Notes under the pieces: model-generated | Told to the model about the DNA's origin: nothing | What the model saw: only the letters and a program-made list of their open reading frames with translations | The model's database searches: none | Source of the DNA: an uncultured Anaerolineae bacterium | GTDB lineage: Bacteria > Chloroflexota > Anaerolineae > Anaerolineales > Villigracilaceae | NCBI GenBank assembly: GCA_903822545.1 | Contig: CAIJPN010000135.1 | Span: 1-64,000 of the forward strand | Reading direction: 5' to 3' | DNA: 64,000 nt | In this document: positions 1 through 64,000 of the stretch, piece by piece | Position numbering within the stretch: position 1 is the first letter of the stretch | How the letters are laid out: the number at the start of each line of letters is the position of its first letter | Position numbers and translations under genes: made by a program

Positions 1-1
1 A

Positions 2-133
2 AAAGCATTTGCTCTTGTCCGCGCTTACATCTCCACTGCCAGGAAAAACAAGCAAAACGTGTTGCAGGCTTTGCGCTTGGCTTTTGCGAATAAGCCTTTT
101 TTGCCCAATTTTGTTCAGCCTTTACCGGCCTGA
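2..133 (+). CDS. C-terminal fragment of a probable transposase (IS66-like)
   Basis: An open frame enters from the left edge and stops at TGA 131-133, giving 43 residues that include RAYISTARKN and LQALRLAF and end PFLPNFVQPLPA. The pattern Y-[IL]-S-T-x-R-K followed by ALR and PFLP resembles the tail of IS66-type transposases. That assignment comes from memory of the family, without an alignment. The gene is cut by the window edge, so intactness cannot be judged. The stop lies 49 bp upstream of the next gene, and no terminal inverted repeat could be identified in that gap. Confidence 0.45.
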   Translation, partial: KAFALVRAYISTARKNKQNVLQALRLAFANKPFLPNFVQPLPA

Positions 134-182
134 GCAGTTACTATATAAATCTCAATGAATCTCCCCAAAATAAGGAGCGCTT

Positions 183-3100
183 ATGCAATGTCCCATTTGT
201 GGAACAATCAATCCATCACAGGCACGGTTTTGTATGGGATGTGGCTCCAGCCTGGTACAAGGGCTGGTTTGTAATCAATGTCACACGCTGCTACCGCCGC
301 AGGCGCGCTATTGCTATCACTGCGGAGCATTTGTGGCAGTCGCCGCACTTGCGGCACCTTCCCCGGTGGGAATGCAACCCGCTATGGGAGTGTATCCACC
401 GATGGGAGTGCAGCCCCCGGTGGGAATACAGGCCCCAACCGGGTTGCCAAACCCCATGGGCGCAGTAGCGACAGGCCAGCCTGCGGCGCGGGGAATGCTT
501 CAGCCAGATGGCGGGATGATGCCCATCACCACACCTGCAGCCCAGGAGGCAGCGCCCCTCACATCGCCGGACATCCCTGAAATACAAGGGGAATTGGTGG
601 TTGGCAAAATCATCCCGGCCCAACCGATTGAGGGGATGTTGAAATCGCTTAAGCGCTTCCTGCCTGCCAACCTGTATGAACCGTTGGAACGCAAACCCAA
701 GGAGCGCGATATCGAAGCCGTGCGCGATCACCTGGCAGCGCTGATCGGGACAACCAAAACGTACCTGGCTTACCCGGTGGTTTCCAGCCCGCAGCCGCCC
801 GGCATTCCAGCTGGCGGCATGTATCGCGGTGTATTCTTGTTTGGCGATGTTTCAGGCTTTACCCCGCTTTCTGAAAAGTTAAAAGTGCTGGGGCAGGCCG
901 GAGCCGAGCAAATCACCAACATCATCAACGCCCTGTTTACGCAGTTAACCACGGTTTTGTTTGATCATGGTGGCACGCTGCTCAAGTTTGGCGGCGATGC
1001 CATGCTGGGGCTTTTCCCGGCCACTACAGATGACGAGATGAAGCGTGGGGCGCTGCGCGCTGCCCAGGCTGCCCTGGTGATGCAAGAAGTGTTAAAAAGG
1101 CCCGAATTTGCCGAAATCAATGCGCTGGGCGAAAAGCGCGCGCTGCTCATCAAGATCGGCATTTCAGCAGGGCCATACTTTGCGGCCCACATTGGCACAT
1201 TCCCCAGCGATTATGATCCCAATGGCACGATGGCTTTTGTTACGACAGGTGAAACCGTCAACCTGGCAGAAGAATCGGAAGGGCACGCCAACCCGGGGCA
1301 GGTAGCCATGACACAGGCTGTTGCCAACCTGCTGGAAGGCGTGGCAGAACTGGCAGCGGTAGAAAAAGAACCGGATGAGACTTACCGGCGGCTGGTAAGT
1401 GTTCCGCCACTGGAAGCGGGTGCGCAAGAACGACTGGATTTCATCGAACCCCCGGCTGGTGCCCCGCTAGCGCAAATCACCTACCTGGTGGAGCGCCTTA
1501 ACCGGCTGACGCCATACCTTTCAGATGAACTGGTGCGGCGCATTGTGGATAACCCGCGCAATGCCCGCATCACCCCCGAGCACCGCCCGGTGACGGTAAT
1601 GTTCGCCAACTACAAAGGTATCAGCCGCCTGATCGAAAAACACGGCGAAACCGACCCGGAATTGATCACACACCACCTGAACAATTATTTCGTCCACATG
1701 ACTTCGATTGTGGAGCGCTACCAGGGCACGCTGGCGCGCATGGATCAATATGCGGTTGGCGACCGCCTGGTGATTTTCTTCGGTGCGCCACGCGCCCATG
1801 AAGACGATCCGGTGCGAGCCGTTTACACAGCGCTGGAAATGCAGGCGGCGGTCAAAGCTAATTTCTCAGCCCTGCGCACATCCACCGGGGTCTACCGCTT
1901 TGAACAGCGCATCGGCATCAACACCGGGCACCTGTTCGCAGGCAATGCTGGTGCGCCAGACTTGCGCCAGGAATATACCCTGATGGGCGATGACATTAAC
2001 ATGGCCGCCCGCCTGATGTCGAATGCGCCCTGGGGCGATATTTACATCAGCCGCAAGACCCGCGATTATGTCAGTGCGTATGTGGATGTTCTGGATAGGG
2101 GTGAAATCAAAGTCAAGGGCAAAGAAATCCGCATTTCAACCTTCTCGGTTGTCGGGCGCAAAGACCAGGTCGGACGCACACGTGGCCTGGAACACGGAGA
2201 ATCACCATTAACGGGACGCGATGCCGTCCTGGCAAAATTGGTGGAGCGTGGAGAAACCTTCCTGAAAAAGCGCGGCCAGATTGTGGCCTTGATGGGCAAC
2301 AGCGGCATGGGCAAATCACGTCTATTGCGCGAATTCCACTCCTGGCTGGGCGCGCATAGCGAAGCAGGCTCGGTTGAATGGATCGAAGCCCGCGCTTTAT
2401 CTTTTAGCGAACAAACGACTTACTGGATGGCGGCCCAGGTAATGCGCGGCCTGCTGCACCTAAAAACAAATGCCAGCCAGGATGATGTGCTCTACGCCCT
2501 GGGTGAAGCCGGGGAGCGCCTGCTCGGCAATGACGCCATGGATGCCGTCCCATACCTGGCACACATGATGGGACTGGAACTGGGCGCAGAGTGGGAGTGG
2601 GTCAAGAAAGAAGACCCCAAAGTGCGCCAGAAGCAGATATTGTGGGCCGCCTCGCGCTTTTTCAGCCAGGCTGCCGCCGAAAAACCGATCGTGCTGGCGC
2701 TGGACGATCTGCATTGGGCCGATGAAGCCTCGCTGGCCCTTTTTGAGCACCTGCTGCGCCTGAGTGACCAGGTTCCGTTGATGTTTTTCCTGCTCTTCCG
2801 TGCGCTGCGCGACAAAGGCTGCTGGCGTCTGCGCGACCGGGCAAGCAGCGACTTCCCGCATCGCTTCTTCGAGGTGGAACTCCTGCCGCTGAAGCTAGAT
2901 GAAAGCCTAAAGCTGCTCTCCGAGCTGCTGCCCGGCGCCAGTTTCAAACCCAAAGTGCAGGATGACATCATCAACAAGGCAGCCGGAAACCCCTTCTACC
3001 TGGAAGAAGTTGTTAATACACTGATGGAAAACCAGGCGGTCATACCAGATCAATCCCAGCCAGGGCAGTGGGTGGTGACCGACAAAATTGCCGAGATCAC

Positions 3101-4529
3101 CGTCCCAGCTTCACTTCAAGCCGCAATTGTGGCGCGCATCGACCGCTTAACCGAAGATGCCCGCCTGGCCTTGCAAATGGCGGCTGTCATCGGGCGCCAG
3201 TTCCGCATGGAATTACTGCGCGACCTATCACACGCCCAGGAAGAAATCGGCTTGTGGGTGGCGCAGTTGGAACGCGGCGGGCTGATCCGGCCATCTGACA
3301 TCGAACTGGTTGACCCGACCTACACCTTCCCCGAATCACTGGTGCAGGAAGTAGCTTATGACAGCGTGCTGGTACACAGCCGCCAGCAACTTCACCAGCG
3401 CATCGCCGAAATGCTCGAACAAGTCTACGCTGAAAACCCAGAACCTTACTGCGAACTGCTGGCCTTCCACTTCAGCAACAGCGCCGACGATGACCGTGCG
3501 CTGAAATACCTGGGCATGGCCGCCAAAAAGGCTGAGGGGCAGTATGCCAACGCTACCGCCATCCAAAATTACAGCAAGGTGCTGAAAATCCAGCGCGGGC
3601 GCGGCGATCAAGCCGGGCAGGCTGGCACACTCTACACCATGGGCGTCAAAGCCTACGAAATCGGCGATTACGATCACGCATCCGAATGGCTGGATGAATC
3701 GGCGCGGCTATTGGTCAAACTGGAAAATCCGGCTAGCGAAGGCTGGAGCGTTATGTACCAGGGCATGGTGGCGCTAAAACGCGCCCGCTACACCGAAGCC
3801 TTATCCCGCCACAACCACGCCCTGGAGCTTTCTCTTGCGCGCGGGGACAAATTCCAGGAAGGCATTCACCTGACCAATCTGGGACGCGTCCACCTGCGCA
3901 TGGGGCACTATGACCTGGCGATGAAATTGTTCGATGCATCGCTGGCGCTCAAACGCGCCAACAACGACCTGCCCGGCCAGGGCTTTGCACACTTCTATAT
4001 GGGATTGATCCACATCTACGTTGGGCGACTGGATGATGCTGAAAAATCGCTCAACGATTCGGTTGCCATGTGGCAGCAAGTGCCAAAGAATGATCGCGGT
4101 ATGGCCTATTGCTACCAGGGCCTGGGCCTCCTGGCATTGGCGCGGCAAGATTTCTCTACAGCAGAAGAACATTTGCGGCAGGCTGTCAGTATTTGTGAAA
4201 AACTGGTGCTCAAAGCCGAATCCATTGAGAACTACTCGCACCTGGGGCAGGCGCTGCTGGGATTGGGGCAAAAACAGGCAGCGCTGGAGGCATCGGATCA
4301 GGCCATCAACCTGCTCGAAGCCCAAAAAGATGTCGAGGAAGTCCAACAAATCACCTTCAACCATTATCGTATCTTGAAGACCCTCAATGACCCCTATGCC
4401 GATAACTTCCTGGTGCGCTCACGCGAAATCGTGAATGAACAGGCCAGCCTGATTACCGACCCGGCTGAGCGCCAGGCCTTCACCGAGAATGTGTTGATCA
4501 ACCAACAAATTGCCGCTGCGATTGAGTAA
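183..4529 (+). CDS. Zinc-ribbon, tandem class III cyclase, AAA ATPase and TPR protein
   Basis: A 1,448-residue cytoplasmic sensor or signal protein. Two CxxC...CxxC zinc ribbons lie at residues 3-48, followed by a Gly/Met/Pro-rich linker to about 100. Two class III nucleotide cyclase domains follow. The first (about 215-380) keeps FGDVSGF near 220 and GGDAMLG near 269, so both metal-binding Asp are present. The second (about 465-640) has MFANYKG where the first metal Asp should be, but keeps the later Asp (VGDRLVIFFG). A STAND-like ATPase follows, with Walker A GNSGMGKS near 703 and Walker B VLALDDLHWAD near 838, then TPR repeats from about 1,100 to 1,420. AAGGAG precedes the ATG. The protein could make cAMP or be a regulatory scaffold. 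Its partner is unknown. Confidence 0.85.
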   Translation: MQCPICGTINPSQARFCMGCGSSLVQGLVCNQCHTLLPPQARYCYHCGAFVAVAALAAPSPVGMQPAMGVYPPMGVQPPVGIQAPTGLPNPMGAVATGQPAARGMLQPDGGMMPITTPAAQEAAPLTSPDIPEIQGELVVGKIIPAQPIEGMLKSLKRFLPANLYEPLERKPKERDIEAVRDHLAALIGTTKTYLAYPVVSSPQPPGIPAGGMYRGVFLFGDVSGFTPLSEKLKVLGQAGAEQITNIINALFTQLTTVLFDHGGTLLKFGGDAMLGLFPATTDDEMKRGALRAAQAALVMQEVLKRPEFAEINALGEKRALLIKIGISAGPYFAAHIGTFPSDYDPNGTMAFVTTGETVNLAEESEGHANPGQVAMTQAVANLLEGVAELAAVEKEPDETYRRLVSVPPLEAGAQERLDFIEPPAGAPLAQITYLVERLNRLTPYLSDELVRRIVDNPRNARITPEHRPVTVMFANYKGISRLIEKHGETDPELITHHLNNYFVHMTSIVERYQGTLARMDQYAVGDRLVIFFGAPRAHEDDPVRAVYTALEMQAAVKANFSALRTSTGVYRFEQRIGINTGHLFAGNAGAPDLRQEYTLMGDDINMAARLMSNAPWGDIYISRKTRDYVSAYVDVLDRGEIKVKGKEIRISTFSVVGRKDQVGRTRGLEHGESPLTGRDAVLAKLVERGETFLKKRGQIVALMGNSGMGKSRLLREFHSWLGAHSEAGSVEWIEARALSFSEQTTYWMAAQVMRGLLHLKTNASQDDVLYALGEAGERLLGNDAMDAVPYLAHMMGLELGAEWEWVKKEDPKVRQKQILWAASRFFSQAAAEKPIVLALDDLHWADEASLALFEHLLRLSDQVPLMFFLLFRALRDKGCWRLRDRASSDFPHRFFEVELLPLKLDESLKLLSELLPGASFKPKVQDDIINKAAGNPFYLEEVVNTLMENQAVIPDQSQPGQWVVTDKIAEITVPASLQAAIVARIDRLTEDARLALQMAAVIGRQFRMELLRDLSHAQEEIGLWVAQLERGGLIRPSDIELVDPTYTFPESLVQEVAYDSVLVHSRQQLHQRIAEMLEQVYAENPEPYCELLAFHFSNSADDDRALKYLGMAAKKAEGQYANATAIQNYSKVLKIQRGRGDQAGQAGTLYTMGVKAYEIGDYDHASEWLDESARLLVKLENPASEGWSVMYQGMVALKRARYTEALSRHNHALELSLARGDKFQEGIHLTNLGRVHLRMGHYDLAMKLFDASLALKRANNDLPGQGFAHFYMGLIHIYVGRLDDAEKSLNDSVAMWQQVPKNDRGMAYCYQGLGLLALARQDFSTAEEHLRQAVSICEKLVLKAESIENYSHLGQALLGLGQKQAALEASDQAINLLEAQKDVEEVQQITFNHYRILKTLNDPYADNFLVRSREIVNEQASLITDPAERQAFTENVLINQQIAAAIE

Positions 4530-4544
4530 AGCCTCCCAAAAAAC

Positions 4545-4584
4545 AAAATCCCGCCCCGAAGGTTTGCCTCCGGGGCGGGATTTT
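4545..4584. terminator. Bidirectional intrinsic terminator
   Basis: AAAATCCCGCCCCGAAGG pairs with a matching arm across a short TTT loop, giving a near-perfect 18-bp stem flanked by A-runs and T-runs on both sides. It lies between two convergent genes and can serve both. Confidence 0.85.
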
Positions 4585-4592
4585 GTTGAAAA

Positions 4593-4778
4593 CTATTTGT
4601 CATCTTCCGCATCGTGATCCACCGAAAAAACGTGGAATTTGGCCGCGTTCGGGCAATCCTCGGCAGTGTGCCCCGCCTGCCCGCAGAACTTACACGGCTG
4701 CTGGGGCGCCGGTTTCGGCTTCTGGGCACCTCTCAGCCGCGCCAGCATATCGCGGAGAAAATCCGCCAGGCTGGCCAT
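4593..4778 (-). CDS. Small CCHC zinc-knuckle protein
   Basis: A 61-residue protein starting MASLADFLRDMLARLRG. It has a basic, Pro-rich middle (KPKPAPQQP) and the motif CKFCGQAGHTAEDC, which is exactly C-x2-C-x4-H-x4-C, followed by an acidic tail. This is the retroviral-type zinc knuckle, which binds single-stranded nucleic acid and is uncommon in bacteria. The start lies 1 nt beyond the fabF stop, so it is probably translated by coupling as the last gene of the moa-thrC-fabF run. Function is unknown; RNA or ssDNA binding is an inference from the motif. The longer frame reading back into fabF was rejected because it overlaps a conserved enzyme. Confidence 0.75.
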   Translation of the reverse strand: MASLADFLRDMLARLRGAQKPKPAPQQPCKFCGQAGHTAEDCPNAAKFHVFSVDHDAEDDK

Positions 4779-4779
4779 A

Positions 4780-6024
4780 TTAATACTTCCGCACGGCCAG
4801 CACAGCGTTGTGCCCGCCAAAGCCGAAGGCATTGCTGATGGCAACAGTGATTTTCTTCTCGCGGGCCACGTTGGGGATGTAATCCAGGTCACATTCAGGG
4901 TCAGGTGTCTGGTAGTGGATGGTGGGCGGCAGGATGCCATCGCGCACCGCCAGCGCGCAGAAAATCGCCTCCAGCGCGCCGGTGGCGCCCATCATGTGCC
5001 CGGTCATCGATTTGGTCGATGAGATCGGGATTTTATAGGCCAGCACGCCAAATGCGCCCTTGACCGCTTTGGTCTCCGAAAGATCGTTCAACTGCGTGGC
5101 GGTGCCATGCGCCGAGATGTAGCCGACATCTTCGGGGTTGATCCCGCCCGAAGCCAGCGCCATGCGAATGGCCTGCGAACCGCCCTCGCCGTTTTCGTGT
5201 GGGGCCGTGACGTGGAAAGCATCCGCTGTCGAGCCGTAGCCAGCCAGTTCAGCCAGGATGTTCGCGCCGCGCGCTTTTGCATGGGTTTCAGTCTCCAGCA
5301 CCAGCACCGCCGCGCCTTCGCCCATCACCAGGCCGTCGCGGTTCTTGTCGAACGGGGCCGGGGTCATCGAATAATCATCGTTGCGGCGGCTCATCGCGCC
5401 CACCCGGTCAAACGCGCCCACGCCGACAGCGCAAACAGTCGATTCGGCAGCGCCAGCCAGGGCCACATCGATCATGCCAGAGCGCAGCATCATCAGCGCC
5501 ATGCCGATGCCATCCGCGCCAGAAGCGCAGGCCGAAGCCACCGAAAAACACGGCCCTTTAATGCCATGATCAATCGCCACCAGCCCCGAAGCGCCGTTCG
5601 GCATCAGCATCGGGATCAGGAACGGGCTGATTTTGCGCGCGCCCTCGTCTTTGAGCGTAAAAATGGCGTCTTGCAGCGATTTCATCCCGCCGATGGCCGA
5701 AGAAATCACCACGCCGATGCGCCCGGCGTTGGCCTCGGTCACTTGCAGGCCGCTCTGCGCCAGCGCTTCTTTCGCGGCAGCCGTGCCAAACTGCTCAAAA
5801 CGGTCACGGCGACGGGCTTCCCTGGCATCCATAAATTTAGTCGGGTCGAAATTCTTCACTTCGCAGGCAATTTTTACCAGCCATTCGGTTTTCCAGGTGT
5901 CCACATCAAACAGCGTAATTGGAGCCACCCCCGAAACGCCCTCGGTGACGTTGCGCCAGGTATCTTGTACGTTCAACCCCAGCGGGTTGACGGTTCCCAT
6001 GCCAGTGATAACGATTTTCTCCAT
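4780..6024 (-). CDS. fabF: 3-oxoacyl-[acyl-carrier-protein] synthase II
   Basis: This thiolase-fold enzyme condenses malonyl-ACP with acyl-ACP in fatty-acid elongation. The 414 residues, starting MEKIVITGMGTVNPLG, match the usual length. The nucleophile lies in VASACASGADG, the two histidines in AHGTATQLND and STKSMTGHMMG, and the glycine-rich end is NAFGFGGHN, so the Cys-His-His triad is complete. The start was chosen because GAGGT lies 9 nt upstream, whereas an upstream in-frame codon would add 11 non-homologous residues. It follows thrC with a 10-bp gap. No acpP, fabD or fabG is nearby, so it is separated from a fatty-acid cluster. Confidence 0.95.
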   Translation of the reverse strand: MEKIVITGMGTVNPLGLNVQDTWRNVTEGVSGVAPITLFDVDTWKTEWLVKIACEVKNFDPTKFMDAREARRRDRFEQFGTAAAKEALAQSGLQVTEANAGRIGVVISSAIGGMKSLQDAIFTLKDEGARKISPFLIPMLMPNGASGLVAIDHGIKGPCFSVASACASGADGIGMALMMLRSGMIDVALAGAAESTVCAVGVGAFDRVGAMSRRNDDYSMTPAPFDKNRDGLVMGEGAAVLVLETETHAKARGANILAELAGYGSTADAFHVTAPHENGEGGSQAIRMALASGGINPEDVGYISAHGTATQLNDLSETKAVKGAFGVLAYKIPISSTKSMTGHMMGATGALEAIFCALAVRDGILPPTIHYQTPDPECDLDYIPNVAREKKITVAISNAFGFGGHNAVLAVRKY

Positions 6025-6034
6025 AAAAAATACC

Positions 6035-7189
6035 TCACGGTCGATATTTATACCCACTCCCGGTCAGCATGACCACCACAGGGTCAGGCAATTTTGCCAA
6101 AACCTGCGCCAGGGCACTCCACACCACAGCCGAAGTCGGTTCTACATATAACCCCCGTTTGGCGAGTTCGTCACGTCCCGGCAGGATGTCTGGCTCGTCA
6201 ACGACCACAAATTCGGCCTGGCGCGCATCCACCAACTTGAGCATGACCCCGGCGCGCAGCGGGCTTTTGACCTTGATGCCCTCGGCCAGGGTTTGCCCCT
6301 CGGTGATAAATCCCAGCGCCGATATGCCAGCCGTGGAGAGAATCCACAGCGGGGAACAGGCGCGGGCCTGCACTCCCACCATTTTGGGGATGGATTGGAC
6401 CGCCCCGCAGCGTTTCAGCGCTTCGAAGCCGCGCTGCACCCCCAGGAAAAGCCCGCCCTGCCCGACCGGACATACCACCGCCCCCGGCGCGGTGCCCAGC
6501 TGCTGGTAGATTTCATACGCGGCTGTGGCGTAGCCAGGGACGTTGAAGGGCAGGTAGGCGTGGCTGGCGTAGGCTGGGATGTTATCCCGGCCTGCTGGTG
6601 ATATGTAGTGCGAGATTCCATCTCGCATTACAGGGGCTGGCGAGATAACATCCCGCTCTACGGCGCGGGTAACATCGGCGCGGGTGCCGGGGATGAGATT
6701 GAGCTGTGCGCCGTAGAATTTGATCTGCTCCAGTTTGGGGCCGGAGGCATAGGCGGGGGCGTAGATTCCGGCTGTTAGACCGGCGCGGGCAGCATAGGCG
6801 GCGAAGGAGGCCCCGGCGTTCCCGGAGGAATCTTCCAGCGCGATGGTGATGCCCCGGCTTTTGAGAAATGTCGTTATAACGGTAGTGCCCCGGTCTTTGA
6901 ATGACCCCGTCGGGTTGAGATATTCGGCTTTGAAGGCTACCTGCCGCCCAAAGACTTCGGCCCAGACGAACGGGGTGGAACCCTCTCCCAGCGAAACGGG
7001 AGGCAGGCTGAGGGGCAGTCCAAATGATTGGCGGTAGCGCCAGATTCCGGGCTGGGAAAAATCCACCTGCGCGGGGTCAAAGTCGAGGCTGCCTTTTACA
7101 TCGAAAAGCCCGCCGCATTTGGGGCATTTGTAGGGCGCGCCTTCTTCGGGATAGGGCCTTCCGCAGTTGGTGCAGGCAAATTGGGTCAT
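6035..7189 (-). CDS. thrC: Threonine synthase with an N-terminal zinc ribbon
   Basis: A PLP enzyme converting O-phosphohomoserine to threonine. Residues 1-35 form a ribbon (CTNCGRPYPEE...CPKCGGLF), typical of the thrC subclass with this domain. The PLP lysine lies in GSFKDRGTT, and a glycine-rich cofactor loop is GQGGLFLG. The start overlaps the preceding stop as ATGA; a start four codons earlier (MAHP) is possible. An unusual stretch, roughly VISPAPVMRDG to ISPAGRDNIPAY, is encoded by two tandem copies of a dispersed palindromic repeat at 6605-6661. It keeps the frame and probably sits in a surface loop. The serine or threonine context is otherwise ordinary. Confidence 0.93.
   Translation of the reverse strand: MTQFACTNCGRPYPEEGAPYKCPKCGGLFDVKGSLDFDPAQVDFSQPGIWRYRQSFGLPLSLPPVSLGEGSTPFVWAEVFGRQVAFKAEYLNPTGSFKDRGTTVITTFLKSRGITIALEDSSGNAGASFAAYAARAGLTAGIYAPAYASGPKLEQIKFYGAQLNLIPGTRADVTRAVERDVISPAPVMRDGISHYISPAGRDNIPAYASHAYLPFNVPGYATAAYEIYQQLGTAPGAVVCPVGQGGLFLGVQRGFEALKRCGAVQSIPKMVGVQARACSPLWILSTAGISALGFITEGQTLAEGIKVKSPLRAGVMLKLVDARQAEFVVVDEPDILPGRDELAKRGLYVEPTSAVVWSALAQVLAKLPDPVVVMLTGSGYKYRP
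6605..6661. repeat. Two tandem palindromic repeats (family A) in frame inside thrC
   Basis: Unit 1 (6605-6631) runs from GTAGTGCGAGAT to ATCTCGCATTAC and unit 2 (6635-6661) from GGCTGGCGAGAT to CATCCCGCTCTAC. Each is an inverted repeat with the GTAG/CTAC-type ends seen at 12074, 30697 and 37457. Together they insert about 19 codons without a stop. Confidence 0.75.
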
Positions 7190-7734
7190 CGGATGAGCCA
7201 TTCATGTTCGAGCATGGCGTAGTGGTATTCGCTGCTCCAGCGGCCTTTGAAGAACAGGTTTTCTTTCAGGTGGGCCTCTCGCCGGAAGCCGACGCGTTCC
7301 AACAGCCGGTAGGATGCGCCGTTTTCAACATCGCACTCGGCTACGACGCGGTGGAGTTTGTAGTCGCGGAAGAGTGTGTCGAGCAGGCGGTGGATGGCTT
7401 CGGTGGCGTAGCCCTGCCCCCAGGCGGCGCGTGATAAGGTGTAACCGATGTAGGCCTGGCGCGAGTCGCTGCGCATGATGTGAAAGGCCACGTCACCGAT
7501 CATCTGGTTGTTGTCTTTGCGCACAACGGCGGCCTGGAACCACTCGCCGGGAGTGCCGGGCGTGGCTTTTTTCATCTCGTCGATGAATTCGAAGGCTTTT
7601 TCGCGCGAGTAGGGCACATCCCAGCCCTGATATTGCGCCACCTGTGGGTCGTTGCGGTAGGTGTGAAAGGGGGCCAGGTCTGAGAATGTGAACTGGCGGA
7701 TGACCAGGCGCGGGGTTTCAAGCGGGAATGGCAT
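7186..7734 (-). CDS. GNAT-family N-acetyltransferase, RimJ/RimL type
   Basis: 182 residues starting MPFPLETPRLVIRQF, the classic opening of RimJ/RimL-like acetyltransferases that use acetyl-CoA. The acetyl-CoA binding loop is AAWGQGYATEA near the middle, followed by NGASYRLLERVGFRREA, the conserved beta-bulge and end region. The substrate (protein N-terminus, antibiotic or small amine) cannot be read from sequence. The start overlaps the moaE stop by one base and the stop overlaps thrC, so it belongs to the same transcript. Nothing ties it to molybdopterin synthesis beyond its position. Confidence 0.85.
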   Translation of the reverse strand: MPFPLETPRLVIRQFTFSDLAPFHTYRNDPQVAQYQGWDVPYSREKAFEFIDEMKKATPGTPGEWFQAAVVRKDNNQMIGDVAFHIMRSDSRQAYIGYTLSRAAWGQGYATEAIHRLLDTLFRDYKLHRVVAECDVENGASYRLLERVGFRREAHLKENLFFKGRWSSEYHYAMLEHEWLIR

Positions 7735-8195
7735 TATTCTCCCGGTTTGGGGATGTAATCGCCCTCGACCCATTCTTCGCCGTTGGGGCCGACTTCTTTT
7801 TTCCAGACCGGGACGATTTCTTTGAGCCGGTCGATGCCGTAGCGGGCGGCGTCGAATACGCCGGTGTCACGGTGCGGGGAGGTGCAGGCGATCAGCACGG
7901 TGGGCGTGCGCGGGTAAAGCCGCCCGATGCGCTGGATGAGGGCGATGCCCTCGATGGTCGGCCAGCGTTCGCGGATTTCGTCAGCCACCTGGCGCATTTT
8001 GGCTTCGGCCATCGGCACGTAGGCTTCGTATTCGAGATAAACCGTCTCGTGTGGATTGTCACGCGAGGTAACCCCGCGCACCATGCCGGTGAAGATGGCC
8101 GCCGCGCCGGTGGAGGTCAGGGTGATCTGGTCGAGCAGGTCATTGAGGTCGATTTCAGCTTCGGTGATGGAGTAGATGGTGGGGAAGTTGGTCAT
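7734..8195 (-). CDS. moaE: Molybdopterin synthase catalytic subunit
   Basis: MoaE joins thiocarboxylated MoaD to convert cyclic pyranopterin monophosphate to molybdopterin. The 153 residues include TGMVRGVTSRDNP, LEYEAYVPMAEAKM, IGRLYPRT, CTSPHRDTGVFDA and the catalytic lysine region KEIVPVWKKE, all expected of the family. It lies downstream of moaC and moaD in the same direction. The 85-bp gap to moaD holds an imperfect inverted repeat rather than a gene. Confidence 0.95.
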   Translation of the reverse strand: MTNFPTIYSITEAEIDLNDLLDQITLTSTGAAAIFTGMVRGVTSRDNPHETVYLEYEAYVPMAEAKMRQVADEIRERWPTIEGIALIQRIGRLYPRTPTVLIACTSPHRDTGVFDAARYGIDRLKEIVPVWKKEVGPNGEEWVEGDYIPKPGE

Positions 8196-8242
8196 GGGAA
8201 TTGGGATTGATGAGTTGTAAATGGCGATTGGTAAGTGGTAGG

Positions 8243-8285
8243 TGGAAAGTAGAAAGTGGGCCTTTTCTGCTTGCCACTTTTTATC
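8243..8285. repeat. Imperfect inverted repeat between moaD and moaE
   Basis: GTGGAAAGTAGAAAGTGGG-type sequence faces CTTGCCACTTTTTATC a few bases later. It is low-complexity with repeated AAAGTGG/CCACTTT elements and ends inside the moaD stop region. It could form a hairpin in the moa transcript. Its relation to the better-defined repeat families here is unclear. Confidence 0.4.
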
Positions 8286-8529
8286 CCCCCGAAACGGGCG
8301 GGAAGAAGGCGATTTCAGCGGCTTCGGGGATTTCGCTTTCGTCGAAGCGGTATTCGTGGTTAATGGCGGCCAGGGAGTGTTCCATCAAATCTGCATCCAT
8401 GTTGGGGAATTTTTGGATAAGCAGGTTTTTCAAATCGCCGATGGTGGCAGCCGGGGCGATTTCCATTTCGGCAGATTTTGTCCCGGCTTTGTCGCGCAGT
8501 GTTGCGAAGAAGAGTACTTTTATTTTCAT
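8281..8529 (-). CDS. moaD: Molybdopterin synthase sulfur-carrier subunit
   Basis: An 82-residue ubiquitin-fold sulfur carrier starting MKIKVLFFATLRDKAG and ending FFPPVSGG. The C-terminal Gly-Gly is the site adenylated by MoeB and then thiocarboxylated. The length and the N-terminal strand pattern are normal for MoaD. It is followed by moaE, its partner in the heterotetrameric synthase. Confidence 0.93.
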   Translation of the reverse strand: MKIKVLFFATLRDKAGTKSAEMEIAPAATIGDLKNLLIQKFPNMDADLMEHSLAAINHEYRFDESEIPEAAEIAFFPPVSGG

Positions 8530-8547
8530 CTATCATCCTTGGAAAAT

Positions 8548-8597
8548 GTCAAAGTCGAAGGTCGAAGGTCAAAACCTTTGACTTTTGACCTTCGACT
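8548..8597. repeat. Palindromic repeat between moaC and moaD
   Basis: AAGTCGAAGGTCGAAGGTCAAA is answered by TTTGACTTTTGACCTTCGACT, giving a long imperfect hairpin built from TCGAAGGTC units. It occupies nearly the whole gap between the two genes. Confidence 0.6.
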
Positions 8598-8599
8598 CG

Positions 8600-9082
8600 C
8601 TACTCATTGATAATATCTCCCGACTTTCCGCCATGTTTTTCGACAAGCCGAATGTTCTGGATTTTCATGGTTTTTTCGGCGGCTTTGGCCATGTCGTAGA
8701 CCGTCAGCGCGGCGATGGAGACGGCGGTCAGGGCTTCCATCTCCACGCCGGTTTTGCCGGTGGTTTTGGCGGTGGCGGTAATGCTCAGGCCGGGCAGGGA
8801 ATCGTCGAGGGCCAGGTCAACATCCACTTTGGAGAGGGCTATCGGGTGGCAGAGCGGAATCAGCTCGGAGGTTTTTTTCGCGCCCATGATGCCCGCAATC
8901 TGGGCAATCGTCAGCACATCGCCTTTTTTGATGGCCCCGGCGCGAATCAGCGCCAGGGTTTCGGGCTTCATCACAATTTCGCCCCTGGCGATGGCGATGC
9001 GCTCGCTGTCGGGCTTGTGGCCCACGTCCACCATGCGGGCGCGGCCAGTTTCGTCGAGATGGGTGAGGGTTGGGAAATCCAT
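8600..9082 (-). CDS. moaC: Cyclic pyranopterin monophosphate synthase
   Basis: MoaC catalyses the second half of GTP conversion to cyclic pyranopterin monophosphate. The 160 residues start [21 protein letters not shown] and include [15 protein letters not shown] and [20 protein letters not shown], both hallmark motifs, with a terminal KHGGKSGDI. The start is the ATG 7 nt after a TATAAT hexamer on the minus strand, so the mRNA is probably leaderless. It is the first gene of the minus-strand run that ends with the zinc-knuckle gene. No moaA is present in the window. Confidence 0.95.
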
Positions 9083-9089
9083 GCGGCGA

Positions 9090-9095
9090 ATTATA
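9090..9095 (-). promoter_or_regulatory. -10 box of a leaderless moaC promoter
   Basis: TATAAT on the minus strand with only 7 nt to the moaC ATG. Transcription would start at or next to the start codon, and no Shine-Dalgarno sequence exists. Confidence 0.65.
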
Positions 9096-9110
9096 CCGTA
9101 GGGCTGGTGA

Positions 9111-9116
9111 TATAAT
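9111..9116 (+). promoter_or_regulatory. -10 box of a leaderless scpA promoter
   Basis: TATAAT on the plus strand ends 8 nt before the scpA ATG. The two back-to-back -10 boxes share a 42-bp intergenic region, leaving no room for 5' leaders. Confidence 0.65.
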
Positions 9117-9124
9117 CGCGCCCT

Positions 9125-9904
9125 ATGGATTTGAACATCGCCACCCACCAGACCGGGAAATACCTCGTCACCACGCCCGTTTACGAAGGGCCGCTGGACC
9201 TGCTTTTACAGCTCATTGAACGCGCCGAGTTGGACATCACCTCGCTGGCGCTGGCGCTGGTAACGGATCAATACCTGCAACACATCCGCGCCATGCAAGA
9301 GGCCGCCCGCGCCGACGAAATCTCCGCCTTCCTGGTCATCGCCGCCAAGCTGATCCAGATCAAATCCGAAGCGCTGCTGCCGCGTCCGCCCGCGCGCGAG
9401 GCCGGTGAGGAAAATCCCGCCGAGGCGCTGGCCGAACAACTGCGCAAATACAAACGCTTCAAAGAAATCTCACAGTGGATGGAACAGCGCGAAAGCGCCG
9501 GGCTGAAAACCTACCTGCGGCTGGCCCCTCCGCCCAAAGTGGAAGGGCGCCTCGACCTGAGCGACATCACCCTGATGGATTTATTCTCCGCCGCCGAAGG
9601 CGTTTTCCTGAGCGAAAAAGAAAAACAATCGCTCGGAACAGTGATTTCCGCGCCCAAAGTCACCATCCGCCAGAAAATCAGCTTCATCGCTGAAACCATG
9701 TCCAAAAACAAAAATTCCAGCTTCCGGCGGCTGATCGTTGACTCGAAATCGCGCCTGGAAGTGGTTGTCACCTTCCTGGCCATGCTCGAACTGATCAAAC
9801 GCTACCGCATCTCCGCCCGGCAAGATGCGCTGTTCGGCGATATCGAAATCGAGCGCAGCGACGACTGGAACCTGGAAGAAGAGATCGAAGTCGAATTCGA
9901 GTAG
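9125..9904 (+). CDS. scpA: Segregation and condensation protein A
   Basis: ScpA is the kleisin that bridges SMC heads with ScpB in chromosome condensation. The 259 residues contain the N-terminal motif [20 protein letters not shown], then [20 protein letters not shown], and a C-terminal winged-helix region with [21 protein letters not shown]. The length is typical. No scpB follows; the next plus-strand gene is unrelated. The stop codon TAG is the first bases of a family A palindromic repeat. Translation probably starts on a leaderless transcript. Confidence 0.93.
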
Positions 9905-9964
9905 GGGCGGGGTCTCCCCGCCCTTTTTATTTCCAAAACCGGGGTAGGGAAACCCTGCCCCTAC
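9901..9964. repeat. Double palindromic repeat (family A) between scpA and the VanZ-like gene
   Basis: GTAGGGGCGGGGTCTCCCCGCCC is followed by T-rich sequence and then GGGGTAGGGAAACCCTGCCCCTAC. The outer ends GTAGGGGC and GCCCCTAC are inverted copies. It supplies the scpA stop codon and encodes the last residues of the convergent VanZ-like gene. The first hairpin plus T-run could act as a terminator. Confidence 0.8.
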
Positions 9965-10310
9965 CCTTAACAAACCACCCAGCCAACAGCGCCAGCGCGG
10001 CCCCGATCCCATCGAACACAAACACATCGAAATAGCTCGGCGTGCGCCCCGGCACAAACGACTGGTGAAACTCATCCGTCAAAGCATACCCAACCGCCAG
10101 CAGCCAGGCCAGCCCAATTTTGCGCGGATCAAACCCCAGCGCATACCAATACGAGAGCGCCAGCAGCGCATACCCGCTCATGTGGCCGCCTTTTTTCACC
10201 AGACGATCCAGCAGGCCATAATCCGGCAGCTTTTGGCCAGGGGTATTCGAAAACAGGAAAATCACAACCATCACGGTCAGGGCAGGAATCCAGCGTTTGA
10301 AATTTTTCAT
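9927..10310 (-). CDS. VanZ-like membrane protein
   Basis: 127 residues with about four membrane segments: a start around PALTVMVVIFLFS, then YALLALSYWYAL, a middle AWLLAVGYALTDEFHQSFVPGR, and an end FDGIGAALALLAGWF. The motif DEFHQ-x-FVPGR is typical of VanZ-like proteins, which in vanA-type clusters give weak teicoplanin resistance but elsewhere have no known role. The C-terminal [11 protein letters not shown] is encoded by a repeat unit. A minus-strand TAAAAT ends 7 nt from the ATG, so the mRNA is probably leaderless. Confidence 0.85.
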   Translation of the reverse strand: MKNFKRWIPALTVMVVIFLFSNTPGQKLPDYGLLDRLVKKGGHMSGYALLALSYWYALGFDPRKIGLAWLLAVGYALTDEFHQSFVPGRTPSYFDVFVFDGIGAALALLAGWFVKGRGRVSLPRFWK

Positions 10311-10317
10311 GCCGCCG

Positions 10318-10323
10318 ATTTTA
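10318..10323 (-). promoter_or_regulatory. -10 box of a leaderless VanZ-like gene promoter
   Basis: TAAAAT on the minus strand followed by 7 nt and then the ATG, with no Shine-Dalgarno. Confidence 0.5.
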
Positions 10324-10336
10324 CATCAACATGCGG

Positions 10337-10342
10337 TAAACT
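10337..10342 (+). promoter_or_regulatory. -10 box of a leaderless pabBC promoter
   Basis: TAAACT on the plus strand followed by 7 nt and then the pabBC ATG, mirroring the arrangement of the divergent gene on the other strand. Confidence 0.45.
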
Positions 10343-10349
10343 TCCTCGC

Positions 10350-12077
10350 ATGGATTTCGCCCAAAACACCGTCATCCTGCGCGATGGCGATGGCTGGTTG
10401 CTCTACCAGTCGCCCCACCGCATCATCCAGACATCCAACCTGGATGAAATTGTGCTGCTATTGGCCGAAATCGAACATTTGGTGGAAGCAAACTCCTGGC
10501 ACGCCGCCGGTTTCCTGGCTTACGAGGCCGCCCCGGCATTTGACCGCTCCCTGGCAGTCCGCCCTGCCACCGGGCTGCCGTTGCTGTGGTTTGGACTCTA
10601 CCCCGCGCCGCGCCGCCTGGGCCGCCTCCCAGAACCTGAAAACGGATTCACGCTGGGGGGGTGGCAGCCAAATATCACAGAGTCAGAATACTTCGGGGCC
10701 ATCGAAAAAGTCAAAGCGCACATTGCGCGCGGCGAAACCTACCAGGTCAACTACACCTTTCGGCTGAGAAACCAGCTACAGGGCGGGGCTTTTGCCCTTT
10801 TCCACAAAATGGCCCAGGCCCAGCCGGTCGGCTATTCCGCCTATGTAGACACCAGCCAGCACATCCTGTGTTCGGCCTCGCCCGAACTCTTCTTCACGCT
10901 GGATGGCGAAACCGTTACCTGCCGCCCGATGAAAGGCACCGTCAAACGTGGCCGCACCCTGGCCGAAGATGAAGCCCAGGCCGCCTGGCTGCGCGGCTCA
11001 CTCAAAAACCGCGCCGAAAACGTCATGATCGTGGACATGATTCGCAACGACTTGGGGCGCATCGCCAAAATCGGCTCGGTGCGCGTTCCGGCGCTCTTCA
11101 CCACCGAGCGCTATCGCACGCTCTGGCAGATGACCAGCACCGTGCAAGCCCAAACCAGCGCCCCATTCAGCGAACTGATGACCGCGCTGTTCCCGTGCGC
11201 CAGCATCACCGGCGCGCCCAAAGTGCGCACCATGCAGATCATCGCCGCGCTGGAAACAGCCCCGCGCGGTATCTACACCGGAAGCATTGGCCGCCTTTGG
11301 CCGGGGCGAAAAGCTGTTTTCAATGTGGCTATCCGCACCGTAGCAATCGAAAAAGCCAGCGGAACGGCAGAATATGGCATTGGCGGCGGCATCGTCTGGG
11401 ATTCCACGCCCGAAAGCGAGTTTGACGAGGCCCTGCTCAAGGCCCGCGCGCTGACTGCCCCACCTGCAGCCTTCCAGCTGCTCGAAACCCTGCGCTGGGA
11501 GCCGGGAAAAGGTTATTTCCTGCTCGAAAAGCACCTTAAACGGCTGGAAAATTCAGCACAATATTTTGGCTATGCGCTAGATTTGGATTTTTCCGCGCAA
11601 AAACTGGAGCAAGCTGCCCGCGCTTTTCCCCCGTCCGCCCAGCGGGTGCGGATGCTGGCCGCCCCGGATGGTGCTACCGTTATCGAACATGGGCCCCTGG
11701 CTGACCCATCGCTCCCCCCGCTAAAAGTGAAGCTGGCCACCCGCGCCATCGATTCGTCTGACATTTTTCTCTACCACAAAACCACAAACCGGGCTGTGTA
11801 CGAGGCCCTGGCGCGCCCGATGTGCGATGACACCCTGCTTTTTAACGAACGCGGCGAATTGACCGAGTTCACCATCGGCAGCCTGGTGGTGGAATTTGAT
11901 GGTCAGTTCTACACTCCGCCGGTGGAATGCGGATTGCTTCCAGGGGTGATGCGCGCCGATTTACTGGAAAAAGGCCAGGTCAGCGAGAGAATCATCAAAC
12001 TGGAAGAACTGCCGCAGTGCCTGCGCATGTTCCGGGTTAATTCGGTGCGCGGCTGGCAGGAAGCGCTTTTGACGTAG
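10350..12077 (+). CDS. pabB: Fused aminodeoxychorismate synthase component I and aminodeoxychorismate lyase
   Basis: A 575-residue bifunctional enzyme of p-aminobenzoate and folate synthesis. Residues 1 to about 370 are the chorismate-binding half: KAHIARGETYQVNYTF, ASPELFF, CRPMKGTVKRG, DMIRNDLGRIAK, CASITGAPKVRTM and an end IGGGIVWDS. The Lys in PMKGT marks PabB rather than TrpE. The rest is a PLP-dependent lyase of the PabC/IlvE fold, with LLFNERGELTEFTIGSL and GLLPGVMRADLL. The start was taken at MDFAQNTVILRDG; upstream frame extension runs antisense through the VanZ-like gene. The stop TAG comes from a family A repeat. No pabA is adjacent. Confidence 0.93.
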   Translation: MDFAQNTVILRDGDGWLLYQSPHRIIQTSNLDEIVLLLAEIEHLVEANSWHAAGFLAYEAAPAFDRSLAVRPATGLPLLWFGLYPAPRRLGRLPEPENGFTLGGWQPNITESEYFGAIEKVKAHIARGETYQVNYTFRLRNQLQGGAFALFHKMAQAQPVGYSAYVDTSQHILCSASPELFFTLDGETVTCRPMKGTVKRGRTLAEDEAQAAWLRGSLKNRAENVMIVDMIRNDLGRIAKIGSVRVPALFTTERYRTLWQMTSTVQAQTSAPFSELMTALFPCASITGAPKVRTMQIIAALETAPRGIYTGSIGRLWPGRKAVFNVAIRTVAIEKASGTAEYGIGGGIVWDSTPESEFDEALLKARALTAPPAAFQLLETLRWEPGKGYFLLEKHLKRLENSAQYFGYALDLDFSAQKLEQAARAFPPSAQRVRMLAAPDGATVIEHGPLADPSLPPLKVKLATRAIDSSDIFLYHKTTNRAVYEALARPMCDDTLLFNERGELTEFTIGSLVVEFDGQFYTPPVECGLLPGVMRADLLEKGQVSERIIKLEELPQCLRMFRVNSVRGWQEALLT

Positions 12078-12100
12078 CGCGAAATAGCATTTCGCGCCAC
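12074..12100. repeat. Family A palindromic repeat at the pabBC stop codon
   Basis: GTAGCGCGAAATAGCATTTCGCGCCAC: arms GCGCGAAAT and ATTTCGCGC are perfect complements around AGC. The TAG at its left end is the stop codon of the preceding gene. Confidence 0.8.
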
Positions 12101-12162
12101 AAGCAGGGATTTTGGTTATGCCATCGGACAGATTTCATGCTAAACTTGGCGCCAAAGGAGCT

Positions 12163-12519
12163 ATGAAAAGCAAAATGGAAACCGAAACCCAAAGCACGAC
12201 TGAAGAGAAAGACCCGATCCTGTATAACCCGAAAATTGTTGGGCTGATCGCGAATGCCAGCAGTTGGGCATCCTGGCTGGTGCTGGTTGGCATCCTGGCA
12301 GATGTTATCGCCCAATTTGTCAGCATGCAGGCCACCATCACACAGCAAGGCATGAGCTTCGCTGACCTGCTGAAAGAACCTTCCGCAATTGCGTACATGC
12401 TTACGAACCTGGTAACCCCGTTTGTGACTGGCCTGGCGCTGTTCCTGCTGATGCAGGGAGTTTCAGTTGGATTGAACGTCCTGATGGAAATGGACTTCAA
12501 TCAGCGCGGCGAAGAGTAA
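12163..12519 (+). CDS. Small two-helix membrane protein
   Basis: 118 residues starting MKSKMETETQSTTEEKD. A charged N-terminal tail precedes two probable membrane segments, WASWLVLVGILADVIAQFV (about 44-62) and NLVTPFVTGLALFLLMQGVSV (about 85-105). The start was chosen because AAAGGAG lies 6 nt upstream; a longer frame from 12112 lacks such a site. I do not recognise the family. It sits alone between pabBC and a terminator. Confidence 0.7.
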   Translation: MKSKMETETQSTTEEKDPILYNPKIVGLIANASSWASWLVLVGILADVIAQFVSMQATITQQGMSFADLLKEPSAIAYMLTNLVTPFVTGLALFLLMQGVSVGLNVLMEMDFNQRGEE

Positions 12520-12566
12520 TCTTCCAACAGCCTGAAACACCCCTATTTTGCTACGGTTGAATAAAC

Positions 12567-12596
12567 AAAAATCCCGCTTTAGGCGGGGTTTTTTTA
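12567..12596 (+). terminator. Intrinsic terminator of the small membrane-protein gene
   Basis: AATCCCGCTTTAGGCGGGGTT followed by a run of T residues; a G/C stem of six pairs with a short loop. Confidence 0.8.
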
Positions 12597-12635
12597 TTGA
12601 TGAGTTCGGATGATGCCCAGGCAAGGAAAGCTAAG

Positions 12636-12870
12636 GGGTTGTAAAAGTATTACTCCGCATTTTCGGATACCCCGTTTGACCCCCATCCCCCGCCTTCCCC
12701 CAAATACGGACGCTCTCCAGTCCGTATTTGGGGGAAGGCGCTGAAACCTGGCAAAAAAATAGGTTTCTCTTCCCCCAAATCCCCTGGTTTTGGGGATTTG
12801 GGGGAGGCTGGGAGGGGGTTGCCTACGAATGTTAAAAAATCAATCTGCGGAGTAATACTTTTACAACCCT
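12636..12870. mobile_element. MITE-like element with 24-bp terminal inverted repeats
   Basis: The left end GGGTTGTAAAAGTATTACTC and the four bases CGCA (12636-12659) are matched perfectly, inverted, at 12846-12869. CTAAG flanks both sides (12631-12635 and 12871-12875), as a 5-bp target duplication would. The interior has no open reading frame. It holds two nested palindromes: one built on CCCCCAAATACGGA and its complement, the other on CCCCCAAATCCCC and GGGGATTTGGGGG. The structure fits a non-autonomous miniature element about 235 bp long. No matching transposase is in the window. Confidence 0.75.
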
Positions 12871-12947
12871 CTAAGATTGGTACAATAAGACCGATCTTAT
12901 CCACTCAACCCTGTGCCCGGTAATTGAATTCATTCCCCAGCCTGCCC

Positions 12948-15900
12948 ATGCCTACGCTCGACTTCCAGCATCCCTTCCGCAAATACCAGCGCATGATCCT
13001 GGCGCAGGTTGACCAGGCCCCGCAAGATCGCAAATATCATATCGTCGCGCCGCCGGGAGCGGGGAAAACTATCGTCGGCATCGAGTTGATCAACAGGATG
13101 GGCACGCCGGCGGTCGTCTTCACGCCCACAACCACCATCCAGGCCCAGTGGCGGGAAAAAGTCGGGATGTTCCTGCCCGATCCCACCGGGCTGGATTCCA
13201 TCACCAGCCTCGATCCGCGCCGACTGGCCGACATCAATATTTACACCTACCAGCTGATCTCCACCCCCGGCGAAGAGCAGGAGCGCGAGGCCGAAATCGC
13301 CCTGCAAGAATGGGTGCAGACGCTCTTGGCGGAGGGCCAGTCGCCCAACGAAGCCGCCGCCCGCGTCCGCATCGAGACCCTGCGCCAGAATAACCCTTCC
13401 GCTTACCGCAGCGAGATTTCCAAACGCTACAAACGCGCCAAACACAAACTGCTGACCGCTGACCCCGCCGAGTTGGAGCGCTTCCTGCACCCCAACGCCC
13501 GCGCCCTGATCGCCGACCTGGCCGCCCGCCGCATCCGCACCGTTGTGCTGGACGAGTGCCATCACCTGCTCGACTACTGGGCGCTGACCCTGCGCTATCT
13601 CATCAGCCAGCTGGACAATCCGCACATCGTCGGCCTGACCGCCACCCTGCCCAGCCCCGAGACCGATGAAGAGTACGAAAACTACACCAGCCTGCTCGGC
13701 GACGTGGATTTTGAAGTTCCCACCCCGGCGGTGGTCAAGGAAGGCGACCTGGCCCCCTACCGCGACCTGGTCTACTTCGTCGAGCCCAGCCCGCGTGAGC
13801 TGGATTATCTCAACAACATCCAGACCGCTTTCGAGCAGGCCGTCTCCGAACTGACCGCCACACCCCATTTTCGCAACTGGGTGGCTTCCTTTTTCCCAAC
13901 AAAAAGCGCCCTCCCCCAAAGGGGGAGGGCGCCAGGCCCCGCTCCCACCGGGAGAGGGGTTGGGGTGATGGAAAATGGGGAAAGCGCCGAAGACGAGTGG
14001 CTGGCTTTTTGCAATCAGTCGCCGCTCTTCTCGCTGGCCTGCATCCACTTTGCCAAGGCCCACGGCATCCCCCTCGACCCCAAACTGCTCCTACCGGTCG
14101 AAGCCGAAGACCCCCTCACCATCGAAGATTGGGCGCTGCTGCTCGAAAAATACGGCCTCGAGCGGCTCAAACTCAGCCCCAACCCCGAAGACCACGCCAC
14201 CTTCGAGCGCCTGCGCAAAATCCTGCTGCCCTTCGGCTTCACCATCACCGAGCGCGGCCTGCGCCAGAGCCGCTCGGTCGGCGACCTGGTGCTGACCTTC
14301 TCCGAGAGCAAAGACCGCGCCGTGGCCGACATCCTGCAAAAAGAAAACGCCGCCATGGGTGAAAACCTGCGCGCCGTGGTCATCACCGACTTTGAGCGTA
14401 TGTCCAGCGGCATCCAGACCCTTTCGGGCGTACTTGACAAAGACGCTGGCAGCGCCCTGCGCCTTTTCCATCACCTGGCCGAACATCCCAACCTCAACAG
14501 TCTCAACCCGGTTCTGCTCACCGGCAAAACTTTTATGGTGACAAAGGATGACCTGGATACCCTGCTGGGGGAATTTAACCGTTATATCGAGCAGCATCGC
14601 CTGCAAGCCGCCTGCCGCGCCCTCCGCCCTGATGCTGGCAACGTGGTCGAGATTGTTGGTGAGGGCGCTGATTGGGCCTCCCGCACCTACGTCCGCATGG
14701 CGACCGAGTTGTTCGACCGGGGCATCGTCCGCTGCCTGATCGGCACCCGCGGCATCCTGGGCGAAGGCTGGGACTCACTCACCCTCAACACCCTGATCGA
14801 CCTGACCAGTGTCACCACCAGCACCAGCGTCCAGCAGTTGCGCGGACGCACCATCCGCCTCGACCCGGCCTGGCCGCGTAAAGTGGCCCACAACTGGGAT
14901 GTGGTCTGCGTGGCCCGTCCGTTCAAAAAAGGCGATGTGGACTTGAAACGGCTTATCGCCCGGCATGGCCGGTACTGGGGCATTGTCGTCAAAACCCAGC
15001 TCGACCAGGCCCTAGCCGATGCTGGGGCGGTCTTAAATTCCGGGATGAATTCCCCGGCCCTCTCCCTTGGGGAGAGAGGCGGGGAAGCCCCCAGCATGGG
15101 GGTGAGGGGGTTGCCCGCAGAAAACATTGGCCGCATCGTGCGCGGCCTGCCGCACGTTAGCGAAGAACTGGCTTACGAACTGGCCATTAAGCCGTTTAAC
15201 CAGATCAACTTCGCCAAATACACCCGCCGCATGCTGGCCGCCACATCCGAGCGTGAGCGCACCTACGACCTGTGGGGCATTGGTCAGGAATACAGCAACT
15301 TCAGCTACTCGGCCTCGCGCCTCGACACCCGCGACTTGAAAATCCGCACGGTGTTCAGCATCAGCGAAACCATCAAGCGCATGCTGCGCCAGTTCATCGC
15401 CAGCATCCTGGCCGGGTTGTTCACCGTTTTCATCCTCGCCTGTCGCATTGCCCTGCCCATCGGGCTGGATGCCAACCTGAGCCTGGGCCTGCTATGCTTG
15501 ATCCTGATGCTGACCCTCGGCACCTTCGGCATCTTCCTGCTCAATGCGTGGAGCGCCTACAAAATCTTCCAAAAACTGCTGGTCGAGCAGCCCATCGATG
15601 CCATCCTGCTGGATGTAGCCCGCGCCCTGTTCTTCGCCCTGCGCGAAAATAACCTGATCAGCCGCAACCTGCAACCCGACTACATCCGCATCGTGGAAGA
15701 TGTCGATAACAGCTACGAAGTCCTGCTCGACTACGCCTCCCCCGAAGATGCATCTACCTTCATCAAAGCCTTTGGTGAAATCTTCGAGCCGGTGCGCGAC
15801 CAGCGCTACCTGATCCTGCGCACCGACGAGCGCCTGCCCAATCTCATCCTGATGCCGTTTTGGCTGGCCTTGCGCGAATTCCTGGTGAAAACCGACCTGA

Positions 15901-16103
15901 CCCAACCCACCTATCACCCCGTTCCACAAATTCTCGCCACACGCAAAGAGCTGGCCCAAATGTTTGCATATTACTGGGATCACTTTGTTGGCGGGGGCGA
16001 ACTCATCTTTACCCGCTCAGAGATGGGACGTAGCATCTTGCTCCACGCGCGCTCCCAGCGCAGGCCCAAAGTCAAGGGCATGGCCTTTGATTTGTGGCGA
16101 TAA
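12948..16103 (+). CDS. DECH-box superfamily 2 helicase with a membrane hairpin
   Basis: About 1,051 residues from ATG 12948; an in-frame TTG at 12924 would add eight. Motif I is APPGAGKTIVG, motif II VLDECHHL, motif III LTATLPSP. The helicase C domain has LIGTRGILGEGWDS and QQLRGRTIR. Near residues 815-875 two hydrophobic segments occur (ASILAGLFTVFILACRIALP and a second rich in Leu/Met), predicting a membrane hairpin, followed by a soluble C-terminal domain of about 170 residues. Two low-complexity insertions are encoded by palindromic repeats at 13907-13972 and 15052-15110. Defence, DNA uptake or repair roles are all possible; none is shown. Confidence 0.8.
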   Translation: MPTLDFQHPFRKYQRMILAQVDQAPQDRKYHIVAPPGAGKTIVGIELINRMGTPAVVFTPTTTIQAQWREKVGMFLPDPTGLDSITSLDPRRLADINIYTYQLISTPGEEQEREAEIALQEWVQTLLAEGQSPNEAAARVRIETLRQNNPSAYRSEISKRYKRAKHKLLTADPAELERFLHPNARALIADLAARRIRTVVLDECHHLLDYWALTLRYLISQLDNPHIVGLTATLPSPETDEEYENYTSLLGDVDFEVPTPAVVKEGDLAPYRDLVYFVEPSPRELDYLNNIQTAFEQAVSELTATPHFRNWVASFFPTKSALPQRGRAPGPAPTGRGVGVMENGESAEDEWLAFCNQSPLFSLACIHFAKAHGIPLDPKLLLPVEAEDPLTIEDWALLLEKYGLERLKLSPNPEDHATFERLRKILLPFGFTITERGLRQSRSVGDLVLTFSESKDRAVADILQKENAAMGENLRAVVITDFERMSSGIQTLSGVLDKDAGSALRLFHHLAEHPNLNSLNPVLLTGKTFMVTKDDLDTLLGEFNRYIEQHRLQAACRALRPDAGNVVEIVGEGADWASRTYVRMATELFDRGIVRCLIGTRGILGEGWDSLTLNTLIDLTSVTTSTSVQQLRGRTIRLDPAWPRKVAHNWDVVCVARPFKKGDVDLKRLIARHGRYWGIVVKTQLDQALADAGAVLNSGMNSPALSLGERGGEAPSMGVRGLPAENIGRIVRGLPHVSEELAYELAIKPFNQINFAKYTRRMLAATSERERTYDLWGIGQEYSNFSYSASRLDTRDLKIRTVFSISETIKRMLRQFIASILAGLFTVFILACRIALPIGLDANLSLGLLCLILMLTLGTFGIFLLNAWSAYKIFQKLLVEQPIDAILLDVARALFFALRENNLISRNLQPDYIRIVEDVDNSYEVLLDYASPEDASTFIKAFGEIFEPVRDQRYLILRTDERLPNLILMPFWLALREFLVKTDLTQPTYHPVPQILATRKELAQMFAYYWDHFVGGGELIFTRSEMGRSILLHARSQRRPKVKGMAFDLWR
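13907..13972. repeat. Family B palindromic repeat in frame inside the helicase gene
   Basis: GCGCCCTCCCCCAAAGGGGG is followed by AGGGCGCCAGGCCCC and then CTCCCACCGGGAGAGGGGTTGGGGTGATGG. Two hairpins lie in a row. It encodes a Pro/Gly/Arg-rich stretch (roughly SALPQRGRAPGPAPTGRG) that is unlike the helicase fold on either side. Confidence 0.75.
15052..15110. repeat. Second family B repeat in frame inside the helicase gene
   Basis: CCCCGGCCCTCTCCCTTGGGGAGAG is followed by GCGGGGAAGCCCCCAGCATGGGGGTGAGGGGG. It encodes a stretch like SPALSLGERGGEAPSMGVRG between conserved helicase segments without changing frame. Confidence 0.75.
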
Positions 16104-16154
16104 AAAGCCCGAGGGAGGCGCAGCCCTTTCGGGGGAGACTTCCTCGGGCTTTTT
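16104..16154 (+). terminator. Intrinsic terminator after the helicase gene
   Basis: AAAAAGCCCGAGGGA at 16102-16116 pairs with TCCTCGGGCTTTTT at 16141-16154 across an imperfect inner stem. It starts at the helicase stop codon. Confidence 0.75.
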
Positions 16155-16219
16155 CACCTGGCTGCCGTCACACCTGTAACAGCCAGGATCTTCAATACAC
16201 CGTTTTTCCCAATCAAGCG

Positions 16220-17410
16220 CTAGGGTGGAAAAGGATGGTCGCCAGCATTGAAGTTGAATTTAACAATGATCCAGCATCCAAAAGAGTCCTTCTGCAAAGT
16301 CCACTGGTCAGAACCATATTTGGTTGTCTTGATCGATCCTTTGGACAATGACAGCCAATCTTTGAGTGCGGGTTTCAACGTCCTGTAATATCCACCGCTG
16401 CCACTGGTATAGTAAGCCAGGTCACCATTCCTGGCAGGAACTGCCGGCATGATATCAAAATGCCTGACATCTTTCAATTCATAGTTGACAAATAGATTTT
16501 CTTCATAATGGGCAACCGGCCCGGTTGCCTGTTTCAAGATATCACCGCCATAATCGCTGAAAAGCGCTTTTTCAGAAAAAATGATTGACAGGACATCCAT
16601 ATTTTTCGAGCTGGCGGCATCTGCTTCAGCGTTGATAAGCGCCTTGATGGTTGCATCGTCAGTATCGCGTTTGTAGGCACACTGGGGTGGAATCGATAAA
16701 GTTTGCCGGGCGGTTGGCTCTGGTGAGTTGGTGCTGGTGGGCATTTGTGATGGGAATAGTGTTGCCCCGATTGCGCTGCGGAAGAATATCCCTGTTGAAA
16801 GCAGGCCGATCAAAAAAACAGCCAGGATCACCTGAATAGAAATCCGGGGAAAATGCCAGGGCGGAAGGTTTATCGGTTGCGGTTGAGGATCAACCACATG
16901 GATTTCGGGGAGAATCCTTTCAGGTTCAACCACCAAAGGTGGCGGATCAGGTTGGAGCGTGCGCGCTTTTACCCCTGCGCGCAAACGCAGGGATTTCATC
17001 AATTGATCGTAACCGGCGTTATCGAAATTTTTCCCATCCCAAAAGAGATCGGCCCAGTGATATTTGCTCAGGCTGTCAGGCACGTCGCACTCTTCCAGGC
17101 GTACTGGGATAAGGAAAATCGCGCCTGATGGCTGTTCCTCGGCCACATCCAGGGCAAACTTCATTTCTTTTTGTACATACCCTGTTTTATTAACGGAATT
17201 TTTTGTCAGGCAAATCAAGACAATATCTGCTTCACGCACAGCGCGGGGGATTTCCTGCTTCCAATCCTGCCCGGGCAGCAATTTTTCCTTATCCAGCCAG
17301 GCGTCAATACCATCGGCAACAAGTCGTTTGTACAGTTTATGCACAACCGGTTTATCGCCGGAAGAATGGCACAGGAACACGCGCAATCGATTGGCGCTCG
17401 CTTCAGTCAT
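16220..17410 (-). CDS. TIR-domain protein with one membrane helix and an NTF2-like C-terminal domain
   Basis: 396 residues. An N-terminal TIR domain (about 8-146) has RVFLCHSSGDKPVV, the WLDKEKLLPGQDW motif, and NKTGYVQKEMKFAL. A Pro-rich linker leads to one membrane helix near 189-210 (VILAVFLIGLLSTGIFF). The remaining 170 residues look like a SnoaL/NTF2-type domain (ALINAEADAASSKN near its start, then WTLQKDSFGCWIIVKF), which would face the cell exterior. TIR domains are either protein-interaction modules or NAD-cleaving enzymes; the key glutamate was not pinned down here. GGAGGA precedes the ATG. The gene starts 24 bp after the GH17 gene ends, so the two are probably cotranscribed. Confidence 0.85.
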   Translation of the reverse strand: MTEASANRLRVFLCHSSGDKPVVHKLYKRLVADGIDAWLDKEKLLPGQDWKQEIPRAVREADIVLICLTKNSVNKTGYVQKEMKFALDVAEEQPSGAIFLIPVRLEECDVPDSLSKYHWADLFWDGKNFDNAGYDQLMKSLRLRAGVKARTLQPDPPPLVVEPERILPEIHVVDPQPQPINLPPWHFPRISIQVILAVFLIGLLSTGIFFRSAIGATLFPSQMPTSTNSPEPTARQTLSIPPQCAYKRDTDDATIKALINAEADAASSKNMDVLSIIFSEKALFSDYGGDILKQATGPVAHYEENLFVNYELKDVRHFDIMPAVPARNGDLAYYTSGSGGYYRTLKPALKDWLSLSKGSIKTTKYGSDQWTLQKDSFGCWIIVKFNFNAGDHPFPP

Positions 17411-17434
17411 AAAACGGGTTCCTCCATGCCGGTA

Positions 17435-20008
17435 TCAGGGCAGGTATTGGACATTCCTGAAATAAATGGTCTGGGCAGCCGGCCCGGCAAAAACAAATTC
17501 GATGGGTACATAAATTTGTGTTCGATCTGCGCCGGTAAAATCGGGCAGGTAAAAAGTATAAGTCTTCCAGGCAGTGGTCAGCGCAACTGATTTTTTGGTT
17601 TCATAGCCTGTATCGGGCTGGTTTTTATCTTTAATGCCAATCGAAACCGTTTCGCCGCCATTTTGACCGCGCATCTCAACGGTCAGGTAGCGATGACTGG
17701 CTAAATTGATGGATGAACGATACCCCAAAGGCACGGGGGTTCCAACCGTGATGAACACCGCGCCCCAGCTCTGGCCTGCCGGATAACTGGCCCGCATATA
17801 CCCTTGCATGTTTGTCACCCAGGTTGTTACACCATTGGAGGTGTTCACACCCATATCCAGCCCGGGGCGGAAAAACTCTCCGCTGTAGATATGAATGGGG
17901 GTCAGCGGCGCCGCTGCCGGGTCGGTTTTGACATAGCGGATATCATCAATGTAGAAAATTTTATTGCCAGGGCTGCGAAACTTTTCGGCAGCCCAGCCAA
18001 ATCCATCAATGACATATTGCAGGTTTGCGCCGGTGAGATCAATATGATACTCTTTCCAATCAGATGTCAGGTTGACAAAGCCATCCGCGGGATCAGCTTC
18101 CTGGGCAAAAAGCGGCTGTGTCACGGAACTTGGATAAGGCAGCGGATTCCCAAGATCATCCTGGGCGATCCCCCCAACCAAAAACTTGACCTGGGTACCC
18201 GGCACATCTGCCCTGGCGCGAAAGACCAGCTGGCGATACTCGCCCAGGTCAAACCCGACTGTCGGGTTGGTGGGTTCTGCGCCCGGCGCAACAGTTCCCC
18301 AATTCCCTTCCGGGTTTAACCAATAGGTTCCGGCCCAGCCTTCAGGGTCAGTATCGGTTGGGGTATATGTGACCGCTGTCATCGTTCCGGGCCATTCCCC
18401 CACCCGCTGGCAGCTGTTCAGGTTAATCTGCGAGATGTCGCCGATCCATCCGCTTGGGGAAAAGTGATTGACGGGCAAATAAGCCGGACCCGAGCCATAA
18501 GAACCCGACATATCATAGTATGAATACATATTATAGTACACGTAAAAAGTGTCTGCATCGGGCTGCGGGAAGCTGGTGGTGACGGGGTAACTTAACCCGC
18601 TGCCAGTATATGGGATCATGACACTGGGAAAATCATATTTTGGCACCCGGTCGGCGCGATACAGCCCCCAATACTGGCCCACTCCATGCTCCTGGGTTTT
18701 CCACATCTCATCAAAAATGTCAAAATAGAAAAACTCCACATTATCCCTGACCGCCAAAGTAGTAAACTCGCGCGCAAAACGATATTGGTTGGCTGGGTTG
18801 GGAACCGCCAGACCCATGGATGGGCCATTGGAGGGCCAACCTGTTTCACCAATAACCACACGTTTGCCATTGGCCTGGCCCTGGATATTGTGATAATCCG
18901 TTATCACTTGCTGGGCCGCGCCCTCTATGCTTTTACCCTCCCAAAACGGATACAGGTGTACCATTTGAAAATCAACGGCATCCATCACGGGTGGGTGCTG
19001 GAGCAATATACTTCCGATTTCAGCCGTAGTAACCGGCACAGTCACAGCCTGTTTCACCCGCTGGATATAGCCGATTAGCTCCGCCTCGGTCAGGTCGCCG
19101 CGCAGTAAAACTTCGTTTCCAACGATCACCGAATCCACATCCACCGTCTGGGCAATTTGGATCAGCCCCTCGATTTCCTGTTCATTGACAGTTTTATCCG
19201 GGCCCAGCCAGGCTCCGGCGCTGACTTTTAACCCCAGGGAACGCGCCAGTGCCGGGATTTGAGCATTGATGCCCACACTCGAATAGGTGCGCACGGCGTT
19301 AGACATGCCCGCAATGATCTTCAAATCTTGTGTAACTTCAGCAACAGTTGGGGAGGCTCCACCCGGCTCCTGGCAATCACGGTAGGGGCTGTAAGCCATT
19401 CCTTGCAAATAAGGCCGGGAGGGGACGAAATCATAGTTGACTGTGATGGCTTCATAATCGATTTTGGCATCCCCCCCGGAATTGCCAGATACCAACCGCA
19501 AGCGGATCTCCAGGGTTGATGGGTTGACAAAACGGGCCGGATTTGCCAGGCTTGCACCAAGCGTCAGCAAGGTCCACGCACTGGTGGTGACAGCGGTATT
19601 GTCACCTGCTTTCACCCACAGGTTCTTTTCCCAATCGAACAAATACCATGTCCATGCCTGGGAGGAGCGCCTGGGGCCTTTGTAATTGACCAGCACTTTC
19701 AAGGAGCGTAATGCGCCACGCAGGCTGTTTTGGGGCAGTTTATAGGTGCGGTACCCGATATAAATTCGATTTGGGGTCTTAAAAAGCACATACCGGGCCG
19801 GATTGTCACTCGTATTTGCCTGATCCTTCAGTCGCAAGCTACTCAACGTTCCCATCGTTGAGCCGCTTTGGGTCAGCATCGTCAACGGCTTGAGCGTGAT
19901 CGCTTGAATCTGCTGTGCAGGCATGGCCTGGCTGCTTAACGCTGGCGCAAACAGCCAAAATAACAAGCTAAAGAAGATAATTGCGGAAATATAGGTTTTT
20001 GTTTTCAT
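17435..20008 (-). CDS. Secreted glycoside hydrolase, GH17-like (beta-1,3-glucanase type)
   Basis: 857 residues with a signal peptide (MKTKTYISAIIFFSLLFWLF, then cleavage after ALSSQA). An N-terminal beta-rich region is followed by a catalytic barrel at about 205-480. SVIVGNEVLLRGD carries the probable acid/base Glu and VVIGETGWPSNGP the probable nucleophile, as in fungal and bacterial GH17 glucanases. The C-terminal half has two beta-sandwich modules ending in repeats of the type FYIDDIRYVK and IYFRNVQYLP, likely carbohydrate-binding. The start was set at MKTKT because GGAG lies 10 nt upstream; an earlier codon would break the signal peptide. Confidence 0.82.
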   Translation of the reverse strand: MKTKTYISAIIFFSLLFWLFAPALSSQAMPAQQIQAITLKPLTMLTQSGSTMGTLSSLRLKDQANTSDNPARYVLFKTPNRIYIGYRTYKLPQNSLRGALRSLKVLVNYKGPRRSSQAWTWYLFDWEKNLWVKAGDNTAVTTSAWTLLTLGASLANPARFVNPSTLEIRLRLVSGNSGGDAKIDYEAITVNYDFVPSRPYLQGMAYSPYRDCQEPGGASPTVAEVTQDLKIIAGMSNAVRTYSSVGINAQIPALARSLGLKVSAGAWLGPDKTVNEQEIEGLIQIAQTVDVDSVIVGNEVLLRGDLTEAELIGYIQRVKQAVTVPVTTAEIGSILLQHPPVMDAVDFQMVHLYPFWEGKSIEGAAQQVITDYHNIQGQANGKRVVIGETGWPSNGPSMGLAVPNPANQYRFAREFTTLAVRDNVEFFYFDIFDEMWKTQEHGVGQYWGLYRADRVPKYDFPSVMIPYTGSGLSYPVTTSFPQPDADTFYVYYNMYSYYDMSGSYGSGPAYLPVNHFSPSGWIGDISQINLNSCQRVGEWPGTMTAVTYTPTDTDPEGWAGTYWLNPEGNWGTVAPGAEPTNPTVGFDLGEYRQLVFRARADVPGTQVKFLVGGIAQDDLGNPLPYPSSVTQPLFAQEADPADGFVNLTSDWKEYHIDLTGANLQYVIDGFGWAAEKFRSPGNKIFYIDDIRYVKTDPAAAPLTPIHIYSGEFFRPGLDMGVNTSNGVTTWVTNMQGYMRASYPAGQSWGAVFITVGTPVPLGYRSSINLASHRYLTVEMRGQNGGETVSIGIKDKNQPDTGYETKKSVALTTAWKTYTFYLPDFTGADRTQIYVPIEFVFAGPAAQTIYFRNVQYLP

Positions 20009-20053
20009 GTTCGCGCACTCCAATAACACTTCGAAACAAAAGGTCCGCGGGTG

Positions 20054-20082
20054 ATTATGAATTTCTTGAAGATTCAGTCCAA
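20054..20082 (-). promoter_or_regulatory. Candidate promoter of the GH17-TIR operon
   Basis: Minus-strand TTGGAC at 20077-20082 and CATAAT at 20054-20059 with a 17-bp spacer, about 45 bp upstream of the GH17 start codon. Match to consensus is moderate. Confidence 0.45.
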
Positions 20083-20358
20083 GGTTCGTAACTAACCCTA
20101 TTTACCACCTGACGGAATTGACACAAAAAAGCCCGTCTCTCTTTGATTGCGATATTTATCACAAGAATACCACCTCTACCTGGCTTTTTCAATCAGACCT
20201 ATGGACTCTGAATGGGTCTCGTAAAGTCGAGATTTTTTATCACCACGTGATTTCGACCAGCTCTCGATATGAAGCGAAACAAGCCGGGCGCAATCGGGTG
20301 CGTGTCTGGAACGGCGCGCGATGAGCTTCTAAAATATTGCTGAACAGCGATGAGTTAT
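20083..20358. other. Non-coding gap between the GH17 and PDH E2 genes
   Basis: I see no convincing gene here. Short open frames occur on both strands without ribosome binding sites or recognisable content. The stretch is A/T-richer than the neighbouring genes and may hold upstream promoter elements. Confidence 0.5.
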
Positions 20359-20409
20359 GTAAAGAACAAACTCCCGAAGCCGTTTTGGCTTCGGGAGTTT
20401 GTTCTTTAC
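20359..20409 (-). terminator. Very long perfect-stem terminator of the PDH operon
   Basis: A 23-bp perfect inverted repeat (GTAAAGAACAAACTCCCGAA plus GCC against its complement) around a 5-nt loop. The E2 stop codon TAA lies inside its first arm, so the hairpin begins before translation ends. The A-rich and T-rich arm ends could work in either direction. Confidence 0.8.
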
Positions 20410-21683
20410 ACCAGCATCCTGACCGGGTTTTCCAGGAAACCCGCCAGCGTTTGCATAAACTGGGCGGCTTCGGCCCCATCGCTGATGCGATGATCGACCG
20501 AAACCGTGGCTTTCATGCGCCAGCCGGGTTTGATCTGGCCGTTTTCGACGACCGGGACTTCTTTGGCGGAGGCGATTGCCAAAATCGCGGCTTCGGGCGG
20601 GTTGATGATGGCGATAAATTCATCGACATCGTACATGCCCAGGTTGGAGGTGGAGAAGGTCGAACCATCCACGTCCTCGGGTTTGACTTTGCCTTCGCGG
20701 GCGCGGGCGGCCATGGTTTTGACTTCGGCGGAAATCTGGCGCAGGGGCTTCTGGTCAGTGTCTTTGACAACGACAGTCATCAGCCCGCCGGGAACGGTGA
20801 CTGCCACGCCGACGTTGACCGCGCCGTGACGGATGATGTTCGTTCCGCTCAGGCTGGCGTTCAGGTTGGGGAACTGGCGCAGGGTCAGGGCCACGGCTTT
20901 GACGATGAAGTCGTTGACCGAAATCTTTTCGCCCTCGGGCAGGAAGCCGTTGATTTGCTTGCGAAGGTCCATCAGCGCTTCCATCTTGTATTCGTGGGTC
21001 ACATAGAAGTGCGGGATGGTGGTTTTGGATTCGACCAGGCGGCGGCCAATGGCCTGGCGGAGTTTTGTTGTTTGGATAGACTCGTCAGATGCGTGAATAT
21101 TCGATGATTGAATATTCGAATATTCGAGTTTTCGAGTATCTGATTTCGGACTTTCCACTTTTAGCGGTTGACCGGCTGCCAGGGCGGCTTCGATGTCGCG
21201 GCGGACGATTCTGCCTCCGGGGCCGGTGCCAACTACTGAGCCGAGATTCACGCCCCGGTCGCGGGCAACTTTTCGGGCGAGGGGGGATGCTTTAACGGGG
21301 CCGGTTTCAGCGGGGGAGACGGCCGCAGCCGGGGCAGCGGTTTCGGTAACGGTAGCAGGAGTCGGGGCGGATGAAGAGGCCGCAGCGGCAGGAGCGGCCT
21401 GGGGTTTGGATTCGGCTGGAGCGGGCGCAGAATCGATATTTTCCCCGGCAGCGCCAACAACTGCGATAGGGGCGTTGACCGGGACGCTGGTTCCAGCATC
21501 CACAAGATGCTGCAAAACAACGCCAGCGGCATGCGATTCAACTTCGACGGTGGCCTTGTCGGTTTCGATTTCGGCCAGCACCTCGCCTTTGTTGATGTTC
21601 TCGCCCACGTTTTTCACCCAGCGGACGAGGGTGCCTTCGGCCATATCGAAGCCGAGTTTGGGCATTTTGATGGTTTCGGCCAT
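20406..21683 (-). CDS. pdhC: Dihydrolipoamide acetyltransferase, pyruvate dehydrogenase E2
   Basis: E2 transfers acetyl groups from E1 to CoA. The lipoyl domain (1-77) has the target lysine in IETDKATVEVE. A Pro/Ala linker is followed by an E3-binding domain (about 130-170: ASPLARKVARDRGV...GPGGRIVRRDI). The acyltransferase domain ends with the catalytic DHRISDGAEAAQFM. Between the last two domains lies an odd stretch, LEYSNIQSSNIHASDESIQ, encoded by a TTCGAATATTCGA-type repeat at 21091-21150. The start overlaps the E1 beta stop (TAATG). No E3 gene follows; lipoamide dehydrogenase must be elsewhere. It could serve another 2-oxoacid, but pyruvate is most likely. Confidence 0.93.
   Translation of the reverse strand: MAETIKMPKLGFDMAEGTLVRWVKNVGENINKGEVLAEIETDKATVEVESHAAGVVLQHLVDAGTSVPVNAPIAVVGAAGENIDSAPAPAESKPQAAPAAAASSSAPTPATVTETAAPAAAVSPAETGPVKASPLARKVARDRGVNLGSVVGTGPGGRIVRRDIEAALAAGQPLKVESPKSDTRKLEYSNIQSSNIHASDESIQTTKLRQAIGRRLVESKTTIPHFYVTHEYKMEALMDLRKQINGFLPEGEKISVNDFIVKAVALTLRQFPNLNASLSGTNIIRHGAVNVGVAVTVPGGLMTVVVKDTDQKPLRQISAEVKTMAARAREGKVKPEDVDGSTFSTSNLGMYDVDEFIAIINPPEAAILAIASAKEVPVVENGQIKPGWRMKATVSVDHRISDGAEAAQFMQTLAGFLENPVRMLV
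21091..21150. repeat. Family C repeat in frame in the E2 linker
   Basis: GCGTGAATATTCGATGATTG is followed by AATATTCGAATATTCGAG and TTTTCGAGTATC. It is made of overlapping TTCGAATATTCGA palindromes like those at 22670, 50889 and 55386. It encodes about 20 residues without interrupting the frame. Confidence 0.7.
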
Positions 21684-22657
21684 TATTTCAAGACCTCCTT
21701 TGCCGCGGCGACGATGTCTGGCACTTGCGGGAGGGCGGCTTGTTCGAGGGTGCGGTTGTAGGGCAGCGGCACTTCTTTTTGGGCGACACGCAGGATGGGG
21801 GCGTCCACGTAGTCGAAGGCTTCTTCGTAGATGCGGCTGACGATTTCGGAGCCGACGCCGTAGGATTTCCAGCCTTCCTCAACCACGATGGCGCGGTTGG
21901 TCTTCTTGAAGGATTCGAGCACGGGTTCCATGTCGAGCGGGCGCAGGGTGCGCAGGTCGACGATTTCGGCCTCGATGCCTTCTTTGGCGAGTTCTTCGGC
22001 GGCCTTCATGGAGAGTTCGAGGCCTTTGCAGTAGGTGACGATGGTCAGGTCTTTGCCGGGGCGCTGGATGGTGGATTTGCCGATGGGGATGAGAAACTCG
22101 CCATCGGGGACTTCGCCGCGCACCTGGTACATGGTGGCGTGTTCGATGAACAGGATCGGGTCGTTGGAGCGGATGGCGCTCTTGAGCAGGCCCTTGGCGT
22201 CGGCGGGGGTGCCGGGGCTGACGACTTTCAGGCCGGGGAAGTGCGCGAAAATCGCGTCCGGCGTCTGGGAGTGGGTCGCGCCAAGCTGGCGTCCGCCGCC
22301 GCCGACGGCGCGGATGACGAGCGGGAGCATGAACTGCCCGCCGAACATGTAGCGCAGTTTGGCGGCCTGGTTGACGATGTAATCCATCGCGGAGAAGGCG
22401 AAGTTGATGGTCATCAACTCGGCGATCGGGCGCTGGCCAACCATGGCCGCGCCGATGGCCGCGCCAAGGATGGCGTTTTCGGCAATTGGCGTGTCTTTGA
22501 CGCGCTCCGCGCCGTATTTGTCATAAAAACCTTTGGTGACGGCGTAGGTGCCGCCCCACACACCGACTTCCTCGCCAAGGATAAAGACGGCGGGGTCGCG
22601 ATCCATTTCTTCCATCAGGGCTTGCGAGATTGCCTCGCGCATGGTGATTCGGGCCAT
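21683..22657 (-). CDS. pdhB: Pyruvate dehydrogenase E1 component, beta subunit
   Basis: 324 residues starting MARITMREAISQALMEEMDRD. The TPP-binding beta subunit has LGEEVGVWGGTYAVTKG, PIAENAILGAAIGAAMVG, and the C-terminal transketolase domain with VEEGWKSYGVGSEIVSRIYE. Length and motifs match the 2-oxoacid dehydrogenase E1 beta family. The 55-bp gap to the alpha gene holds a family C repeat. The stop overlaps the E2 start. Confidence 0.95.
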   Translation of the reverse strand: MARITMREAISQALMEEMDRDPAVFILGEEVGVWGGTYAVTKGFYDKYGAERVKDTPIAENAILGAAIGAAMVGQRPIAELMTINFAFSAMDYIVNQAAKLRYMFGGQFMLPLVIRAVGGGGRQLGATHSQTPDAIFAHFPGLKVVSPGTPADAKGLLKSAIRSNDPILFIEHATMYQVRGEVPDGEFLIPIGKSTIQRPGKDLTIVTYCKGLELSMKAAEELAKEGIEAEIVDLRTLRPLDMEPVLESFKKTNRAIVVEEGWKSYGVGSEIVSRIYEEAFDYVDAPILRVAQKEVPLPYNRTLEQAALPQVPDIVAAAKEVLK

Positions 22658-22669
22658 AAGTTCCTCGTA

Positions 22670-22726
22670 GTTCGATATTCGTTATTCGGGTATTCGCTGT
22701 TCGAATATCGAATTATCGAATATCGG
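22670..22726. repeat. Family C repeat between E1 alpha and E1 beta
   Basis: Overlapping units such as TTCGATATTCG, TATTCGGGTATTCG and TTCGAATATCGAATTATCGA form a nested palindrome. The left part of the minus-strand reading supplies the last codons and stop of E1 alpha. Confidence 0.7.
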
Positions 22727-23681
22727 CATCAGCGTAAATATCGGTATAAAGATCAGCCAACGCCGGTTCGGGGCTGGCTTCAGCAAATTCGACGGCCTTC
22801 TGGACTTCGATTTCCACCTGGGCGTCGATGCCGTCCAGGTCATTGCCAGCGGCGATCTTTTGGGCGGCCAGATAATTGCGGAAAATGCCAATCGGGTCGT
22901 TTTCCTGCCATTTTTTGACTTCTTCCTGCTGGCGGTAACGCTCGGGGTCGCCCATCGAGTGACCGCGGAAGCGGTAAGTCATGATTTCGAGCAGGAAGGG
23001 TTTGCCTTCGGTGCGGATGTATTTCAGCGCTTCGGAGGCGGCTTCGTGGACTTTAACCACATCCATGCCATCGACACGGGAATTCATCATCCCGTAGCCT
23101 TCCGCTTTTTGACGGATTTCGCTCACCGCCGAGGCGCGATCTACAGCGGTACCCATGCCATACTGGTTGTTTTCGCAAACCCACAGCACGCGCAGGTTCC
23201 AGGTCTTAGACAGGTTCAAGGCCTCGTGGAAATAGCCGATATTGGTCGCGCCATCGCCAAACATGCAGATGGTGATATTGTCATTCCCGGCATACTGGTC
23301 ACCCAGGGCAAACCCGGCCGCAATCGGCAGGTGTCCACCGACGATGGCATGCCCGCCCCACATGTTTTTGCTGGTATCAGCCATATGCATCGAGCCGCCT
23401 TTGCCTTTCGACATGCCGGTGGCCTTGCCAAGCAGTTCCGCCATCACTTCGTTGGCCGAAATGCCGCAGTTGAGCGCCACGCCATGGTCACGGTAAGCGG
23501 TGATGACGCGGTCGCGCGGCTCGCGGGCCGCGATCAACCCGGTGGAGACAGCTTCCTGGCCGATATACAGGTGCATAAAGCCGCCAATCTTTCCCTGCTG
23601 GTACAGTTCCGCGCCGCGTTCTTCCAGGCGGCGGATCAGCACCATTTCGTAATACATTTGTAAAAGGTTTTCTTTATCCAT
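22713..23681 (-). CDS. pdhA: Pyruvate dehydrogenase E1 component, alpha subunit
   Basis: 322 residues starting MDKENLLQMYYEMVLIRRLE. The TPP motif runs from FGDGATNIGYFHEALN to CENNQYGMGT, and AYRDHGVAL and GKGGSMHMAD are the expected substrate-side loops. YRFRGHSMGDPERYR matches the phosphorylation-loop region, although bacterial enzymes are generally not phosphorylated. It opens the E1 alpha, E1 beta, E2 operon that feeds acetyl-CoA production. TTGGAG lies 6 nt before the ATG. A short perfect palindrome, CTGGAAACAGTTCCAG, lies just upstream and may be regulatory. Confidence 0.95.
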   Translation of the reverse strand: MDKENLLQMYYEMVLIRRLEERGAELYQQGKIGGFMHLYIGQEAVSTGLIAAREPRDRVITAYRDHGVALNCGISANEVMAELLGKATGMSKGKGGSMHMADTSKNMWGGHAIVGGHLPIAAGFALGDQYAGNDNITICMFGDGATNIGYFHEALNLSKTWNLRVLWVCENNQYGMGTAVDRASAVSEIRQKAEGYGMMNSRVDGMDVVKVHEAASEALKYIRTEGKPFLLEIMTYRFRGHSMGDPERYRQQEEVKKWQENDPIGIFRNYLAAQKIAAGNDLDGIDAQVEIEVQKAVEFAEASPEPALADLYTDIYADADIR

Positions 23682-23697
23682 GTTTGCTCCAAAAATC

Positions 23698-23713
23698 TGG
23701 AAACAGTTCCAGG
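23698..23713. promoter_or_regulatory. Palindrome in the PDH operon leader
   Basis: CTGGAAACAGTTCCAG, a near-perfect 16-bp inverted repeat (one central mismatch) 17 bp upstream of the E1 alpha ATG. It could be an operator or a small hairpin; its binding protein is unknown. Confidence 0.4.
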
Positions 23714-23974
23714 TGATTTGCGTTTGCTGCCATTTGATTATTAAGAATATTTATATCTTTTTTCTCTTAAATTATCCAGAGGAAGAAACCCAAAAAAGAT
23801 GATTCTGATACTTTTTGATGGGATGAAAAATTTATCACCCTCGACCCCGAAAGACGGTAAAATCAAGTGCAACCCCCACCCAGGCTCAAAAGCCTGTTGA
23901 CTTTTGAGCTTTTCAAGCCAACTATCGAAAGTCGGGAAATTTTCGAACCCAATCCAGATCAAACCGGAGCCAAG

Positions 23975-25228
23975 ATGCAAACTTCACCCAATTCCCTGCC
24001 ACATTGGCTAAAAACTGCCTCGCGGCTGCTCAACGACCAGCGGTTGAAATATGCCTGGCTGATGGGCGGTATCTTGTGGGCAGCCTGGCTGATCAGCATC
24101 CTGCTGGGCAAAGCCAACTATGACCTTGCCGGTCAGCCGCTCGGCGGGGATTATGTTGATTTCCACGTTGCCGGGATGACTCTCAATCGCGGCGAAAGCG
24201 CCCGCCTGTACGATTTCGACTACCAGAAACAGCTCCAGATCCAGGTTTTGGGAGGGGATTTCCGCGACCCGACTGCCTACAACGCCCTGATCACGCCCCC
24301 ACACTTCAGCGTGCCCTTCATGCCGCTGGCTTTGCTGCCCTACCCGCTCAGTTTCGCACTCTGGAGCCTGCTCGGGCTGGCACTGACTTATCTGAGTGTC
24401 AACATCAGCGGCATCGAAAACCCGCGCCGGGCCTTCCTGTGGTCACTGACCTGGTTCCCGCTTTTTGCGGCGGTCAGCTTTGGGCAAAACAGCCTGGCCA
24501 GCCTGGCGCTTTTCAGCGCCACCTACGCCATCTGGAAACGAGAAGACCAACCCAGCCTGTTCGCCGCCGGGTTAGTTGCCAGCCTGCTGGCCTACAAACC
24601 GCAGCTCACCTTCGGGCTGGGGCTGCTCTGGCTCTTCAACTACAAACGCGATTGGCCAGCGCTACTTGGGCTGGCGCTGGGCGGTGGCATCCAGGCCGGG
24701 CTGAGCTTCTGGCTGATGCCCAAAGCCAGCCTCGACTATCTTTACCTGACCCAAAACATCCTGCCCACCCTGCTGCAACAGCCCGGCTACCCCATCTGGC
24801 ACTCGCACAACTGGCGCGCCTTCTGGCTACTGCTCATGCCGGGGCTGCCAGGATTGGCCGAAGGAATCTCCACCTTGCTGGCGCTGATCGGCGTCTGGGG
24901 ATTTTTCACGTTTAACCGGCGATTCCAGTCCGCCCCCAGGCTGCGTTTTGCTGCGATGATTCTCCTGACGCTGTGGATTTCTCCCCACTTCCTGATCTAC
25001 GACTGGTCGATTTTAATTTTACCCACCCTGCTGCTCTGGCAAACCTTCCCCGACCAGCGCCGGGTGCTGAAAACACTTTTTGCGCTGCCCTGGCTGGCGA
25101 TTTTCATCAGCGGCTCGCTGACCTACCTGCAACTACAAATCCTGCCGGTGGCGCTGCAAATCAGCATGCCAGTGCTGACACTGGTGATATACCGGTTGTG
25201 GAAGATGACCAGTAAATCAGGCTTTTAG
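23975..25228 (+). CDS. Multi-pass membrane protein, GT87/DUF2029-like mannosyltransferase family
   Basis: About 417 residues with roughly ten membrane segments. After the first helix comes GGDYVDFHVAGMTLNRGE, with an acidic pair after the first transmembrane segment that is characteristic of GT-C type glycosyltransferases. Repeated elements include YNALITPPHFSVPFMP and LLAYKPQLTFGLGLL; these also occur in the convergent paralogue. The family uses polyprenyl-phosphate sugars outside the membrane. The ATG at 23975 was chosen because CCGGAG lies just upstream; a GTG 108 bp earlier gives a low-complexity extension. Substrate unknown. Confidence 0.8.
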   Translation: MQTSPNSLPHWLKTASRLLNDQRLKYAWLMGGILWAAWLISILLGKANYDLAGQPLGGDYVDFHVAGMTLNRGESARLYDFDYQKQLQIQVLGGDFRDPTAYNALITPPHFSVPFMPLALLPYPLSFALWSLLGLALTYLSVNISGIENPRRAFLWSLTWFPLFAAVSFGQNSLASLALFSATYAIWKREDQPSLFAAGLVASLLAYKPQLTFGLGLLWLFNYKRDWPALLGLALGGGIQAGLSFWLMPKASLDYLYLTQNILPTLLQQPGYPIWHSHNWRAFWLLLMPGLPGLAEGISTLLALIGVWGFFTFNRRFQSAPRLRFAAMILLTLWISPHFLIYDWSILILPTLLLWQTFPDQRRVLKTLFALPWLAIFISGSLTYLQLQILPVALQISMPVLTLVIYRLWKMTSKSGF

Positions 25229-25281
25229 CCTGACACCTGCGCAACCCCCACAAGCAGAGCTTGCGGACTCAAAAAAAAGCG

Positions 25282-26574
25282 TTACGCCTTCTCCACCCCG
25301 GCCTGGTAAACTGCCCAGGCCCAGCCAAGCAGCACAAACGGCGCAACCTGGATGGCCGCGCCCATCAACATATATTGCGGGCGCGTGATGTAAATATACA
25401 GGAATTCCACCAGGTATAGCAGCGCCGTCCAGGCCAGGAGCGGGCCATGATCCAGCGGGCGGCTGCGTGTGCCGCGCGGAGTATAGCTCCAGATGATGCC
25501 AACCGGCAGGATCAGCAGCATCACATCGTAAACGTACAGGTGCGGGCTGATGAGCAGGCCGAGCGCCACTGTGGCAGCGAAGGAAAAATCCCAGCGGCGG
25601 GTGCCCGGCTGCCAGTCGATGCGCCGCCAGGCCAGCCACAGGGCCATCACTGCCAGGGTAACGAGGGCAACAGACAGGGCGGTCGCGCCCAGCTTCCAGC
25701 TTGATTCGAGCAACAGCAGCGAGAATTCATTCAGCGATTGCCCCACCCAAATATCCCCCATCGAGCCGCGCAGCATGGAGGCGCTCTGGCGGATATAGTC
25801 GATCATCACCTGTGGGAAAAAGACAAAGCCAGCGCCCACCCAGGCCCCGGCGCTGACCGCCGCCCCGAGCAGCGCCCGCCAGCGGAATTTGAACAGCAGC
25901 AGCAGCCCCAGCCCGAGCGCCAGCTGTGGTTTGTAAACCAGCAGCCCCAGCGCCAACCCGGCGTAAAAATCGCGCCCGCGCCGCAGGTTGATGAAAAACA
26001 AGGTGTAAACCAGCAAAATCAGTGCGGAGCTTTGGGCGGCGAAGAACCACATCAGCGTGGGGTAGAAGGTGAAGCTGGCGAGGAACAGGCGCAGTGTTGA
26101 TACGGATTCGGCTTTCAGCATTTCGTTGCGCAGCAGGTGCAGGGATCCAGCCAGCGCCAGCAGCCCCAGCCCCCACCACAGGAACAGGCCCGGGAGGTAG
26201 CCCAGCAGCACAAACGGCACATACAGCGGAACCGTGAACGGCGGGCTGACAAAGTAGTGGAATTTATCGGTAAGGGCGGGCGCGACCAGGGCGCGCTCGA
26301 ACGCTAATTGCAAGAGCGGGTCATAAAGTTGGGCCAGGCGGCCTTGCAGCAGGAAGCTCCCGGCAGTGTAAAAAGCCGAAAAATCGAAGCCAATGATGGT
26401 TTTGGCGCTGTCGATCAAGCCGGGGGCGCTGAGCTGGCTCCACAGCCAGACGGCGAACATCATCAGCGCCAGGGAGGCCGGGTACAGGCGCAGGCGCTGC
26501 GGCGTGAGCGCGTTGACAATGGAGGTGATGGCAGTTTGGTATTTTTTTTGCAGCCCTGGAAGTGATTTTTGCAT
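25282..26574 (-). CDS. Second GT87/DUF2029-like membrane glycosyltransferase
   Basis: 430 residues, about ten membrane segments. It shares with the convergent gene the acidic loop after helix 1 (IGFDFSAFYTAGSFLLQG), HYFVSPPFTVPLYVPF, and GLLVYKPQLALGLGLL, so the two look like diverged paralogues facing each other across a 53-bp gap. The C-terminus AVYQAGVEKA is soluble. It probably transfers sugars to envelope glycans or lipids. No other glycan-assembly gene adjoins except the sugar transferase several kilobases away. Confidence 0.8.
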   Translation of the reverse strand: MQKSLPGLQKKYQTAITSIVNALTPQRLRLYPASLALMMFAVWLWSQLSAPGLIDSAKTIIGFDFSAFYTAGSFLLQGRLAQLYDPLLQLAFERALVAPALTDKFHYFVSPPFTVPLYVPFVLLGYLPGLFLWWGLGLLALAGSLHLLRNEMLKAESVSTLRLFLASFTFYPTLMWFFAAQSSALILLVYTLFFINLRRGRDFYAGLALGLLVYKPQLALGLGLLLLFKFRWRALLGAAVSAGAWVGAGFVFFPQVMIDYIRQSASMLRGSMGDIWVGQSLNEFSLLLLESSWKLGATALSVALVTLAVMALWLAWRRIDWQPGTRRWDFSFAATVALGLLISPHLYVYDVMLLILPVGIIWSYTPRGTRSRPLDHGPLLAWTALLYLVEFLYIYITRPQYMLMGAAIQVAPFVLLGWAWAVYQAGVEKA

Positions 26575-26752
26575 TTATACCGCCTATGGAAAAGGGTGTG
26601 CATTTCAGCAGGTTATTTTTACCGCATTTTCTTGTTCGGGGATATGTTTTTTGGAAATTTGCTGCCCGGCTTTTGCGCGAACTCACGGGATGCCCTGGAA
26701 CATTTCGGGCGGCCCTGGCGTCTTAGCCCCAACCCATACACAGGAGAACGCT

Positions 26753-27202
26753 ATGAAAATTACCCGCAACCTTATCCTTCTCATTGTTTTCTCACTCTTT
26801 TTGGCCGCCTGCGGCCTGTTAAAAAGCGAGCTGGATACCAACCTGGAAAAATGGAAGTCCCAACACCCCGGCCACTACCGATACGATCTGCAAATCGGCT
26901 GTTTCTGCGCTTTCATGGATAAAATGCCGCTCAGCATCGAAGTTGAAAACGGGCAGGTGGTCAACATCAGCGATGCCACGGGTGCCGCGCCGTCAGCCCA
27001 GGAAATGGAGTGGTACGCCAGCTACACCACCATCGATAAAATCTTTGCCTATGCCCAAACTGCCACAACCGAAGCCGACCAGGTTGATATCCAGTACGAT
27101 CCTGATTTCGGCTACCCCACCCGGATCAGTATTGATTGGATAGAGCAGGCGATCGACGATGAAATGGGATTGACCGTCAGCAACTTCACGGTGATTCCGT
27201 AA
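26753..27202 (+). CDS. Lipoprotein, DUF6174-like
   Basis: 149 residues with a lipoprotein signal MKITRNLILLIVFSLFLAAC, the last Cys being the lipidation site. The mature part contains HYRYDLQIGCFC, IEVENGQVVNI and a C-terminal GYPTRISIDWIEQAIDDEMG, the pattern I associate with DUF6174. Function unknown. GGAG precedes the ATG. It is followed by its own terminator. Confidence 0.78.
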   Translation: MKITRNLILLIVFSLFLAACGLLKSELDTNLEKWKSQHPGHYRYDLQIGCFCAFMDKMPLSIEVENGQVVNISDATGAAPSAQEMEWYASYTTIDKIFAYAQTATTEADQVDIQYDPDFGYPTRISIDWIEQAIDDEMGLTVSNFTVIP

Positions 27203-27205
27203 AAA

Positions 27206-27255
27206 AATCCCCCAAACTTTGCCCCGCAAAAAACGCGGGGTGAAATTTGGGGGAT
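27206..27255. terminator. Bidirectional terminator between the lipoprotein and DUF456 genes
   Basis: TCCCCCAAACTTTGCCCCGC pairs imperfectly with GCGGGGTGAAATTTGGGGGA across an A-rich loop. An A-run precedes it. Confidence 0.75.
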
Positions 27256-27275
27256 GCAAACTGCCAGGCGAGGGT

Positions 27276-27782
27276 TTAAATCCAGACCGACAGCACCCAC
27301 AAGATGATCATCGCTGCCCCGATCCCCATCAGCGCCGCCAGTGACCAGCCGAAGCCGATCATCCAGGCTTTGGTGGAGTTCAGGGCCAGTTTCCAATCCA
27401 GCAAGCGGTGATATTCCGCGGCGTACAAAGCCAGGGGTGTGAATAACAGCGCCGCAAAGGGGGTCAGGAACAGGCTGGAGACGATCCCGGCTGTGTAGCC
27501 AATGGCAATCGAGCTCCAGGGCGTGCCCGTCTCGCGCAATTTCCGGGCGATGATGATGTTGTCCACGAAATTCCCGGCCAGCATCAAGCCAGTGATCAAC
27601 GCAAAAAGGAGCCAGTCCCAGATTGTCATCAGCCCAGAAAACGCCATTAAAACGGCGTACACCAGCGCCGCCAGCCAGATGACCGTAATCCCCGGGAAAA
27701 TGGGGATGATCATGCCAAACAGCCCGACCAGCATAAAGGTCAGGGTCAGCCATTGCGTGAGGAAGAGCATCCAATCAGGCAT
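27276..27782 (-). CDS. DUF456 membrane protein
   Basis: 168 residues, about five membrane segments. MLVGLFGMIIPIFPGITVIWLAAL matches the conserved N-terminal region of DUF456, and AGNFVDNIIIARKL and LFLTPFAALLF follow. The role is unknown. It sits downstream of serS on the same strand, separated by 64 bp that hold a small imperfect hairpin of the AGATAA/TTATCT type. Confidence 0.8.
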   Translation of the reverse strand: MPDWMLFLTQWLTLTFMLVGLFGMIIPIFPGITVIWLAALVYAVLMAFSGLMTIWDWLLFALITGLMLAGNFVDNIIIARKLRETGTPWSSIAIGYTAGIVSSLFLTPFAALLFTPLALYAAEYHRLLDWKLALNSTKAWMIGFGWSLAALMGIGAAMIILWVLSVWI

Positions 27783-27785
27783 GAG

Positions 27786-27846
27786 GTGGGAGATGATGGG
27801 GTAGGAGAAGATGAGATAACGAGAGTCTTATCTTCTCCTTCTCTCT
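27786..27846. repeat. Imperfect inverted repeat downstream of serS
   Basis: GAGAAGATGAGATAACGAGA faces TCTTATCTTCTCCTTCTCTC. It resembles the hairpin upstream of leuA at 63898-63956 and may be a dispersed repeat or the serS terminator. Confidence 0.5.
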
Positions 27847-29115
27847 TTATTTAATGATGTCAATCCCGCCCATCCACGGGCGGAGCACATCAGGGACGAC
27901 GATGGAACCATCAGCCTGCTGGTAGTTTTCCATAACGGCAATCAACGTGCGGGGCAGACCGAGGCCAGATCCGTTCAGGGTGTGGAGCAGGCGCGCTTTG
28001 CCGCCATCAGCAGGGCGATACTTTATATTCGCACGACGGGCCTGAAAGTCGCGCACATTCGAAATCGAGGAGACTTCCAGCCATTCATCGCAGCCAGGGG
28101 CCCAAACTTCAAGGTCATAGGTCATGGCCGAGCCAAAACCGATATCGCCGGTGCACAGGCGCTTGACGCGATAGGTCAAGCCCAGATCGGCGCAAGTTTG
28201 CTCGGCATCAGCCAGCATTTTGTGATGCAGTTCGTCCGAGACTTCGGGCTTGCAGTACATATACATCTCGACTTTGTCAAACTGGTGGCCGCGTTTGATG
28301 CCGCGAACATCCCGCCCGGCGCTCATTTTCTCGCGGCGAAAACAGGGCGTGTAGGCCGTATACAGGCGCGGGAGCGTGGCCTCGTCCAGGATTTCGTCCA
28401 TGTGCAGGCCAGTCAACGGGATTTCGGCGGTAGGGACAAAATAATAATCTTCTTCATGGTCTTTGTAGAGATTATCGGCGAACTTGGGCAGTTGCCCAGC
28501 GCCAAAAACGGTGGCGGTCTTGACCATGAAGGGCAGATATTGCTCGCGGTAGCCCTGGCGGATATGCAGGTCGAGCATCCAGGCGATCAGCGCGCGCTGG
28601 AGCCGGGCGCCCGCGCCGCTGAGAGTGTAGAAGCGCGAACCCGTCAGCTTGGTGCCGCGTTCAAAGTCGATGATGCCGAGCGCCGGGCCGAGGTCCCAGT
28701 GCGCTTTCGGCTGGAAATCGAACTTGCGCGGCTCGCCCATCGTGCGCAAGATGATGTTTTCGCTGTCGTCTTTGCCATAGGGCGTGCGCTCATCGGGGAT
28801 GTTGGGAATGGTCGAAACCAGGTAGTTGAGCTGGGTTTCGACTTCCGCCAGGTCTTTATCCAACCCGGAAATTTTATCGCCGACCACGCGCATGGCCTCC
28901 ACTTTGACCTGGCGCTCTGCCGGGTCTTTCATTTTGCCAATCTCTTTGGATGTGGCATTCCGCTCAGCCTTGAGCGACTCCACATCCGCGATGATTTCGC
29001 GACGTTTGGCATCGAGTTCCAAAATTTTATCCACTGGCGCGGGATTATCCTGCCGGTCGCGCATCGCCTTGCGGACAAGTTCCGGGTTCTCGCGGATTAA
29101 ATTGACATCAATCAT
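27847..29115 (-). CDS. serS: Serine--tRNA ligase
   Basis: 422 residues starting MIDVNLIRENPELVRKAMRD, followed by the antiparallel coiled-coil arm (about 30-110). Class II motifs follow: motif 2 in TPCFRREKMSAGRDVRGIKRGHQF and motif 3 in LNGSGLGLPRTLIAVMENYQ. It charges tRNA-Ser and, if selenocysteine is used, tRNA-Sec. AGGAGG lies 8 nt before the ATG. A longer in-frame reading from 29268 was rejected because it would run through the T-box leader. Confidence 0.96.
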   Translation of the reverse strand: MIDVNLIRENPELVRKAMRDRQDNPAPVDKILELDAKRREIIADVESLKAERNATSKEIGKMKDPAERQVKVEAMRVVGDKISGLDKDLAEVETQLNYLVSTIPNIPDERTPYGKDDSENIILRTMGEPRKFDFQPKAHWDLGPALGIIDFERGTKLTGSRFYTLSGAGARLQRALIAWMLDLHIRQGYREQYLPFMVKTATVFGAGQLPKFADNLYKDHEEDYYFVPTAEIPLTGLHMDEILDEATLPRLYTAYTPCFRREKMSAGRDVRGIKRGHQFDKVEMYMYCKPEVSDELHHKMLADAEQTCADLGLTYRVKRLCTGDIGFGSAMTYDLEVWAPGCDEWLEVSSISNVRDFQARRANIKYRPADGGKARLLHTLNGSGLGLPRTLIAVMENYQQADGSIVVPDVLRPWMGGIDIIK

Positions 29116-29457
29116 AAGTACCTCCTGGGGTAATGAGAATGAAAAACCGCCCCTCCTGTGCAGGACGAGGGGCGGCTCGTGGTACCACCTGCGTTCGCGC
29201 CGCTTTCCCCCTCTCCCTTTGGAAGAGGGCCGGGGTGAGGGCGCCTCGGTCTGCGCTATAACGGGCATCCCCGGCTCTCTTACTGCGTAGCACAGGATTA
29301 ATCTTGTGCCACAAACACCTGCGAGAGCAACCGTAAAACGAAATAAATTTCGTTTTACAACCGGAGGGGATTTCCCTGCTTGGCCTGCTGCCTCGCACCA
29401 ACCGGCAACTCTCTGGAAAGCGACGCGGGTACTTATCTCCGGGCTGTCTTTGATGGC
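29116..29457 (-). ncRNA. T-box riboswitch controlling serS
   Basis: Reading on the minus strand, the conserved T-box AGGTGGTACCACG lies at 29178-29191, followed by a terminator (29142-29175: GCCGCCCCTCGTCC stem, then T-run). Stem I is formed by CCGGAG after the AGUA-like bulge pairing with CTCCGG. The triplet TCC at 29368-29370, in GGGAAATCCCC just 5' of the closing strand, is the probable specifier codon and reads Ser. Uncharged tRNA-Ser would favour antitermination. A family B palindromic repeat (29207-29245) is inserted between the stem regions and the antiterminator. Confidence 0.85.
29207..29245. repeat. Family B repeat inside the serS T-box leader
   Basis: CCCCCTCTCCCTTTGGAAGAGGGCCGGGGTGAGGGCG has the CCCTCTCCC...GGGTGAGGG organisation found in aroC, aroE and aroF. 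In the leader RNA it would add an independent hairpin between the sensor stems and the antiterminator. Confidence 0.7.
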
Positions 29458-29460
29458 TAG

Positions 29461-29488
29461 ATTATACGCGCAGAAAGGCGAATGTCAA
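29461..29488 (-). promoter_or_regulatory. Consensus promoter of the serS T-box transcript
   Basis: Minus-strand TTGACA (29483-29488), 16-bp spacer, TATAAT (29461-29466). This is a perfect match to housekeeping sigma boxes and places the transcript start near 29454. Confidence 0.85.
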
Positions 29489-29512
29489 GAAGCAGCGCGA
29501 TAAATCCTGGAT

Positions 29513-29547
29513 AAAAAAGCCCGCGTCTGTTTGGCAGAGCGGGCTTT
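29513..29547 (-). terminator. Intrinsic terminator of the OsmC gene
   Basis: On the minus strand AAAGCCCGCTCTGCC pairs with a GCGGGCTTT arm, followed by a run of T. It starts soon after the OsmC stop. Confidence 0.8.
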
Positions 29548-29554
29548 GGCATTT

Positions 29555-29971
29555 TTAGAGCAGTTTGGCCGATAATTTGATTTCCGGCCCGGCCAGTGCT
29601 TTAGAAACCGGACAATTTTGCTTGGCCGCTGCGGCTTTTTCCTGGAAAAGCTCTTCCGAAAGCCCCGGCACTTCCGCCTCGCAATTGAGTTCGATCAGGC
29701 TGATGGTGGGGCCATCCGTCAGGTGGACAGTGGCGGTGGTGCGGATGCTGGTGGCGGTAAAACCTTCCTTGGTCAGCAGGGCCGATAGGAACATGGAAAA
29801 ACAACCGGCCTGCGCCGCGCCAATCAGTTCTTCGGGGTTGGTGCCTTTGCCAGATTCAAAGCGCGAAGCAAAAGTGAACGGGCCTTCATACGCACCGCTG
29901 GCCAGTTTCATCGTACCGGCGCCATCTTTAAGCGTGCCTTTCCATTCGGCGGAGGAAGTACGGGTTGTCAT
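29555..29971 (-). CDS. osmC: OsmC-family peroxiredoxin-like protein
   Basis: 138 residues. MTTRTSSAEWKGTLKDG opens the OsmC-type N-terminus. The two redox cysteines lie in AAQAGCFSMFLS and KQNCPVSKAL, as in OsmC/Ohr enzymes that reduce organic hydroperoxides with a lipoylated or thiol partner. NPEELIGAAQAGCF is more OsmC-like than Ohr-like. It is a single-gene unit with its own terminator. Confidence 0.88.
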   Translation of the reverse strand: MTTRTSSAEWKGTLKDGAGTMKLASGAYEGPFTFASRFESGKGTNPEELIGAAQAGCFSMFLSALLTKEGFTATSIRTTATVHLTDGPTISLIELNCEAEVPGLSEELFQEKAAAAKQNCPVSKALAGPEIKLSAKLL

Positions 29972-30054
29972 TGTTTATCTCTCTTTCTCTTGGTAATTTT
30001 CGGATGATTGCCCCGATTTTAGCATCAAATTTGGATAATATTTATCAGAATTTT

Positions 30055-30672
30055 CTAAGATTTTATTTCGTTGCCCATGAATTCTTCGGCCGTGGCGTGA
30101 CCAGGCTGGCTGATGCCCTCACGTTTGAACACTTTCCCTGCGGTGAGAAACAGGATTTTAATATCGAGCCAAAACGACCAGTTGTCCACATACCACACAT
30201 CCAGCCGGAATTTATCTTGCCAGGTGAGAGCGTTGCGCCCATTGACCTGGGCCCAACCAGTCAGGCCGGGCAGCACATCATGGCGGCGGGCCTGCTCCGG
30301 GCTGTAGCGCTCGAGATACTGCATCAGCAGCGGGCGCGGGCCAACCAGTGACATCTCGCCGCGCAGGATGTTGAACAGCTCGGGCAATTCATCCAGGCTG
30401 GAAGCGCGCAGGAAACGCCCAAAGCTGGTGAGGCGCTGCGAATCGGGCAGCAGGTTCCCAGCCTGGTCGCGGGCATCCGTCATGGTGCGGAATTTGTGGA
30501 TGTGGAAGGGTTTGCCCTTGTAACCGGGGCGCTTTTGGCTGAAGAGTATTGGGCTGCCGAGGAAAATCCGCACCAAAACTGCCATCGCCAGCAAAAGCGG
30601 TGAAACGATGACCAGCCCAAAGACGGCTGCTGTCAGGTCGAAGATGCGTTTGGAGAGGGGGATGCGGCTCAC
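30055..30672 (-). CDS. Sugar-phosphate transferase, bacterial sugar transferase family
   Basis: 205 residues. One N-terminal membrane segment (LTAAVFGLVIVSPLLLAMAV) is followed by FHIHKFRTM, SLDELPELFNILRGEMSLVGPRP and LPGLTGWAQVNGRN, the signature of WcaJ/PglC-like enzymes that place the first sugar phosphate on undecaprenyl phosphate. This one is short, lacking the extra N-terminal helices of WcaJ. The sugar cannot be inferred. No polysaccharide locus surrounds it. Confidence 0.9.
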   Translation of the reverse strand: MSRIPLSKRIFDLTAAVFGLVIVSPLLLAMAVLVRIFLGSPILFSQKRPGYKGKPFHIHKFRTMTDARDQAGNLLPDSQRLTSFGRFLRASSLDELPELFNILRGEMSLVGPRPLLMQYLERYSPEQARRHDVLPGLTGWAQVNGRNALTWQDKFRLDVWYVDNWSFWLDIKILFLTAGKVFKREGISQPGHATAEEFMGNEIKS

Positions 30673-30696
30673 GCGGGAGATTTTATCAGTTAAACC

Positions 30697-30723
30697 GTAG
30701 CGCGGGATAATATCCCGCGCTAC
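30697..30723. repeat. Family A palindromic repeat
   Basis: GTAGCGCGGGATAATATCCCGCGCTAC is a perfect palindrome around a 2- to 3-nt centre. Compare GTAGCGCGAAATAGCATTTCGCG at 12074: arm bases differ but stay complementary. Confidence 0.85.
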
Positions 30724-30745
30724 GAGCTGATTTTTGCTCTCGTTT

Positions 30746-30841
30746 CCCTCATCCCTGCCCTTCTCCCGGGCGGGAGAAGGGTTCCCATCTGATGATATTG
30801 ATGCGTCCCCTCCCCCCTCGGGGGAGGGCGGAGGGTGAGGG
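30746..30841. repeat. Family B double repeat downstream of the exported Fe-S partner gene
   Basis: CCCTCATCCCTGCCCTTCTCC and a matching GGGAGAAGGG arm are followed about 30 bp later by CCCCTCCCCCCTCGGGGGAG then GGCGGAGGGTGAGGG. A near-identical element is at 46584-46659. Confidence 0.8.
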
Positions 30842-30849
30842 AAACGTAG

Positions 30850-31620
30850 TTACTTTTTAACCTTATCCACTTCTGCCTGGAGCTGGGTTTTAATGGTTTC
30901 GAAGCTCAGGCCTTTTGCGGTGCAGTAGTCTTTGGCGGTGATGCTGGGTTCCGGGAGCGGGCCGCCGATGATTTGTTCGATGGCAGCTTGTGGCACGCCC
31001 CAAGAGAGCAGCTCGCCAAAGGTGGTTTTGCCTTTAACCATATTTGTGCTGGCAGTGACCGGGGTTTCTGCGGCGGGGGCAGTTTGCGGGGTGGGAGTGG
31101 CCTCCGGCGCGGTGGCAGGCGGCAGGGCGGATTCTGATCCGGCGGCGAGATTGGGTACGGTGTGCGCTTGCAGGTAGGCCAGGCGCTCAGGGTCAAGATT
31201 CCGCTCCAGCAGCAGTTCCGCCGCAGATTCTGGCATGTAGATATCGGTGGAAAGATCGTAGGGCTGTCCGTTATAGAAGGCGACGAACAACCGCACTGAG
31301 TTGGTGCCGATTTCGAATTCGGAACTGGCATAGAGTTCTTCAAGACCTTTGACCTGGAATGCATCGGGCTCGCCCTCGCTGACGCCGAAGGCTTTGGCCA
31401 GGAGCATGCCACTGATACCGAAGTTCTTTTCGATGTCGCCAAAGGTGTAGCTGCCACGGATATCGGCGGGGTTGGCCTGTCCGGCAAATTCGCCTTCGGT
31501 GAATTTGGCCGGTTCTTTGGTGGTGGTGGTCTGCCACAGTCCCAGCGCCGATGAGACCATGATGCCACCGAATATCATGACGATGACGAGCGCGGCCAGG
31601 GTTTTGGATGTGATGTTCAT
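30850..31620 (-). CDS. Membrane-anchored exported protein with two repeated modules
   Basis: 256 residues starting MNITSKTLAALVIVMIFGGI (membrane anchor). Two related modules follow: the first has GSYTFGDIEKNFGISGMLLAKAFGV, the second KGKTTFGELLSWGVPQAAIEQIIGG, separated by a Pro/Ala/Thr-rich linker of about 40 residues. Both have the pattern TFG-[DE]-[IL]...GIS/GVP followed by a helix. The gene starts 11 bp after the membrane Fe-S gene and is probably an operon partner working outside the membrane. I do not recognise the domain. GAGGA precedes the ATG. Confidence 0.75.
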   Translation of the reverse strand: MNITSKTLAALVIVMIFGGIMVSSALGLWQTTTTKEPAKFTEGEFAGQANPADIRGSYTFGDIEKNFGISGMLLAKAFGVSEGEPDAFQVKGLEELYASSEFEIGTNSVRLFVAFYNGQPYDLSTDIYMPESAAELLLERNLDPERLAYLQAHTVPNLAAGSESALPPATAPEATPTPQTAPAAETPVTASTNMVKGKTTFGELLSWGVPQAAIEQIIGGPLPEPSITAKDYCTAKGLSFETIKTQLQAEVDKVKK

Positions 31621-31631
31621 GGTGTCCTCGT

Positions 31632-32504
31632 TTATTTTGCGCTGGTGGCGGGGGTTTTCCTGCTGGTGGAGAGCATGACGGTTTTCGCGACCGGGCAGAT
31701 GGCTTCGGATGTGCATTCCATGCAGCTGATGCACTGATGGTCGCGTACGACGGTTTTGGTATCCACTTTGATGTTCATCGGGCACATGATCGAGCAGGCG
31801 CCGTCGGCTTTGCAGGTGCTTTCGTTGCGGTGGATGCCAAAGATGCGGAAAAGGTTGCTCAGGCCGAGCAACGCGCCGTAGGGGCAGGCATATTTGCACC
31901 ACGGGCGTTCGACGAAGAGCGAGAGCAGCAGGGTGATTCCGAGCACGACCAGCCCGCCGATGGCGACTTCGCTGCTCCACAGGTGGAACATGGCAGAGTA
32001 GGGATCGTAGGCATCGAAAAAGAGTGTGCCGGTGGTGGCGGTCATGTACAGCACCCAGGCCAATACGCCGTAGCGCAGATAGCGCAGTACATTATCCAGT
32101 TTTTCGGGAACGAAGTGGTTGAAGCGGCGGCGGAAGATTTTGCGTCCAATCTCGCTGACCCATTCCTGCACCGTGCCAAGCGGGCAGGCCCATCCGCAGA
32201 AAGCCGGGCCGACCAGGATGGCCAGCGCGAAGCCGATCGCCATGAGCGTGAAAGCGGATTGATGGACTTTCTGGACAAGCGTGCCAACCGTCAGGAACTG
32301 GTAGAGCGTTTCCACGCCACCAAACGGGCAGATGGCGTGCACCGACGCGCTCGAAAGCAGCGGGATACCGCCTCCGCTCTCTGCCAGGGTGTGGTTGATG
32401 GTGATCGCCAGCACCAGGACGAAGAAGAAAGCCTGCACCACCTTCCGCAGCCAGATGCTGCGCGGGCGGAAAATCCGAATGCGTTTGCCGAATAATGTAA
32501 CCAT
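31632..32504 (-). CDS. NapH/NosR-like membrane protein with four Fe-S-type cysteine motifs
   Basis: 290 residues with about five membrane segments. Two cysteine motifs sit near the membrane, FCGWACPLGTVQEW and WCKYACPYGALLG, as in NapH, NosR and RdxA/CcoG proteins. A C-terminal ferredoxin-like domain has CKADGACSIMCPMN and CISCMECTSEAICPV, enough for two [4Fe-4S] clusters. It probably moves electrons across the membrane. It is not clustered with nap, nos or cco genes here, so its donor and acceptor are unknown. Confidence 0.85.
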   Translation of the reverse strand: MVTLFGKRIRIFRPRSIWLRKVVQAFFFVLVLAITINHTLAESGGGIPLLSSASVHAICPFGGVETLYQFLTVGTLVQKVHQSAFTLMAIGFALAILVGPAFCGWACPLGTVQEWVSEIGRKIFRRRFNHFVPEKLDNVLRYLRYGVLAWVLYMTATTGTLFFDAYDPYSAMFHLWSSEVAIGGLVVLGITLLLSLFVERPWCKYACPYGALLGLSNLFRIFGIHRNESTCKADGACSIMCPMNIKVDTKTVVRDHQCISCMECTSEAICPVAKTVMLSTSRKTPATSAK

Positions 32505-32656
32505 GGGAAAAGCTCCTGTAGTAATTTGATGTCACAGTGTAAATTTTATTTGTACATTTTCGGCAAAATGTATGTAAAGATTGTGTAAAGTTTGGGGAAT
32601 GGCAAAACTCAGGTGAATTTGTGAAATTTGTCAGTATATGCAGCGTGGTTGGGGCG

Positions 32657-32662
32657 TATAAT
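32657..32662 (+). promoter_or_regulatory. -10 box of the small membrane-protein gene
   Basis: TATAAT about 42 bp upstream of the ATG at 32705, with a TTGGGG-like sequence too close to be a good -35. The gene itself has AGGAGAG before its start. Confidence 0.45.
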
Positions 32663-32704
32663 AATTCCATATCTATTTTTGCTTGGGTGCAGGAGAGTAA
32701 AAAT

Positions 32705-33121
32705 ATGGATCCCATAACCGGTTTGTTGCTATTGATTTTGTTTTATTGGGGTTTTGTCTGGATTATCAGTTTCTTGGCGTTTTATCAAATTAAAGCAGAG
32801 AACAAAGATACGAGGGATCACTCCATAGCCTTATTTGGAGTGGTTGTTTCTCCATTGGCAGCCCCCTTTGTGCTGTGTTGGTATGTTCTTAAGGTGGTGG
32901 TACAGTTTTTCTGGATGATCGTTTTATCCCTCTTTTCTATTCTTTCCATGGGAATCATTTTTATTGCCTTTGCTATCATTACCCACCTGCCAAAATCCTC
33001 GCTCCTTGGCCCATTGATTCGATTTACAAAACGTCAGCTGGAGAAATTGATCCGGTTCTTTCGAAAACAGGGGAAGGTCATTCCTCCAGATGGATCACCC
33101 CTAAAGCCCGAAAACGCGTAA
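32705..33121 (+). CDS. Small membrane protein of unknown family
   Basis: 138 residues starting MDPITGLLLLILFYWGFVWI, with about three membrane segments and a basic, Pro-containing tail (FTKRQLEKLIRFFRKQGK). The nucleotide composition is more A/T-rich than neighbouring genes. AGGAG lies 9 nt before the ATG. No family recognised. A strong terminator follows. Confidence 0.7.
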   Translation: MDPITGLLLLILFYWGFVWIISFLAFYQIKAENKDTRDHSIALFGVVVSPLAAPFVLCWYVLKVVVQFFWMIVLSLFSILSMGIIFIAFAIITHLPKSSLLGPLIRFTKRQLEKLIRFFRKQGKVIPPDGSPLKPENA

Positions 33122-33138
33122 GCATCTTTCCGTTAAAC

Positions 33139-33184
33139 AAAAGCGGAGAGCGCTCCCGTGATGGATGCCGCTCTCCGCTTTTAT
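33139..33184. terminator. Terminator after the small membrane-protein gene
   Basis: AAAGCGGAGAGCG pairs with CGCTCTCCGCTTT across about 15 nt, with T-rich and A-rich flanks on both sides. Confidence 0.8.
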
Positions 33185-33195
33185 TTTCTCCGCGC

Positions 33196-33666
33196 TCAGG
33201 CTTTGTGCGCTTTCTGGAAGTGATGATAGGGTATCAGCATCAGCATCCCCACCAGCATGACAATCTGACCAATCTCCACACCCACAGCCTGCCATGGGCC
33301 AAAAAACGGCACTTCGGGAAAAGATTGCGTGCCCATGCCAAAAATATCGGCCATGCCCGTGAAGATGGCAATCACATAGCCTGTGCTCAACAGCCGCAAG
33401 CCAATATCCCCGGCAATGGTGCGTTCCTGCCCATTCCAGAGCGATCCCAGGCCAATATATCCACCCAGACACATCAAGCCCAGGCCAAATTCAAAAACGA
33501 TAATCTGCACAAACCCAACCACCGGGCTGCGATCAAGATTGAAAAACTCAGGTTTTGCGCCGATGATGAAGATCACAAAACCCAACACCGCAAAAAATAA
33601 CCCTACGCGGGTGCGTTCACGCACCGGGAAGTTTACCGATGGAGCCGGGACGGGTGTTTCAGTCAT
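33196..33666 (-). CDS. Four-helix membrane protein of unknown family
   Basis: 156 residues, four predicted membrane segments beginning VGLFFAVLGFVIFIIGA, then FVQIIVFEFGLGLMCLGG, STGYVIAIFTGMADIFG and VGVEIGQIVMLVGMLMLI. The start overlaps the M19 peptidase stop as ATGA, so the two are translated together. I do not recognise the family. Confidence 0.7.
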   Translation of the reverse strand: MTETPVPAPSVNFPVRERTRVGLFFAVLGFVIFIIGAKPEFFNLDRSPVVGFVQIIVFEFGLGLMCLGGYIGLGSLWNGQERTIAGDIGLRLLSTGYVIAIFTGMADIFGMGTQSFPEVPFFGPWQAVGVEIGQIVMLVGMLMLIPYHHFQKAHKA

Positions 33667-34754
33667 GCTGGCATCCCCCGGCGCAGCACATCCAGCCAGT
33701 TGCCGCCAAAAATTGCGGTAATATCTTCAGCGCTGTATCCACGCGCGGCAAGTACCGGGGCGACCTTCTGCAAATCGGAAATCGTGTCCATTTCAAGCGG
33801 GATATGATGCAGCCCAAAGCCGCCGTCAAAATCGGTACCCCAGGCCACATGCCGGGCATTCCCGGCAATCTGGCAGACGTGGTCAATGTGATCTGCAATG
33901 GTTTCCAACGAGCAGAAATTGCGCGGAGTGTCAGTTGTCCAGCCATATTTCAGGAATTGGTTGGTGGGAATGATGCCGATGACGCCATCGCGCTCGATCA
34001 GCCGGGCAATGACATCATCGCTCAAAAAGCGGTTGCTGGTGGAACCCTTGAGCATTGCCAGCGGATTGGCGTGCGAGGCAATAATATTGCCCGGGTAAAT
34101 ATCCAGCGCCTGGTAAACCGCCTGTTGATCCATGTGGCTGATATCGAGCGTGAAACCGATTTCGGCCATGCCCCGCAGCAACGCAACCCCATCCACAGTC
34201 AACGGGCCAGGTTCACGAGTACCCCCGCAAAAGCGGGTTCCAGCCCAGGCCGGGCCGATAAAGCGCACGCCCAATTCCCACCATTCCTTCAGTTCAGAGG
34301 GGGAACGCACACCTTCTGCGCCTTCCATCAAGATAATCAGTCCCACCGGATGGCCGGTTTCGGGTGCGGGAAGCTTCCAAAGCTCCAGGTGAGATTCCAC
34401 ATCTTTTTGGGTGAACAACAGCCGGAATTTATCGGGGTGCTGGTCAGCCAGGCGGTGATAGGCTTCCGCCTGGGTTTTGTAGAGCCTGTAGGCCTCGTCA
34501 AAATCCCTGTAAATTTGGTTATCCCACTCCCCGGCCAGGGCCCGGCGCACGGGAGAGACAAACAGTGTGCTGAAAATGATGCCCACACTCCCCTTTTGGA
34601 ACTCTGACCATCCCAAAATGCTCTCCCCGTTCATCTGTACCGGCATGCCACCAGCTTCCCGCTGACGAGTTGTGTGCGCCGACTGGGTATAGTCACGCCC
34701 GAAAGTGAGCATATTCCAGGCCAGATCTTGATGTGCATCAATAATAAAATACAT
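33663..34754 (-). CDS. Membrane-dipeptidase-like metallohydrolase (peptidase family M19)
   Basis: 363 residues starting MYFIIDAHQDLAWNML, where H-x-D are the first zinc ligands. Further metal-site motifs are LIMEGAEGV (bridging Glu), LDISHMD and IASHANPLAM. The fold is the TIM-barrel amidohydrolase of renal dipeptidase, which cleaves dipeptides; the bacterial substrate may include D-amino-acid peptides. AGGAA precedes the ATG. The stop overlaps the next small membrane gene. Confidence 0.88.
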   Translation of the reverse strand: MYFIIDAHQDLAWNMLTFGRDYTQSAHTTRQREAGGMPVQMNGESILGWSEFQKGSVGIIFSTLFVSPVRRALAGEWDNQIYRDFDEAYRLYKTQAEAYHRLADQHPDKFRLLFTQKDVESHLELWKLPAPETGHPVGLIILMEGAEGVRSPSELKEWWELGVRFIGPAWAGTRFCGGTREPGPLTVDGVALLRGMAEIGFTLDISHMDQQAVYQALDIYPGNIIASHANPLAMLKGSTSNRFLSDDVIARLIERDGVIGIIPTNQFLKYGWTTDTPRNFCSLETIADHIDHVCQIAGNARHVAWGTDFDGGFGLHHIPLEMDTISDLQKVAPVLAARGYSAEDITAIFGGNWLDVLRRGMPA

Positions 34755-34792
34755 AATAATTCCTGAATACTTACCGTGTGCTATAACGAAAA

Positions 34793-34820
34793 AAGAGCGC
34801 ACCGGCGAGGTGCGCTCTTT
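34793..34820 (-). terminator. Terminator of the S1-domain gene
   Basis: AAGAGCGCACC pairs with GGTGCGCTCTT around GGCGA, with a T-rich tail on the minus strand. Confidence 0.8.
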
Positions 34821-34831
34821 AGTGGCCGGGT

Positions 34832-36031
34832 TTATTCCTGGTCGTCGTCTTTGAGTTCGGCTGCCAGGGCTTTCATATCCTGTTCAGCAAACTGACCAGA
34901 GTCAACCTTGCGGAGGCTCAAACCGATACGGCGTTGGTCCGGGTCGATGCGAATGACACGCAGGGTCAACACATCGCCTTCGTGGATGTTGGCTTCTTTG
35001 GGGTGGTTGATGCGGTTTTCGCTCAGTTCAGAGATGTGAATCAAACCTTCGATATCACCTTCGATGCGGGCAAAAGCACCAAACTTGGTCAAACGCGTGA
35101 TAGCGCCTTCCACCAGCTGGCCAACCTTGAACTTGGAAACCTTGGCCTGCCAGGGATCGCTCTGAAGGGCGCGTATGGAAAGACCAATACGCTTCTTCTC
35201 TTTATCCACGCTGATAACCTTGACCTTGACTTCCTGCCCAACAGTGAGCACCTGGTTGGGGTGATCGATGTGTTCCCAGGAAATTTCAGAAAGGTGAACG
35301 AGGCCGTCGGCGCCATTGATGTTAACGAAAGCGCCAAACTCGGCGATGCTGGTGACGCGGCCAGAGTAGGTCTGACCTTCTTGCAGTTCGTCGATGACAC
35401 GTTCTTTGATCGACTGGCGAGTTTCGGGGTTGGCGGCGCGTTCCGAGAGAATCAAGCGGCGGCGTTCGCGATCAACCTCAATGATGCGGACGCTGATCGG
35501 TTCCCCGATCTGCTTGGCCCACCGGTCGGGCGTATCCCCCGAAACAGCGTTGCGGCGAGACATGGAAATTTGGGAGGCCGGGATAAAGCCGCGCAGCCCG
35601 TGCACAAGGACAATCAGGCCGCCCTTGTTATAACCTTCGATCATACCTTCGAAGGTTGCGTTTTCGGTCTGCATCTTTTCCACGGTTTCCCATCCCATCG
35701 ATTCGCGGGCGCGAACATAGGAAAGAACCATGTTGCCGTTGGAATCTTCAGCGTTGACAACGTACACCGGGATCTGCTGACCTACGGTGAACGAGTCCTT
35801 TTCAGAAGCCGGAATCTGTTCAAGTTCCCGACCCATGATAACGCCTTCAGATTTCGCACCAACGCTCACCAGGATCTGATTGGCGGAAATGCTGGCAATC
35901 ACTCCCTGACGGATTTCACCCTGGCTGGGAAATTCCAGCCCGGCGTCGTGCTCTTTCATTAGATTTTCCATGGACTCAGTGCCGTTCTCACTGCCCCCAT
36001 GGCCCATCAGGGCTTCGTTTTGTTCCATCAT
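34832..36031 (-). CDS. rpsA: S1-domain RNA-binding protein, ribosomal protein S1-like
   Basis: 399 residues with four S1 domains. Domain 1 begins near GEIRQGVIASISANQILVSVG, domain 2 near NATFEGMIEGYNKGGLIVLV, domain 3 near GQTYSGRVTSIAEFGAFVNI and domain 4 near GQLVEGAITRLTKFGAFARI. The four-domain form is usual for S1 in Chloroflexota, Firmicutes and actinobacteria, shorter than the six domains of E. coli. It helps bring mRNA to the 30S subunit. The exact start is uncertain: MENLMKEHDAG about 21 codons in is an alternative. A consensus promoter precedes it. Confidence 0.9.
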   Translation of the reverse strand: MMEQNEALMGHGGSENGTESMENLMKEHDAGLEFPSQGEIRQGVIASISANQILVSVGAKSEGVIMGRELEQIPASEKDSFTVGQQIPVYVVNAEDSNGNMVLSYVRARESMGWETVEKMQTENATFEGMIEGYNKGGLIVLVHGLRGFIPASQISMSRRNAVSGDTPDRWAKQIGEPISVRIIEVDRERRRLILSERAANPETRQSIKERVIDELQEGQTYSGRVTSIAEFGAFVNINGADGLVHLSEISWEHIDHPNQVLTVGQEVKVKVISVDKEKKRIGLSIRALQSDPWQAKVSKFKVGQLVEGAITRLTKFGAFARIEGDIEGLIHISELSENRINHPKEANIHEGDVLTLRVIRIDPDQRRIGLSLRKVDSGQFAEQDMKALAAELKDDDQE

Positions 36032-36067
36032 GACTAAATTGACTCCATTGCAAAGAGATTGGGAGGG

Positions 36068-36096
36068 ATTATAAAGGTATTATCCTTAGTTGGCAA
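36068..36096 (-). promoter_or_regulatory. Promoter of the S1-like gene
   Basis: Minus-strand TTGCCA (36091-36096), 17-bp spacer, TATAAT (36068-36073), about 37 bp upstream of the ATG. Confidence 0.75.
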
Positions 36097-36223
36097 CCCT
36101 GTTTTTGTTTTTTGTGTAAAATTTAGGCAAGGTGACACATGACGCCACTCACATCCAAAAGAAGAGCGCAACAGCAATACACTACCCGATACTTCAAAAG
36201 CACTCTTTTACAGGCCGGGTGTT

Positions 36224-36229
36224 ATATAC
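36224..36229 (+). promoter_or_regulatory. Candidate -10 box of the GNAT-like gene
   Basis: TATACT about 30 bp before the ATG at 36259, preceded by TTTACA-like sequence at a short spacing. The gene has ACAGGAGCG as ribosome binding site. Confidence 0.35.
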
Positions 36230-36258
36230 TTTAAACTATCTTCCCACAGGAGCGCACC

Positions 36259-37389
36259 ATGCTTGTCATCGAAAAAGTTGACTTGGACAACAAACCCCAG
36301 CTCAAGCGTTTTATCCAGCTCCCGCACCGGCTATACAAAAATTGCCCCCAATGGGTTCCCCCGCTGGATATTGACTCTTACGCCCAACTCAACCCCAAAA
36401 AACATCCCTATTACGAACACTCAGATATTGAATTTTTCCTGGCCGTGCGCGATGGGCGCGATGTAGGGCGGATTGCTGCGCTGGAAAACAAACCGTTTAA
36501 CCAGTATCACCATACACGAGATGCGGAATTTTACTTTTTTGATTGTGAGAACGACCCGGAAGTGGCTTCTGCTTTATTTAATACAGCCTTCGCCTGGGCA
36601 AAACAACGCGGACTGGATCGTATTATTGGGCCAAAAGGCATGGGGCCGCTCGATGGTTACGGCGTACTCGTTTTTGGACAGGAACACCGCCAAACCATGA
36701 GCATGCTCAACTACAACTTCGCCTATTACCAGCAGTTGATCGAAGCCCAGGGATTTGAAAAAGAAGTCGACTTTGTCTCCTGTTACCTGCCCGCCGACAA
36801 ATTCCAGATCCCCGAACGGGTAGAACGCATCGCCAGGCGTGCGCTAGAACGCGGCGGGTTGCAGGTTAAACGCTTTTCAAGCAAAAAAGAACTGCTCGAG
36901 TGGGCCCCACGCATCGGTATCGCCTACAACCAGGCATTTGTCAAAAACTGGGAGTATTACCCGCTCACCCAGCGTGAGATCAGCTTTGTGGTAGATAACA
37001 TCATGATGGTGGCAGATCATCGCCTGATCAAAATTATCACCCACGGACAAGATGTGGTCGGCTTCCTGTTTGCCTTCCCCGATGTCTCTGCTGCCCTCCA
37101 GCGCGCCCGCGGCAAGCTACACCCGCTTTCGATGCTTGACCTGCTGATTGACATGAAACGCACCCAGATAGTTTCTGTCAACGGCATGGGCATCCTGCCC
37201 GAGCACCAGGGACATGGCGGCAATGCCATCCTGTACTACGAAATGGGCCAGACCCTGCTCACCTTCGGGCAGTTTGCGCATGTTGAGATGACCCAGGTGG
37301 CCGAAACCACCGAACAAATGCGCGCCGACTTGAAAAACCTGAACGGCGTGGAATACAAAAATCACCGTGTCTATCGCAAACACCTGTAA
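36259..37389 (+). CDS. Large GNAT-like acyltransferase
   Basis: 376 residues starting MLVIEKVDLDNKPQLKRFIQ. The N-terminal half has RLYKNCPQWVPPLDID and FFLAVRDGRDVGRIAALEN, a GNAT-type pattern. The C-terminal half has VSVNGMGILPEHQGHGGNAIL, which looks like the acetyl-CoA loop of a second GNAT fold. This two-fold arrangement is a known family of uncharacterised bacterial acyltransferases. The substrate is unknown. It stands alone with a good ribosome binding site and is followed by three palindromic repeats. Confidence 0.75.
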   Translation: MLVIEKVDLDNKPQLKRFIQLPHRLYKNCPQWVPPLDIDSYAQLNPKKHPYYEHSDIEFFLAVRDGRDVGRIAALENKPFNQYHHTRDAEFYFFDCENDPEVASALFNTAFAWAKQRGLDRIIGPKGMGPLDGYGVLVFGQEHRQTMSMLNYNFAYYQQLIEAQGFEKEVDFVSCYLPADKFQIPERVERIARRALERGGLQVKRFSSKKELLEWAPRIGIAYNQAFVKNWEYYPLTQREISFVVDNIMMVADHRLIKIITHGQDVVGFLFAFPDVSAALQRARGKLHPLSMLDLLIDMKRTQIVSVNGMGILPEHQGHGGNAILYYEMGQTLLTFGQFAHVEMTQVAETTEQMRADLKNLNGVEYKNHRVYRKHL

Positions 37390-37456
37390 AGCGAGTTAAA
37401 TCGCGCTCGAGCCCGCTCACAGGGCAAGAAAACAGCTTACCCCGCCAAAGGCACTC

Positions 37457-37553
37457 GTAGGGCGAAATGCTATTTCGCCCCACCAGGTTTCGTAGAGCGA
37501 GATAACCTCTCGTTTCAAACCCAACCGTAGGGCAAGATAGCATCTCACCCTAC
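37457..37553. repeat. Three family A palindromic repeats in a row
   Basis: Unit 1, 37457-37483, GTAGGGCGAAATGC and its arm; unit 2, 37492-37520, GTAGAGCGAGATAACCTCTCG; unit 3, 37527-37553, GTAGGGCAAGATAGCATCTC and ACCCTAC. The three differ in arm sequence, yet the arms of each remain complementary (GAAAT/ATTTC, GAGAT/CTCTC, AAGAT/ATCTC). Confidence 0.85.
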
Positions 37554-37574
37554 ACCAGCCAAAGGAAAACCCCT

Positions 37575-38144
37575 ATGAACATCCCGCACCCCTTCGATTT
37601 TGTTCCGCCCGCCACACGCAAAGGAACATTCTACTTTTTCCTGATTCTCTCTTTAATCTGCTTCGCCATCTTCCAGCTTGTGCTCTCCGCGCCCATCAAA
37701 ACCACCCTCGCCCCGCTGGGAATCGTCTCATTTGAGCTGGCCTTCAGCGTTGAAACCGCACGCGCCATCCTCGGCTCATGGGGCGACACCGCCACAAAAT
37801 ACGCCACCTTCGGTCTCGGATTCGACTATCTCTTCATCCTGTGCTACTCCTTCGCCATTGGCCTGGGCACGCTGCTGGCATCCCAACGCCTCGAAAAACG
37901 CTTCCTGACCTTTGGCGTATGGATTGGCTGGGGCGTCTGCCTCGCTGGCCTGCTGGATGCCCTCGAAAACCTGTTTCTGCTCGTCATCATGTTCAAAGGC
38001 AACACCATGCCCTTCCCCTTGCTGGCCGGGATCGCTGCATCCATCAAATTCCTGTTCATCTTTGCCGGCATCCTTTATGGATTATTCGGGCTGGCCATGC
38101 CGCGCAAGCCACGCCAGGCCGCTAAAAAAGCCAACCCCGCCTAA
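37575..38144 (+). CDS. Membrane protein of unknown family
   Basis: 189 residues with four to five membrane segments: FYFFLILSLICFAIFQLVLS, DYLFILCYSFAIGLGTLLAS, FGVWIGWGVCLAGLLDALEN and IKFLFIFAGILYGLFGLAMP. A basic tail ends it (RKPRQAAKKANPA). The conserved-looking GWGVCLAGLLDALEN may be a family mark, but I do not recognise it. AAAGGAAAA precedes the ATG. It may be the first of a cell-envelope group, although the next gene has its own promoter. Confidence 0.72.
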   Translation: MNIPHPFDFVPPATRKGTFYFFLILSLICFAIFQLVLSAPIKTTLAPLGIVSFELAFSVETARAILGSWGDTATKYATFGLGFDYLFILCYSFAIGLGTLLASQRLEKRFLTFGVWIGWGVCLAGLLDALENLFLLVIMFKGNTMPFPLLAGIAASIKFLFIFAGILYGLFGLAMPRKPRQAAKKANPA

Positions 38145-38163
38145 AAATCCATCAAAATTTAGG

Positions 38164-38169
38164 TACAAT
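38164..38169 (+). promoter_or_regulatory. -10 box of a leaderless SH3 lipoprotein promoter
   Basis: TACAAT ends 6 nt before the ATG at 38176, with no Shine-Dalgarno. The transcript would begin at or near the start codon. Confidence 0.6.
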
Positions 38170-38175
38170 CAGGCC

Positions 38176-39351
38176 ATGCGAAACGTATGGCCTGTTTTTT
38201 TCCTATTAATTGCCGCCTGCGCGGCCCCCACACCCGTGGCCACCGTCACAGCCACCCCGCCGCCGTTCTACACCGCCACCCTCGCGCCCACCCTCACCCC
38301 GCGCCCCACCGTCACGCCCCTTCCGCCAACCGAAGTTCCCACCGCCACCCCAGTGGAAGGGACAATCACGGCCCAGGTTAACGTCCGCGCCACACCGGGG
38401 CAAGATGCCGCATCCCTGGGACTGCTCAATCCGCAGCAAAAAGTCCAGGTGATAGGCAAAAGCGCCAATAGCGCCTGGTGGATGATTATCTACCCATCTT
38501 CACCAAGTGGGACTGGCTGGGTGACAGTTGCCTATGTCACCATCAACGGTGATCCCGCCCTGCTGCCTGTCACCGATGTAATAGCAGCCACCTCCCCACC
38601 AGGTGCCCCCGTAGCCCCGGCAGCATCCTCCATCCCGGGCAATCCCGCCGCCGCAGCCAAAACCGGGGTTACCACCCAGCAGATCAACGTCCGCGCCGGC
38701 CCGGCATCCACCTATGACTCACTCGGCCTGCTGGAGAAAAACACCAGCCTCACCATCACCGGACGCAACGAGACCAACTCCTGGATCCAGATCGAATACG
38801 CCTCCAGCCCCGATTCACGCGGATGGGTGGCGGCACTCTACATCCAGCTTAATAATGGCCTGGATGGGCTGCCCGTCTTCGACAACCAGGGCAAACTCAA
38901 ATCGCTGGCCACACCCGAAGCCACCATCGGCCCATCGCCCACTGCCACCATCATTTCTCCCGCCGCCGTGGATGGCGACTCGCGCGAGGCGCCTGCCGCC
39001 AGCGTGACCTTCTCCCCTGACCAAATTAGCGCATTCGTCTATTCCAGCGATCTTTCCTCCCCCAATGGTGATAGCGAAGATTGGGTTGCCTTCACGCCCT
39101 ACTCGCCGGTTCCCGGCCAGGCCACCTACGTTTACATGCGCCTCGACTGTTCCGGCAACGGCAACATCACAGTCGAACTGCGCACCGATGGCGCGCCCGT
39201 GCCCGATTTCCAGGGGCTGGTCTGCTTCCAATACGATGTCGCTGTGCGGGTTCTGGGTGGCAAAACCTACCAGCTTGGCCTGCACGCCGATGGCACCGCC
39301 ACCGATCTGCGCTACGTAAGATACACCATCAAAATCGAAACGACCCCTTAA
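38176..39351 (+). CDS. SH3-domain lipoprotein 1
   Basis: 391 residues. The signal MRNVWPVFFLLIAAC ends at a lipidation Cys, then comes a Thr/Pro-rich spacer. Two bacterial SH3 domains follow: ITAQVNVRATPGQDAASLGL (about 70-130) and TQQINVRAGPASTYDSLGLL (about 165-225). A third, beta-rich C-terminal domain (about 270-391) includes GNGNITVELRTDG. Bacterial SH3 domains usually bind peptidoglycan or surface partners. The ATG was chosen because it directly follows a -10 box and the signal peptide starts there. The next gene encodes a paralogue. Confidence 0.85.
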   Translation: MRNVWPVFFLLIAACAAPTPVATVTATPPPFYTATLAPTLTPRPTVTPLPPTEVPTATPVEGTITAQVNVRATPGQDAASLGLLNPQQKVQVIGKSANSAWWMIIYPSSPSGTGWVTVAYVTINGDPALLPVTDVIAATSPPGAPVAPAASSIPGNPAAAAKTGVTTQQINVRAGPASTYDSLGLLEKNTSLTITGRNETNSWIQIEYASSPDSRGWVAALYIQLNNGLDGLPVFDNQGKLKSLATPEATIGPSPTATIISPAAVDGDSREAPAASVTFSPDQISAFVYSSDLSSPNGDSEDWVAFTPYSPVPGQATYVYMRLDCSGNGNITVELRTDGAPVPDFQGLVCFQYDVAVRVLGGKTYQLGLHADGTATDLRYVRYTIKIETTP

Positions 39352-39368
39352 ACATTCCGATCGGAGTC

Positions 39369-39387
39369 CAGAAGCACTGCTTCTGGG
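39369..39387 (+). promoter_or_regulatory. Small hairpin between the two SH3 lipoprotein genes
   Basis: CCAGAAGCACTGCTTCTGG, seven perfect pairs around a short loop, 17 bp upstream of the next ATG. It could be a weak attenuator or an mRNA-stability element. Confidence 0.5.
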
Positions 39388-39403
39388 TATTGGAGATTTC
39401 CCC

Positions 39404-40528
39404 ATGAAACCAACCCTTATCCTCGCACTTTTAACCGTTTTCCTGCTTTCAGCCTGCGCCCCGGCGGCAACACCCACACCCACAGCAGTGCCACCCACCG
39501 CCACTGCCACCCCAATCCCCACCGAAACGGCCACCCCGCTTCCCACCGCGACCTTGCCCCCTACGCTCACCTTCACTCCCACCATCATGCCCACCATCCA
39601 GCCGATGATCGCTTCGGCCAACACCAATATCACCCTGCGATCTGAACCACGCAAAGGCTCCACCAATGTTGGCGGCCTTTTCACCAACCAGAAAGCCCAG
39701 GTGATCGCGCGCAACATCGATGCCACCTGGTTCTACATCATCGCCCCAGATGCCCCCAACGGCACAGCCTGGGTACTGGCGCGCGGGTTTACCCTGGATG
39801 GCAATATCACCCAACTGCCCATTGCTTACTACCAGCCCAATTCCAAAACCCCCATCATGGTTCCGCCATTTATCTGGACCTTCCCCGGCACACCCCTGCC
39901 GATCAACACACCCGGCCCAGATGCCCGTAAGGCTACTGTGCTCCAGCAAGCCAATGTTCGCGTTGGCCCAACCACCGGCCACATGGTAATTGGCATCCTC
40001 AATTCTGGACAGGTGCTTTCCATCACCGGGCGTCTCGAAGGCAATGGCTGGCTGCAAATCGAATTTCCATCCGGCCCCGATGGACGTGGCTGGGTACAAG
40101 CATCCCTGGTGAAATATGATGCCCCCTTTGCCGGGCTGCCCTTCTACAACTTATTGGCAACCCCCATCACAGATCCAGAACTGAACAAAAAACAACCGAC
40201 CGCGATTCCTGCTACCGCGAATCCCAACATCACCCCCACCGAGACCCCCATCCCTGCTACCCCGACTGAAATCAAACCCTACGGCCTGACTCTCGGACAG
40301 ATCAACGCCCGCAGCGGCCCGGCATCCTCCTTTGACTCTTACGGCCTGATTGAGAACAACCAGCAGGTTATCCTCACCGGCCAAACCATTAACGGCGTCT
40401 GGCTCCAGATTGAATATGCCGCATCGCCCACCGGGCGTGCCTGGGTCGCCTACGATTACATCAAGCTGATGAGTGACATCCGCACCCTGCCCTACTTTGA
40501 CAATTCAGGTAACCCGCTAAAACCATGA
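39404..40528 (+). CDS. SH3-domain lipoprotein 2
   Basis: 374 residues. The signal MKPTLILALLTVFLLSAC ends in the lipidation Cys. A Thr/Pro-rich spacer is followed by three SH3-like repeats: ASANTNITLRSEPRKGSTNV, LQQANVRVGPTTGHMVIGIL and LGQINARSGPASSFDSYGLI. It shares the phrase SFDSYGL/TYDSLGL with the preceding lipoprotein, which suggests duplication of a common module. GGAG lies 8 nt before the ATG. The stop overlaps the next start (ATGA), so the genes form an operon. Confidence 0.85.
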   Translation: MKPTLILALLTVFLLSACAPAATPTPTAVPPTATATPIPTETATPLPTATLPPTLTFTPTIMPTIQPMIASANTNITLRSEPRKGSTNVGGLFTNQKAQVIARNIDATWFYIIAPDAPNGTAWVLARGFTLDGNITQLPIAYYQPNSKTPIMVPPFIWTFPGTPLPINTPGPDARKATVLQQANVRVGPTTGHMVIGILNSGQVLSITGRLEGNGWLQIEFPSGPDGRGWVQASLVKYDAPFAGLPFYNLLATPITDPELNKKQPTAIPATANPNITPTETPIPATPTEIKPYGLTLGQINARSGPASSFDSYGLIENNQQVILTGQTINGVWLQIEYAASPTGRAWVAYDYIKLMSDIRTLPYFDNSGNPLKP

Positions 40529-41337
40529 CCAGCAAACAATCGTTCGGAATACTTTACGGCCTGACCGCCGGGCTAACGTTTGCCATCGTTTTCTGGGGCC
40601 TCGATGCCTACCAGTTATACCAGGCCCATATTGCCTATCCGTGGGCCGCGTTTGGCCCCGGCCTGGTCATTGCCCTGCTGGTAGGCGGGTTTGTCGGCTG
40701 GATCACCATTCGCACCGAAAATGTCTTCATCGGAGCCATTTCCTGGCTCGGGATGGGCCTGCTGGTCGCCTGGCTGGGCATCTGGCTGCCGCTCAAATTC
40801 ACCCCCCAACTGATCACATCGCTCGAACCGGCCCTAAAAGGCTGGCTGGTTTACCCGGTTTACGAAAACGAGAACGCCATCCTGGGCATCATCATAATCA
40901 TCCTGGGAATTCCGGCGCTGATCCTGGGCGCGCTAGAAAACAACCTCGTCGAACAAGCTTTTTACTCCCCTGCCGCCGGCGCGATCGTTATCCCCATATT
41001 TTTCGTAGCCGTTTTCCTGGCCGTTGCCAGCCTGGGCGCAGACTTTATGCTCAATTCACCCTACCGGGGTGCGGTAACAGCCCTGGATAATTTGCTCCAA
41101 TTCGCAGTGGATAACCAGGGCAAACAGATCGACCCCGCCCTGGCGCGCAGCAAACACCTGGGCGCACTCGGCAGCATCGCCGACCAGATCAGCCAGCCGC
41201 GCCGCCTGTTCATCTTCTACTACTCCGAAACCGCCGATGAAGTCCGCATCCTGATCGACTTCAAAACCAGCTGGGCGCTGTGCTACATCATCGCCGAGCA
41301 GCCATCCTACTGTAAAATTGTCCAGCCACCCAAATAA
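40525..41337 (+). CDS. Membrane protein linked to the SH3 lipoproteins
   Basis: 270 residues with about five membrane segments in the first 175 residues (LTAGLTFAIVFWGLDAYQLY, FGPGLVIALLVGGFVGWI, FIGAISWLGMGLLVAWLGIW, NAILGIIIIILGIPALILGA, AIVIPIFFVAVFLAVASLG). A soluble C-terminal part ends with RLFIFYYSETADEVRILIDF and a Cys-containing tail. Unknown family. It is translationally coupled to the upstream lipoprotein and may anchor or export part of a surface complex. Confidence 0.72.
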   Translation: MTSKQSFGILYGLTAGLTFAIVFWGLDAYQLYQAHIAYPWAAFGPGLVIALLVGGFVGWITIRTENVFIGAISWLGMGLLVAWLGIWLPLKFTPQLITSLEPALKGWLVYPVYENENAILGIIIIILGIPALILGALENNLVEQAFYSPAAGAIVIPIFFVAVFLAVASLGADFMLNSPYRGAVTALDNLLQFAVDNQGKQIDPALARSKHLGALGSIADQISQPRRLFIFYYSETADEVRILIDFKTSWALCYIIAEQPSYCKIVQPPK

Positions 41338-41339
41338 GT

Positions 41340-43268
41340 ATGCCCCGCCTGCGCCTTCTCATCCTTTTCATCAGCTTCCTCGCCGCCCTTGCCGCCGGAT
41401 ACGCGCTAGGGCGGCTTGTTCCATCTACAGACACCTGGACGCTCGCCGACCTGCGCGCCATCGACCCACTCGATTCATCCCCAGACACCGACATCACCGC
41501 CCTCTACGCCCGCCGCCACGGTTTTGATTGCCAGGTGCGCCTCGACCTGCTCAACCTGCCCGAAACGCCCACTTTCAGCCTCCAAATCTCCCTGGAAAAC
41601 CAGGTTTTCATCCTCCCGCCAGATTCCCCAACACTCACATGGGATTTCCCCGCCGCCACACTCATCGCCAGCCTCAAAAACTGCTCCCCGCGTGCGCAAG
41701 ACAGCCTCCAGGCCACCCTGCTAACCCCAAACGGCCAGCTTCTCGACCAGACATCCAGCCTCGCTTTCAACGCAGCCCCACCCAACCTGCGCGCCGCCTA
41801 CCTGCTGGCTTTTTACAACACCTTCAGCCCCGCCGCCACGCCCATCCAGGCCCTGCGCCGCTGGGATGGCGCGCACACCGGCCCACGCGGCGAACGTCAC
41901 GGCTTGCGCTACCTGCTCGCCAGCGCCGAAAAATATCAAATTCCGCTCACCCTGCCCGGTCTTGCCACACCCGAGTCCCTATCCGCCCTCGATGCGCTCG
42001 GCGCGCTGCCCCAAATGCGCCGCATGGCCCAACATGGTCTGCTGGTGCTGCCTTTGGATGACACAGACATTTCCTATGCCCGAAACCTCACCGCTGCCCA
42101 GGCATTTAACCTACCCCCAGCCTCACTCTGCGCGGAACAAACCGCCCCGCAGCCTGCCTGCCGTTACCGATTCCTTCTCAACACCGAAACCACCATCCCA
42201 GTCGGCCTCGACGAAACCGGATTAAGCCTCCAAACCCGCGCTACCCTGCAAAACGCCGTACTCTCCCCCGAACCAGACATGATATTCCTGGGCGGCGATT
42301 TCCAGGGAACCACCTGGGGCGCGCCAGATTATCTGGCCCCGGCCTTTGCCTACCTCGCCGCCCGGCCCTATCTTATTCCCATCACCGCACAAACGCTGGG
42401 GAGTATCTCCACCGCTGAAGCAGCAACCCCGGCCCCGGCTGTAATTCTGCCCCCCGAACTGCAAAACCTGCCCCAAAACCCCCTGGCATCTGCCGCGCTG
42501 GATGCTTTTTTTTCGAACCAGGCCGCGCCAGTTCAATTGCGCCCAAGTTACGCCAATTTGCCGTTAATGCTGGCTCAGGCCGCTCGCTGGGCTGATTCTC
42601 CCCAAAAACTGGGGGGTTGCGCATCCCCAACCTGTGTTCTCGCATCAGAGACTGTATTGGCCTTCTTCCAGTTAGATGGGCGACTGGTGTTTCTCTTTGT
42701 GCGTGATGCAAATGGGGCTATACATCAGTTGATTGGCCCAACCGCCCAATTTTTCATCGGCCTGAGCGATTCAAGCCGCTGGAACCCCACTGCCGGGCTG
42801 GATGCTGACCCGGTGCGTGGGAATGGCGCTTTCAACACCCCCAATGCCGATTTGTCACTTGCGCCGGTATGGTCATCGGAATTCCACTTTCTCGCTGCCG
42901 GGAAAAGTTACCAGCTTTTGGGAAACGGTATCAGTGTGACGGTACAAGCCGGGGACGGGGAAAATGTCGAAATCCCGCTGGCAATTGACCCGTGGCGGCG
43001 ATTCGAATCGGGTTGGTCCGCGCGATTTGTTCAGGGAAAACTGCCGGGCGGCTGGCGGTTGGGGTGGGAGAATGGCCCCATGGTCAGCATCCAGGCGACA
43101 GGGCGGAATGTTTCCGCGCTGGATTCGCCGTTTGATGCGATCCCGCTCATCCAGTCGCCCGAAAATCCCAACGCAGAAAATCCACCTGGCATATACCTGC
43201 CGTTTGCGCTGCCCATTGTCTCATTCCCTGCCGCTGATCTGACACTGGAAATTACCCTGGTGCCCTGA
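41340..43268 (+). CDS. Large exported or membrane-anchored protein of unknown family
   Basis: 642 residues with an N-terminal signal or anchor (LRLLILFISFLAALAAGYAL), then an entirely extracellular-looking protein. A middle section with DGAHTGPRGERHGLRYLLAS and FLGGDFQGTTWGAPDYLAPA has some resemblance to polysaccharide-deacetylase or GH57-like barrels, but no catalytic motif was identified. The C-terminal 200 residues look beta-rich. It starts 2 bp after the preceding stop and ends the SH3 cluster. From about 42,540 onward the DNA has fewer C-rich codons, perhaps a different origin for the 3' part. Confidence 0.68.
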   Translation: MPRLRLLILFISFLAALAAGYALGRLVPSTDTWTLADLRAIDPLDSSPDTDITALYARRHGFDCQVRLDLLNLPETPTFSLQISLENQVFILPPDSPTLTWDFPAATLIASLKNCSPRAQDSLQATLLTPNGQLLDQTSSLAFNAAPPNLRAAYLLAFYNTFSPAATPIQALRRWDGAHTGPRGERHGLRYLLASAEKYQIPLTLPGLATPESLSALDALGALPQMRRMAQHGLLVLPLDDTDISYARNLTAAQAFNLPPASLCAEQTAPQPACRYRFLLNTETTIPVGLDETGLSLQTRATLQNAVLSPEPDMIFLGGDFQGTTWGAPDYLAPAFAYLAARPYLIPITAQTLGSISTAEAATPAPAVILPPELQNLPQNPLASAALDAFFSNQAAPVQLRPSYANLPLMLAQAARWADSPQKLGGCASPTCVLASETVLAFFQLDGRLVFLFVRDANGAIHQLIGPTAQFFIGLSDSSRWNPTAGLDADPVRGNGAFNTPNADLSLAPVWSSEFHFLAAGKSYQLLGNGISVTVQAGDGENVEIPLAIDPWRRFESGWSARFVQGKLPGGWRLGWENGPMVSIQATGRNVSALDSPFDAIPLIQSPENPNAENPPGIYLPFALPIVSFPAADLTLEITLVP

Positions 43269-43278
43269 TTTTTTGCCT

Positions 43279-43296
43279 TTGTGTCGAATTGCACAA
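43279..43296 (+). promoter_or_regulatory. Rex operator upstream of rex
   Basis: TTGTGTCGAATTGCACAA is an 18-bp site with the TTGTG...CACAA ends and spacing of the Rex consensus. It overlaps a candidate -35 (TTGCAC) 17 bp from TAGAGT, so Rex would block its own transcription when NADH is low. Confidence 0.75.
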
Positions 43297-43345
43297 AATA
43301 TTAAAATATGGTAGAGTAGGTAAATTAATTTGCGGAGGTCCATTT

Positions 43346-43960
43346 ATGACTGAATCTGTACCCGATATTATTGTCAGTAGGCTGCCAGTTTATTTGCGCG
43401 CACTCCAGCGTATGTCGGATAATGGCATTACAACTACTTCGTCGCAGGAGTTGGGCGAAAAGGTAGGGATTTCGGCGGCGCAAATCCGTAAGGACCTTTC
43501 GCAATTTGGTGAATTTGGCAAACAGGGTACGGGCTATTACATCCCATTTTTGATCGATAAACTGCGGGCAATTTTGAAGGTCGACCGCATTTGGGATGTA
43601 GTGGTGATCGGTATGGGCGATATGGGCCATGCGATTGTGCGCTACCAGGGTTTCTCGAACCGGGGTTTCCAGGTTGCGATGTGCTTTGACAGTGATCCAG
43701 ACAAGATTGGGCAGCAGGTGGGCAATTTCACAATCCGCGATGTGAAAGACCTGGCGAAGGATGTGCGCGAAGCAGGTGTGAAGGTGGCGATGTTGTGTGT
43801 GCCAGCCCGTTTTGCCCAGGAAGTAACCGATAAATTGGTGGAATCCGGGGTAAGGGGTATTTTGAATTATGCGCCGGTCAGCCTGAGCGTGCCGGAATCG
43901 GTAAAAGTGCAGCACATTGACCCGGCGATTGGTTTGCAGCGCATTACGTATTACATATAA
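43346..43960 (+). CDS. rex: Redox-sensing transcriptional repressor Rex
   Basis: 204 residues starting MTESVPDIIVSRLPVYLRAL. The winged helix has GITTTSSQELGEKVGISAAQIRKDLSQFGEFGKQGTGY, a strongly conserved Rex region. The Rossmann domain begins VVVIGMGDMGHAIV (GxGxxG) and ends with ILNYAPVSLSVPESVKVQHID. Rex senses the NADH/NAD+ ratio and represses fermentation and respiration genes. GGAGGT lies 7 nt before the ATG. An upstream in-frame start was rejected because it lies over the promoter. The matching operator supports the call. Confidence 0.96.
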   Translation: MTESVPDIIVSRLPVYLRALQRMSDNGITTTSSQELGEKVGISAAQIRKDLSQFGEFGKQGTGYYIPFLIDKLRAILKVDRIWDVVVIGMGDMGHAIVRYQGFSNRGFQVAMCFDSDPDKIGQQVGNFTIRDVKDLAKDVREAGVKVAMLCVPARFAQEVTDKLVESGVRGILNYAPVSLSVPESVKVQHIDPAIGLQRITYYI

Positions 43961-43984
43961 GTGACCGGATATTTTCTGGATTTG

Positions 43985-44014
43985 AAACTGGCGGGCCTGG
44001 CCTGCCAGTTTTTT
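43985..44014 (+). terminator. Terminator of rex
   Basis: AAACTGGCGGGCCTGGCCTG with CCAGTTTTTT: stem ACTGGC/GCCAGT with a T-run. Confidence 0.75.
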
Positions 44015-44199
44015 GTTGGCCGGGTGGATGCGGCCAAACGACAGCGTAAACACCAGTCACAACGCGAGCCCTGCCAGGAAGAATGTCGCGCGCCAGACGA
44101 TCGCAGGTGCCCATTTGGCATCTTCTCAAAATTTCGGGGCAAGGCGTTTAACGCAAAGATTTACTGGTCAAAAAACCGATCTGGAAAACCCAGGAAACT
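44015..44199. other. Non-coding gap between rex and acs, first part
   Basis: No convincing gene. Short frames here lack ribosome binding sites and recognisable content. Confidence 0.45.
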
Positions 44200-44385
44200 T
44201 CCGATACACGGAGTTTTTAAGGTTTTTCTCCGTGGTGAATTGCAAAAAGCATAAAACCACAGAGTCACCGAGTCGCGGAGAGAAAAACGCCCGTTTGTTG
44301 TCAAAAACGCGAATTTTCTGCCGGGAAAAACTCAAAAACTGCGTGTTCTCCATGGTGAAAATAACCTTTTTGCAGTGAAGTCATA
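44200..44385. repeat. Dispersed ACCACAGAGTCACCGAG-type repeat region
   Basis: CACGGAGTTTTTAAGG is followed by TTTTTCTCCGTGGTGAA, an inverted pair, then ACCACAGAGTCACCGAG and AAAAACTCAAAAACTGC and TTCTCCATGGTGAAAA. Units of this CCACAGAG/CTCCGTGG type are frequent dispersed repeats in other bacterial genomes, from general experience. No gene is present. Confidence 0.6.
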
Positions 44386-44593
44386 ATAGCATTCTAGATA
44401 AAAACACCCGGTAAGCATAAAGGAATTATAAAAAAATTACACTGCGAAAACCAGCAAGATATGTTTTCGCATTAAAATGCTTATTGAATCGAGTCTTGAA
44501 TCATGCGCTAGAAAATTGTATATTTAATCCGTTTGGTCAATAAGGGGCCAGGTCTCGCCAACCTGGTTTCTCATATTTTCTTAGGAGAATGAT
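44386..44593. other. A/T-rich leader of acs
   Basis: The stretch contains a small hairpin CCAGGTCTCGCCAACCTGG around 44550 and ends with a ribosome binding site AGGAG 8 nt before the acs ATG. AATTATAAAAAAATTACACT around 44425 could include promoter boxes. No Rex-like TTGTG...CACAA site was seen here. Confidence 0.5.
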
Positions 44594-46495
44594 ATGCCGA
44601 ATAATAAGCCACAAATGGAAGGGGAAGTCTACTTCCCATCGGACGAGGTTGTTGCCCAGGCTTATGTGAAAGACTGGGATGAGCTCGCCGAAAGCGCCAG
44701 GAAAGATTTGGCTGGTTTTTGGGGTAAACAAGCTGAGGAGTTGGAATGGTACCAGAAATGGGATAAAGTTCTTGACGACTCAAATAAGCCGTTCTACAAG
44801 TGGTTCGTGGGTGCAAAAGTCAACATCGTCCACAACGCCATTGATCGACATCTAAAAACTTACCGCAAAAACAAACTGGCTCTCATTTGGGAGAGTGAGG
44901 ATGGCAAAGTAGATCGCACCTTCTCATATTATTCGCTCAACCGGGAAGTCACGCGCATGGCAAACATCATCAAAGCCATGGGCATCACAAAGGGTGATCG
45001 CGTTACCATTTATATGGGCCGTGTTCCAGAAATTGCTTTTGCCATGCTGGCCTGCGCCAAAATTGGCGCAATCCACTCCGTCGTTTTCGGTGGATTCAGC
45101 GTGGATGCGCTTCAGGGCCGCATCGAGGACAGCCAGTCGAAGCTGGTTATCACCATGGATGGCAGCTACAACAATGGCAAAGTCGTTGAACTCAAACGCA
45201 CAGTAGATGAAGCCCTCAAGCGCTGTCCATCGGTTGAAAATGTGATCGTTGTGCGTCGCGTTGCCAACGATGTTTCTATGGAAGCAGGCCGCGATCATTG
45301 GTATCACGATCTGTGCGCACTGCCCATCGCCAATGGCAAATGCCCCACCGAGGTCATGGACGCAGAAGACCCCCTGTATATCCTCTATACTTCCGGCTCC
45401 ACTGGCAAACCCAAAGCCATCCTGCACACGCATGGCGGCTACATGGTTGGGACTTACACCACCCTTAAATATGTTTTCGACATCAAAGATGATGATCGCT
45501 ACTGGTGCGCAGCTGACCCCGGTTGGGTCACAGGTCACTCATATATCGTTTACGGCCCACTGATTAACGGCGCAACCTCGTTTATGTTTGAAGGCGGCCC
45601 AACCTGGCCCTACCCCAACCGCTGGTGGCAGTGCGTTGAACGCTACGGCATCACCATCCTCTACACCGCTCCCACCGCCATCCGTGGATTGATGCGCTTC
45701 GGCGAAGCCTGGCCCAATAAGCACGATCTATCCTCCTTGCGACTGCTCGGCTCAGTCGGCGAACCGATCAACCCCGAAGCGTGGAAGTGGTACTATCGCG
45801 TTATCGGCAAAGAGCGCTGCCCAATTATGGATACCTGGTGGCAAACGGAAACCGGCATGTTCATGATCACACCCACCCCGAGCGTGCCGCTCAAACCCGG
45901 ATCTGGAACCCGGCCATTCTTCGGGCAAGAAGCAGAAATCTTGAACGAAGAAGGTCAGGTGGTAGGCGATGGCGAAGAAGGCTACCTGGTGCTGAAGAAT
46001 CCCTGGCCGGCGATGCTTCGCACCATCTACGGTGACCCGGATCGCTATGTGAAGCAGTACTGGAGCAAGTACCCCGGCAAATATATGACTGGCGACTCAG
46101 CCAAACGCGATAAAGATGGCTATTTCTGGATCATTGGCCGCGTAGATGATGTGATTAAAGTTTCTGGGCACCGCCTGGGCACAGCAGAGATTGAATCAGC
46201 GATGATCACGCACCCGGCTGTGGCAGAATCGGCTGCGATTGGCCTGCCGCATGAAGTCAAGGGCCAGGCGATTTTCTGCTACGTGCAGTTAAAACCCGGC
46301 TTCGCCGCAAGCATGGATTTGAGCGAGGAACTGCGCCAGCATGTTTCCAAGCACCTTGGCCCGATCGCCCGCCCCGAGGAAGTCAAATTCATTGACAAAC
46401 TGCCCAAGACGCGCTCCGGTAAGATTATGCGGCGCGTTCTCAAAGCCCGCGCCCAGGGCCTGCCTGAAGGCGACCTGAGCACGCTGGAAGAATAG
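44594..46495 (+). CDS. acs: Acetyl-coenzyme A synthetase
   Basis: 633 residues. The AMP-forming enzyme activates acetate in two steps through acetyl-AMP. Core motifs: ILYTSGSTGKPKAILHTHGG (P-loop), DTWWQTETGMF, YMTGDSAKRDKDGYFWIIGR, and the C-terminal GKIMRRVLKARAQG, whose Lys is the site of acetylation control in the family. The N-terminal VVAQAYVKDWDEL is typical. AGGAGAATGAT precedes the ATG. It follows rex but has its own leader, and no Rex site was found next to it. Confidence 0.95.
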   Translation: MPNNKPQMEGEVYFPSDEVVAQAYVKDWDELAESARKDLAGFWGKQAEELEWYQKWDKVLDDSNKPFYKWFVGAKVNIVHNAIDRHLKTYRKNKLALIWESEDGKVDRTFSYYSLNREVTRMANIIKAMGITKGDRVTIYMGRVPEIAFAMLACAKIGAIHSVVFGGFSVDALQGRIEDSQSKLVITMDGSYNNGKVVELKRTVDEALKRCPSVENVIVVRRVANDVSMEAGRDHWYHDLCALPIANGKCPTEVMDAEDPLYILYTSGSTGKPKAILHTHGGYMVGTYTTLKYVFDIKDDDRYWCAADPGWVTGHSYIVYGPLINGATSFMFEGGPTWPYPNRWWQCVERYGITILYTAPTAIRGLMRFGEAWPNKHDLSSLRLLGSVGEPINPEAWKWYYRVIGKERCPIMDTWWQTETGMFMITPTPSVPLKPGSGTRPFFGQEAEILNEEGQVVGDGEEGYLVLKNPWPAMLRTIYGDPDRYVKQYWSKYPGKYMTGDSAKRDKDGYFWIIGRVDDVIKVSGHRLGTAEIESAMITHPAVAESAAIGLPHEVKGQAIFCYVQLKPGFAASMDLSEELRQHVSKHLGPIARPEEVKFIDKLPKTRSGKIMRRVLKARAQGLPEGDLSTLEE

Positions 46496-46511
46496 CGTAT
46501 CCTGAATAACG

Positions 46512-46547
46512 AAAAACTCCCCGGTTGCAAAATCGGGGAGTTTTTTT
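46512..46547 (+). terminator. Terminator of acs
   Basis: AAAAACTCCCCGGTTGC and AAAATCGGGGAGTTTTTTT form an eight- to ten-pair stem with a strong T-run. Confidence 0.85.
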
Positions 46548-46583
46548 GTTATAACCCAGGCTGGCGAAGTTTTGCGCGCTTTT

Positions 46584-46659
46584 CCCTCATCGCTGCCCTT
46601 CTCCCGGGGGGAGAAGGGTTCTAGTCCCCTCCCCGGTGGGGGAGGGCGGAGGGTGAGGG
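46584..46659. repeat. Family B double repeat downstream of aroQ
   Basis: CCCTCATCGCTGCCCTTCTCC with its GGGAGAAGGGTT arm and then CCCCTCCCCGGTGGGGGAG followed by GGCGGAGGGTGAGGG. Order and spacing match the element at 30746-30841, so it is a second copy. It sits between convergent acs and aroQ. Confidence 0.85.
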
Positions 46660-46665
46660 TTGCGA

Positions 46666-47091
46666 TTACTCTCCAGCCAGCGCTTCCAGCGCCAGGAGAT
46701 AGGATTTCCAGCCGAAGCCGGAGATTTTCCCCTTGCAGACGGCGGATACGAGCGATTTGTGACGAAATTCTTCACGGGCATACACATTCGAGAGATGGAC
46801 TTCCACCACCGGGATGCCGATGGCGGCAATGGCATCGCGCAGCGCCACGGAGGTATGAGTGTAGCCGCCGGGGTTGAAGATGACGCCATCGGCCCAGGCT
46901 CGGGCATCTTGCAGGGCGTCAATCAAAACCCCTTCGTGGTTCGATTGCTGGCAGCGGATTTCAGCGCCAAGCTGCGCGCCACGCCCGGTTATACGGGCGT
47001 TGATGTCGTCAAGGGTCATTTTTCCGTAGATTTCGGGTTCGCGGGTGCCGAGCAGGTTCAGGTTGGGGCCGTGCAATACCAGGATTTTCAT
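46666..47091 (-). CDS. aroQ: 3-dehydroquinate dehydratase, type II
   Basis: 141 residues starting [20 protein letters not shown], the hallmark type II opening. Further motifs: [30 protein letters not shown] and [17 protein letters not shown]. It dehydrates 3-dehydroquinate to 3-dehydroshikimate. It is the last gene of the aro operon and overlaps aroKB by ATGA. Confidence 0.96.
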
Positions 47092-48668
47092 GAATTCTCC
47101 GGGAAGATCAGGTTCAAATCATCCACTGCGACACCAACCTGGACTTTGCCAACCTGCACAGGCAGGGCAAACTTGACAGTGCCTTTTTCGCGTTTTTTGT
47201 CCATGCGCATAAAGCGGACAATCGCTTCACGCGACAGGTTTTGCGGGATTTCTACCGGCAGGGTCAATGCCTGGAGTGTTTCGGCAATCTGGTCGGCCAG
47301 GCCTTTTTTGGCGATCCCCATCTGCTCTGAGAGACGCGCTTCAGCAACCAGGCCGATCGCCACCGCTTCACCGTGCCGCAGGCGGAAGTTGGAGGCGCTT
47401 TCAACGGCGTGCCCGAGCGTGTGCCCAAGATTGAGCGCGGCGCGCAATCCACGTTCGTAAGGGTCAGCTTCCACGATCTGGATTTTGACCGCCATGCCAC
47501 GCCGCACGATTTCGGTGATATTGGTTTTGGCTTCGAGCAAGCCGCCGGTGCCGCATAGCTCAAAAAGTTTGGGATCGGCGATTAGCCCATGTTTGACTAC
47601 TTCGGCCATGCCGCTGCGCAATTCACGCACTGGCAGCGTGGCTAAAAGATAGGGGTTAGCGAGCACCAGCCGGGGCGGGAAAAAAGTTCCAATTAAGTTT
47701 TTGCCCTGGGGCAGGTCGAATCCGGTTTTCCCGCCGATGGAAGCATCCACCATCGACAAAAGGGTGGTGGGGATGTTGACCCAAGAGACGCCGCGCATGA
47801 AGGTGGAGGCAGCAAAGCCTGCCAGGTCGCCAATGACACCGCCGCCCAGGGCGATGACGGTGCTTTTGCGATCCAGCCCGGCTTCGAGGAAACGCCGCCA
47901 AAATTTCATGACCGATTCGAGGTTTTTGTGCGCTTCGCCCGCGGGGATGGTGATCATGTGCGGGTGGTTGTACCCATACCCGGCGCGGCGCAGGGCTGTG
48001 ATGAGCACGTCGCCATACAGCGGGGCGACGGTTTCATCGCAAATCACCACGACCGGCGGCCCCAGCCCAGACATGCGCAACATCTCTGGCAGATGATCGA
48101 AGCTGGACTCCTGGATCATGACATTGTAGCCCTGCCCCATACCGCTGATGTAATAGCGGCCCAGCATAAGCTGGATTTCGCGGGCAATCTCGACGGGGGT
48201 TTTGTTGGCGACAGGCTGACGCAATGAAAACGACTCGTAATGAGCGCGCCGCTCGTCTATCAGGCGGAAAAGCTGCGCTTCGAGCTTGCCAGCCAGCAGT
48301 GGGCGGATGGTAGGGTCGCCGCGCAGGCGTTCTTGCAGGGTTTTCAGGTCAGCATCAAAACAGATTACCCGGCCTTTGCTCTCAGCGTAGGCGCGATTTT
48401 GGTCACGCAGCAGCGCGCCGCCACCCAGGGAGATCACTTTGTTGTAGCCACGGCTAACACGCTTGAGCGCAGCCGTCTCCATATCGCGGAAACCGCTCTC
48501 GCCCCACTCTTCCATAATTTGCGGGATGGGCGCATCGGCGGTTTCTTCGATTTTTGCATCGAGATCGACAAACTCAAGGTTCAAATTTTCGGCCAAAATC
48601 CTGCCTACGCTGGATTTTCCCGAACCGGGCGGGCCATAAAGATAAATATGATCCATATTTTTTGTCAT
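47088..48668 (-). CDS. aroKB: Fused shikimate kinase and 3-dehydroquinate synthase
   Basis: 526 residues. The kinase half (1 to about 165) has Walker [25 protein letters not shown] and GGGALLRD. The synthase half has [20 protein letters not shown], the [24 protein letters not shown] core, [14 protein letters not shown] and [13 protein letters not shown], matching the metal- and NAD-binding AroB fold. Here the kinase that acts at step 5 precedes the cyclase that acts at step 2. Start chosen at MTKNMDHIY after AGGGA; MDHIY is an alternative. Coupled to aroQ. Confidence 0.94.
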
Positions 48669-48719
48669 TTTGCGTTCCCTGGAATTTTGGCTAAATTTAT
48701 CACACATTTTGCTGCGGTG

Positions 48720-49922
48720 TTATTCCCAAAAAAAGTGACCGGTATTATCCACTGGCAAATCATCCAATCGGGCTTTTCTCAGGCTCTCAAAACGCGGCAG
48801 CATCTCCGCCAGAGAGTCGCCGCCGAGCTTTTCGAGCAGCGCATCGGCCAGCACAAAGGCCACCATAGCTTCCAGGATCGGCACGGCGCGCGGCACGGGG
48901 CAAAAATCGGAGCGTTCGTAAGTCGTCGGACCTTCGGTGCCGGTCGCCAAATCCACCGTCATTTGCGGGGTGAGCGTCGTTGCAATCGGTTTCATCGCAG
49001 CGCGGATGATAATCGGCTGGCCGTTGGAGATTCCGCCTTCGATGCCCCCGGCGCGGTTGGTGGGGCGGAACAAGCCCTCATCCCCGGCCCTTCTCCCTCC
49101 GGGGGAGGGGTTAGGGGTGAGGGTGATTGCATCGTGCGCTTTTGTTCCCGGCAGGCGCGTATTTTCAAACGCATCGCCTATTTCGACACCCTTCATGGCC
49201 TGCACACTCATCACGGCCAGCGCAAGGCGGGCTTCCAGGCGCTTGTCCCATTGAGCGTAACTTCCCAGGCCAACCGGCACATTCAACGCCACAATTTCGA
49301 GCACACCGCCCAGGGTATCTTTATTTTGGATAATCTGGCGGATGCGCTCCCGCATCTTTTCCGCCGCTATAGAATCGGGGCAGCGCACGTCAGAATTTTC
49401 TGCCGATTCAAACCGCCCTGCATACGGCATCCCGTTAAAATCACCTTCAATCTCGCCGATGCTTTTCACATACCCGCCGACGACGATCCCAAACTGCCCG
49501 AGCAGGTGCTTGCAGACGGCTCCTGCTGCCACCCGCATCGTGGTTTCGCGCGCCGAGGAACGTTCCAGCGTCGGACGCAGATCGCGGTAGCCGTATTTGA
49601 CCGCTCCCGTTAAATCGGCGTGACCGGGGCGTGGAGTGGTCAGCGGCGCGATGGCTTTGCCCTGCCACTTGACATGATCGGCGTTTTCGACCAGGAGCGC
49701 AATCGGCGCGCCGGTCGTCTCGCCGCCCATCACCCCGCCCAAAATCTGGACGGTGTCTTTCTCGATTTTCATGCGTCCGCCCGAGCCGTAGCCCTGCTGG
49801 CGGCGCGCCAATTCGCGGTTGATGATATCGGGGGTTAACGTCAGCCCGGCGGGAATCCCGTCGAGGATGGTAGTCAGCGAGGGGCCGTGAGATTCTCCGG
49901 CGGTGAGGAAGCGGATAGGCAT
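48720..49922 (-). CDS. aroC: Chorismate synthase
   Basis: 400 residues starting MPIRFLTAGESHGPSLTTIL. Family motifs include RRQQGYGSGGRMKIEKD, GGVMGGETTGAPIAL, RPGHADLTGAVKYG, RDLRPTLERSSARETTMRVA and GGISNGQPIIIRAAMKPI. It removes phosphate from EPSP to give chorismate and needs reduced FMN. A stretch around LTPNPSPGGRRAGDEG is encoded by a family B repeat (49079-49125) just before the GGIEGGISNG core. The length exceeds the usual 360-390 residues partly for this reason. Confidence 0.95.
   Translation of the reverse strand: MPIRFLTAGESHGPSLTTILDGIPAGLTLTPDIINRELARRQQGYGSGGRMKIEKDTVQILGGVMGGETTGAPIALLVENADHVKWQGKAIAPLTTPRPGHADLTGAVKYGYRDLRPTLERSSARETTMRVAAGAVCKHLLGQFGIVVGGYVKSIGEIEGDFNGMPYAGRFESAENSDVRCPDSIAAEKMRERIRQIIQNKDTLGGVLEIVALNVPVGLGSYAQWDKRLEARLALAVMSVQAMKGVEIGDAFENTRLPGTKAHDAITLTPNPSPGGRRAGDEGLFRPTNRAGGIEGGISNGQPIIIRAAMKPIATTLTPQMTVDLATGTEGPTTYERSDFCPVPRAVPILEAMVAFVLADALLEKLGGDSLAEMLPRFESLRKARLDDLPVDNTGHFFWE
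49079..49125. repeat. Family B repeat in frame inside aroC
   Basis: CATCCCCGGCCCTTCTCCCT then CCGGGGGAGGGGTTAGGGGTGAGGG. On the minus strand this reads as the CCCTCACCCCTAACCCCTCCC form. It encodes about 16 residues next to conserved active-site sequence. Confidence 0.8.
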
Positions 49923-49936
49923 GTTATCTCCAGTAA

Positions 49937-50884
49937 TCAGTTTTCAACAGCCTGCCAGAGCACATCACGCGGCGGCTGGCAGCCTGTCCAAATCTCAAAA
50001 GCCAGGGCAGCCTGCTCGATGAGCATCCCCAGGCCGGTGGTGGCGGGCAGTCCCGCTGCGCGGGCTTCGCGAACGAGGCGCGTTTCACGGGGGTTATAGA
50101 CCAGGTCGTAGATGGCGGCATTTTCGGGAAAGGGTAGTTCCCAGGGGGTAGTGTCGAGGTTGGGGGTCATGCCGAGGGGGGTGGTGTTGACGATAAGGAT
50201 GAATTTGGAGGGATGAAGGATGAAAGATGAAAGATGAAAAAAATCGATGGTGCGGAGTGCGGGGTGCGAGAAGGTTTGGGCAAGTTGTTCGGCCTGTTCG
50301 AGGCGGCGTGCGGCGAGGGTTACGTTCCAGCTATCATGGAGCAGGGCGTAAACTACGGCGCGGGCAGAGCCGCCTGCGCCGAGGATGAGGGCTTCCCTCA
50401 CCCCTGGCCCCTCTCCCGGGGGGAGAGGGGAATCGCTCGTCTCCTGCCCATCTCCCGGGGGGAGAGCGGAATCGCTCGTCTCTTGCCCCTCTCCCCCCGG
50501 GAGATGGGTTGGGGTGAGGGCAAGAAAGTTATGCAAATCGGCCAAAAACCCCGGCGCATCGGTGTTGTCTCCGATTAACTGGCCGCTTCTCATCGAAATC
50601 GTGTTCACCGCGCCGATGGCTTTGGCCGTTTCGGTCAGCCCATCCAGCAGCGGAATCACGTTCTGCTTGTGCGGGATGGTGACATTCAATCCATGAATTT
50701 CGCCACTGCGGACACGGGCAAGCAAATCGGCCAGGCCGGGTTTATCGTCGGGGTGAATAGGAAATAGTGAATAGTTGCCGGTCAAGCCACAGGCGGCCAG
50801 GGCGGCAGCATGGATTTTGGGCGAGAGCGAGTGGCCGAGGGGGTGGCCGGTGAGGCCGAGGCGCAAGTTAGATGTCATGGGCAT
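49937..50884 (-). CDS. aroE: Shikimate dehydrogenase
   Basis: 315 residues, long for AroE (usually 270-290). N-terminal substrate domain: LRLGLTGHPLGHSLSPKIH, GLNVTIPHKQNVIPL. Cofactor domain: ILGAGGSARAVVYAL, followed by NTTPLGMTPN and YDLVYNPRETRLV. It reduces 3-dehydroshikimate with NADPH. Two insertions are repeat-encoded. One, tandem PPGEGQETSDS-like units, comes just before the glycine-rich loop (50395-50520). The other, HLSSFILHPSKF, is in the Rossmann fold (about 50210-50240). Starts at MPMTS or MTS two codons later are equally possible. Confidence 0.93.
   Translation of the reverse strand: MPMTSNLRLGLTGHPLGHSLSPKIHAAALAACGLTGNYSLFPIHPDDKPGLADLLARVRSGEIHGLNVTIPHKQNVIPLLDGLTETAKAIGAVNTISMRSGQLIGDNTDAPGFLADLHNFLALTPTHLPGGEGQETSDSALPPGDGQETSDSPLPPGEGPGVREALILGAGGSARAVVYALLHDSWNVTLAARRLEQAEQLAQTFSHPALRTIDFFHLSSFILHPSKFILIVNTTPLGMTPNLDTTPWELPFPENAAIYDLVYNPRETRLVREARAAGLPATTGLGMLIEQAALAFEIWTGCQPPRDVLWQAVEN
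50208..50243. repeat. GATGAAAGATGAAAG-type repeat in frame inside aroE
   Basis: GGAGGGATGAAGGATGAAAG followed by ATGAAAGATGAAAAA. It is a low-complexity tandem of 9- to 11-nt units. On the minus strand it encodes HLSSFILHPSKF in the middle of the cofactor domain. Confidence 0.55.
50395..50520. repeat. Triple family B repeat in frame inside aroE
   Basis: CCCTCACCCCTGGCCCCTCT is followed by CCCGGGGGGAGAGGGG, then two further units with CTCCCGGGGGGAGAG and CTCCCCCCGGGAGATGGGTTGGGGTGAGGG, joined by AATCGCTCGTCTC spacers. The spacers repeat nearly exactly, so the cluster probably grew by unequal duplication. Confidence 0.8.
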
Positions 50885-50888
50885 TTGG

Positions 50889-50950
50889 TAATTCGATTTT
50901 CGACCTTTAGTATTCGAGGCCCAGGAGATAATACTCGAATATCGAACATC
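50889..50950. repeat. Family C repeat between aroA and aroE
   Basis: AATTCGATTTTCGACC and AGTATTCGAGG, then ATAATACTCGAATATCGAAC. It is built of TTCGA/TCGAA units and fills nearly the whole intergenic gap. Confidence 0.65.
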
Positions 50951-50953
50951 AGA

Positions 50954-52249
50954 TCATCGCAAAGTTTCTAAAACATCGAAGAAATTTGGAAAAGTTTTGG
51001 AGACGCAGCCGGGGTTTTCGATGTCCACGCCGGGAACGCGCAGGCCGATGAGCGAGAAGGCCATGGCCATGCGGTGATCGTTGTAGGTTTGGATGGTGGC
51101 CGGGCGAAATTCGCTGCATGGATAGATGGTCATGCCATCGGGGTGTTCCTCGACTTTAACACCGAGGCGGGCCAGTTCGGTACAGGTGGCGGCGACCCGG
51201 TCGGTTTCTTTGACGCGCGCCGAGGCGATTCCGCGAATGCGGATGGGGCTGTCGGCGAAGGGGGCGATGGCGGCGAGGGTCTGGGCGGTGTCGGGGATGT
51301 CGCGCATGTCAACATCCAGTCCATTCAGGGGCGAGTGACCAGTGACCAGTAAACAGTTATCAGTCTCTTGAATTGTGCAGCCCATTTTTTCGAGGACATC
51401 TAAAAAGGCGATGTCGCCCTGGACGGAGCGGCGGGAGATGTTTTCGACGCGAACCGTCCCGCCGCAGAGGGCAGGGGCGGCGAAGAAGTAGGATGCGGCG
51501 GAGGCGTCGGATTCGATGGCGTAAGAGGAAATAGGAAAGAAGAAGGAAGGGGTAATTTTGAAATACTGGTACCCATCGCGTTCGACGGTAACGCCGAAAT
51601 CTTGCATGATGGCGAGGGTCATGTCAACGTAGGGTTTGGAGTTCAGGTCGGTTGAAAGTTCGATTTCTATCGGGTTTTGGGCGTAGGGGGCAACCATTAG
51701 CAAGGCTGACAAAAACTGGCTGGAGATGTCTCCGGCAAGAGTGGTTTTGCCGCCGGGCAGGCCGGATGACGAGATAAGGAGAGGAGGAGCGATGAGTTTT
51801 CCCTCGCCCCCCGCCCTCTCCCGGTGGGAGAGGGGGCTAACCCTGGCTCCCAGTTGGGTGAGGGCATCTACCAAATCACCAATGGGGCGTTCGCGCATCC
51901 GGGGTTCGCCATCGAGGATGTATTCGCCATGGCCGAGGGTCAGGAAGGCGCTCAGGAAGCGGGCGGCGGTGCCGGCGTTGCCGATGAAGAGTTCGGCTTT
52001 GGATGCGGGGATTTTGCCACCGAGGCCGGTTACCAGCATCTCGTGGGCGGATTCGTCGAGGGTCAGGTCAAAACCAAGGGCCTGGAGGGCGCGGGCAAAG
52101 TAGCGGGAGTCGTCGCTGAAGAGGGCGTTGGTTAAACGGGTTTTTCCATCCGCGAGGGCGGCGATGGGCAGGGCGCGGTTGGTGAGGGATTTGGAGCCGG
52201 GGACGCGAACGGTGGCGGAGAGGGGAGAGGAGAGAGGGGTTATGAGCAT
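50954..52249 (-). CDS. aroA: 3-phosphoshikimate 1-carboxyvinyltransferase (EPSP synthase)
   Basis: 431 residues. Core motifs: VRVPGSKSLTNRALPIAALA near the N-terminus, FIGNAGTAARFLSAFLTLG, DGEPRMRERPIGDLVDAL, VKETDRVAATCTELARLG and YNDHRMAMAFSLIGL. It adds enolpyruvate from PEP to shikimate 3-phosphate. A repeat-encoded stretch follows ALTQLGARVS (LSHRERAGGEGK, from 51800-51865), and LLVTGHSPLNG reads through a CAGTGACCAGT-type unit (51332-51363). The N-terminal MLITPLSSPLSATVRVPGSK is unexceptional. Confidence 0.95.
   Translation of the reverse strand: MLITPLSSPLSATVRVPGSKSLTNRALPIAALADGKTRLTNALFSDDSRYFARALQALGFDLTLDESAHEMLVTGLGGKIPASKAELFIGNAGTAARFLSAFLTLGHGEYILDGEPRMRERPIGDLVDALTQLGARVSPLSHRERAGGEGKLIAPPLLISSSGLPGGKTTLAGDISSQFLSALLMVAPYAQNPIEIELSTDLNSKPYVDMTLAIMQDFGVTVERDGYQYFKITPSFFFPISSYAIESDASAASYFFAAPALCGGTVRVENISRRSVQGDIAFLDVLEKMGCTIQETDNCLLVTGHSPLNGLDVDMRDIPDTAQTLAAIAPFADSPIRIRGIASARVKETDRVAATCTELARLGVKVEEHPDGMTIYPCSEFRPATIQTYNDHRMAMAFSLIGLRVPGVDIENPGCVSKTFPNFFDVLETLR
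51332..51363. repeat. Family D (CAGTGATCAGT-type) unit in frame inside aroA
   Basis: GTGACCAGTGACCAGTAAAC then AGTTATCAGTC. The minus strand encodes LLVTGHSPLNG. Related intergenic units lie at 52254, 54256 and 61941. Confidence 0.6.
51800..51865. repeat. Family B repeat in frame inside aroA
   Basis: CCCTCGCCCCCCGCCCTCTC then CCGGTGGGAGAGGGGGC and CCAGTTGGGTGAGGG. It is a hairpin with the CTCTCCC...GGGAGAG core. Confidence 0.8.
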
Positions 52250-52253
52250 AAGA

Positions 52254-52338
52254 GTAATCAGTGAGCAGTTATCAGTGGTCAGCGATTGGTAATTAGTAGT
52301 TGGAGATTAGTACTTACTGGTCACTGATTACTGGTAAT
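52254..52338. repeat. Family D repeat between aroA and tyrA
   Basis: AATCAGTGAGCAGTTATCAG and GTGGTCAGCGATTGG, then TACTGGTCACTGATTACTGG. Units of ATCAGTGA/TCACTGAT form an imperfect palindrome. Its right part encodes the last residues (RITSNQ) of tyrA. Confidence 0.7.
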
Positions 52339-53169
52339 TCGGGTGTACTTTTCACGAGCGGTATCGAGCGTGGATTGGATGATAGGAAAGTCTTCAGCAG
52401 TGAGGGCGGTTTCGAGGGTGGTGAGTTCGGCTTGCAGGCAGTGGATGGCGGCGAGGATGTTTTGGCGGTTGGTCTGGAGAACGCCCATCATCATGGAGGA
52501 GGGCGTCCCGGCCAGGCGGCTGGTGGAGCGGAAGCCGGGGCCGATGAGGGGGGTGGCTTCGCCAGGCGTGGCAAGGCATAGGGCGGAGGAGAGCAGGAAG
52601 GGCAGGTGGCTGGTGCTGGCGAGAATCCGGTCGTGGTCGGCGGGGTCGATGAGGATGCGATTGGCGCCCAAAACCGCCAGAATCTGGTCGGCGGCGGATT
52701 GGGCGCGGGGGGTGGTGCGGGCGAGCGGGGTCAGGATGAAGGGGGCGGCGTAGTAGAGCGTCCGCTCGGCGTTGGCGATGGTCAGTTTTTCTTTGCCGCA
52801 GATGGGGTGACCGCCAATCGGGTCAAAACGCTCGGGCAATTGCTCCATTTTCTCGACGATGGCGCGTTTGGTCGAGCCAAGGTCGAGCACGAGGAGTGGA
52901 TTCGGCGTATAAGCGGGTAAATGCTCCAGCAGGGTCAAAATTGCCGGGACGGGGGCGGCCAGTATAACGAGATCGGCTAAAGGGAGGAGTTTGGCGGGGT
53001 CGCTGTCGGCCAGGTCAACGATGTTTTGACGGAGGGCCAGCGACAGGGCGGCGGAATCCGGGTCGATTCCGACCAGGCTTGAACAATGTCCCTTTAACGC
53101 GAGGGCCATCGAGCCGCCCATCAGCCCCAATCCTATAATCGCAATTTTTGACTCTTTGAGATTAAACAT
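52321..53169 (-). CDS. tyrA: Prephenate dehydrogenase
   Basis: 282 residues starting MFNLKESKIAIIGLGLMGGS, an NAD(P)-binding Rossmann opening. Expected TyrA residues appear in LVILAAPVP, LDLGSTKRAIVEKM, PIGGHPICGKEK and STSHLPFLLSSALC. It converts prephenate to 4-hydroxyphenylpyruvate for tyrosine. There is no ACT domain, so direct Tyr inhibition may be weak; control could lie in the attenuator instead. The last codons come from a family D repeat. The ribosome binding site, TGAGGGCGT, is the end of a family B repeat. Confidence 0.92.
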   Translation of the reverse strand: MFNLKESKIAIIGLGLMGGSMALALKGHCSSLVGIDPDSAALSLALRQNIVDLADSDPAKLLPLADLVILAAPVPAILTLLEHLPAYTPNPLLVLDLGSTKRAIVEKMEQLPERFDPIGGHPICGKEKLTIANAERTLYYAAPFILTPLARTTPRAQSAADQILAVLGANRILIDPADHDRILASTSHLPFLLSSALCLATPGEATPLIGPGFRSTSRLAGTPSSMMMGVLQTNRQNILAAIHCLQAELTTLETALTAEDFPIIQSTLDTAREKYTRITSNQ

Positions 53170-53171
53170 AC

Positions 53172-53211
53172 GCCCTCACCCCTAGCCCCTCTCCCGGTGG
53201 GCGAGGGGGAC
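53172..53211. repeat. Family B repeat at the aroF/tyrA junction
   Basis: CCCTCACCCCTAGCCCCTCT and CCCGGTGGGCGAGGGGG. On the minus strand it supplies the tyrA ribosome binding site (GTGAGGGCG) upstream of aroF, encodes the last residues of aroF (PLAHRERG), and gives its stop codon TAG. Confidence 0.8.
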
Positions 53212-54225
53212 GGCTACTCGTCGGCCTACGGCCTCGGCGACGGATTTAACCTGGGACACCATTTTGGCGAAGGCTTCGGGGGTGAGGGATTGTTTGCCGT
53301 CGGACATGGCGTGGGCGGGGTCCTGGTGGGCCTCGACGATGAGACCGTCGGCCCCGGCGGCGATGGCGGCTTTGGCGATGGCGCTGACGTAGGCGGCGTG
53401 GCCGGTGGAGTGGCTGGGGTCGAGGATGACGGGCAGGTGGGTGAGGCTTTTGAGAACGGGGATGGCGTTGATGTCGGTGGTGTTGCGGGTGGCGGTCTCG
53501 AAGGTGCGGATGCCGCGCTCGCAGAGCATGACGCGGGTGTTGCCGCCGCTCAGGATGTATTCGGCGGCCATGAGCAGTTCTTCGACGGTGGCGGAGAGGC
53601 CGCGTTTGAGCAGGACGGGGGTGCGGGTTTCGCCGACGGCGCGCAGCAGGTTGAAGTTTTGCATGTTGCGCGCGCCGATTTGCATCACGTCGACGTATTT
53701 GACCATGATTTCAACCTGCGAGACAGCCATGATTTCGGCGACGACGGGCATGCCCGTCAGTTCGCGGGCTTCGGCCAGGTATTCGAGGCCTTCTTCGCCG
53801 AGGCCCTGGAAGGCGTAGGGCGAGGTGCGCGGTTTGAATGCGCCGCCGCGCAGGGCGTTGGCCCCGGCTTCGCGGACGGCCTGGGCGATTTCGAGCAGTT
53901 GGGTGCGGCCTTCGACCGAGCACGGCCCGGCGATGATGGCGATCTCTTCACCGCCGACGGAGAATCCGTCGATGGGGAAAACGCTGTCGTGCGGGTGGAA
54001 CTGGCGCGAGGCGAGTTTGTAGGGCTGGGAGATGCGCTGGACGGTCTGGACGCCGGGCAGGGTCTCGAAAACATCAGTAGAAACGGTGTGGCTCTCGCCA
54101 ACTGCGCCGATGACGGTTTGTTCGACGCCTTCGATGACGTGGGCGGAAAGGTTGTGGGCTTCGATGTGCTCGATAACATGCGCAACCTGTTGTTTGGTCG
54201 CGCCGGGGTGCATGATGATCATCAT
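53182..54225 (-). CDS. aroF: DAHP synthase, second copy in the operon
   Basis: 347 residues. Type I beta enzyme with a ferredoxin-like N-terminal regulatory domain ([20 protein letters not shown]). Catalytic region: [77 protein letters not shown] and [15 protein letters not shown]. It makes DAHP from PEP and erythrose 4-phosphate. It is close to the neighbour at 54331, but residues differ throughout, so the duplication is not recent. The C-terminal residues and stop codon come from a palindromic repeat. Confidence 0.94.
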
Positions 54226-54255
54226 AAGTGGTAAGTCCTTTAGTGGTAAGGGGGA

Positions 54256-54340
54256 AGTGATCAGTGATCAGTGAACAGTGGCGACTGATTACTGATCACT
54301 GATCACTGGTAAATGATCACTGGTAACTGATTACTGTTTC
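54256..54340. repeat. Family D tandem repeat between the two DAHP synthase genes
   Basis: GTGATCAGTGATCAGTGAAC is followed by GACTGATTACTGATCACTGATCACTGG, and then AATGATCACTGGTAACTGATTAC. Repeats of CAGTGATCA occur in both orientations, giving a long imperfect palindrome. It encodes the last codons of the upstream aroF copy. Confidence 0.8.
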
Positions 54341-55371
54341 ACTGGAAGCCGAACAGACGCCAGCCGCCTGTCCATAATCTGCGCGATCTGGCCGACCTGC
54401 TTGACCATTTTGGCGAAGGCTTCGGGCTTGAGCGATTGTTTTCCATCGGAGGCGGCGTGGGCCGGGTCAGGGTGGACTTCGACGATCAGGCCGTCGGCCC
54501 CGGCGGCGATCCCGGCGCGGGCTATGGCGGCGACAAAGTCCGAGTGGCCGGTGGCGTGCGAGGGGTCGAGAATGACAGGCAGGTGAGTCAGGTTTTTCAA
54601 GACGGGGATGGCGTTGATATCGGTGGTGTTACGGGTGGATGTCTCAAAAGTGCGGATTCCGCGCTCGCACAGCATCACCTGTTTGTTTCCCCCAGACAAA
54701 ATATACTCAGCAGACATGAGCAGTTCTTCGATGGTGGCTGAAAGTCCGCGTTTGATCAGGACACTCGTCCGCGTCTCACCGATGGCGCGCAGCAGGTTGA
54801 AATTCTGCATGTTACGCGCGCCGACCTGGAGCACGTCGACATATTTCACCATCAGGTCGAGCTGCACCTGCGACATGATCTCAACCACAATCGGCAGTCC
54901 GGTTTGGGCGCGGGCTTCAGCCAGGTATTCGAGGCCTTCCTCGCCCAGTCCCTGGAAAGCGTAGGGGGATGTGCGCGGCTTGAAGACACCACCGCGCAGG
55001 GCGGCTGCTCCCGCTTCTTTGACAGCGTGCGCCGTTTCGGTGATCTGGGAGCGGCTCTCCACCGAACATGGCCCGGCAATCACGGCGATTTCTTCTCCCC
55101 CGACGGTGAATCCATCGAGCGGGAAGACGGAATTTTCCGGGTGGAACTGGCGGGATGCCAATTTATAGGGTTTGGTGATGCGCTGGACTTCGTCCACGCC
55201 ATCGAGGGTCTCAAACAACTCAGCCGGGACGTTGTGCGTTTCGCCAATCGCGCCGATGATGGTGGCTTCGACGCCCTGTGAAAGGTGAACTGCCAGCCCG
55301 GCGGCTTTGATATGCTCAATAACATGATCCACCTGCTGGGGGGTGGCGTTGGGTTTCATGATGATCATCAT
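54331..55371 (-). CDS. aroF: DAHP synthase, first copy in the operon
   Basis: 346 residues with the same domain plan as its neighbour: N-terminal [20 protein letters not shown], then [58 protein letters not shown] and [15 protein letters not shown]. The N-terminal domain binds aromatic amino acids in related Thermotoga-type enzymes. Two copies could have different feedback specificities, but the residues that decide this were not assigned. It follows aroH after a 77-bp gap with a family C repeat. Confidence 0.94.
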
Positions 55372-55385
55372 TAGATAAGTCTCCT

Positions 55386-55452
55386 CATTCGATAATTTGT
55401 TATTCGATTTTCGAATTTAGCGTGCCGAATATCGTGTTTCGTTTTTCGTTAT
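55386..55452. repeat. Family C repeat between aroH and aroF
   Basis: ATTCGATAATTTGTTATTCG and TTTTCGAATTTAGCG then CCGAATATCGTG. TTCGA/TCGAA units again fill the gap; the aroH stop codon falls within its right edge. Confidence 0.65.
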
Positions 55453-55820
55453 TGGGCTGCTACCAGATCAGGCCGCAGGCGAACCGCTTTGCGCAGGTAG
55501 GTGTGGCGGATGCCGCTCTGGGGGATATCTGTGTTCCAGTGGAGTAAAACCCGGATGGCGAGGGGCAGGCTGCCGGGTACGGGGATTTCGCGGGCGCAAA
55601 TCATCGGGACGAGTCCCCAGCCAAATTGACGGGCTGCCTGTGCCGGGAAAGCGGAAGAAATATCCGCAGTGACGGTAAAAATGACGCTGGCGATGTCTTC
55701 CGAACGCATTGAATCATTCGCTTCCAGCATGGCGACCAACAGTTCCCGGGTCGCTTCGTAGACCAGTTCGGGCTGGTCGGCTTCAATGGATGTTGCTCCA
55801 CGCACGCCACGGATTGCCAT
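55449..55820 (-). CDS. aroH: Chorismate mutase, AroH type
   Basis: 123 residues starting MAIRGVRGATSIEADQPELV, the typical B. subtilis-type opening with active-site Arg in RGVRGAT. SMRSEDIASVIFTVTADISSA and LPLAIRVLLHWNTD carry further active-site residues. It converts chorismate to prephenate. It is the first structural gene after the attenuator. GGAGGAATT lies before the ATG and directly follows the terminator T-run, so termination would remove it. Confidence 0.95.
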   Translation of the reverse strand: MAIRGVRGATSIEADQPELVYEATRELLVAMLEANDSMRSEDIASVIFTVTADISSAFPAQAARQFGWGLVPMICAREIPVPGSLPLAIRVLLHWNTDIPQSGIRHTYLRKAVRLRPDLVAAQ

Positions 55821-55833
55821 AAATTCCTCCAGG

Positions 55834-55865
55834 AAAAATTAGAGCGAGCCCGTTGGGCTCGCTCT
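55834..55865 (-). terminator. Attenuator terminator of the aro operon
   Basis: On the minus strand AGAGCGAGCCC pairs with GGGCTCGCTCT around AAC, then AATTTTT. It lies between the leader peptide and aroH. Its loop and inner stem, CCAACGG, can instead pair with CCGTTGG at 55909-55915 in the leader-peptide coding region, giving a 7-bp antiterminator core. Confidence 0.85.
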
Positions 55866-55898
55866 TGTGAATTCAGTCAGGGTATTGAACCTGTCCGC

Positions 55899-55976
55899 TT
55901 AAGCGCCGCCAACGGCATCCGTATTTGGGAAGCCGTAAAAATAGTACGCAAAATAAAAGCGGTGGGTAAGTTTCAT
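55899..55976 (-). CDS. Phe/Tyr leader peptide of the aro operon
   Basis: A 25-codon frame MKLTHRFYFAYYFYGFPNTD followed by AVGGA and stop. Residues 7-16 hold four Phe and four Tyr, with only Ala11-region and Gly interruptions, and no Trp. This composition matches pheL-type leader peptides in enteric bacteria but here includes Tyr equally. Scarce charged tRNA-Phe or tRNA-Tyr would stall the ribosome and leave CCGTTGG (codons 21-23) free to block the terminator. The ATG lies 10 nt after the -10 box, so translation is nearly leaderless. The inference rests on sequence alone. Confidence 0.82.
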   Translation of the reverse strand: MKLTHRFYFAYYFYGFPNTDAVGGA

Positions 55977-55986
55977 GTTGGGCGCT

Positions 55987-56015
55987 ATTCTATGTCAGCG
56001 GAGGGGATGCGTCAA
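55987..56015 (-). promoter_or_regulatory. Promoter of the aro operon
   Basis: Minus-strand TTGACG (56010-56015), 17-bp spacer, TAGAAT (55987-55992), then 10 nt to the leader ATG. Confidence 0.8.
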
Positions 56016-56029
56016 GGGTGGAAAACCCA

Positions 56030-56100
56030 TCCGCCCTGCCAGGCGCCTCCCCCAATTCCGACAGAAATTCATCAGATTTTGGAGGAGGCTGGGTAGGGAG
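56030..56100. repeat. CCTCCCCCAA...GGAGGCTGGG repeat downstream of ilvE
   Basis: GCGCCTCCCCCAATTCCG and TTTTGGAGGAGGCTGGGTAG, an imperfect hairpin. The tail GGAGGCTGGG-AGGG also occurs within the MITE-like element near 12803-12822. Confidence 0.55.
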
Positions 56101-56102
56101 TT

Positions 56103-57023
56103 TTAATCCACGTATTCGCACCAGTGCTCGAACTTTTCCACACGCCCTCGGATGGCATCGTGGAACACTTTCTGGATCGAGCGGGTGACCGGGCCGGTTT
56201 TGCCGTCGCCAATCTTGCGAAAATCGATTTCGGACAAACCAATCACTTCGGCGGCTGTGCCACAGACAAAAACTTCATCGGCAGCGTACAGGTGGTCGCG
56301 GCTGATGGGCTGTTCCTTGACGCGGTAGCCGAGATCCGATGCGATGCTGAAAAGCGAATGACGGGTGATGCCTTCCAGGATCGGGGCGGTGGCGGGGGTG
56401 TAGATTTTGCCGCGGCGGACGGCGAAAATGTTCTCGCCGGTGCATTCGGCCACGTAGCCCTGCGGGTCGAGCATGATGGCCTCTTCAAAGCCCAGGCGCA
56501 CCGACTCAGTCTTGGCCAGGAACGAGCTGACGTAGTTTCCCGCCACTTTGGATTTGGTCAGCATGATGTTGGGGTGATGGCGCGTAAACGATGAAATATT
56601 GGCGCGGATACCCTTGGCCAGCGCATCTTCGCCGAGATAATTGCCCCATTCCCAGGCAGCGATCGCCAGGCTGGCTTTGCCATTATCCACGTTCAGGTTC
56701 CAGCCACCACCATCGAGGTACAACAGCGGGCGAACGTAGCAATCGCCAAATCCGTTGGCACGGACAACATCTTTCACGGCCTTCACCACATCATTGGGGG
56801 TGAATTGCAGGTTGCGGAAGCCGAAAATCTCCGCCGATTCGATCAGGCGCTCGGCGTGGTCACGCAGGCGGAAAACCGCCGGGCCTTTGTCGGTCTTGTA
56901 AGCGCGGATGCCCTCGAACACGGCGGCGCCGTAGTGCAGGGCGGGGGTCAAAAAGTGGATAGTCGCCTTTTCAAACGGTACCATTTCACCATTCATCCAG
57001 ACGAATTTTGATTCCATTCCCAT
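56103..57023 (-). CDS. ilvE: Branched-chain amino acid aminotransferase
   Basis: 306 residues, fold type IV PLP enzyme. Motifs: VWMNGEMVPFEKATIHFLTPALHYG, GIRAYKTDKGPAVFRLRDH, the PLP lysine in LTKSKVAGNYVSS, ECTGENIFAVRRG and GITRHSLFSIASDLGY. It transfers amino groups to the 2-oxo acids of Val, Leu and Ile. AAGGAG lies before the ATG. It is the last gene of the leu operon, followed by the aro promoter. Confidence 0.95.
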   Translation of the reverse strand: MGMESKFVWMNGEMVPFEKATIHFLTPALHYGAAVFEGIRAYKTDKGPAVFRLRDHAERLIESAEIFGFRNLQFTPNDVVKAVKDVVRANGFGDCYVRPLLYLDGGGWNLNVDNGKASLAIAAWEWGNYLGEDALAKGIRANISSFTRHHPNIMLTKSKVAGNYVSSFLAKTESVRLGFEEAIMLDPQGYVAECTGENIFAVRRGKIYTPATAPILEGITRHSLFSIASDLGYRVKEQPISRDHLYAADEVFVCGTAAEVIGLSEIDFRKIGDGKTGPVTRSIQKVFHDAIRGRVEKFEHWCEYVD

Positions 57024-57046
57024 AATGATTTCTCCTTTTTCGTTGA

Positions 57047-57073
57047 GTAGGGGCGGAGTAACCCCGCCCCTAC
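57047..57073. repeat. Family A palindromic repeat between leuB and ilvE
   Basis: GTAGGGGCGGAGTAACCCCGCCCCTAC; arms GTAGGGGCGG and CCGCCCCTAC are complementary. Confidence 0.85.
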
Positions 57074-57076
57074 GGG

Positions 57077-58135
57077 TTATAAACGTGAAATAATTTCATC
57101 CGCCATCTGTTTCGTGGACAGTTTCCCACCGATATCGCCGGTGCGGCAGCCGTCGGTGATAGTCTGATCGACGGCATTTTCGATGCTGACGGCTTCGGCT
57201 TCGAGTTTGAGCGAGTGGCGCAGCAGCATGGCAGTGGATAGGATTGTCCCAATCGGGTTGGCGATGCCTTTCCCGGCAATATCCGGCGCGGAACCGTGGA
57301 TCGGTTCATACAAGCCGGGGCCTTTGTCGCCGAGACTGGCAGATGGCAGCATCCCCATCGACCCGGCCAGGACGGAGGCCTCGTCGGTCAGGATGTCGCC
57401 AAACATGTTCTCGGTCACGACCACATCCATCCAGGCGGGACCCGTTATCAGCCGCATGGAGGCCGTATCAACGAGGACATGCTCCAGGGCGATATCGGGG
57501 TGCTGGGAACCGATTTTCGTGGCGATTTGCCTCCACAAACGGGAGGATTCCAGCACGTTGGCTTTATCCACCGAAGTGACCTTTTTCTTACGCCCGGCGG
57601 CCAGGCTGAAAGCCAGTTCCATCACTCGGCGGATTTCGTAATCGTAATATTCCAGTGTATCGACGGCGCGTTCGCGGCCATCCTTGACATCGCGGCCCTT
57701 CGGCCAGCCAAAATACAGCCCGCCGGTCAGTTCGCGGATGACGAGGATATCGACACCCTGGAGTTTTTCGGGCTTGAGCGGCGACGAATCAATCAGCGCC
57801 GGGTGGACTTTGACCGGGCGCAGGTTGGCGAACACGCCCAGGCCCTTGCGCAGCGCGAGCAGTCCGCGCTCGGGGCGGTCTTTGGCGTTGGGGTCGTCCC
57901 ATTTGGGGCCGCCGACCGCGCCCAGCAGCACCGCATCGCAGGCCTGGCAGTCGGCCAGGGTCTCATCAGTGAGCGAGGAGCCGAACTTGTCGATGGAGCA
58001 GCCGCCCATCAGGCGCTCGGTGTAGGCAAAACTGTGGCCGAATTTGCTGGCGACCACATCCAGCACGCGCACGGCTTCGGTCACGATTTCGGGGCCAATG
58101 CCGTCGCCAGGGAGCAGGGTGATTTTGAAGTTCAT
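57077..58135 (-). CDS. leuB: 3-isopropylmalate dehydrogenase
   Basis: 352 residues starting [20 protein letters not shown]. Motifs: [70 protein letters not shown] and [19 protein letters not shown]. It oxidises and decarboxylates 3-isopropylmalate. It may also act on the citramalate route, since cimA is beside it. AGGAAT precedes the ATG. Confidence 0.96.
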
Positions 58136-58147
58136 AATTCCATTCCT

Positions 58148-58235
58148 GTAGGGGCGGGGAAACCCCGCCCAGGGCAGGGTTTCCTCGCCCAGGGCAGGGG
58201 TTTCCTCGCCCTGGGCAGGGAGACCCTGCCCCTAC
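58148..58235. repeat. Expanded family A repeat between cimA and leuB
   Basis: GTAGGGGCGGGGAAACCCCG then three tandem CCCAGGGCAGGG-TTTCCTCGCC units, ending with GGGAGACCCTGCCCCTAC. Outer ends GTAGGGGC and GCCCCTAC are inverted; the inner units have multiplied. Confidence 0.85.
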
Positions 58236-58244
58236 AATGATTAA

Positions 58245-59816
58245 TTAATGCGCCATCAACAGCCCATACTCCACCGAATCCACCAGCGCCTGCCAGCTTG
58301 CTTCGATGATGTTGGCGCTCGCGCCGACGGTGCTCCAGCGTTTGGTGCCATTTTGGGTGTCGATTAAGACGCGGGTAGTGGCTTCGGTGCCGTTGTCCGA
58401 ATCCAAAATGCGGACTTTGTAATCGGCCAGGTGGAAAAGTGCCAGCTGCGGATAGGTCGGGACGAGCGCCTTGCGCAGGGCCAGGTCGAGCGCGTTGACG
58501 GGGCCGTTGCCCTCGGCGGCGGTGTGCAGCACCTCGCCGTTGACACGCACCTTAACCATCGCCTCGGCAAAAATCCCGCGCCCTGAGCGGTGCTCAACAT
58601 TCACGAAAAAGTCAATCAGCTCGAAGGGCGGCTTGTAATACATTTCCTGGCGCTTGAGCATCATCGCCACCGAGGCCTCGGCGGCCTCGAACGAGAATCC
58701 GCGCGCTTCAAGTTCTTTGATCTCATTCAGCACCGGCACCACTTCCTCGCCTTCGACCTCGACCCCGTGCTCCTCGGCCTTGCTGAGCAGGTTTCCGCGC
58801 CCCGAAAGGTCCGAAACCACCACCCGGCTCTTGTTGCCGACCACTTCGGGCGCCACGTGCTGGTAACTCTGCGCCGAGCGTCGCATGGCGGCCACATGCA
58901 CGCCGCCCTTATGGGCAAACGCGCTCTTGCCGACATACGGCTGGTGGTCATTGGGCGTGATGTTGGCGACCTCGTCCACAAAGTGCGAAAGCTCGGTCAA
59001 TTTGGGCAGCCCGCCATCTGGCAGGCAGCGCAGGCCCATTTTCAGCTCAAGGTTCGCCATAATCGAAACGAGATTGGCGTTGCCGCAGCGCTCACCCACG
59101 CCGTTGATGGTTCCCTGCACCTGGATCGCGCCCTCGCGGATCGCCACCAGCGAGTTGACCACACCCGCATCTCCATCATTGTGGACGTGGATGCCAAGTG
59201 GATGCTGCACCGCAGCTTTTACCTCGCGGACAATTTTTTCCACTTCCCAGGGCATCGCCCCGCCGTTGGTTTCGCACAAAACGAGCGTTTCCGCCCCGCC
59301 ACGGATGGCCGCCTTGAGCGTCTCCAGCGCGTAAGCCGGATCGGCCTTGTAGCCATCAAAAAAGTGCTCGGCATCGTAAATCACACGCCGGTTCTGCGAA
59401 CGCAGGTAAGCGACAGACTGCTCGATAATCCGCAGATTATCATCGAAGGTGGTTTGCAGCACTTCGGTGACGTGCAGCGTCCAGGTTTTCCCAAAAATGG
59501 TGCAGACCGGGGCCTGAGAATCGAGCAGCGCCTTGATGTTGGCATCATCTTCCGGGCCGCCTTTGACGCGACAGGTGGCGCCAAAAGCCGTGATTTTGGC
59601 GTTTTTCCACTCCATATCGCGCGCCCGCTCGAAAAACTCCACATCCTTGGGGTTCGAGCCGGGCCAGCCACCTTCGATGAACGCCACACCCAACTCGTCC
59701 AGTTTTTGCGCGATACGGACTTTGTCGCTGGCTGAAAGGTTAAAGCCTTCGGACTGGGTCCCGTCGCGCAGGGTAGTGTCGTAGATTTGGATAAAGTTCA
59801 TAGCTGTATCTTTCAT
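58245..59816 (-). CDS. cimA: (R)-citramalate synthase
   Basis: 523 residues. The HMGL-like catalytic barrel starts IQIYDTTLRDGTQSEGFNLS and includes AFIEGGWPGSNPKD, LCETNGGAMPWEVEKIV, LGIHVHNDGDAGVVNSLVAI and QGTINGVGERCGNANL. A C-terminal LeuA-dimer-type regulatory domain (about 400-523) carries ALVPTYPQLALFHLADYKVRI. The EGGWPGSNP motif separates CimA from LeuA. It condenses pyruvate and acetyl-CoA, giving a threonine-independent route to isoleucine. Start MKDTAMNF or, five codons in, MNF; neither has a clear ribosome binding site. Confidence 0.94.
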   Translation of the reverse strand: MKDTAMNFIQIYDTTLRDGTQSEGFNLSASDKVRIAQKLDELGVAFIEGGWPGSNPKDVEFFERARDMEWKNAKITAFGATCRVKGGPEDDANIKALLDSQAPVCTIFGKTWTLHVTEVLQTTFDDNLRIIEQSVAYLRSQNRRVIYDAEHFFDGYKADPAYALETLKAAIRGGAETLVLCETNGGAMPWEVEKIVREVKAAVQHPLGIHVHNDGDAGVVNSLVAIREGAIQVQGTINGVGERCGNANLVSIMANLELKMGLRCLPDGGLPKLTELSHFVDEVANITPNDHQPYVGKSAFAHKGGVHVAAMRRSAQSYQHVAPEVVGNKSRVVVSDLSGRGNLLSKAEEHGVEVEGEEVVPVLNEIKELEARGFSFEAAEASVAMMLKRQEMYYKPPFELIDFFVNVEHRSGRGIFAEAMVKVRVNGEVLHTAAEGNGPVNALDLALRKALVPTYPQLALFHLADYKVRILDSDNGTEATTRVLIDTQNGTKRWSTVGASANIIEASWQALVDSVEYGLLMAH

Positions 59817-59820
59817 GGAT

Positions 59821-59863
59821 GAACGAAGAATGCAGAATGATGAATATCCTGCATTCTTCGTTC
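59821..59863. repeat. Palindrome between leuD and cimA
   Basis: GAACGAAGAATGCAG pairs perfectly over 15 bp with CTGCATTCTTCGTTC across 13 nt. It lies just after the leuD stop and could stabilise or partly end the transcript. Confidence 0.75.
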
Positions 59864-59864
59864 A

Positions 59865-60449
59865 TTATTCTGCATTACTTTCAAATGCCGCGATTTCCTT
59901 CTCAAACCCCATGATGTACCCGAGTTCATCCACGCCGTTGAGCAGGCAGGTTTTGTTGAACGGGTCGATGGGGAAATTGACAGAACCGCCAGGGTAGGAA
60001 AGGGTCTGGGATGCCAGGTCAACCGTCAGCTCGGCGCGGGGGGCTTCTTCAGCCAGTTCGAAAAGCGTCTGGTGAGTCTTTTCATCCACGATGATGGGCA
60101 GCAGGCCGTTTTTGAGGGCGTTGTTGCGGAAAATATCGGCAAACGAGGTGCTGATCACGGCGCGGAAGCCGAATCCGGTCAGCGCCCAGGGGGCGTGCTC
60201 GCGGCTGGAACCGCACCCGAAGTTGTCTCCCGCCAAAAGGATTTGTGCCCCGGCTGATTCGGGTTTGTTGAGCACAAAATCGGGGTTGGGCGAGCCATCT
60301 GGCAGGTAGCGCCAGTTGGAAAACAGCGCGCCCGCCAGCCCGTTTTTATCGGTGACCTTGAGATACTGCGCCGGGATAATCTGGTCGGTGTCGATGTCAT
60401 TAATCGGCACCAGCACGGCGCGGGAGGTGAGTTGTGTAAATTGAGCCAT
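59865..60449 (-). CDS. leuD: 3-isopropylmalate dehydratase, small subunit
   Basis: 194 residues starting [31 protein letters not shown]. Motifs: [20 protein letters not shown] and [19 protein letters not shown]. It is the swivelling domain that works with LeuC. Start chosen at MAQFT because GGAGAA lies just upstream; an earlier in-frame codon lies within a repeat. The stop falls next to a perfect 15-bp palindrome. Confidence 0.95.
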
Positions 60450-60457
60450 ATTTCTCC

Positions 60458-60533
60458 GTAGGGGCGGGGTTTCCCCGCCCGGCATAGGGCGCGGAGACCG
60501 CGCCAGCATAGGGCGCGGAGACCGCGCCCCTAC
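60458..60533. repeat. Expanded family A repeat between leuC and leuD
   Basis: GTAGGGGCGGGGTTTCCCCG then two tandem GCATAGGGCGCGGAGACCGC units, ending GCGCCCCTAC. The terminal CTAC gives the leuC stop codon on the minus strand. Confidence 0.85.
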
Positions 60534-61933
60534 GATATCATTGTGCGTGGGTCGGCAACCGTCCCCGAAAGAGCGGATGCCGCAGCCGTAAGCGGGGAGG
60601 CCAAAAATGTGCGCCCGCCTTTGCCCTGGCGGCCTTCAAAGTTGCGGTTGCTGGTGCTGACGGCGTACTGCCCCGGCTGGAGCTGGTCGCCGTTCATGGC
60701 GATGCACATCGAGCAGCCCGCTTCACGCCATTCCGCGCCGGCTTCTTTGAAGATTTTGTCCAGGCCCTCGGATTCGGCCTGTTTTTTGACATCCTGCGAG
60801 CCGGGGACGACCATCACGCGGGTGCTGGAGTCCACTTTGCGGCCTTTGAGCAGCGAGGCGGCCAGGCGCAGGTCGGAGATGCGCGAGTTGGTGCACGAGC
60901 CGATGAAGACCACATCCACTTTTTTGCCGAGCAGGGTTTGACCGGGCTGGAGGCCCATGTAGCCCAGGGCTTTTTCGAGGGCCAGTTTCTGGTTGGCGTC
61001 GCCAATTTTGGCGGGGTCAGGCACGCGGTCGGTGATTTTCATGCCCATGCCGGGATTGGTCCCGTAAGTGATCATCGGTTCCATTTCGGCAGCATCCAGC
61101 GTAATGGATTTATCGTAGCTCGCGCCTTCGTCGGTGGGCAGGGCTTTCCAGCGGGCCAGGGCTTTGTCCCAGCCCGCGCCTTTGGGGGCGAATTCGCGCC
61201 CGGCCAGGTACTCGAAGGTGAATTCATCGGGAGCAACCATCCCGGCGCGCGCGCCGCCTTCGATGGACATGTTGCAGACGGTCATGCGCTGCTCCATCGT
61301 CAGGGCGCGGATGGCGGAGCCGGTGTATTCAAACACATGCCCCGTCCCGCCGCCGATGCCGATTTTGGCGATCAACGCCAGGATGATGTCTTTGGCCGAG
61401 ACGCCCGCCACGAGCGTGCCATCGACGCGGACTTCGCAGGTTTTGGGCTTGCGCTGGAGCAGGCATTGGGTTGCCAAGACGTGTTCCACTTCGCTGGTGC
61501 CGATGCCGAAGGCCAGCGCGCCAAACGCGCCGTGCGTGGCGGTGTGACTGTCGCCGCAGACGATGGTCATGCCGGGCTGCGTCAGGCCCAGTTCCGGGCC
61601 GATGACATGGACAATGCCACGGTGCGGGCTGGTCATGCCGTGCAGGGTCAGGCCAAATTCAGCGGCGTTGGTTTCCATCTGCTTGATTTGGGCAGCGGCG
61701 AGGGGGTCGGTAATCGGCACGTCGATGGGGGTGGTGGGGATGGAATGATCCATCGTCGCGACGGTTTTCTCGGGGCGGCGGACTTTCAATCCACGCTGGC
61801 GCAGGCCGGTAAAAGCCTGCGGCGAGGTGACCTCGTGGACGAGGTGCAGGTCAATGTACAGGATAGCCGGGGAGTCGGGTTGCTCGGTCACAACGTGCGA
61901 TTCCCAGACTTTTTCAAATAGGGTTTTTGGCAT
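60530..61933 (-). CDS. leuC: 3-isopropylmalate dehydratase, large subunit
   Basis: 467 residues starting [15 protein letters not shown]. The [4Fe-4S] ligands lie in [15 protein letters not shown] and in [15 protein letters not shown]. Other motifs: [44 protein letters not shown] and [11 protein letters not shown]. Length and motifs are normal for the family. The last codons (TMIS) and stop TAG come from a family A repeat. Confidence 0.96.
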
Positions 61934-61940
61934 AGAAATT

Positions 61941-62016
61941 CCAGTAATCAGTGAGTAGTAACCAGTTATCAGTTATCAATAACCAGAAAACTGATAACTG
62001 ACCACTGATTACTGTT
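61941..62016. repeat. Family D repeat between the small gene and leuC
   Basis: CAGTAATCAGTGAGTAGTAACC and AGTTATCAGTTATC, then ACTGATAACTGACCACTGATTACTG. Inverted ATCAGT/ACTGAT units fold into a hairpin. Confidence 0.75.
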
Positions 62017-62023
62017 AACGGGA

Positions 62024-62188
62024 TTAACTTTCAGCCGCATCCCCCGCCTGTTCAGCAGAAGACAGGCCCGAGGGCGGTTCGAATCCGCTCAGGTCCCAGC
62101 CCGAGGGGTAGGCGCGAGGTTCGGGGAACGGGTCAAAGATGGGGCGGTCGGAAGTGCCTGGATTATCCGTATTGGAAGGGGTATTCAT
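62024..62188 (-). CDS. Small acidic, Pro-rich protein in the leu operon
   Basis: 54 residues starting MNTPSNTDNPGTSDRPIFDP and continuing FPEPRAYPSGWDLSGFEPPS, ending in EQAGDAAES. It is preceded by GAGGAGAAATC at ideal distance from the ATG and lies between leuA and leuC in their direction. It is hydrophilic, acidic and Pro-rich, with no membrane helix and only one Trp, so probably disordered. I do not recognise it. Its ribosome binding site and position make it more likely a gene than chance. A tRNA-like T-arm on the opposite strand at 62073-62089 appears to be coincidence. Confidence 0.65.
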   Translation of the reverse strand: MNTPSNTDNPGTSDRPIFDPFPEPRAYPSGWDLSGFEPPSGLSSAEQAGDAAES

Positions 62189-62208
62189 GTGATTTCTCCT
62201 CGTGTTCT

Positions 62209-62237
62209 GTAGGGGCGACCCGGCGGGTCGCCCCTAC
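62209..62237. repeat. Family A palindromic repeat between leuA and the small gene
   Basis: GTAGGGGCGACCCGGCGGGTCGCCCCTAC is a perfect palindrome with arms of 13 bp around CGG. Confidence 0.9.
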
Positions 62238-62243
62238 GCAAAA

Positions 62244-63878
62244 TTAACCCAACATCACGCCATAATCCTGCTTCGCCGCTGCATCGGCTTCGGTTTGGGC
62301 GGTGATGAGTTTGTTCAGGGCAGCCAGGTAGGCTTTGGCGCTGGCGACGATGATGTCACTATCCGCGCCGTGACCGCCGAAAACGCGCCCATAGGCGATT
62401 TCGCGCTGGGCGTCGATTTTGCTCAGCGGATCGCGCGGCTGGATGCGCACGGTCACTTCACCAAGCGCGTCGATGCCTTCGGTGATGGCGTGGACGTTGA
62501 ACTCCAGCAGGGTGACGGCTTGTTTGACAATCGAGTCGATGGCCTTGTAGGTGGCATCAATCGGGCCGGTGCCGATGCTGGCGTGGGTGTGGATTTTGCC
62601 ATCGGGGCCGCGCAAGCGGATGGTGGCAGTGGGCAGGCCCATCGTGCCACAGGCCACTTGCAGGCCATCCAGCGCGTAAATATCGCGCGGACGGTAGAAC
62701 TCGTCGGCGATGAGCGCTTCCAGGTCAAGGTCGGTGATAACCTTTTTACGGTCGGCCAGGTCTTTGAAACGCGCAAAAGCCTTGTCCAGCTCGGCCTCGT
62801 CGAGCGAGTGGCCCATTTCGGCCAGGCGGGCGCGCAGGGCGTGGCGGCCAGAATGTTTTCCCAGCACCAGCCGTGACTGGCTGACGCCGACATCCTCGGG
62901 GCGCATGATTTCATAGGTCTGGTTGTGCTTCAGCATCCCATCCTGGTGGATGCCCGCCTCGTGGGCGAAAGCATTCGCGCCGACAATCGCCTTGTTCGGC
63001 TGGACGGCCATGCCGGTGTAATTGCTGACCAGTTTGCTGATGCGGCTGATTTGGGTGGTGTCGATGCCCGTTTCCAGGCCAAAAACCGGGTGACGGGTTT
63101 TGAGCGTCATCACGATTTCTTCCAGCGAGGTGTTCCCCGCCCGCTCGCCGATGCCGTTGATGGTCACTTCGGCCTGCCGCGCCCCGGCTTTGATGCCTGC
63201 CAGCGCGTTGGCCGTCGCCAGCCCCAGGTCATCGTGCGTATGGACGCTAATCGTGATGCCGTCGTGCATCCCGGGCGTATTTTTGATGATGCCCGCAATC
63301 AGCGCGCCGAACTCGTCCGGCGTGGTGTAGCCCACCGTATCGGGGATATTCAGCGTGGTCGCGCCCGCCTTGATGGCCTCACCCAGCACCAGGTACAGGA
63401 ACTCCGGGTCGGAGCGGCCCGCATCCTCGGGGCTGAATTCCACATCCGGGCACTTGCCCGCAGCGTAAGCCACCACTTCCTTCACCCGTTCCACCACCTG
63501 CTCACGATCCATTTTGAGCTTGTGCTTCATGTGGATTTCGGAAGTCGCCAAAAAAGTGTGGATGCGGGGATGGGCCGCGCCTTTGATCGCTTCCCACACC
63601 TTATCCACATCCGCTTTATTGGCGCGGGCCAACCCGGCAATCACCGGGACTTTAGCCTGCTCCTGACCCCTGGGCGGATTGCCAACTTCAAGTGCAATGC
63701 GCCGCACCGCTTCCAGGTCATCGGGCGATGCAGCCGGAAACCCGGCCTCGATAATATCCACGCCCAGGCGGGCCAGGTTGCGCGCCACTTCCAGCTTCTC
63801 CGCCGAAGTCATCGATGCGCCAGGGGATTGTTCACCGTCTCGCAGGGTGGTGTCGAAAATTTTGACGTAGTTATTCAT
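62244..63878 (-). CDS. leuA: 2-isopropylmalate synthase
   Basis: 544 residues starting [23 protein letters not shown]. Catalytic barrel motifs: [77 protein letters not shown] and [18 protein letters not shown], plus [11 protein letters not shown] and the [13 protein letters not shown] linker. A C-terminal regulatory domain (about 390-544) binds leucine in the family. First gene of the leu operon in this window. GGAG precedes the ATG. EAGFPA and SPGASM identify LeuA rather than CimA. Confidence 0.96.
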
Positions 63879-63897
63879 AAGTTCTCCGTGAGGAGAT

Positions 63898-63956
63898 GAG
63901 GGGAAAAAGAGATAGGGAGATAAAGCTTCTCCTTGTCTCTTTTTCTCCTTATCTGC
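63898..63956. repeat. Imperfect inverted repeat upstream of leuA
   Basis: AAAAAGAGATAGGGAGATAA and TCTCCTTGTCTCTTTTTCTCC: GAGATAGGGAGA opposes TCTCCTTGTCTC. The family resembles 27786-27846. It sits between the upstream gene end and leuA. Confidence 0.6.
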
Positions 63957-63957
63957 C

Positions 63958-64000
63958 TTATTTCTTCCAATTCTCCGGCCTCAGCGAGCGCACTGCTGCC
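63958..64000 (-). CDS. C-terminal end of the gene upstream of leuA
   Basis: A minus-strand frame from the window edge encodes [13 protein letters not shown] and stops at 63958-63960. It has the same direction as leuA and is 79 bp upstream of it, so it is probably an upstream member of the branched-chain operon. Too little remains to name it; ilvC, ilvN or another biosynthetic gene would be expected here. Confidence 0.45.

Follow-up and report, generated by a model that had tools for sequence, protein, structure and literature searches.

The region upstream of aroH raises the question of why a short open reading frame (ORF) crowded with Phe and Tyr codons, followed by a terminator, stands at the head of an operon for aromatic amino acid synthesis. 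Analysis of the window, that is, the whole 64-kb stretch of DNA in which this locus lies, and of related genomes makes it very probable, judging from the sequences, that the aro operon is controlled by a ribosome-mediated transcription attenuator of the classical leader-peptide type.

The leader and the operon behind it

All elements of the locus are on the minus strand. The promoter consists of a -35 hexamer TTGACG (56010-56015) and a -10 hexamer TAGAAT (55987-55992) separated by a 17-nt spacer, and is sigma-70-like with 10 of 12 consensus matches. It is followed, 10 nt from the end of the -10 hexamer, by the ATG of the leader ORF MKLTHRFYFAYYFYGFPNTDAVGGA (55899-55976), which has 25 codons plus a stop and no Shine-Dalgarno site. 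The proposed sensing (stalling) codons are codons 7-16, FYFAYYFYGF (55929-55958), eight of these ten being Phe or Tyr. When ORFs of 12-60 amino acids were scanned on both strands of the window, the leader was the only one with at least six Phe/Tyr per 10 codons, and the scan also placed a strong terminator downstream of it. This is an intrinsic hairpin AGAGCGAGCCCAACGGGCTCGCTCT (55841-55865) of 11 bp, 8 of them GC pairs, with the U-tract AATTTTT at 55834-55840; 20 bases separate the terminator from the start of aroH, whose ATG is at 55820. The first-pass annotation had listed the same promoter, the 25-codon peptide and the 11-bp terminator with its T-run ahead of aroH, and each was recovered (at 56015-55987, 55976-55899 and 55865-55834, respectively). 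The leader RNA folds with -48.8 kcal/mol (z -4.3), and none of 200 shuffled sequences was equally stable.

Behind the leader stand nine co-directional aro genes, as had been claimed, with intergenic gaps of -4 to 105 nt in which no hairpin terminators were found. They are aroH, encoding a monofunctional chorismate mutase (TIGR01796; 55449-55820), two aroF-type DAHP synthase genes (54331-55371 and 53182-54225), tyrA for prephenate/arogenate dehydrogenase (52321-53169), aroA (50954-52249), aroE (49937-50884), aroC (48720-49922), an aroK-aroB fusion (47088-48707) and, last, aroQ for a type II dehydroquinase (46666-47091). Genes were named with NCBIfam models, most of them matched above cut-off; tyrA and the aroK part of the fusion are exceptions, being good matches below the cut-offs. 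The two adjacent DAHP synthase genes belong to the same subfamily and are probably a tandem duplication. The pheA gene is not part of the operon but lies elsewhere in the same genome, and no leader was seen there at either pheA or trpE.

Conservation of the codons and of the competing pairings

In the family to which the source genome belongs, aroH could be located in 117 of 152 genomes, and 110 loci were gathered; three of these end within 170 nt upstream, leaving 107 usable. Many of the compared sequences appear to be metagenome assemblies, and class names were deduced from the few named records. The promoter region, an ATG-started aromatic ORF and the terminator are kept in 106 of the 107 loci, a single one (L123, G066:C29) having sufficient upstream DNA and showing no aromatic leader. 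That is, neither of the two findings named beforehand as speaking against attenuation, namely relatives with the terminator but without the Phe/Tyr codons, or with a disrupted small frame, was encountered in those 106 loci. The best 10-codon window mostly holds 6-8 Phe/Tyr in the leaders, versus mostly 2-4 in shuffled sequences and on the reverse strand: in 390 shuffles a count of 3 is the most frequent, and 5 is reached by 11 of them and by 2 of 130 reverse strands (more distant loci included). Phe and Tyr are both present in every one of the 106 leaders (on average 3.7 and 3.2 per leader, respectively), and Trp in 65. For the 91 leaders that could be aligned codon by codon, the last three sensing positions are Phe or Tyr in 90-91, the lone exception being a Pro, and the fourth from last in 84. 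The two residues exchange freely at sensing positions (e.g. Y54/F37 and F49/Y41), and 86 of the 91 have Tyr as their final sensing codon.

In the promoter, TTGAC(N) with a spacing of 16-18 nt occurs in 102 of the 106 leaders, with TAGAAT in 91 and a spacer of 17 in 97 of these 102. The leader ATG follows the -10 box at a distance of exactly 10 nt in 86 of the 102, which places the probable transcription start about 3-5 nt before the ATG. None of the leaders has GGAG, GAGG or AGGA before its ATG, and one of these motifs precedes aroH in 105 of 106 loci. The 10-nt distance together with the missing Shine-Dalgarno site makes a nearly leaderless mRNA probable. A comparable case is trpL of Sinorhizobium meliloti, in which a leaderless mRNA that starts at the ATG is combined with transcription attenuation (PMC7298713). 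The start of the aro leader is deduced from promoter spacing; trpL, unlike the aro leader, carries Trp codons and belongs to the Alphaproteobacteria. With an almost leaderless start, it could be tested in what way leaderless translation sustains close coupling to transcription.

The RNA pairings were compared by counts and shuffles in an alignment (A1) of the 106 leaders. In the terminator, 98.4% of the alignment cells are paired, and double changes occur at 9 of 12 aligned pairs. A hairpin 1:2 in the coding region (ACGGC...GCCGU; 55912-55936), seen in the predicted fold, has 92.4% of cells paired and changes on both sides at 5 of 8 pairs. In controls with slid partners, pairing for these two structures is only 34-57%. 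The antiterminator would form between segment 2 (GCCGUUGGCGGCGCUU; 55901-55916), which overlaps the last leader codons, and segment 3 (55850-55864), which comprises most of the terminator 5' arm, the loop and the start of the 3' arm. A 7-bp core had been noted at first reading, with CCGTTGG in leader codons 21-23 and its complement CCAACGG in the terminator; both are present at these places, but the complementarity is longer, with a second block of 5 bp. The antiterminator thus comprises 12 bp in two blocks, GCCGUUGGU with the terminator apex and CGCUU with GAGCG in the terminator 5' arm. Its cells are paired in 91.5% of cases versus 40-46% with slid partners, and the duplex energy is -20.0 kcal/mol for the window's own leader, with a mean of -18.7 over the leaders, versus -10.8 with segment 2 shuffled; a comparison in which segments were swapped between genomes gave a modest signal (31/2000). 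Covariation had been suggested as the check on both competing pairings. It was found for the terminator and hairpin 1:2, but in the antiterminator only three pairs show double changes, not above shuffles, because this pairing is too conserved. In 12 genomes the end of the ORF is read in an alternative frame (..LPLVALK, not ..VAVGGA) while segment 2 is almost unchanged; in this part the RNA and not the peptide is conserved. About a hundred natural variants of the leader show selection on the aromatic codons, the spacing and the RNA pairing but not on the peptide sequence or the end frame.

Predicted switch geometry and rival explanations

The nascent RNA was folded with parts masked by a ribosome of an assumed 15-nt footprint. 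With the ribosome at codons 11-16, segment 2 is free and pairs into the antiterminator of 12 bp (-23.7 to -24.8 kcal/mol) before the 3' arm of the terminator is complete, whereas a ribosome at the stop codon covers segment 2, and the terminator alone forms. In the full-length RNA the terminator fold is more stable than the antiterminator, which means that the latter must act kinetically. A set of 42 leaders, i.e. 41 mostly from other families or classes plus that of the window, shows similar geometry: from the final aromatic codon it is mostly 11-17 nt to the start of segment 2, whose end lies close to the stop codon. The mean z of this set is -1.9, with 24 of 42 leaders in the lowest 5% of shuffles. 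The aro leader has every testable defining feature of classical attenuators: a short predicted ORF rich in the amino acids concerned (eight Phe/Tyr in 10 codons), an intrinsic terminator between this ORF and the first gene, downstream genes annotated as making the sensed amino acids, a conserved 12-bp antiterminator that excludes the terminator and begins inside the ORF, and, under the assumed footprint, a geometry in which a stall frees segment 2 and a ribosome at the stop codon hides it.

We infer the following course of events. Transcription would begin a few bases upstream of the leader ATG, with a ribosome trailing the RNA polymerase. At low levels of charged tRNA-Phe or tRNA-Tyr, the ribosome would stall within codons 7-16 and cover the 5' side of hairpin 1:2, leaving segment 2 (codons 21-25) free to form the two-block, 12-bp duplex with segment 3 of the newborn terminator, and the polymerase would continue into aroH-aroQ. 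When Phe and Tyr are both plentiful, the ribosome would reach the stop codon and hide segment 2, so that the 11-bp terminator forms and transcription halts; without translation, hairpin 1:2 would hold segment 2 and the terminator would form as well. Attenuation, as first proposed, is strongly supported by the comparison with relatives, and one switch of this kind would tune nearly the whole aromatic pathway to Phe and Tyr.

Other readings of the same parts were weighed. A short conserved ORF ahead of a terminator could also encode a peptide that arrests its own ribosome in response to a free metabolite, as TnaC does, instead of codons that sense tRNA charging. Arrest peptides require specific residues, whereas here the peptide varies outside its aromatic run, Phe and Tyr are interchangeable, and the C-terminal frame changes while the RNA stays the same, which makes arrest very unlikely. 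The hairpin might instead merely terminate the upstream ilv-leu operon, which ends with ilvE immediately before the leader on the same strand, the small ORF being accidental. Upstream genes vary among relatives, and ilvE is there in only 5 of 104, yet the leader, promoter and terminator persist; moreover, the promoter sits between ilvE and the hairpin, and the Phe/Tyr codons are conserved far above chance. We therefore rejected the end of the upstream operon as an explanation, rating it slightly less probable even than peptide arrest. Least credible of all is control of the terminator by a ligand-binding riboswitch, a T-box or an RNA-binding protein. A structured leader with a terminator would suit it, but an Rfam scan of the leader gave nothing above the gathering score and, at E<=1, just a spurious match to a miRNA model, which led us to reject any known riboswitch, T-box or leader family; beyond the ORF and the switch segments the leader contains hardly anything, and no aptamer-sized domain.

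A more serious alternative concerns not attenuation itself but which amino acid is sensed. Within the attenuator model it is possible, although we think it the less probable case, that a single amino acid, probably Phe, is sensed and that the other aromatic codons are passengers. This would parallel AroR of Corynebacterium glutamicum, a Phe-Tyr-Phe leader upstream of aroF on which, as reviews relate it, Phe starvation acts and Tyr starvation does not (Neshat et al. 2014, via PMC11802643 and PMC7356990), so that a mixed leader may not mean Tyr sensing. The operon also has tyrA and not pheA, the latter lying elsewhere without such a leader. Against Phe as the sole signal, Tyr codons are almost as numerous as Phe codons in the leaders (3.2 vs 3.7), and the final sensing codon is a Tyr in the large majority given above.

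Known attenuators, distribution and sister leaders

Classical attenuation is known mainly from Proteobacteria and Actinobacteria. The enteric ilv and thr leaders and the ilvBNC leader of C. glutamicum carry branched-chain or Thr codons and belong to phyla other than Chloroflexota. Like these, the aro leader combines codons of different end products (for ilvBNC, PMC11857589). With E. coli pheL-pheA and pheST it shares Phe codons and mutually exclusive terminator and antiterminator structures (PMC11802643, and partly general knowledge), but those leaders have Phe only, precede a single gene or a synthetase operon, and show no sequence match to the aro leader in Rfam. Closest is AroR, which has both Phe and Tyr codons and in which stalling raises transcription of an operon that starts the aromatic pathway; compared by description, AroR is from Actinobacteria and has only Phe-Tyr-Phe described, versus eight Phe/Tyr here, and the operon here, headed by aroH, has nine aro genes. 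The first-pass annotation knew of no mixed leader governing a complete nine-gene aro operon in a Chloroflexota-type genome; a mixed leader as such is not unprecedented (PMC11802643). For Chloroflexota, searches of the open literature turned up no account of attenuation, although a 2010 survey of attenuation in bacteria (Lopatovskaya et al., cited in PMC4833913) may contain cases. In a comparative study of Actinobacteria, no RNA element conserved at Phe or Tyr operons was found (PMC1262725). The mechanism is classical; what is new is its extension to Chloroflexota, a deep-branching and little-studied phylum, its deep conservation, the control of a nearly whole pathway, and the sister leaders before ilvD (Ile/Leu/Val) and aspartokinase (Thr).

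The relatives of the source genome are Chloroflexota, so that the host had been placed correctly. A covariance model built from alignment A1 matches 122 of 251 genomes of the order; among 297 genomes drawn from the class it matches 43, 27 of which belong to the order, and outside the order the signal fades. Of its best matches in the order's other families, 13 were inspected, and each stands before aroH-aroF or an aroF. Of 18 loci sampled within the class but outside the family, 15 have aromatic leaders of different sequence upstream of aroH; such leaders, again differing in sequence, also precede aroH in other Chloroflexota classes, including Chloroflexaceae-like families, and in many further families of the phylum aroH has no such leader. 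The leader tracks the pathway rather than one gene, occurring also before aroH-pheA-aroF (L284), a lone aroF (L260) and a chorismate mutase-DAHP synthase fusion (L259). The last two are second copies in their genomes (G034:C59:29628-29785, with FYFFAFFF, and G527:C160:2445-2590, respectively). A second match of the model in the source genome itself (C86, E 0.34) was rejected as chance, having neither a leader nor the gene context, and a number of weak matches (L265, L266, L272, L275, L278-L282, L288-L290) resemble ordinary terminators.

Weak matches of the aro model in relatives also led to leaders at ilvD, the first gene of the ilv-leu operon. In the source genome, an Ile/Leu/Val-rich leader MQTNSHTFILIVILSVLVLKDLFPVGMAKVSTK with a terminator precedes ilvD at about C135:69499-69398 on the minus strand, beyond the end of the window (L267, G000:C135:63700-74427), and an Ile/Leu/Val leader with a terminator was present in all 27 family genomes inspected, i.e. 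those with a close ilvD, the source genome included. The aro model further found two Thr-rich leaders with terminators upstream of aspartokinase genes, TTTNTMTTT (L264, G407:C119:94990-95138) and MGTTTTTSQM (L277, G566:C276:11389-11540), which are possibly a recoded threonine attenuator. It is possible, although slightly less probable than not, that in Chloroflexota, at least in Anaerolineae and Chloroflexia, leader-peptide attenuation is a general control of amino acid operons, built on a nearly leaderless RNA chassis that has received different sensing codons: Phe/Tyr at aro, Thr at aspartokinase and perhaps Ile/Leu/Val at ilv-leu. In one further genome that also has the aro leader, a leader-like element with a few Phe codons precedes pheA, the prephenate dehydratase gene (L261, G666:C249:14457-14596).
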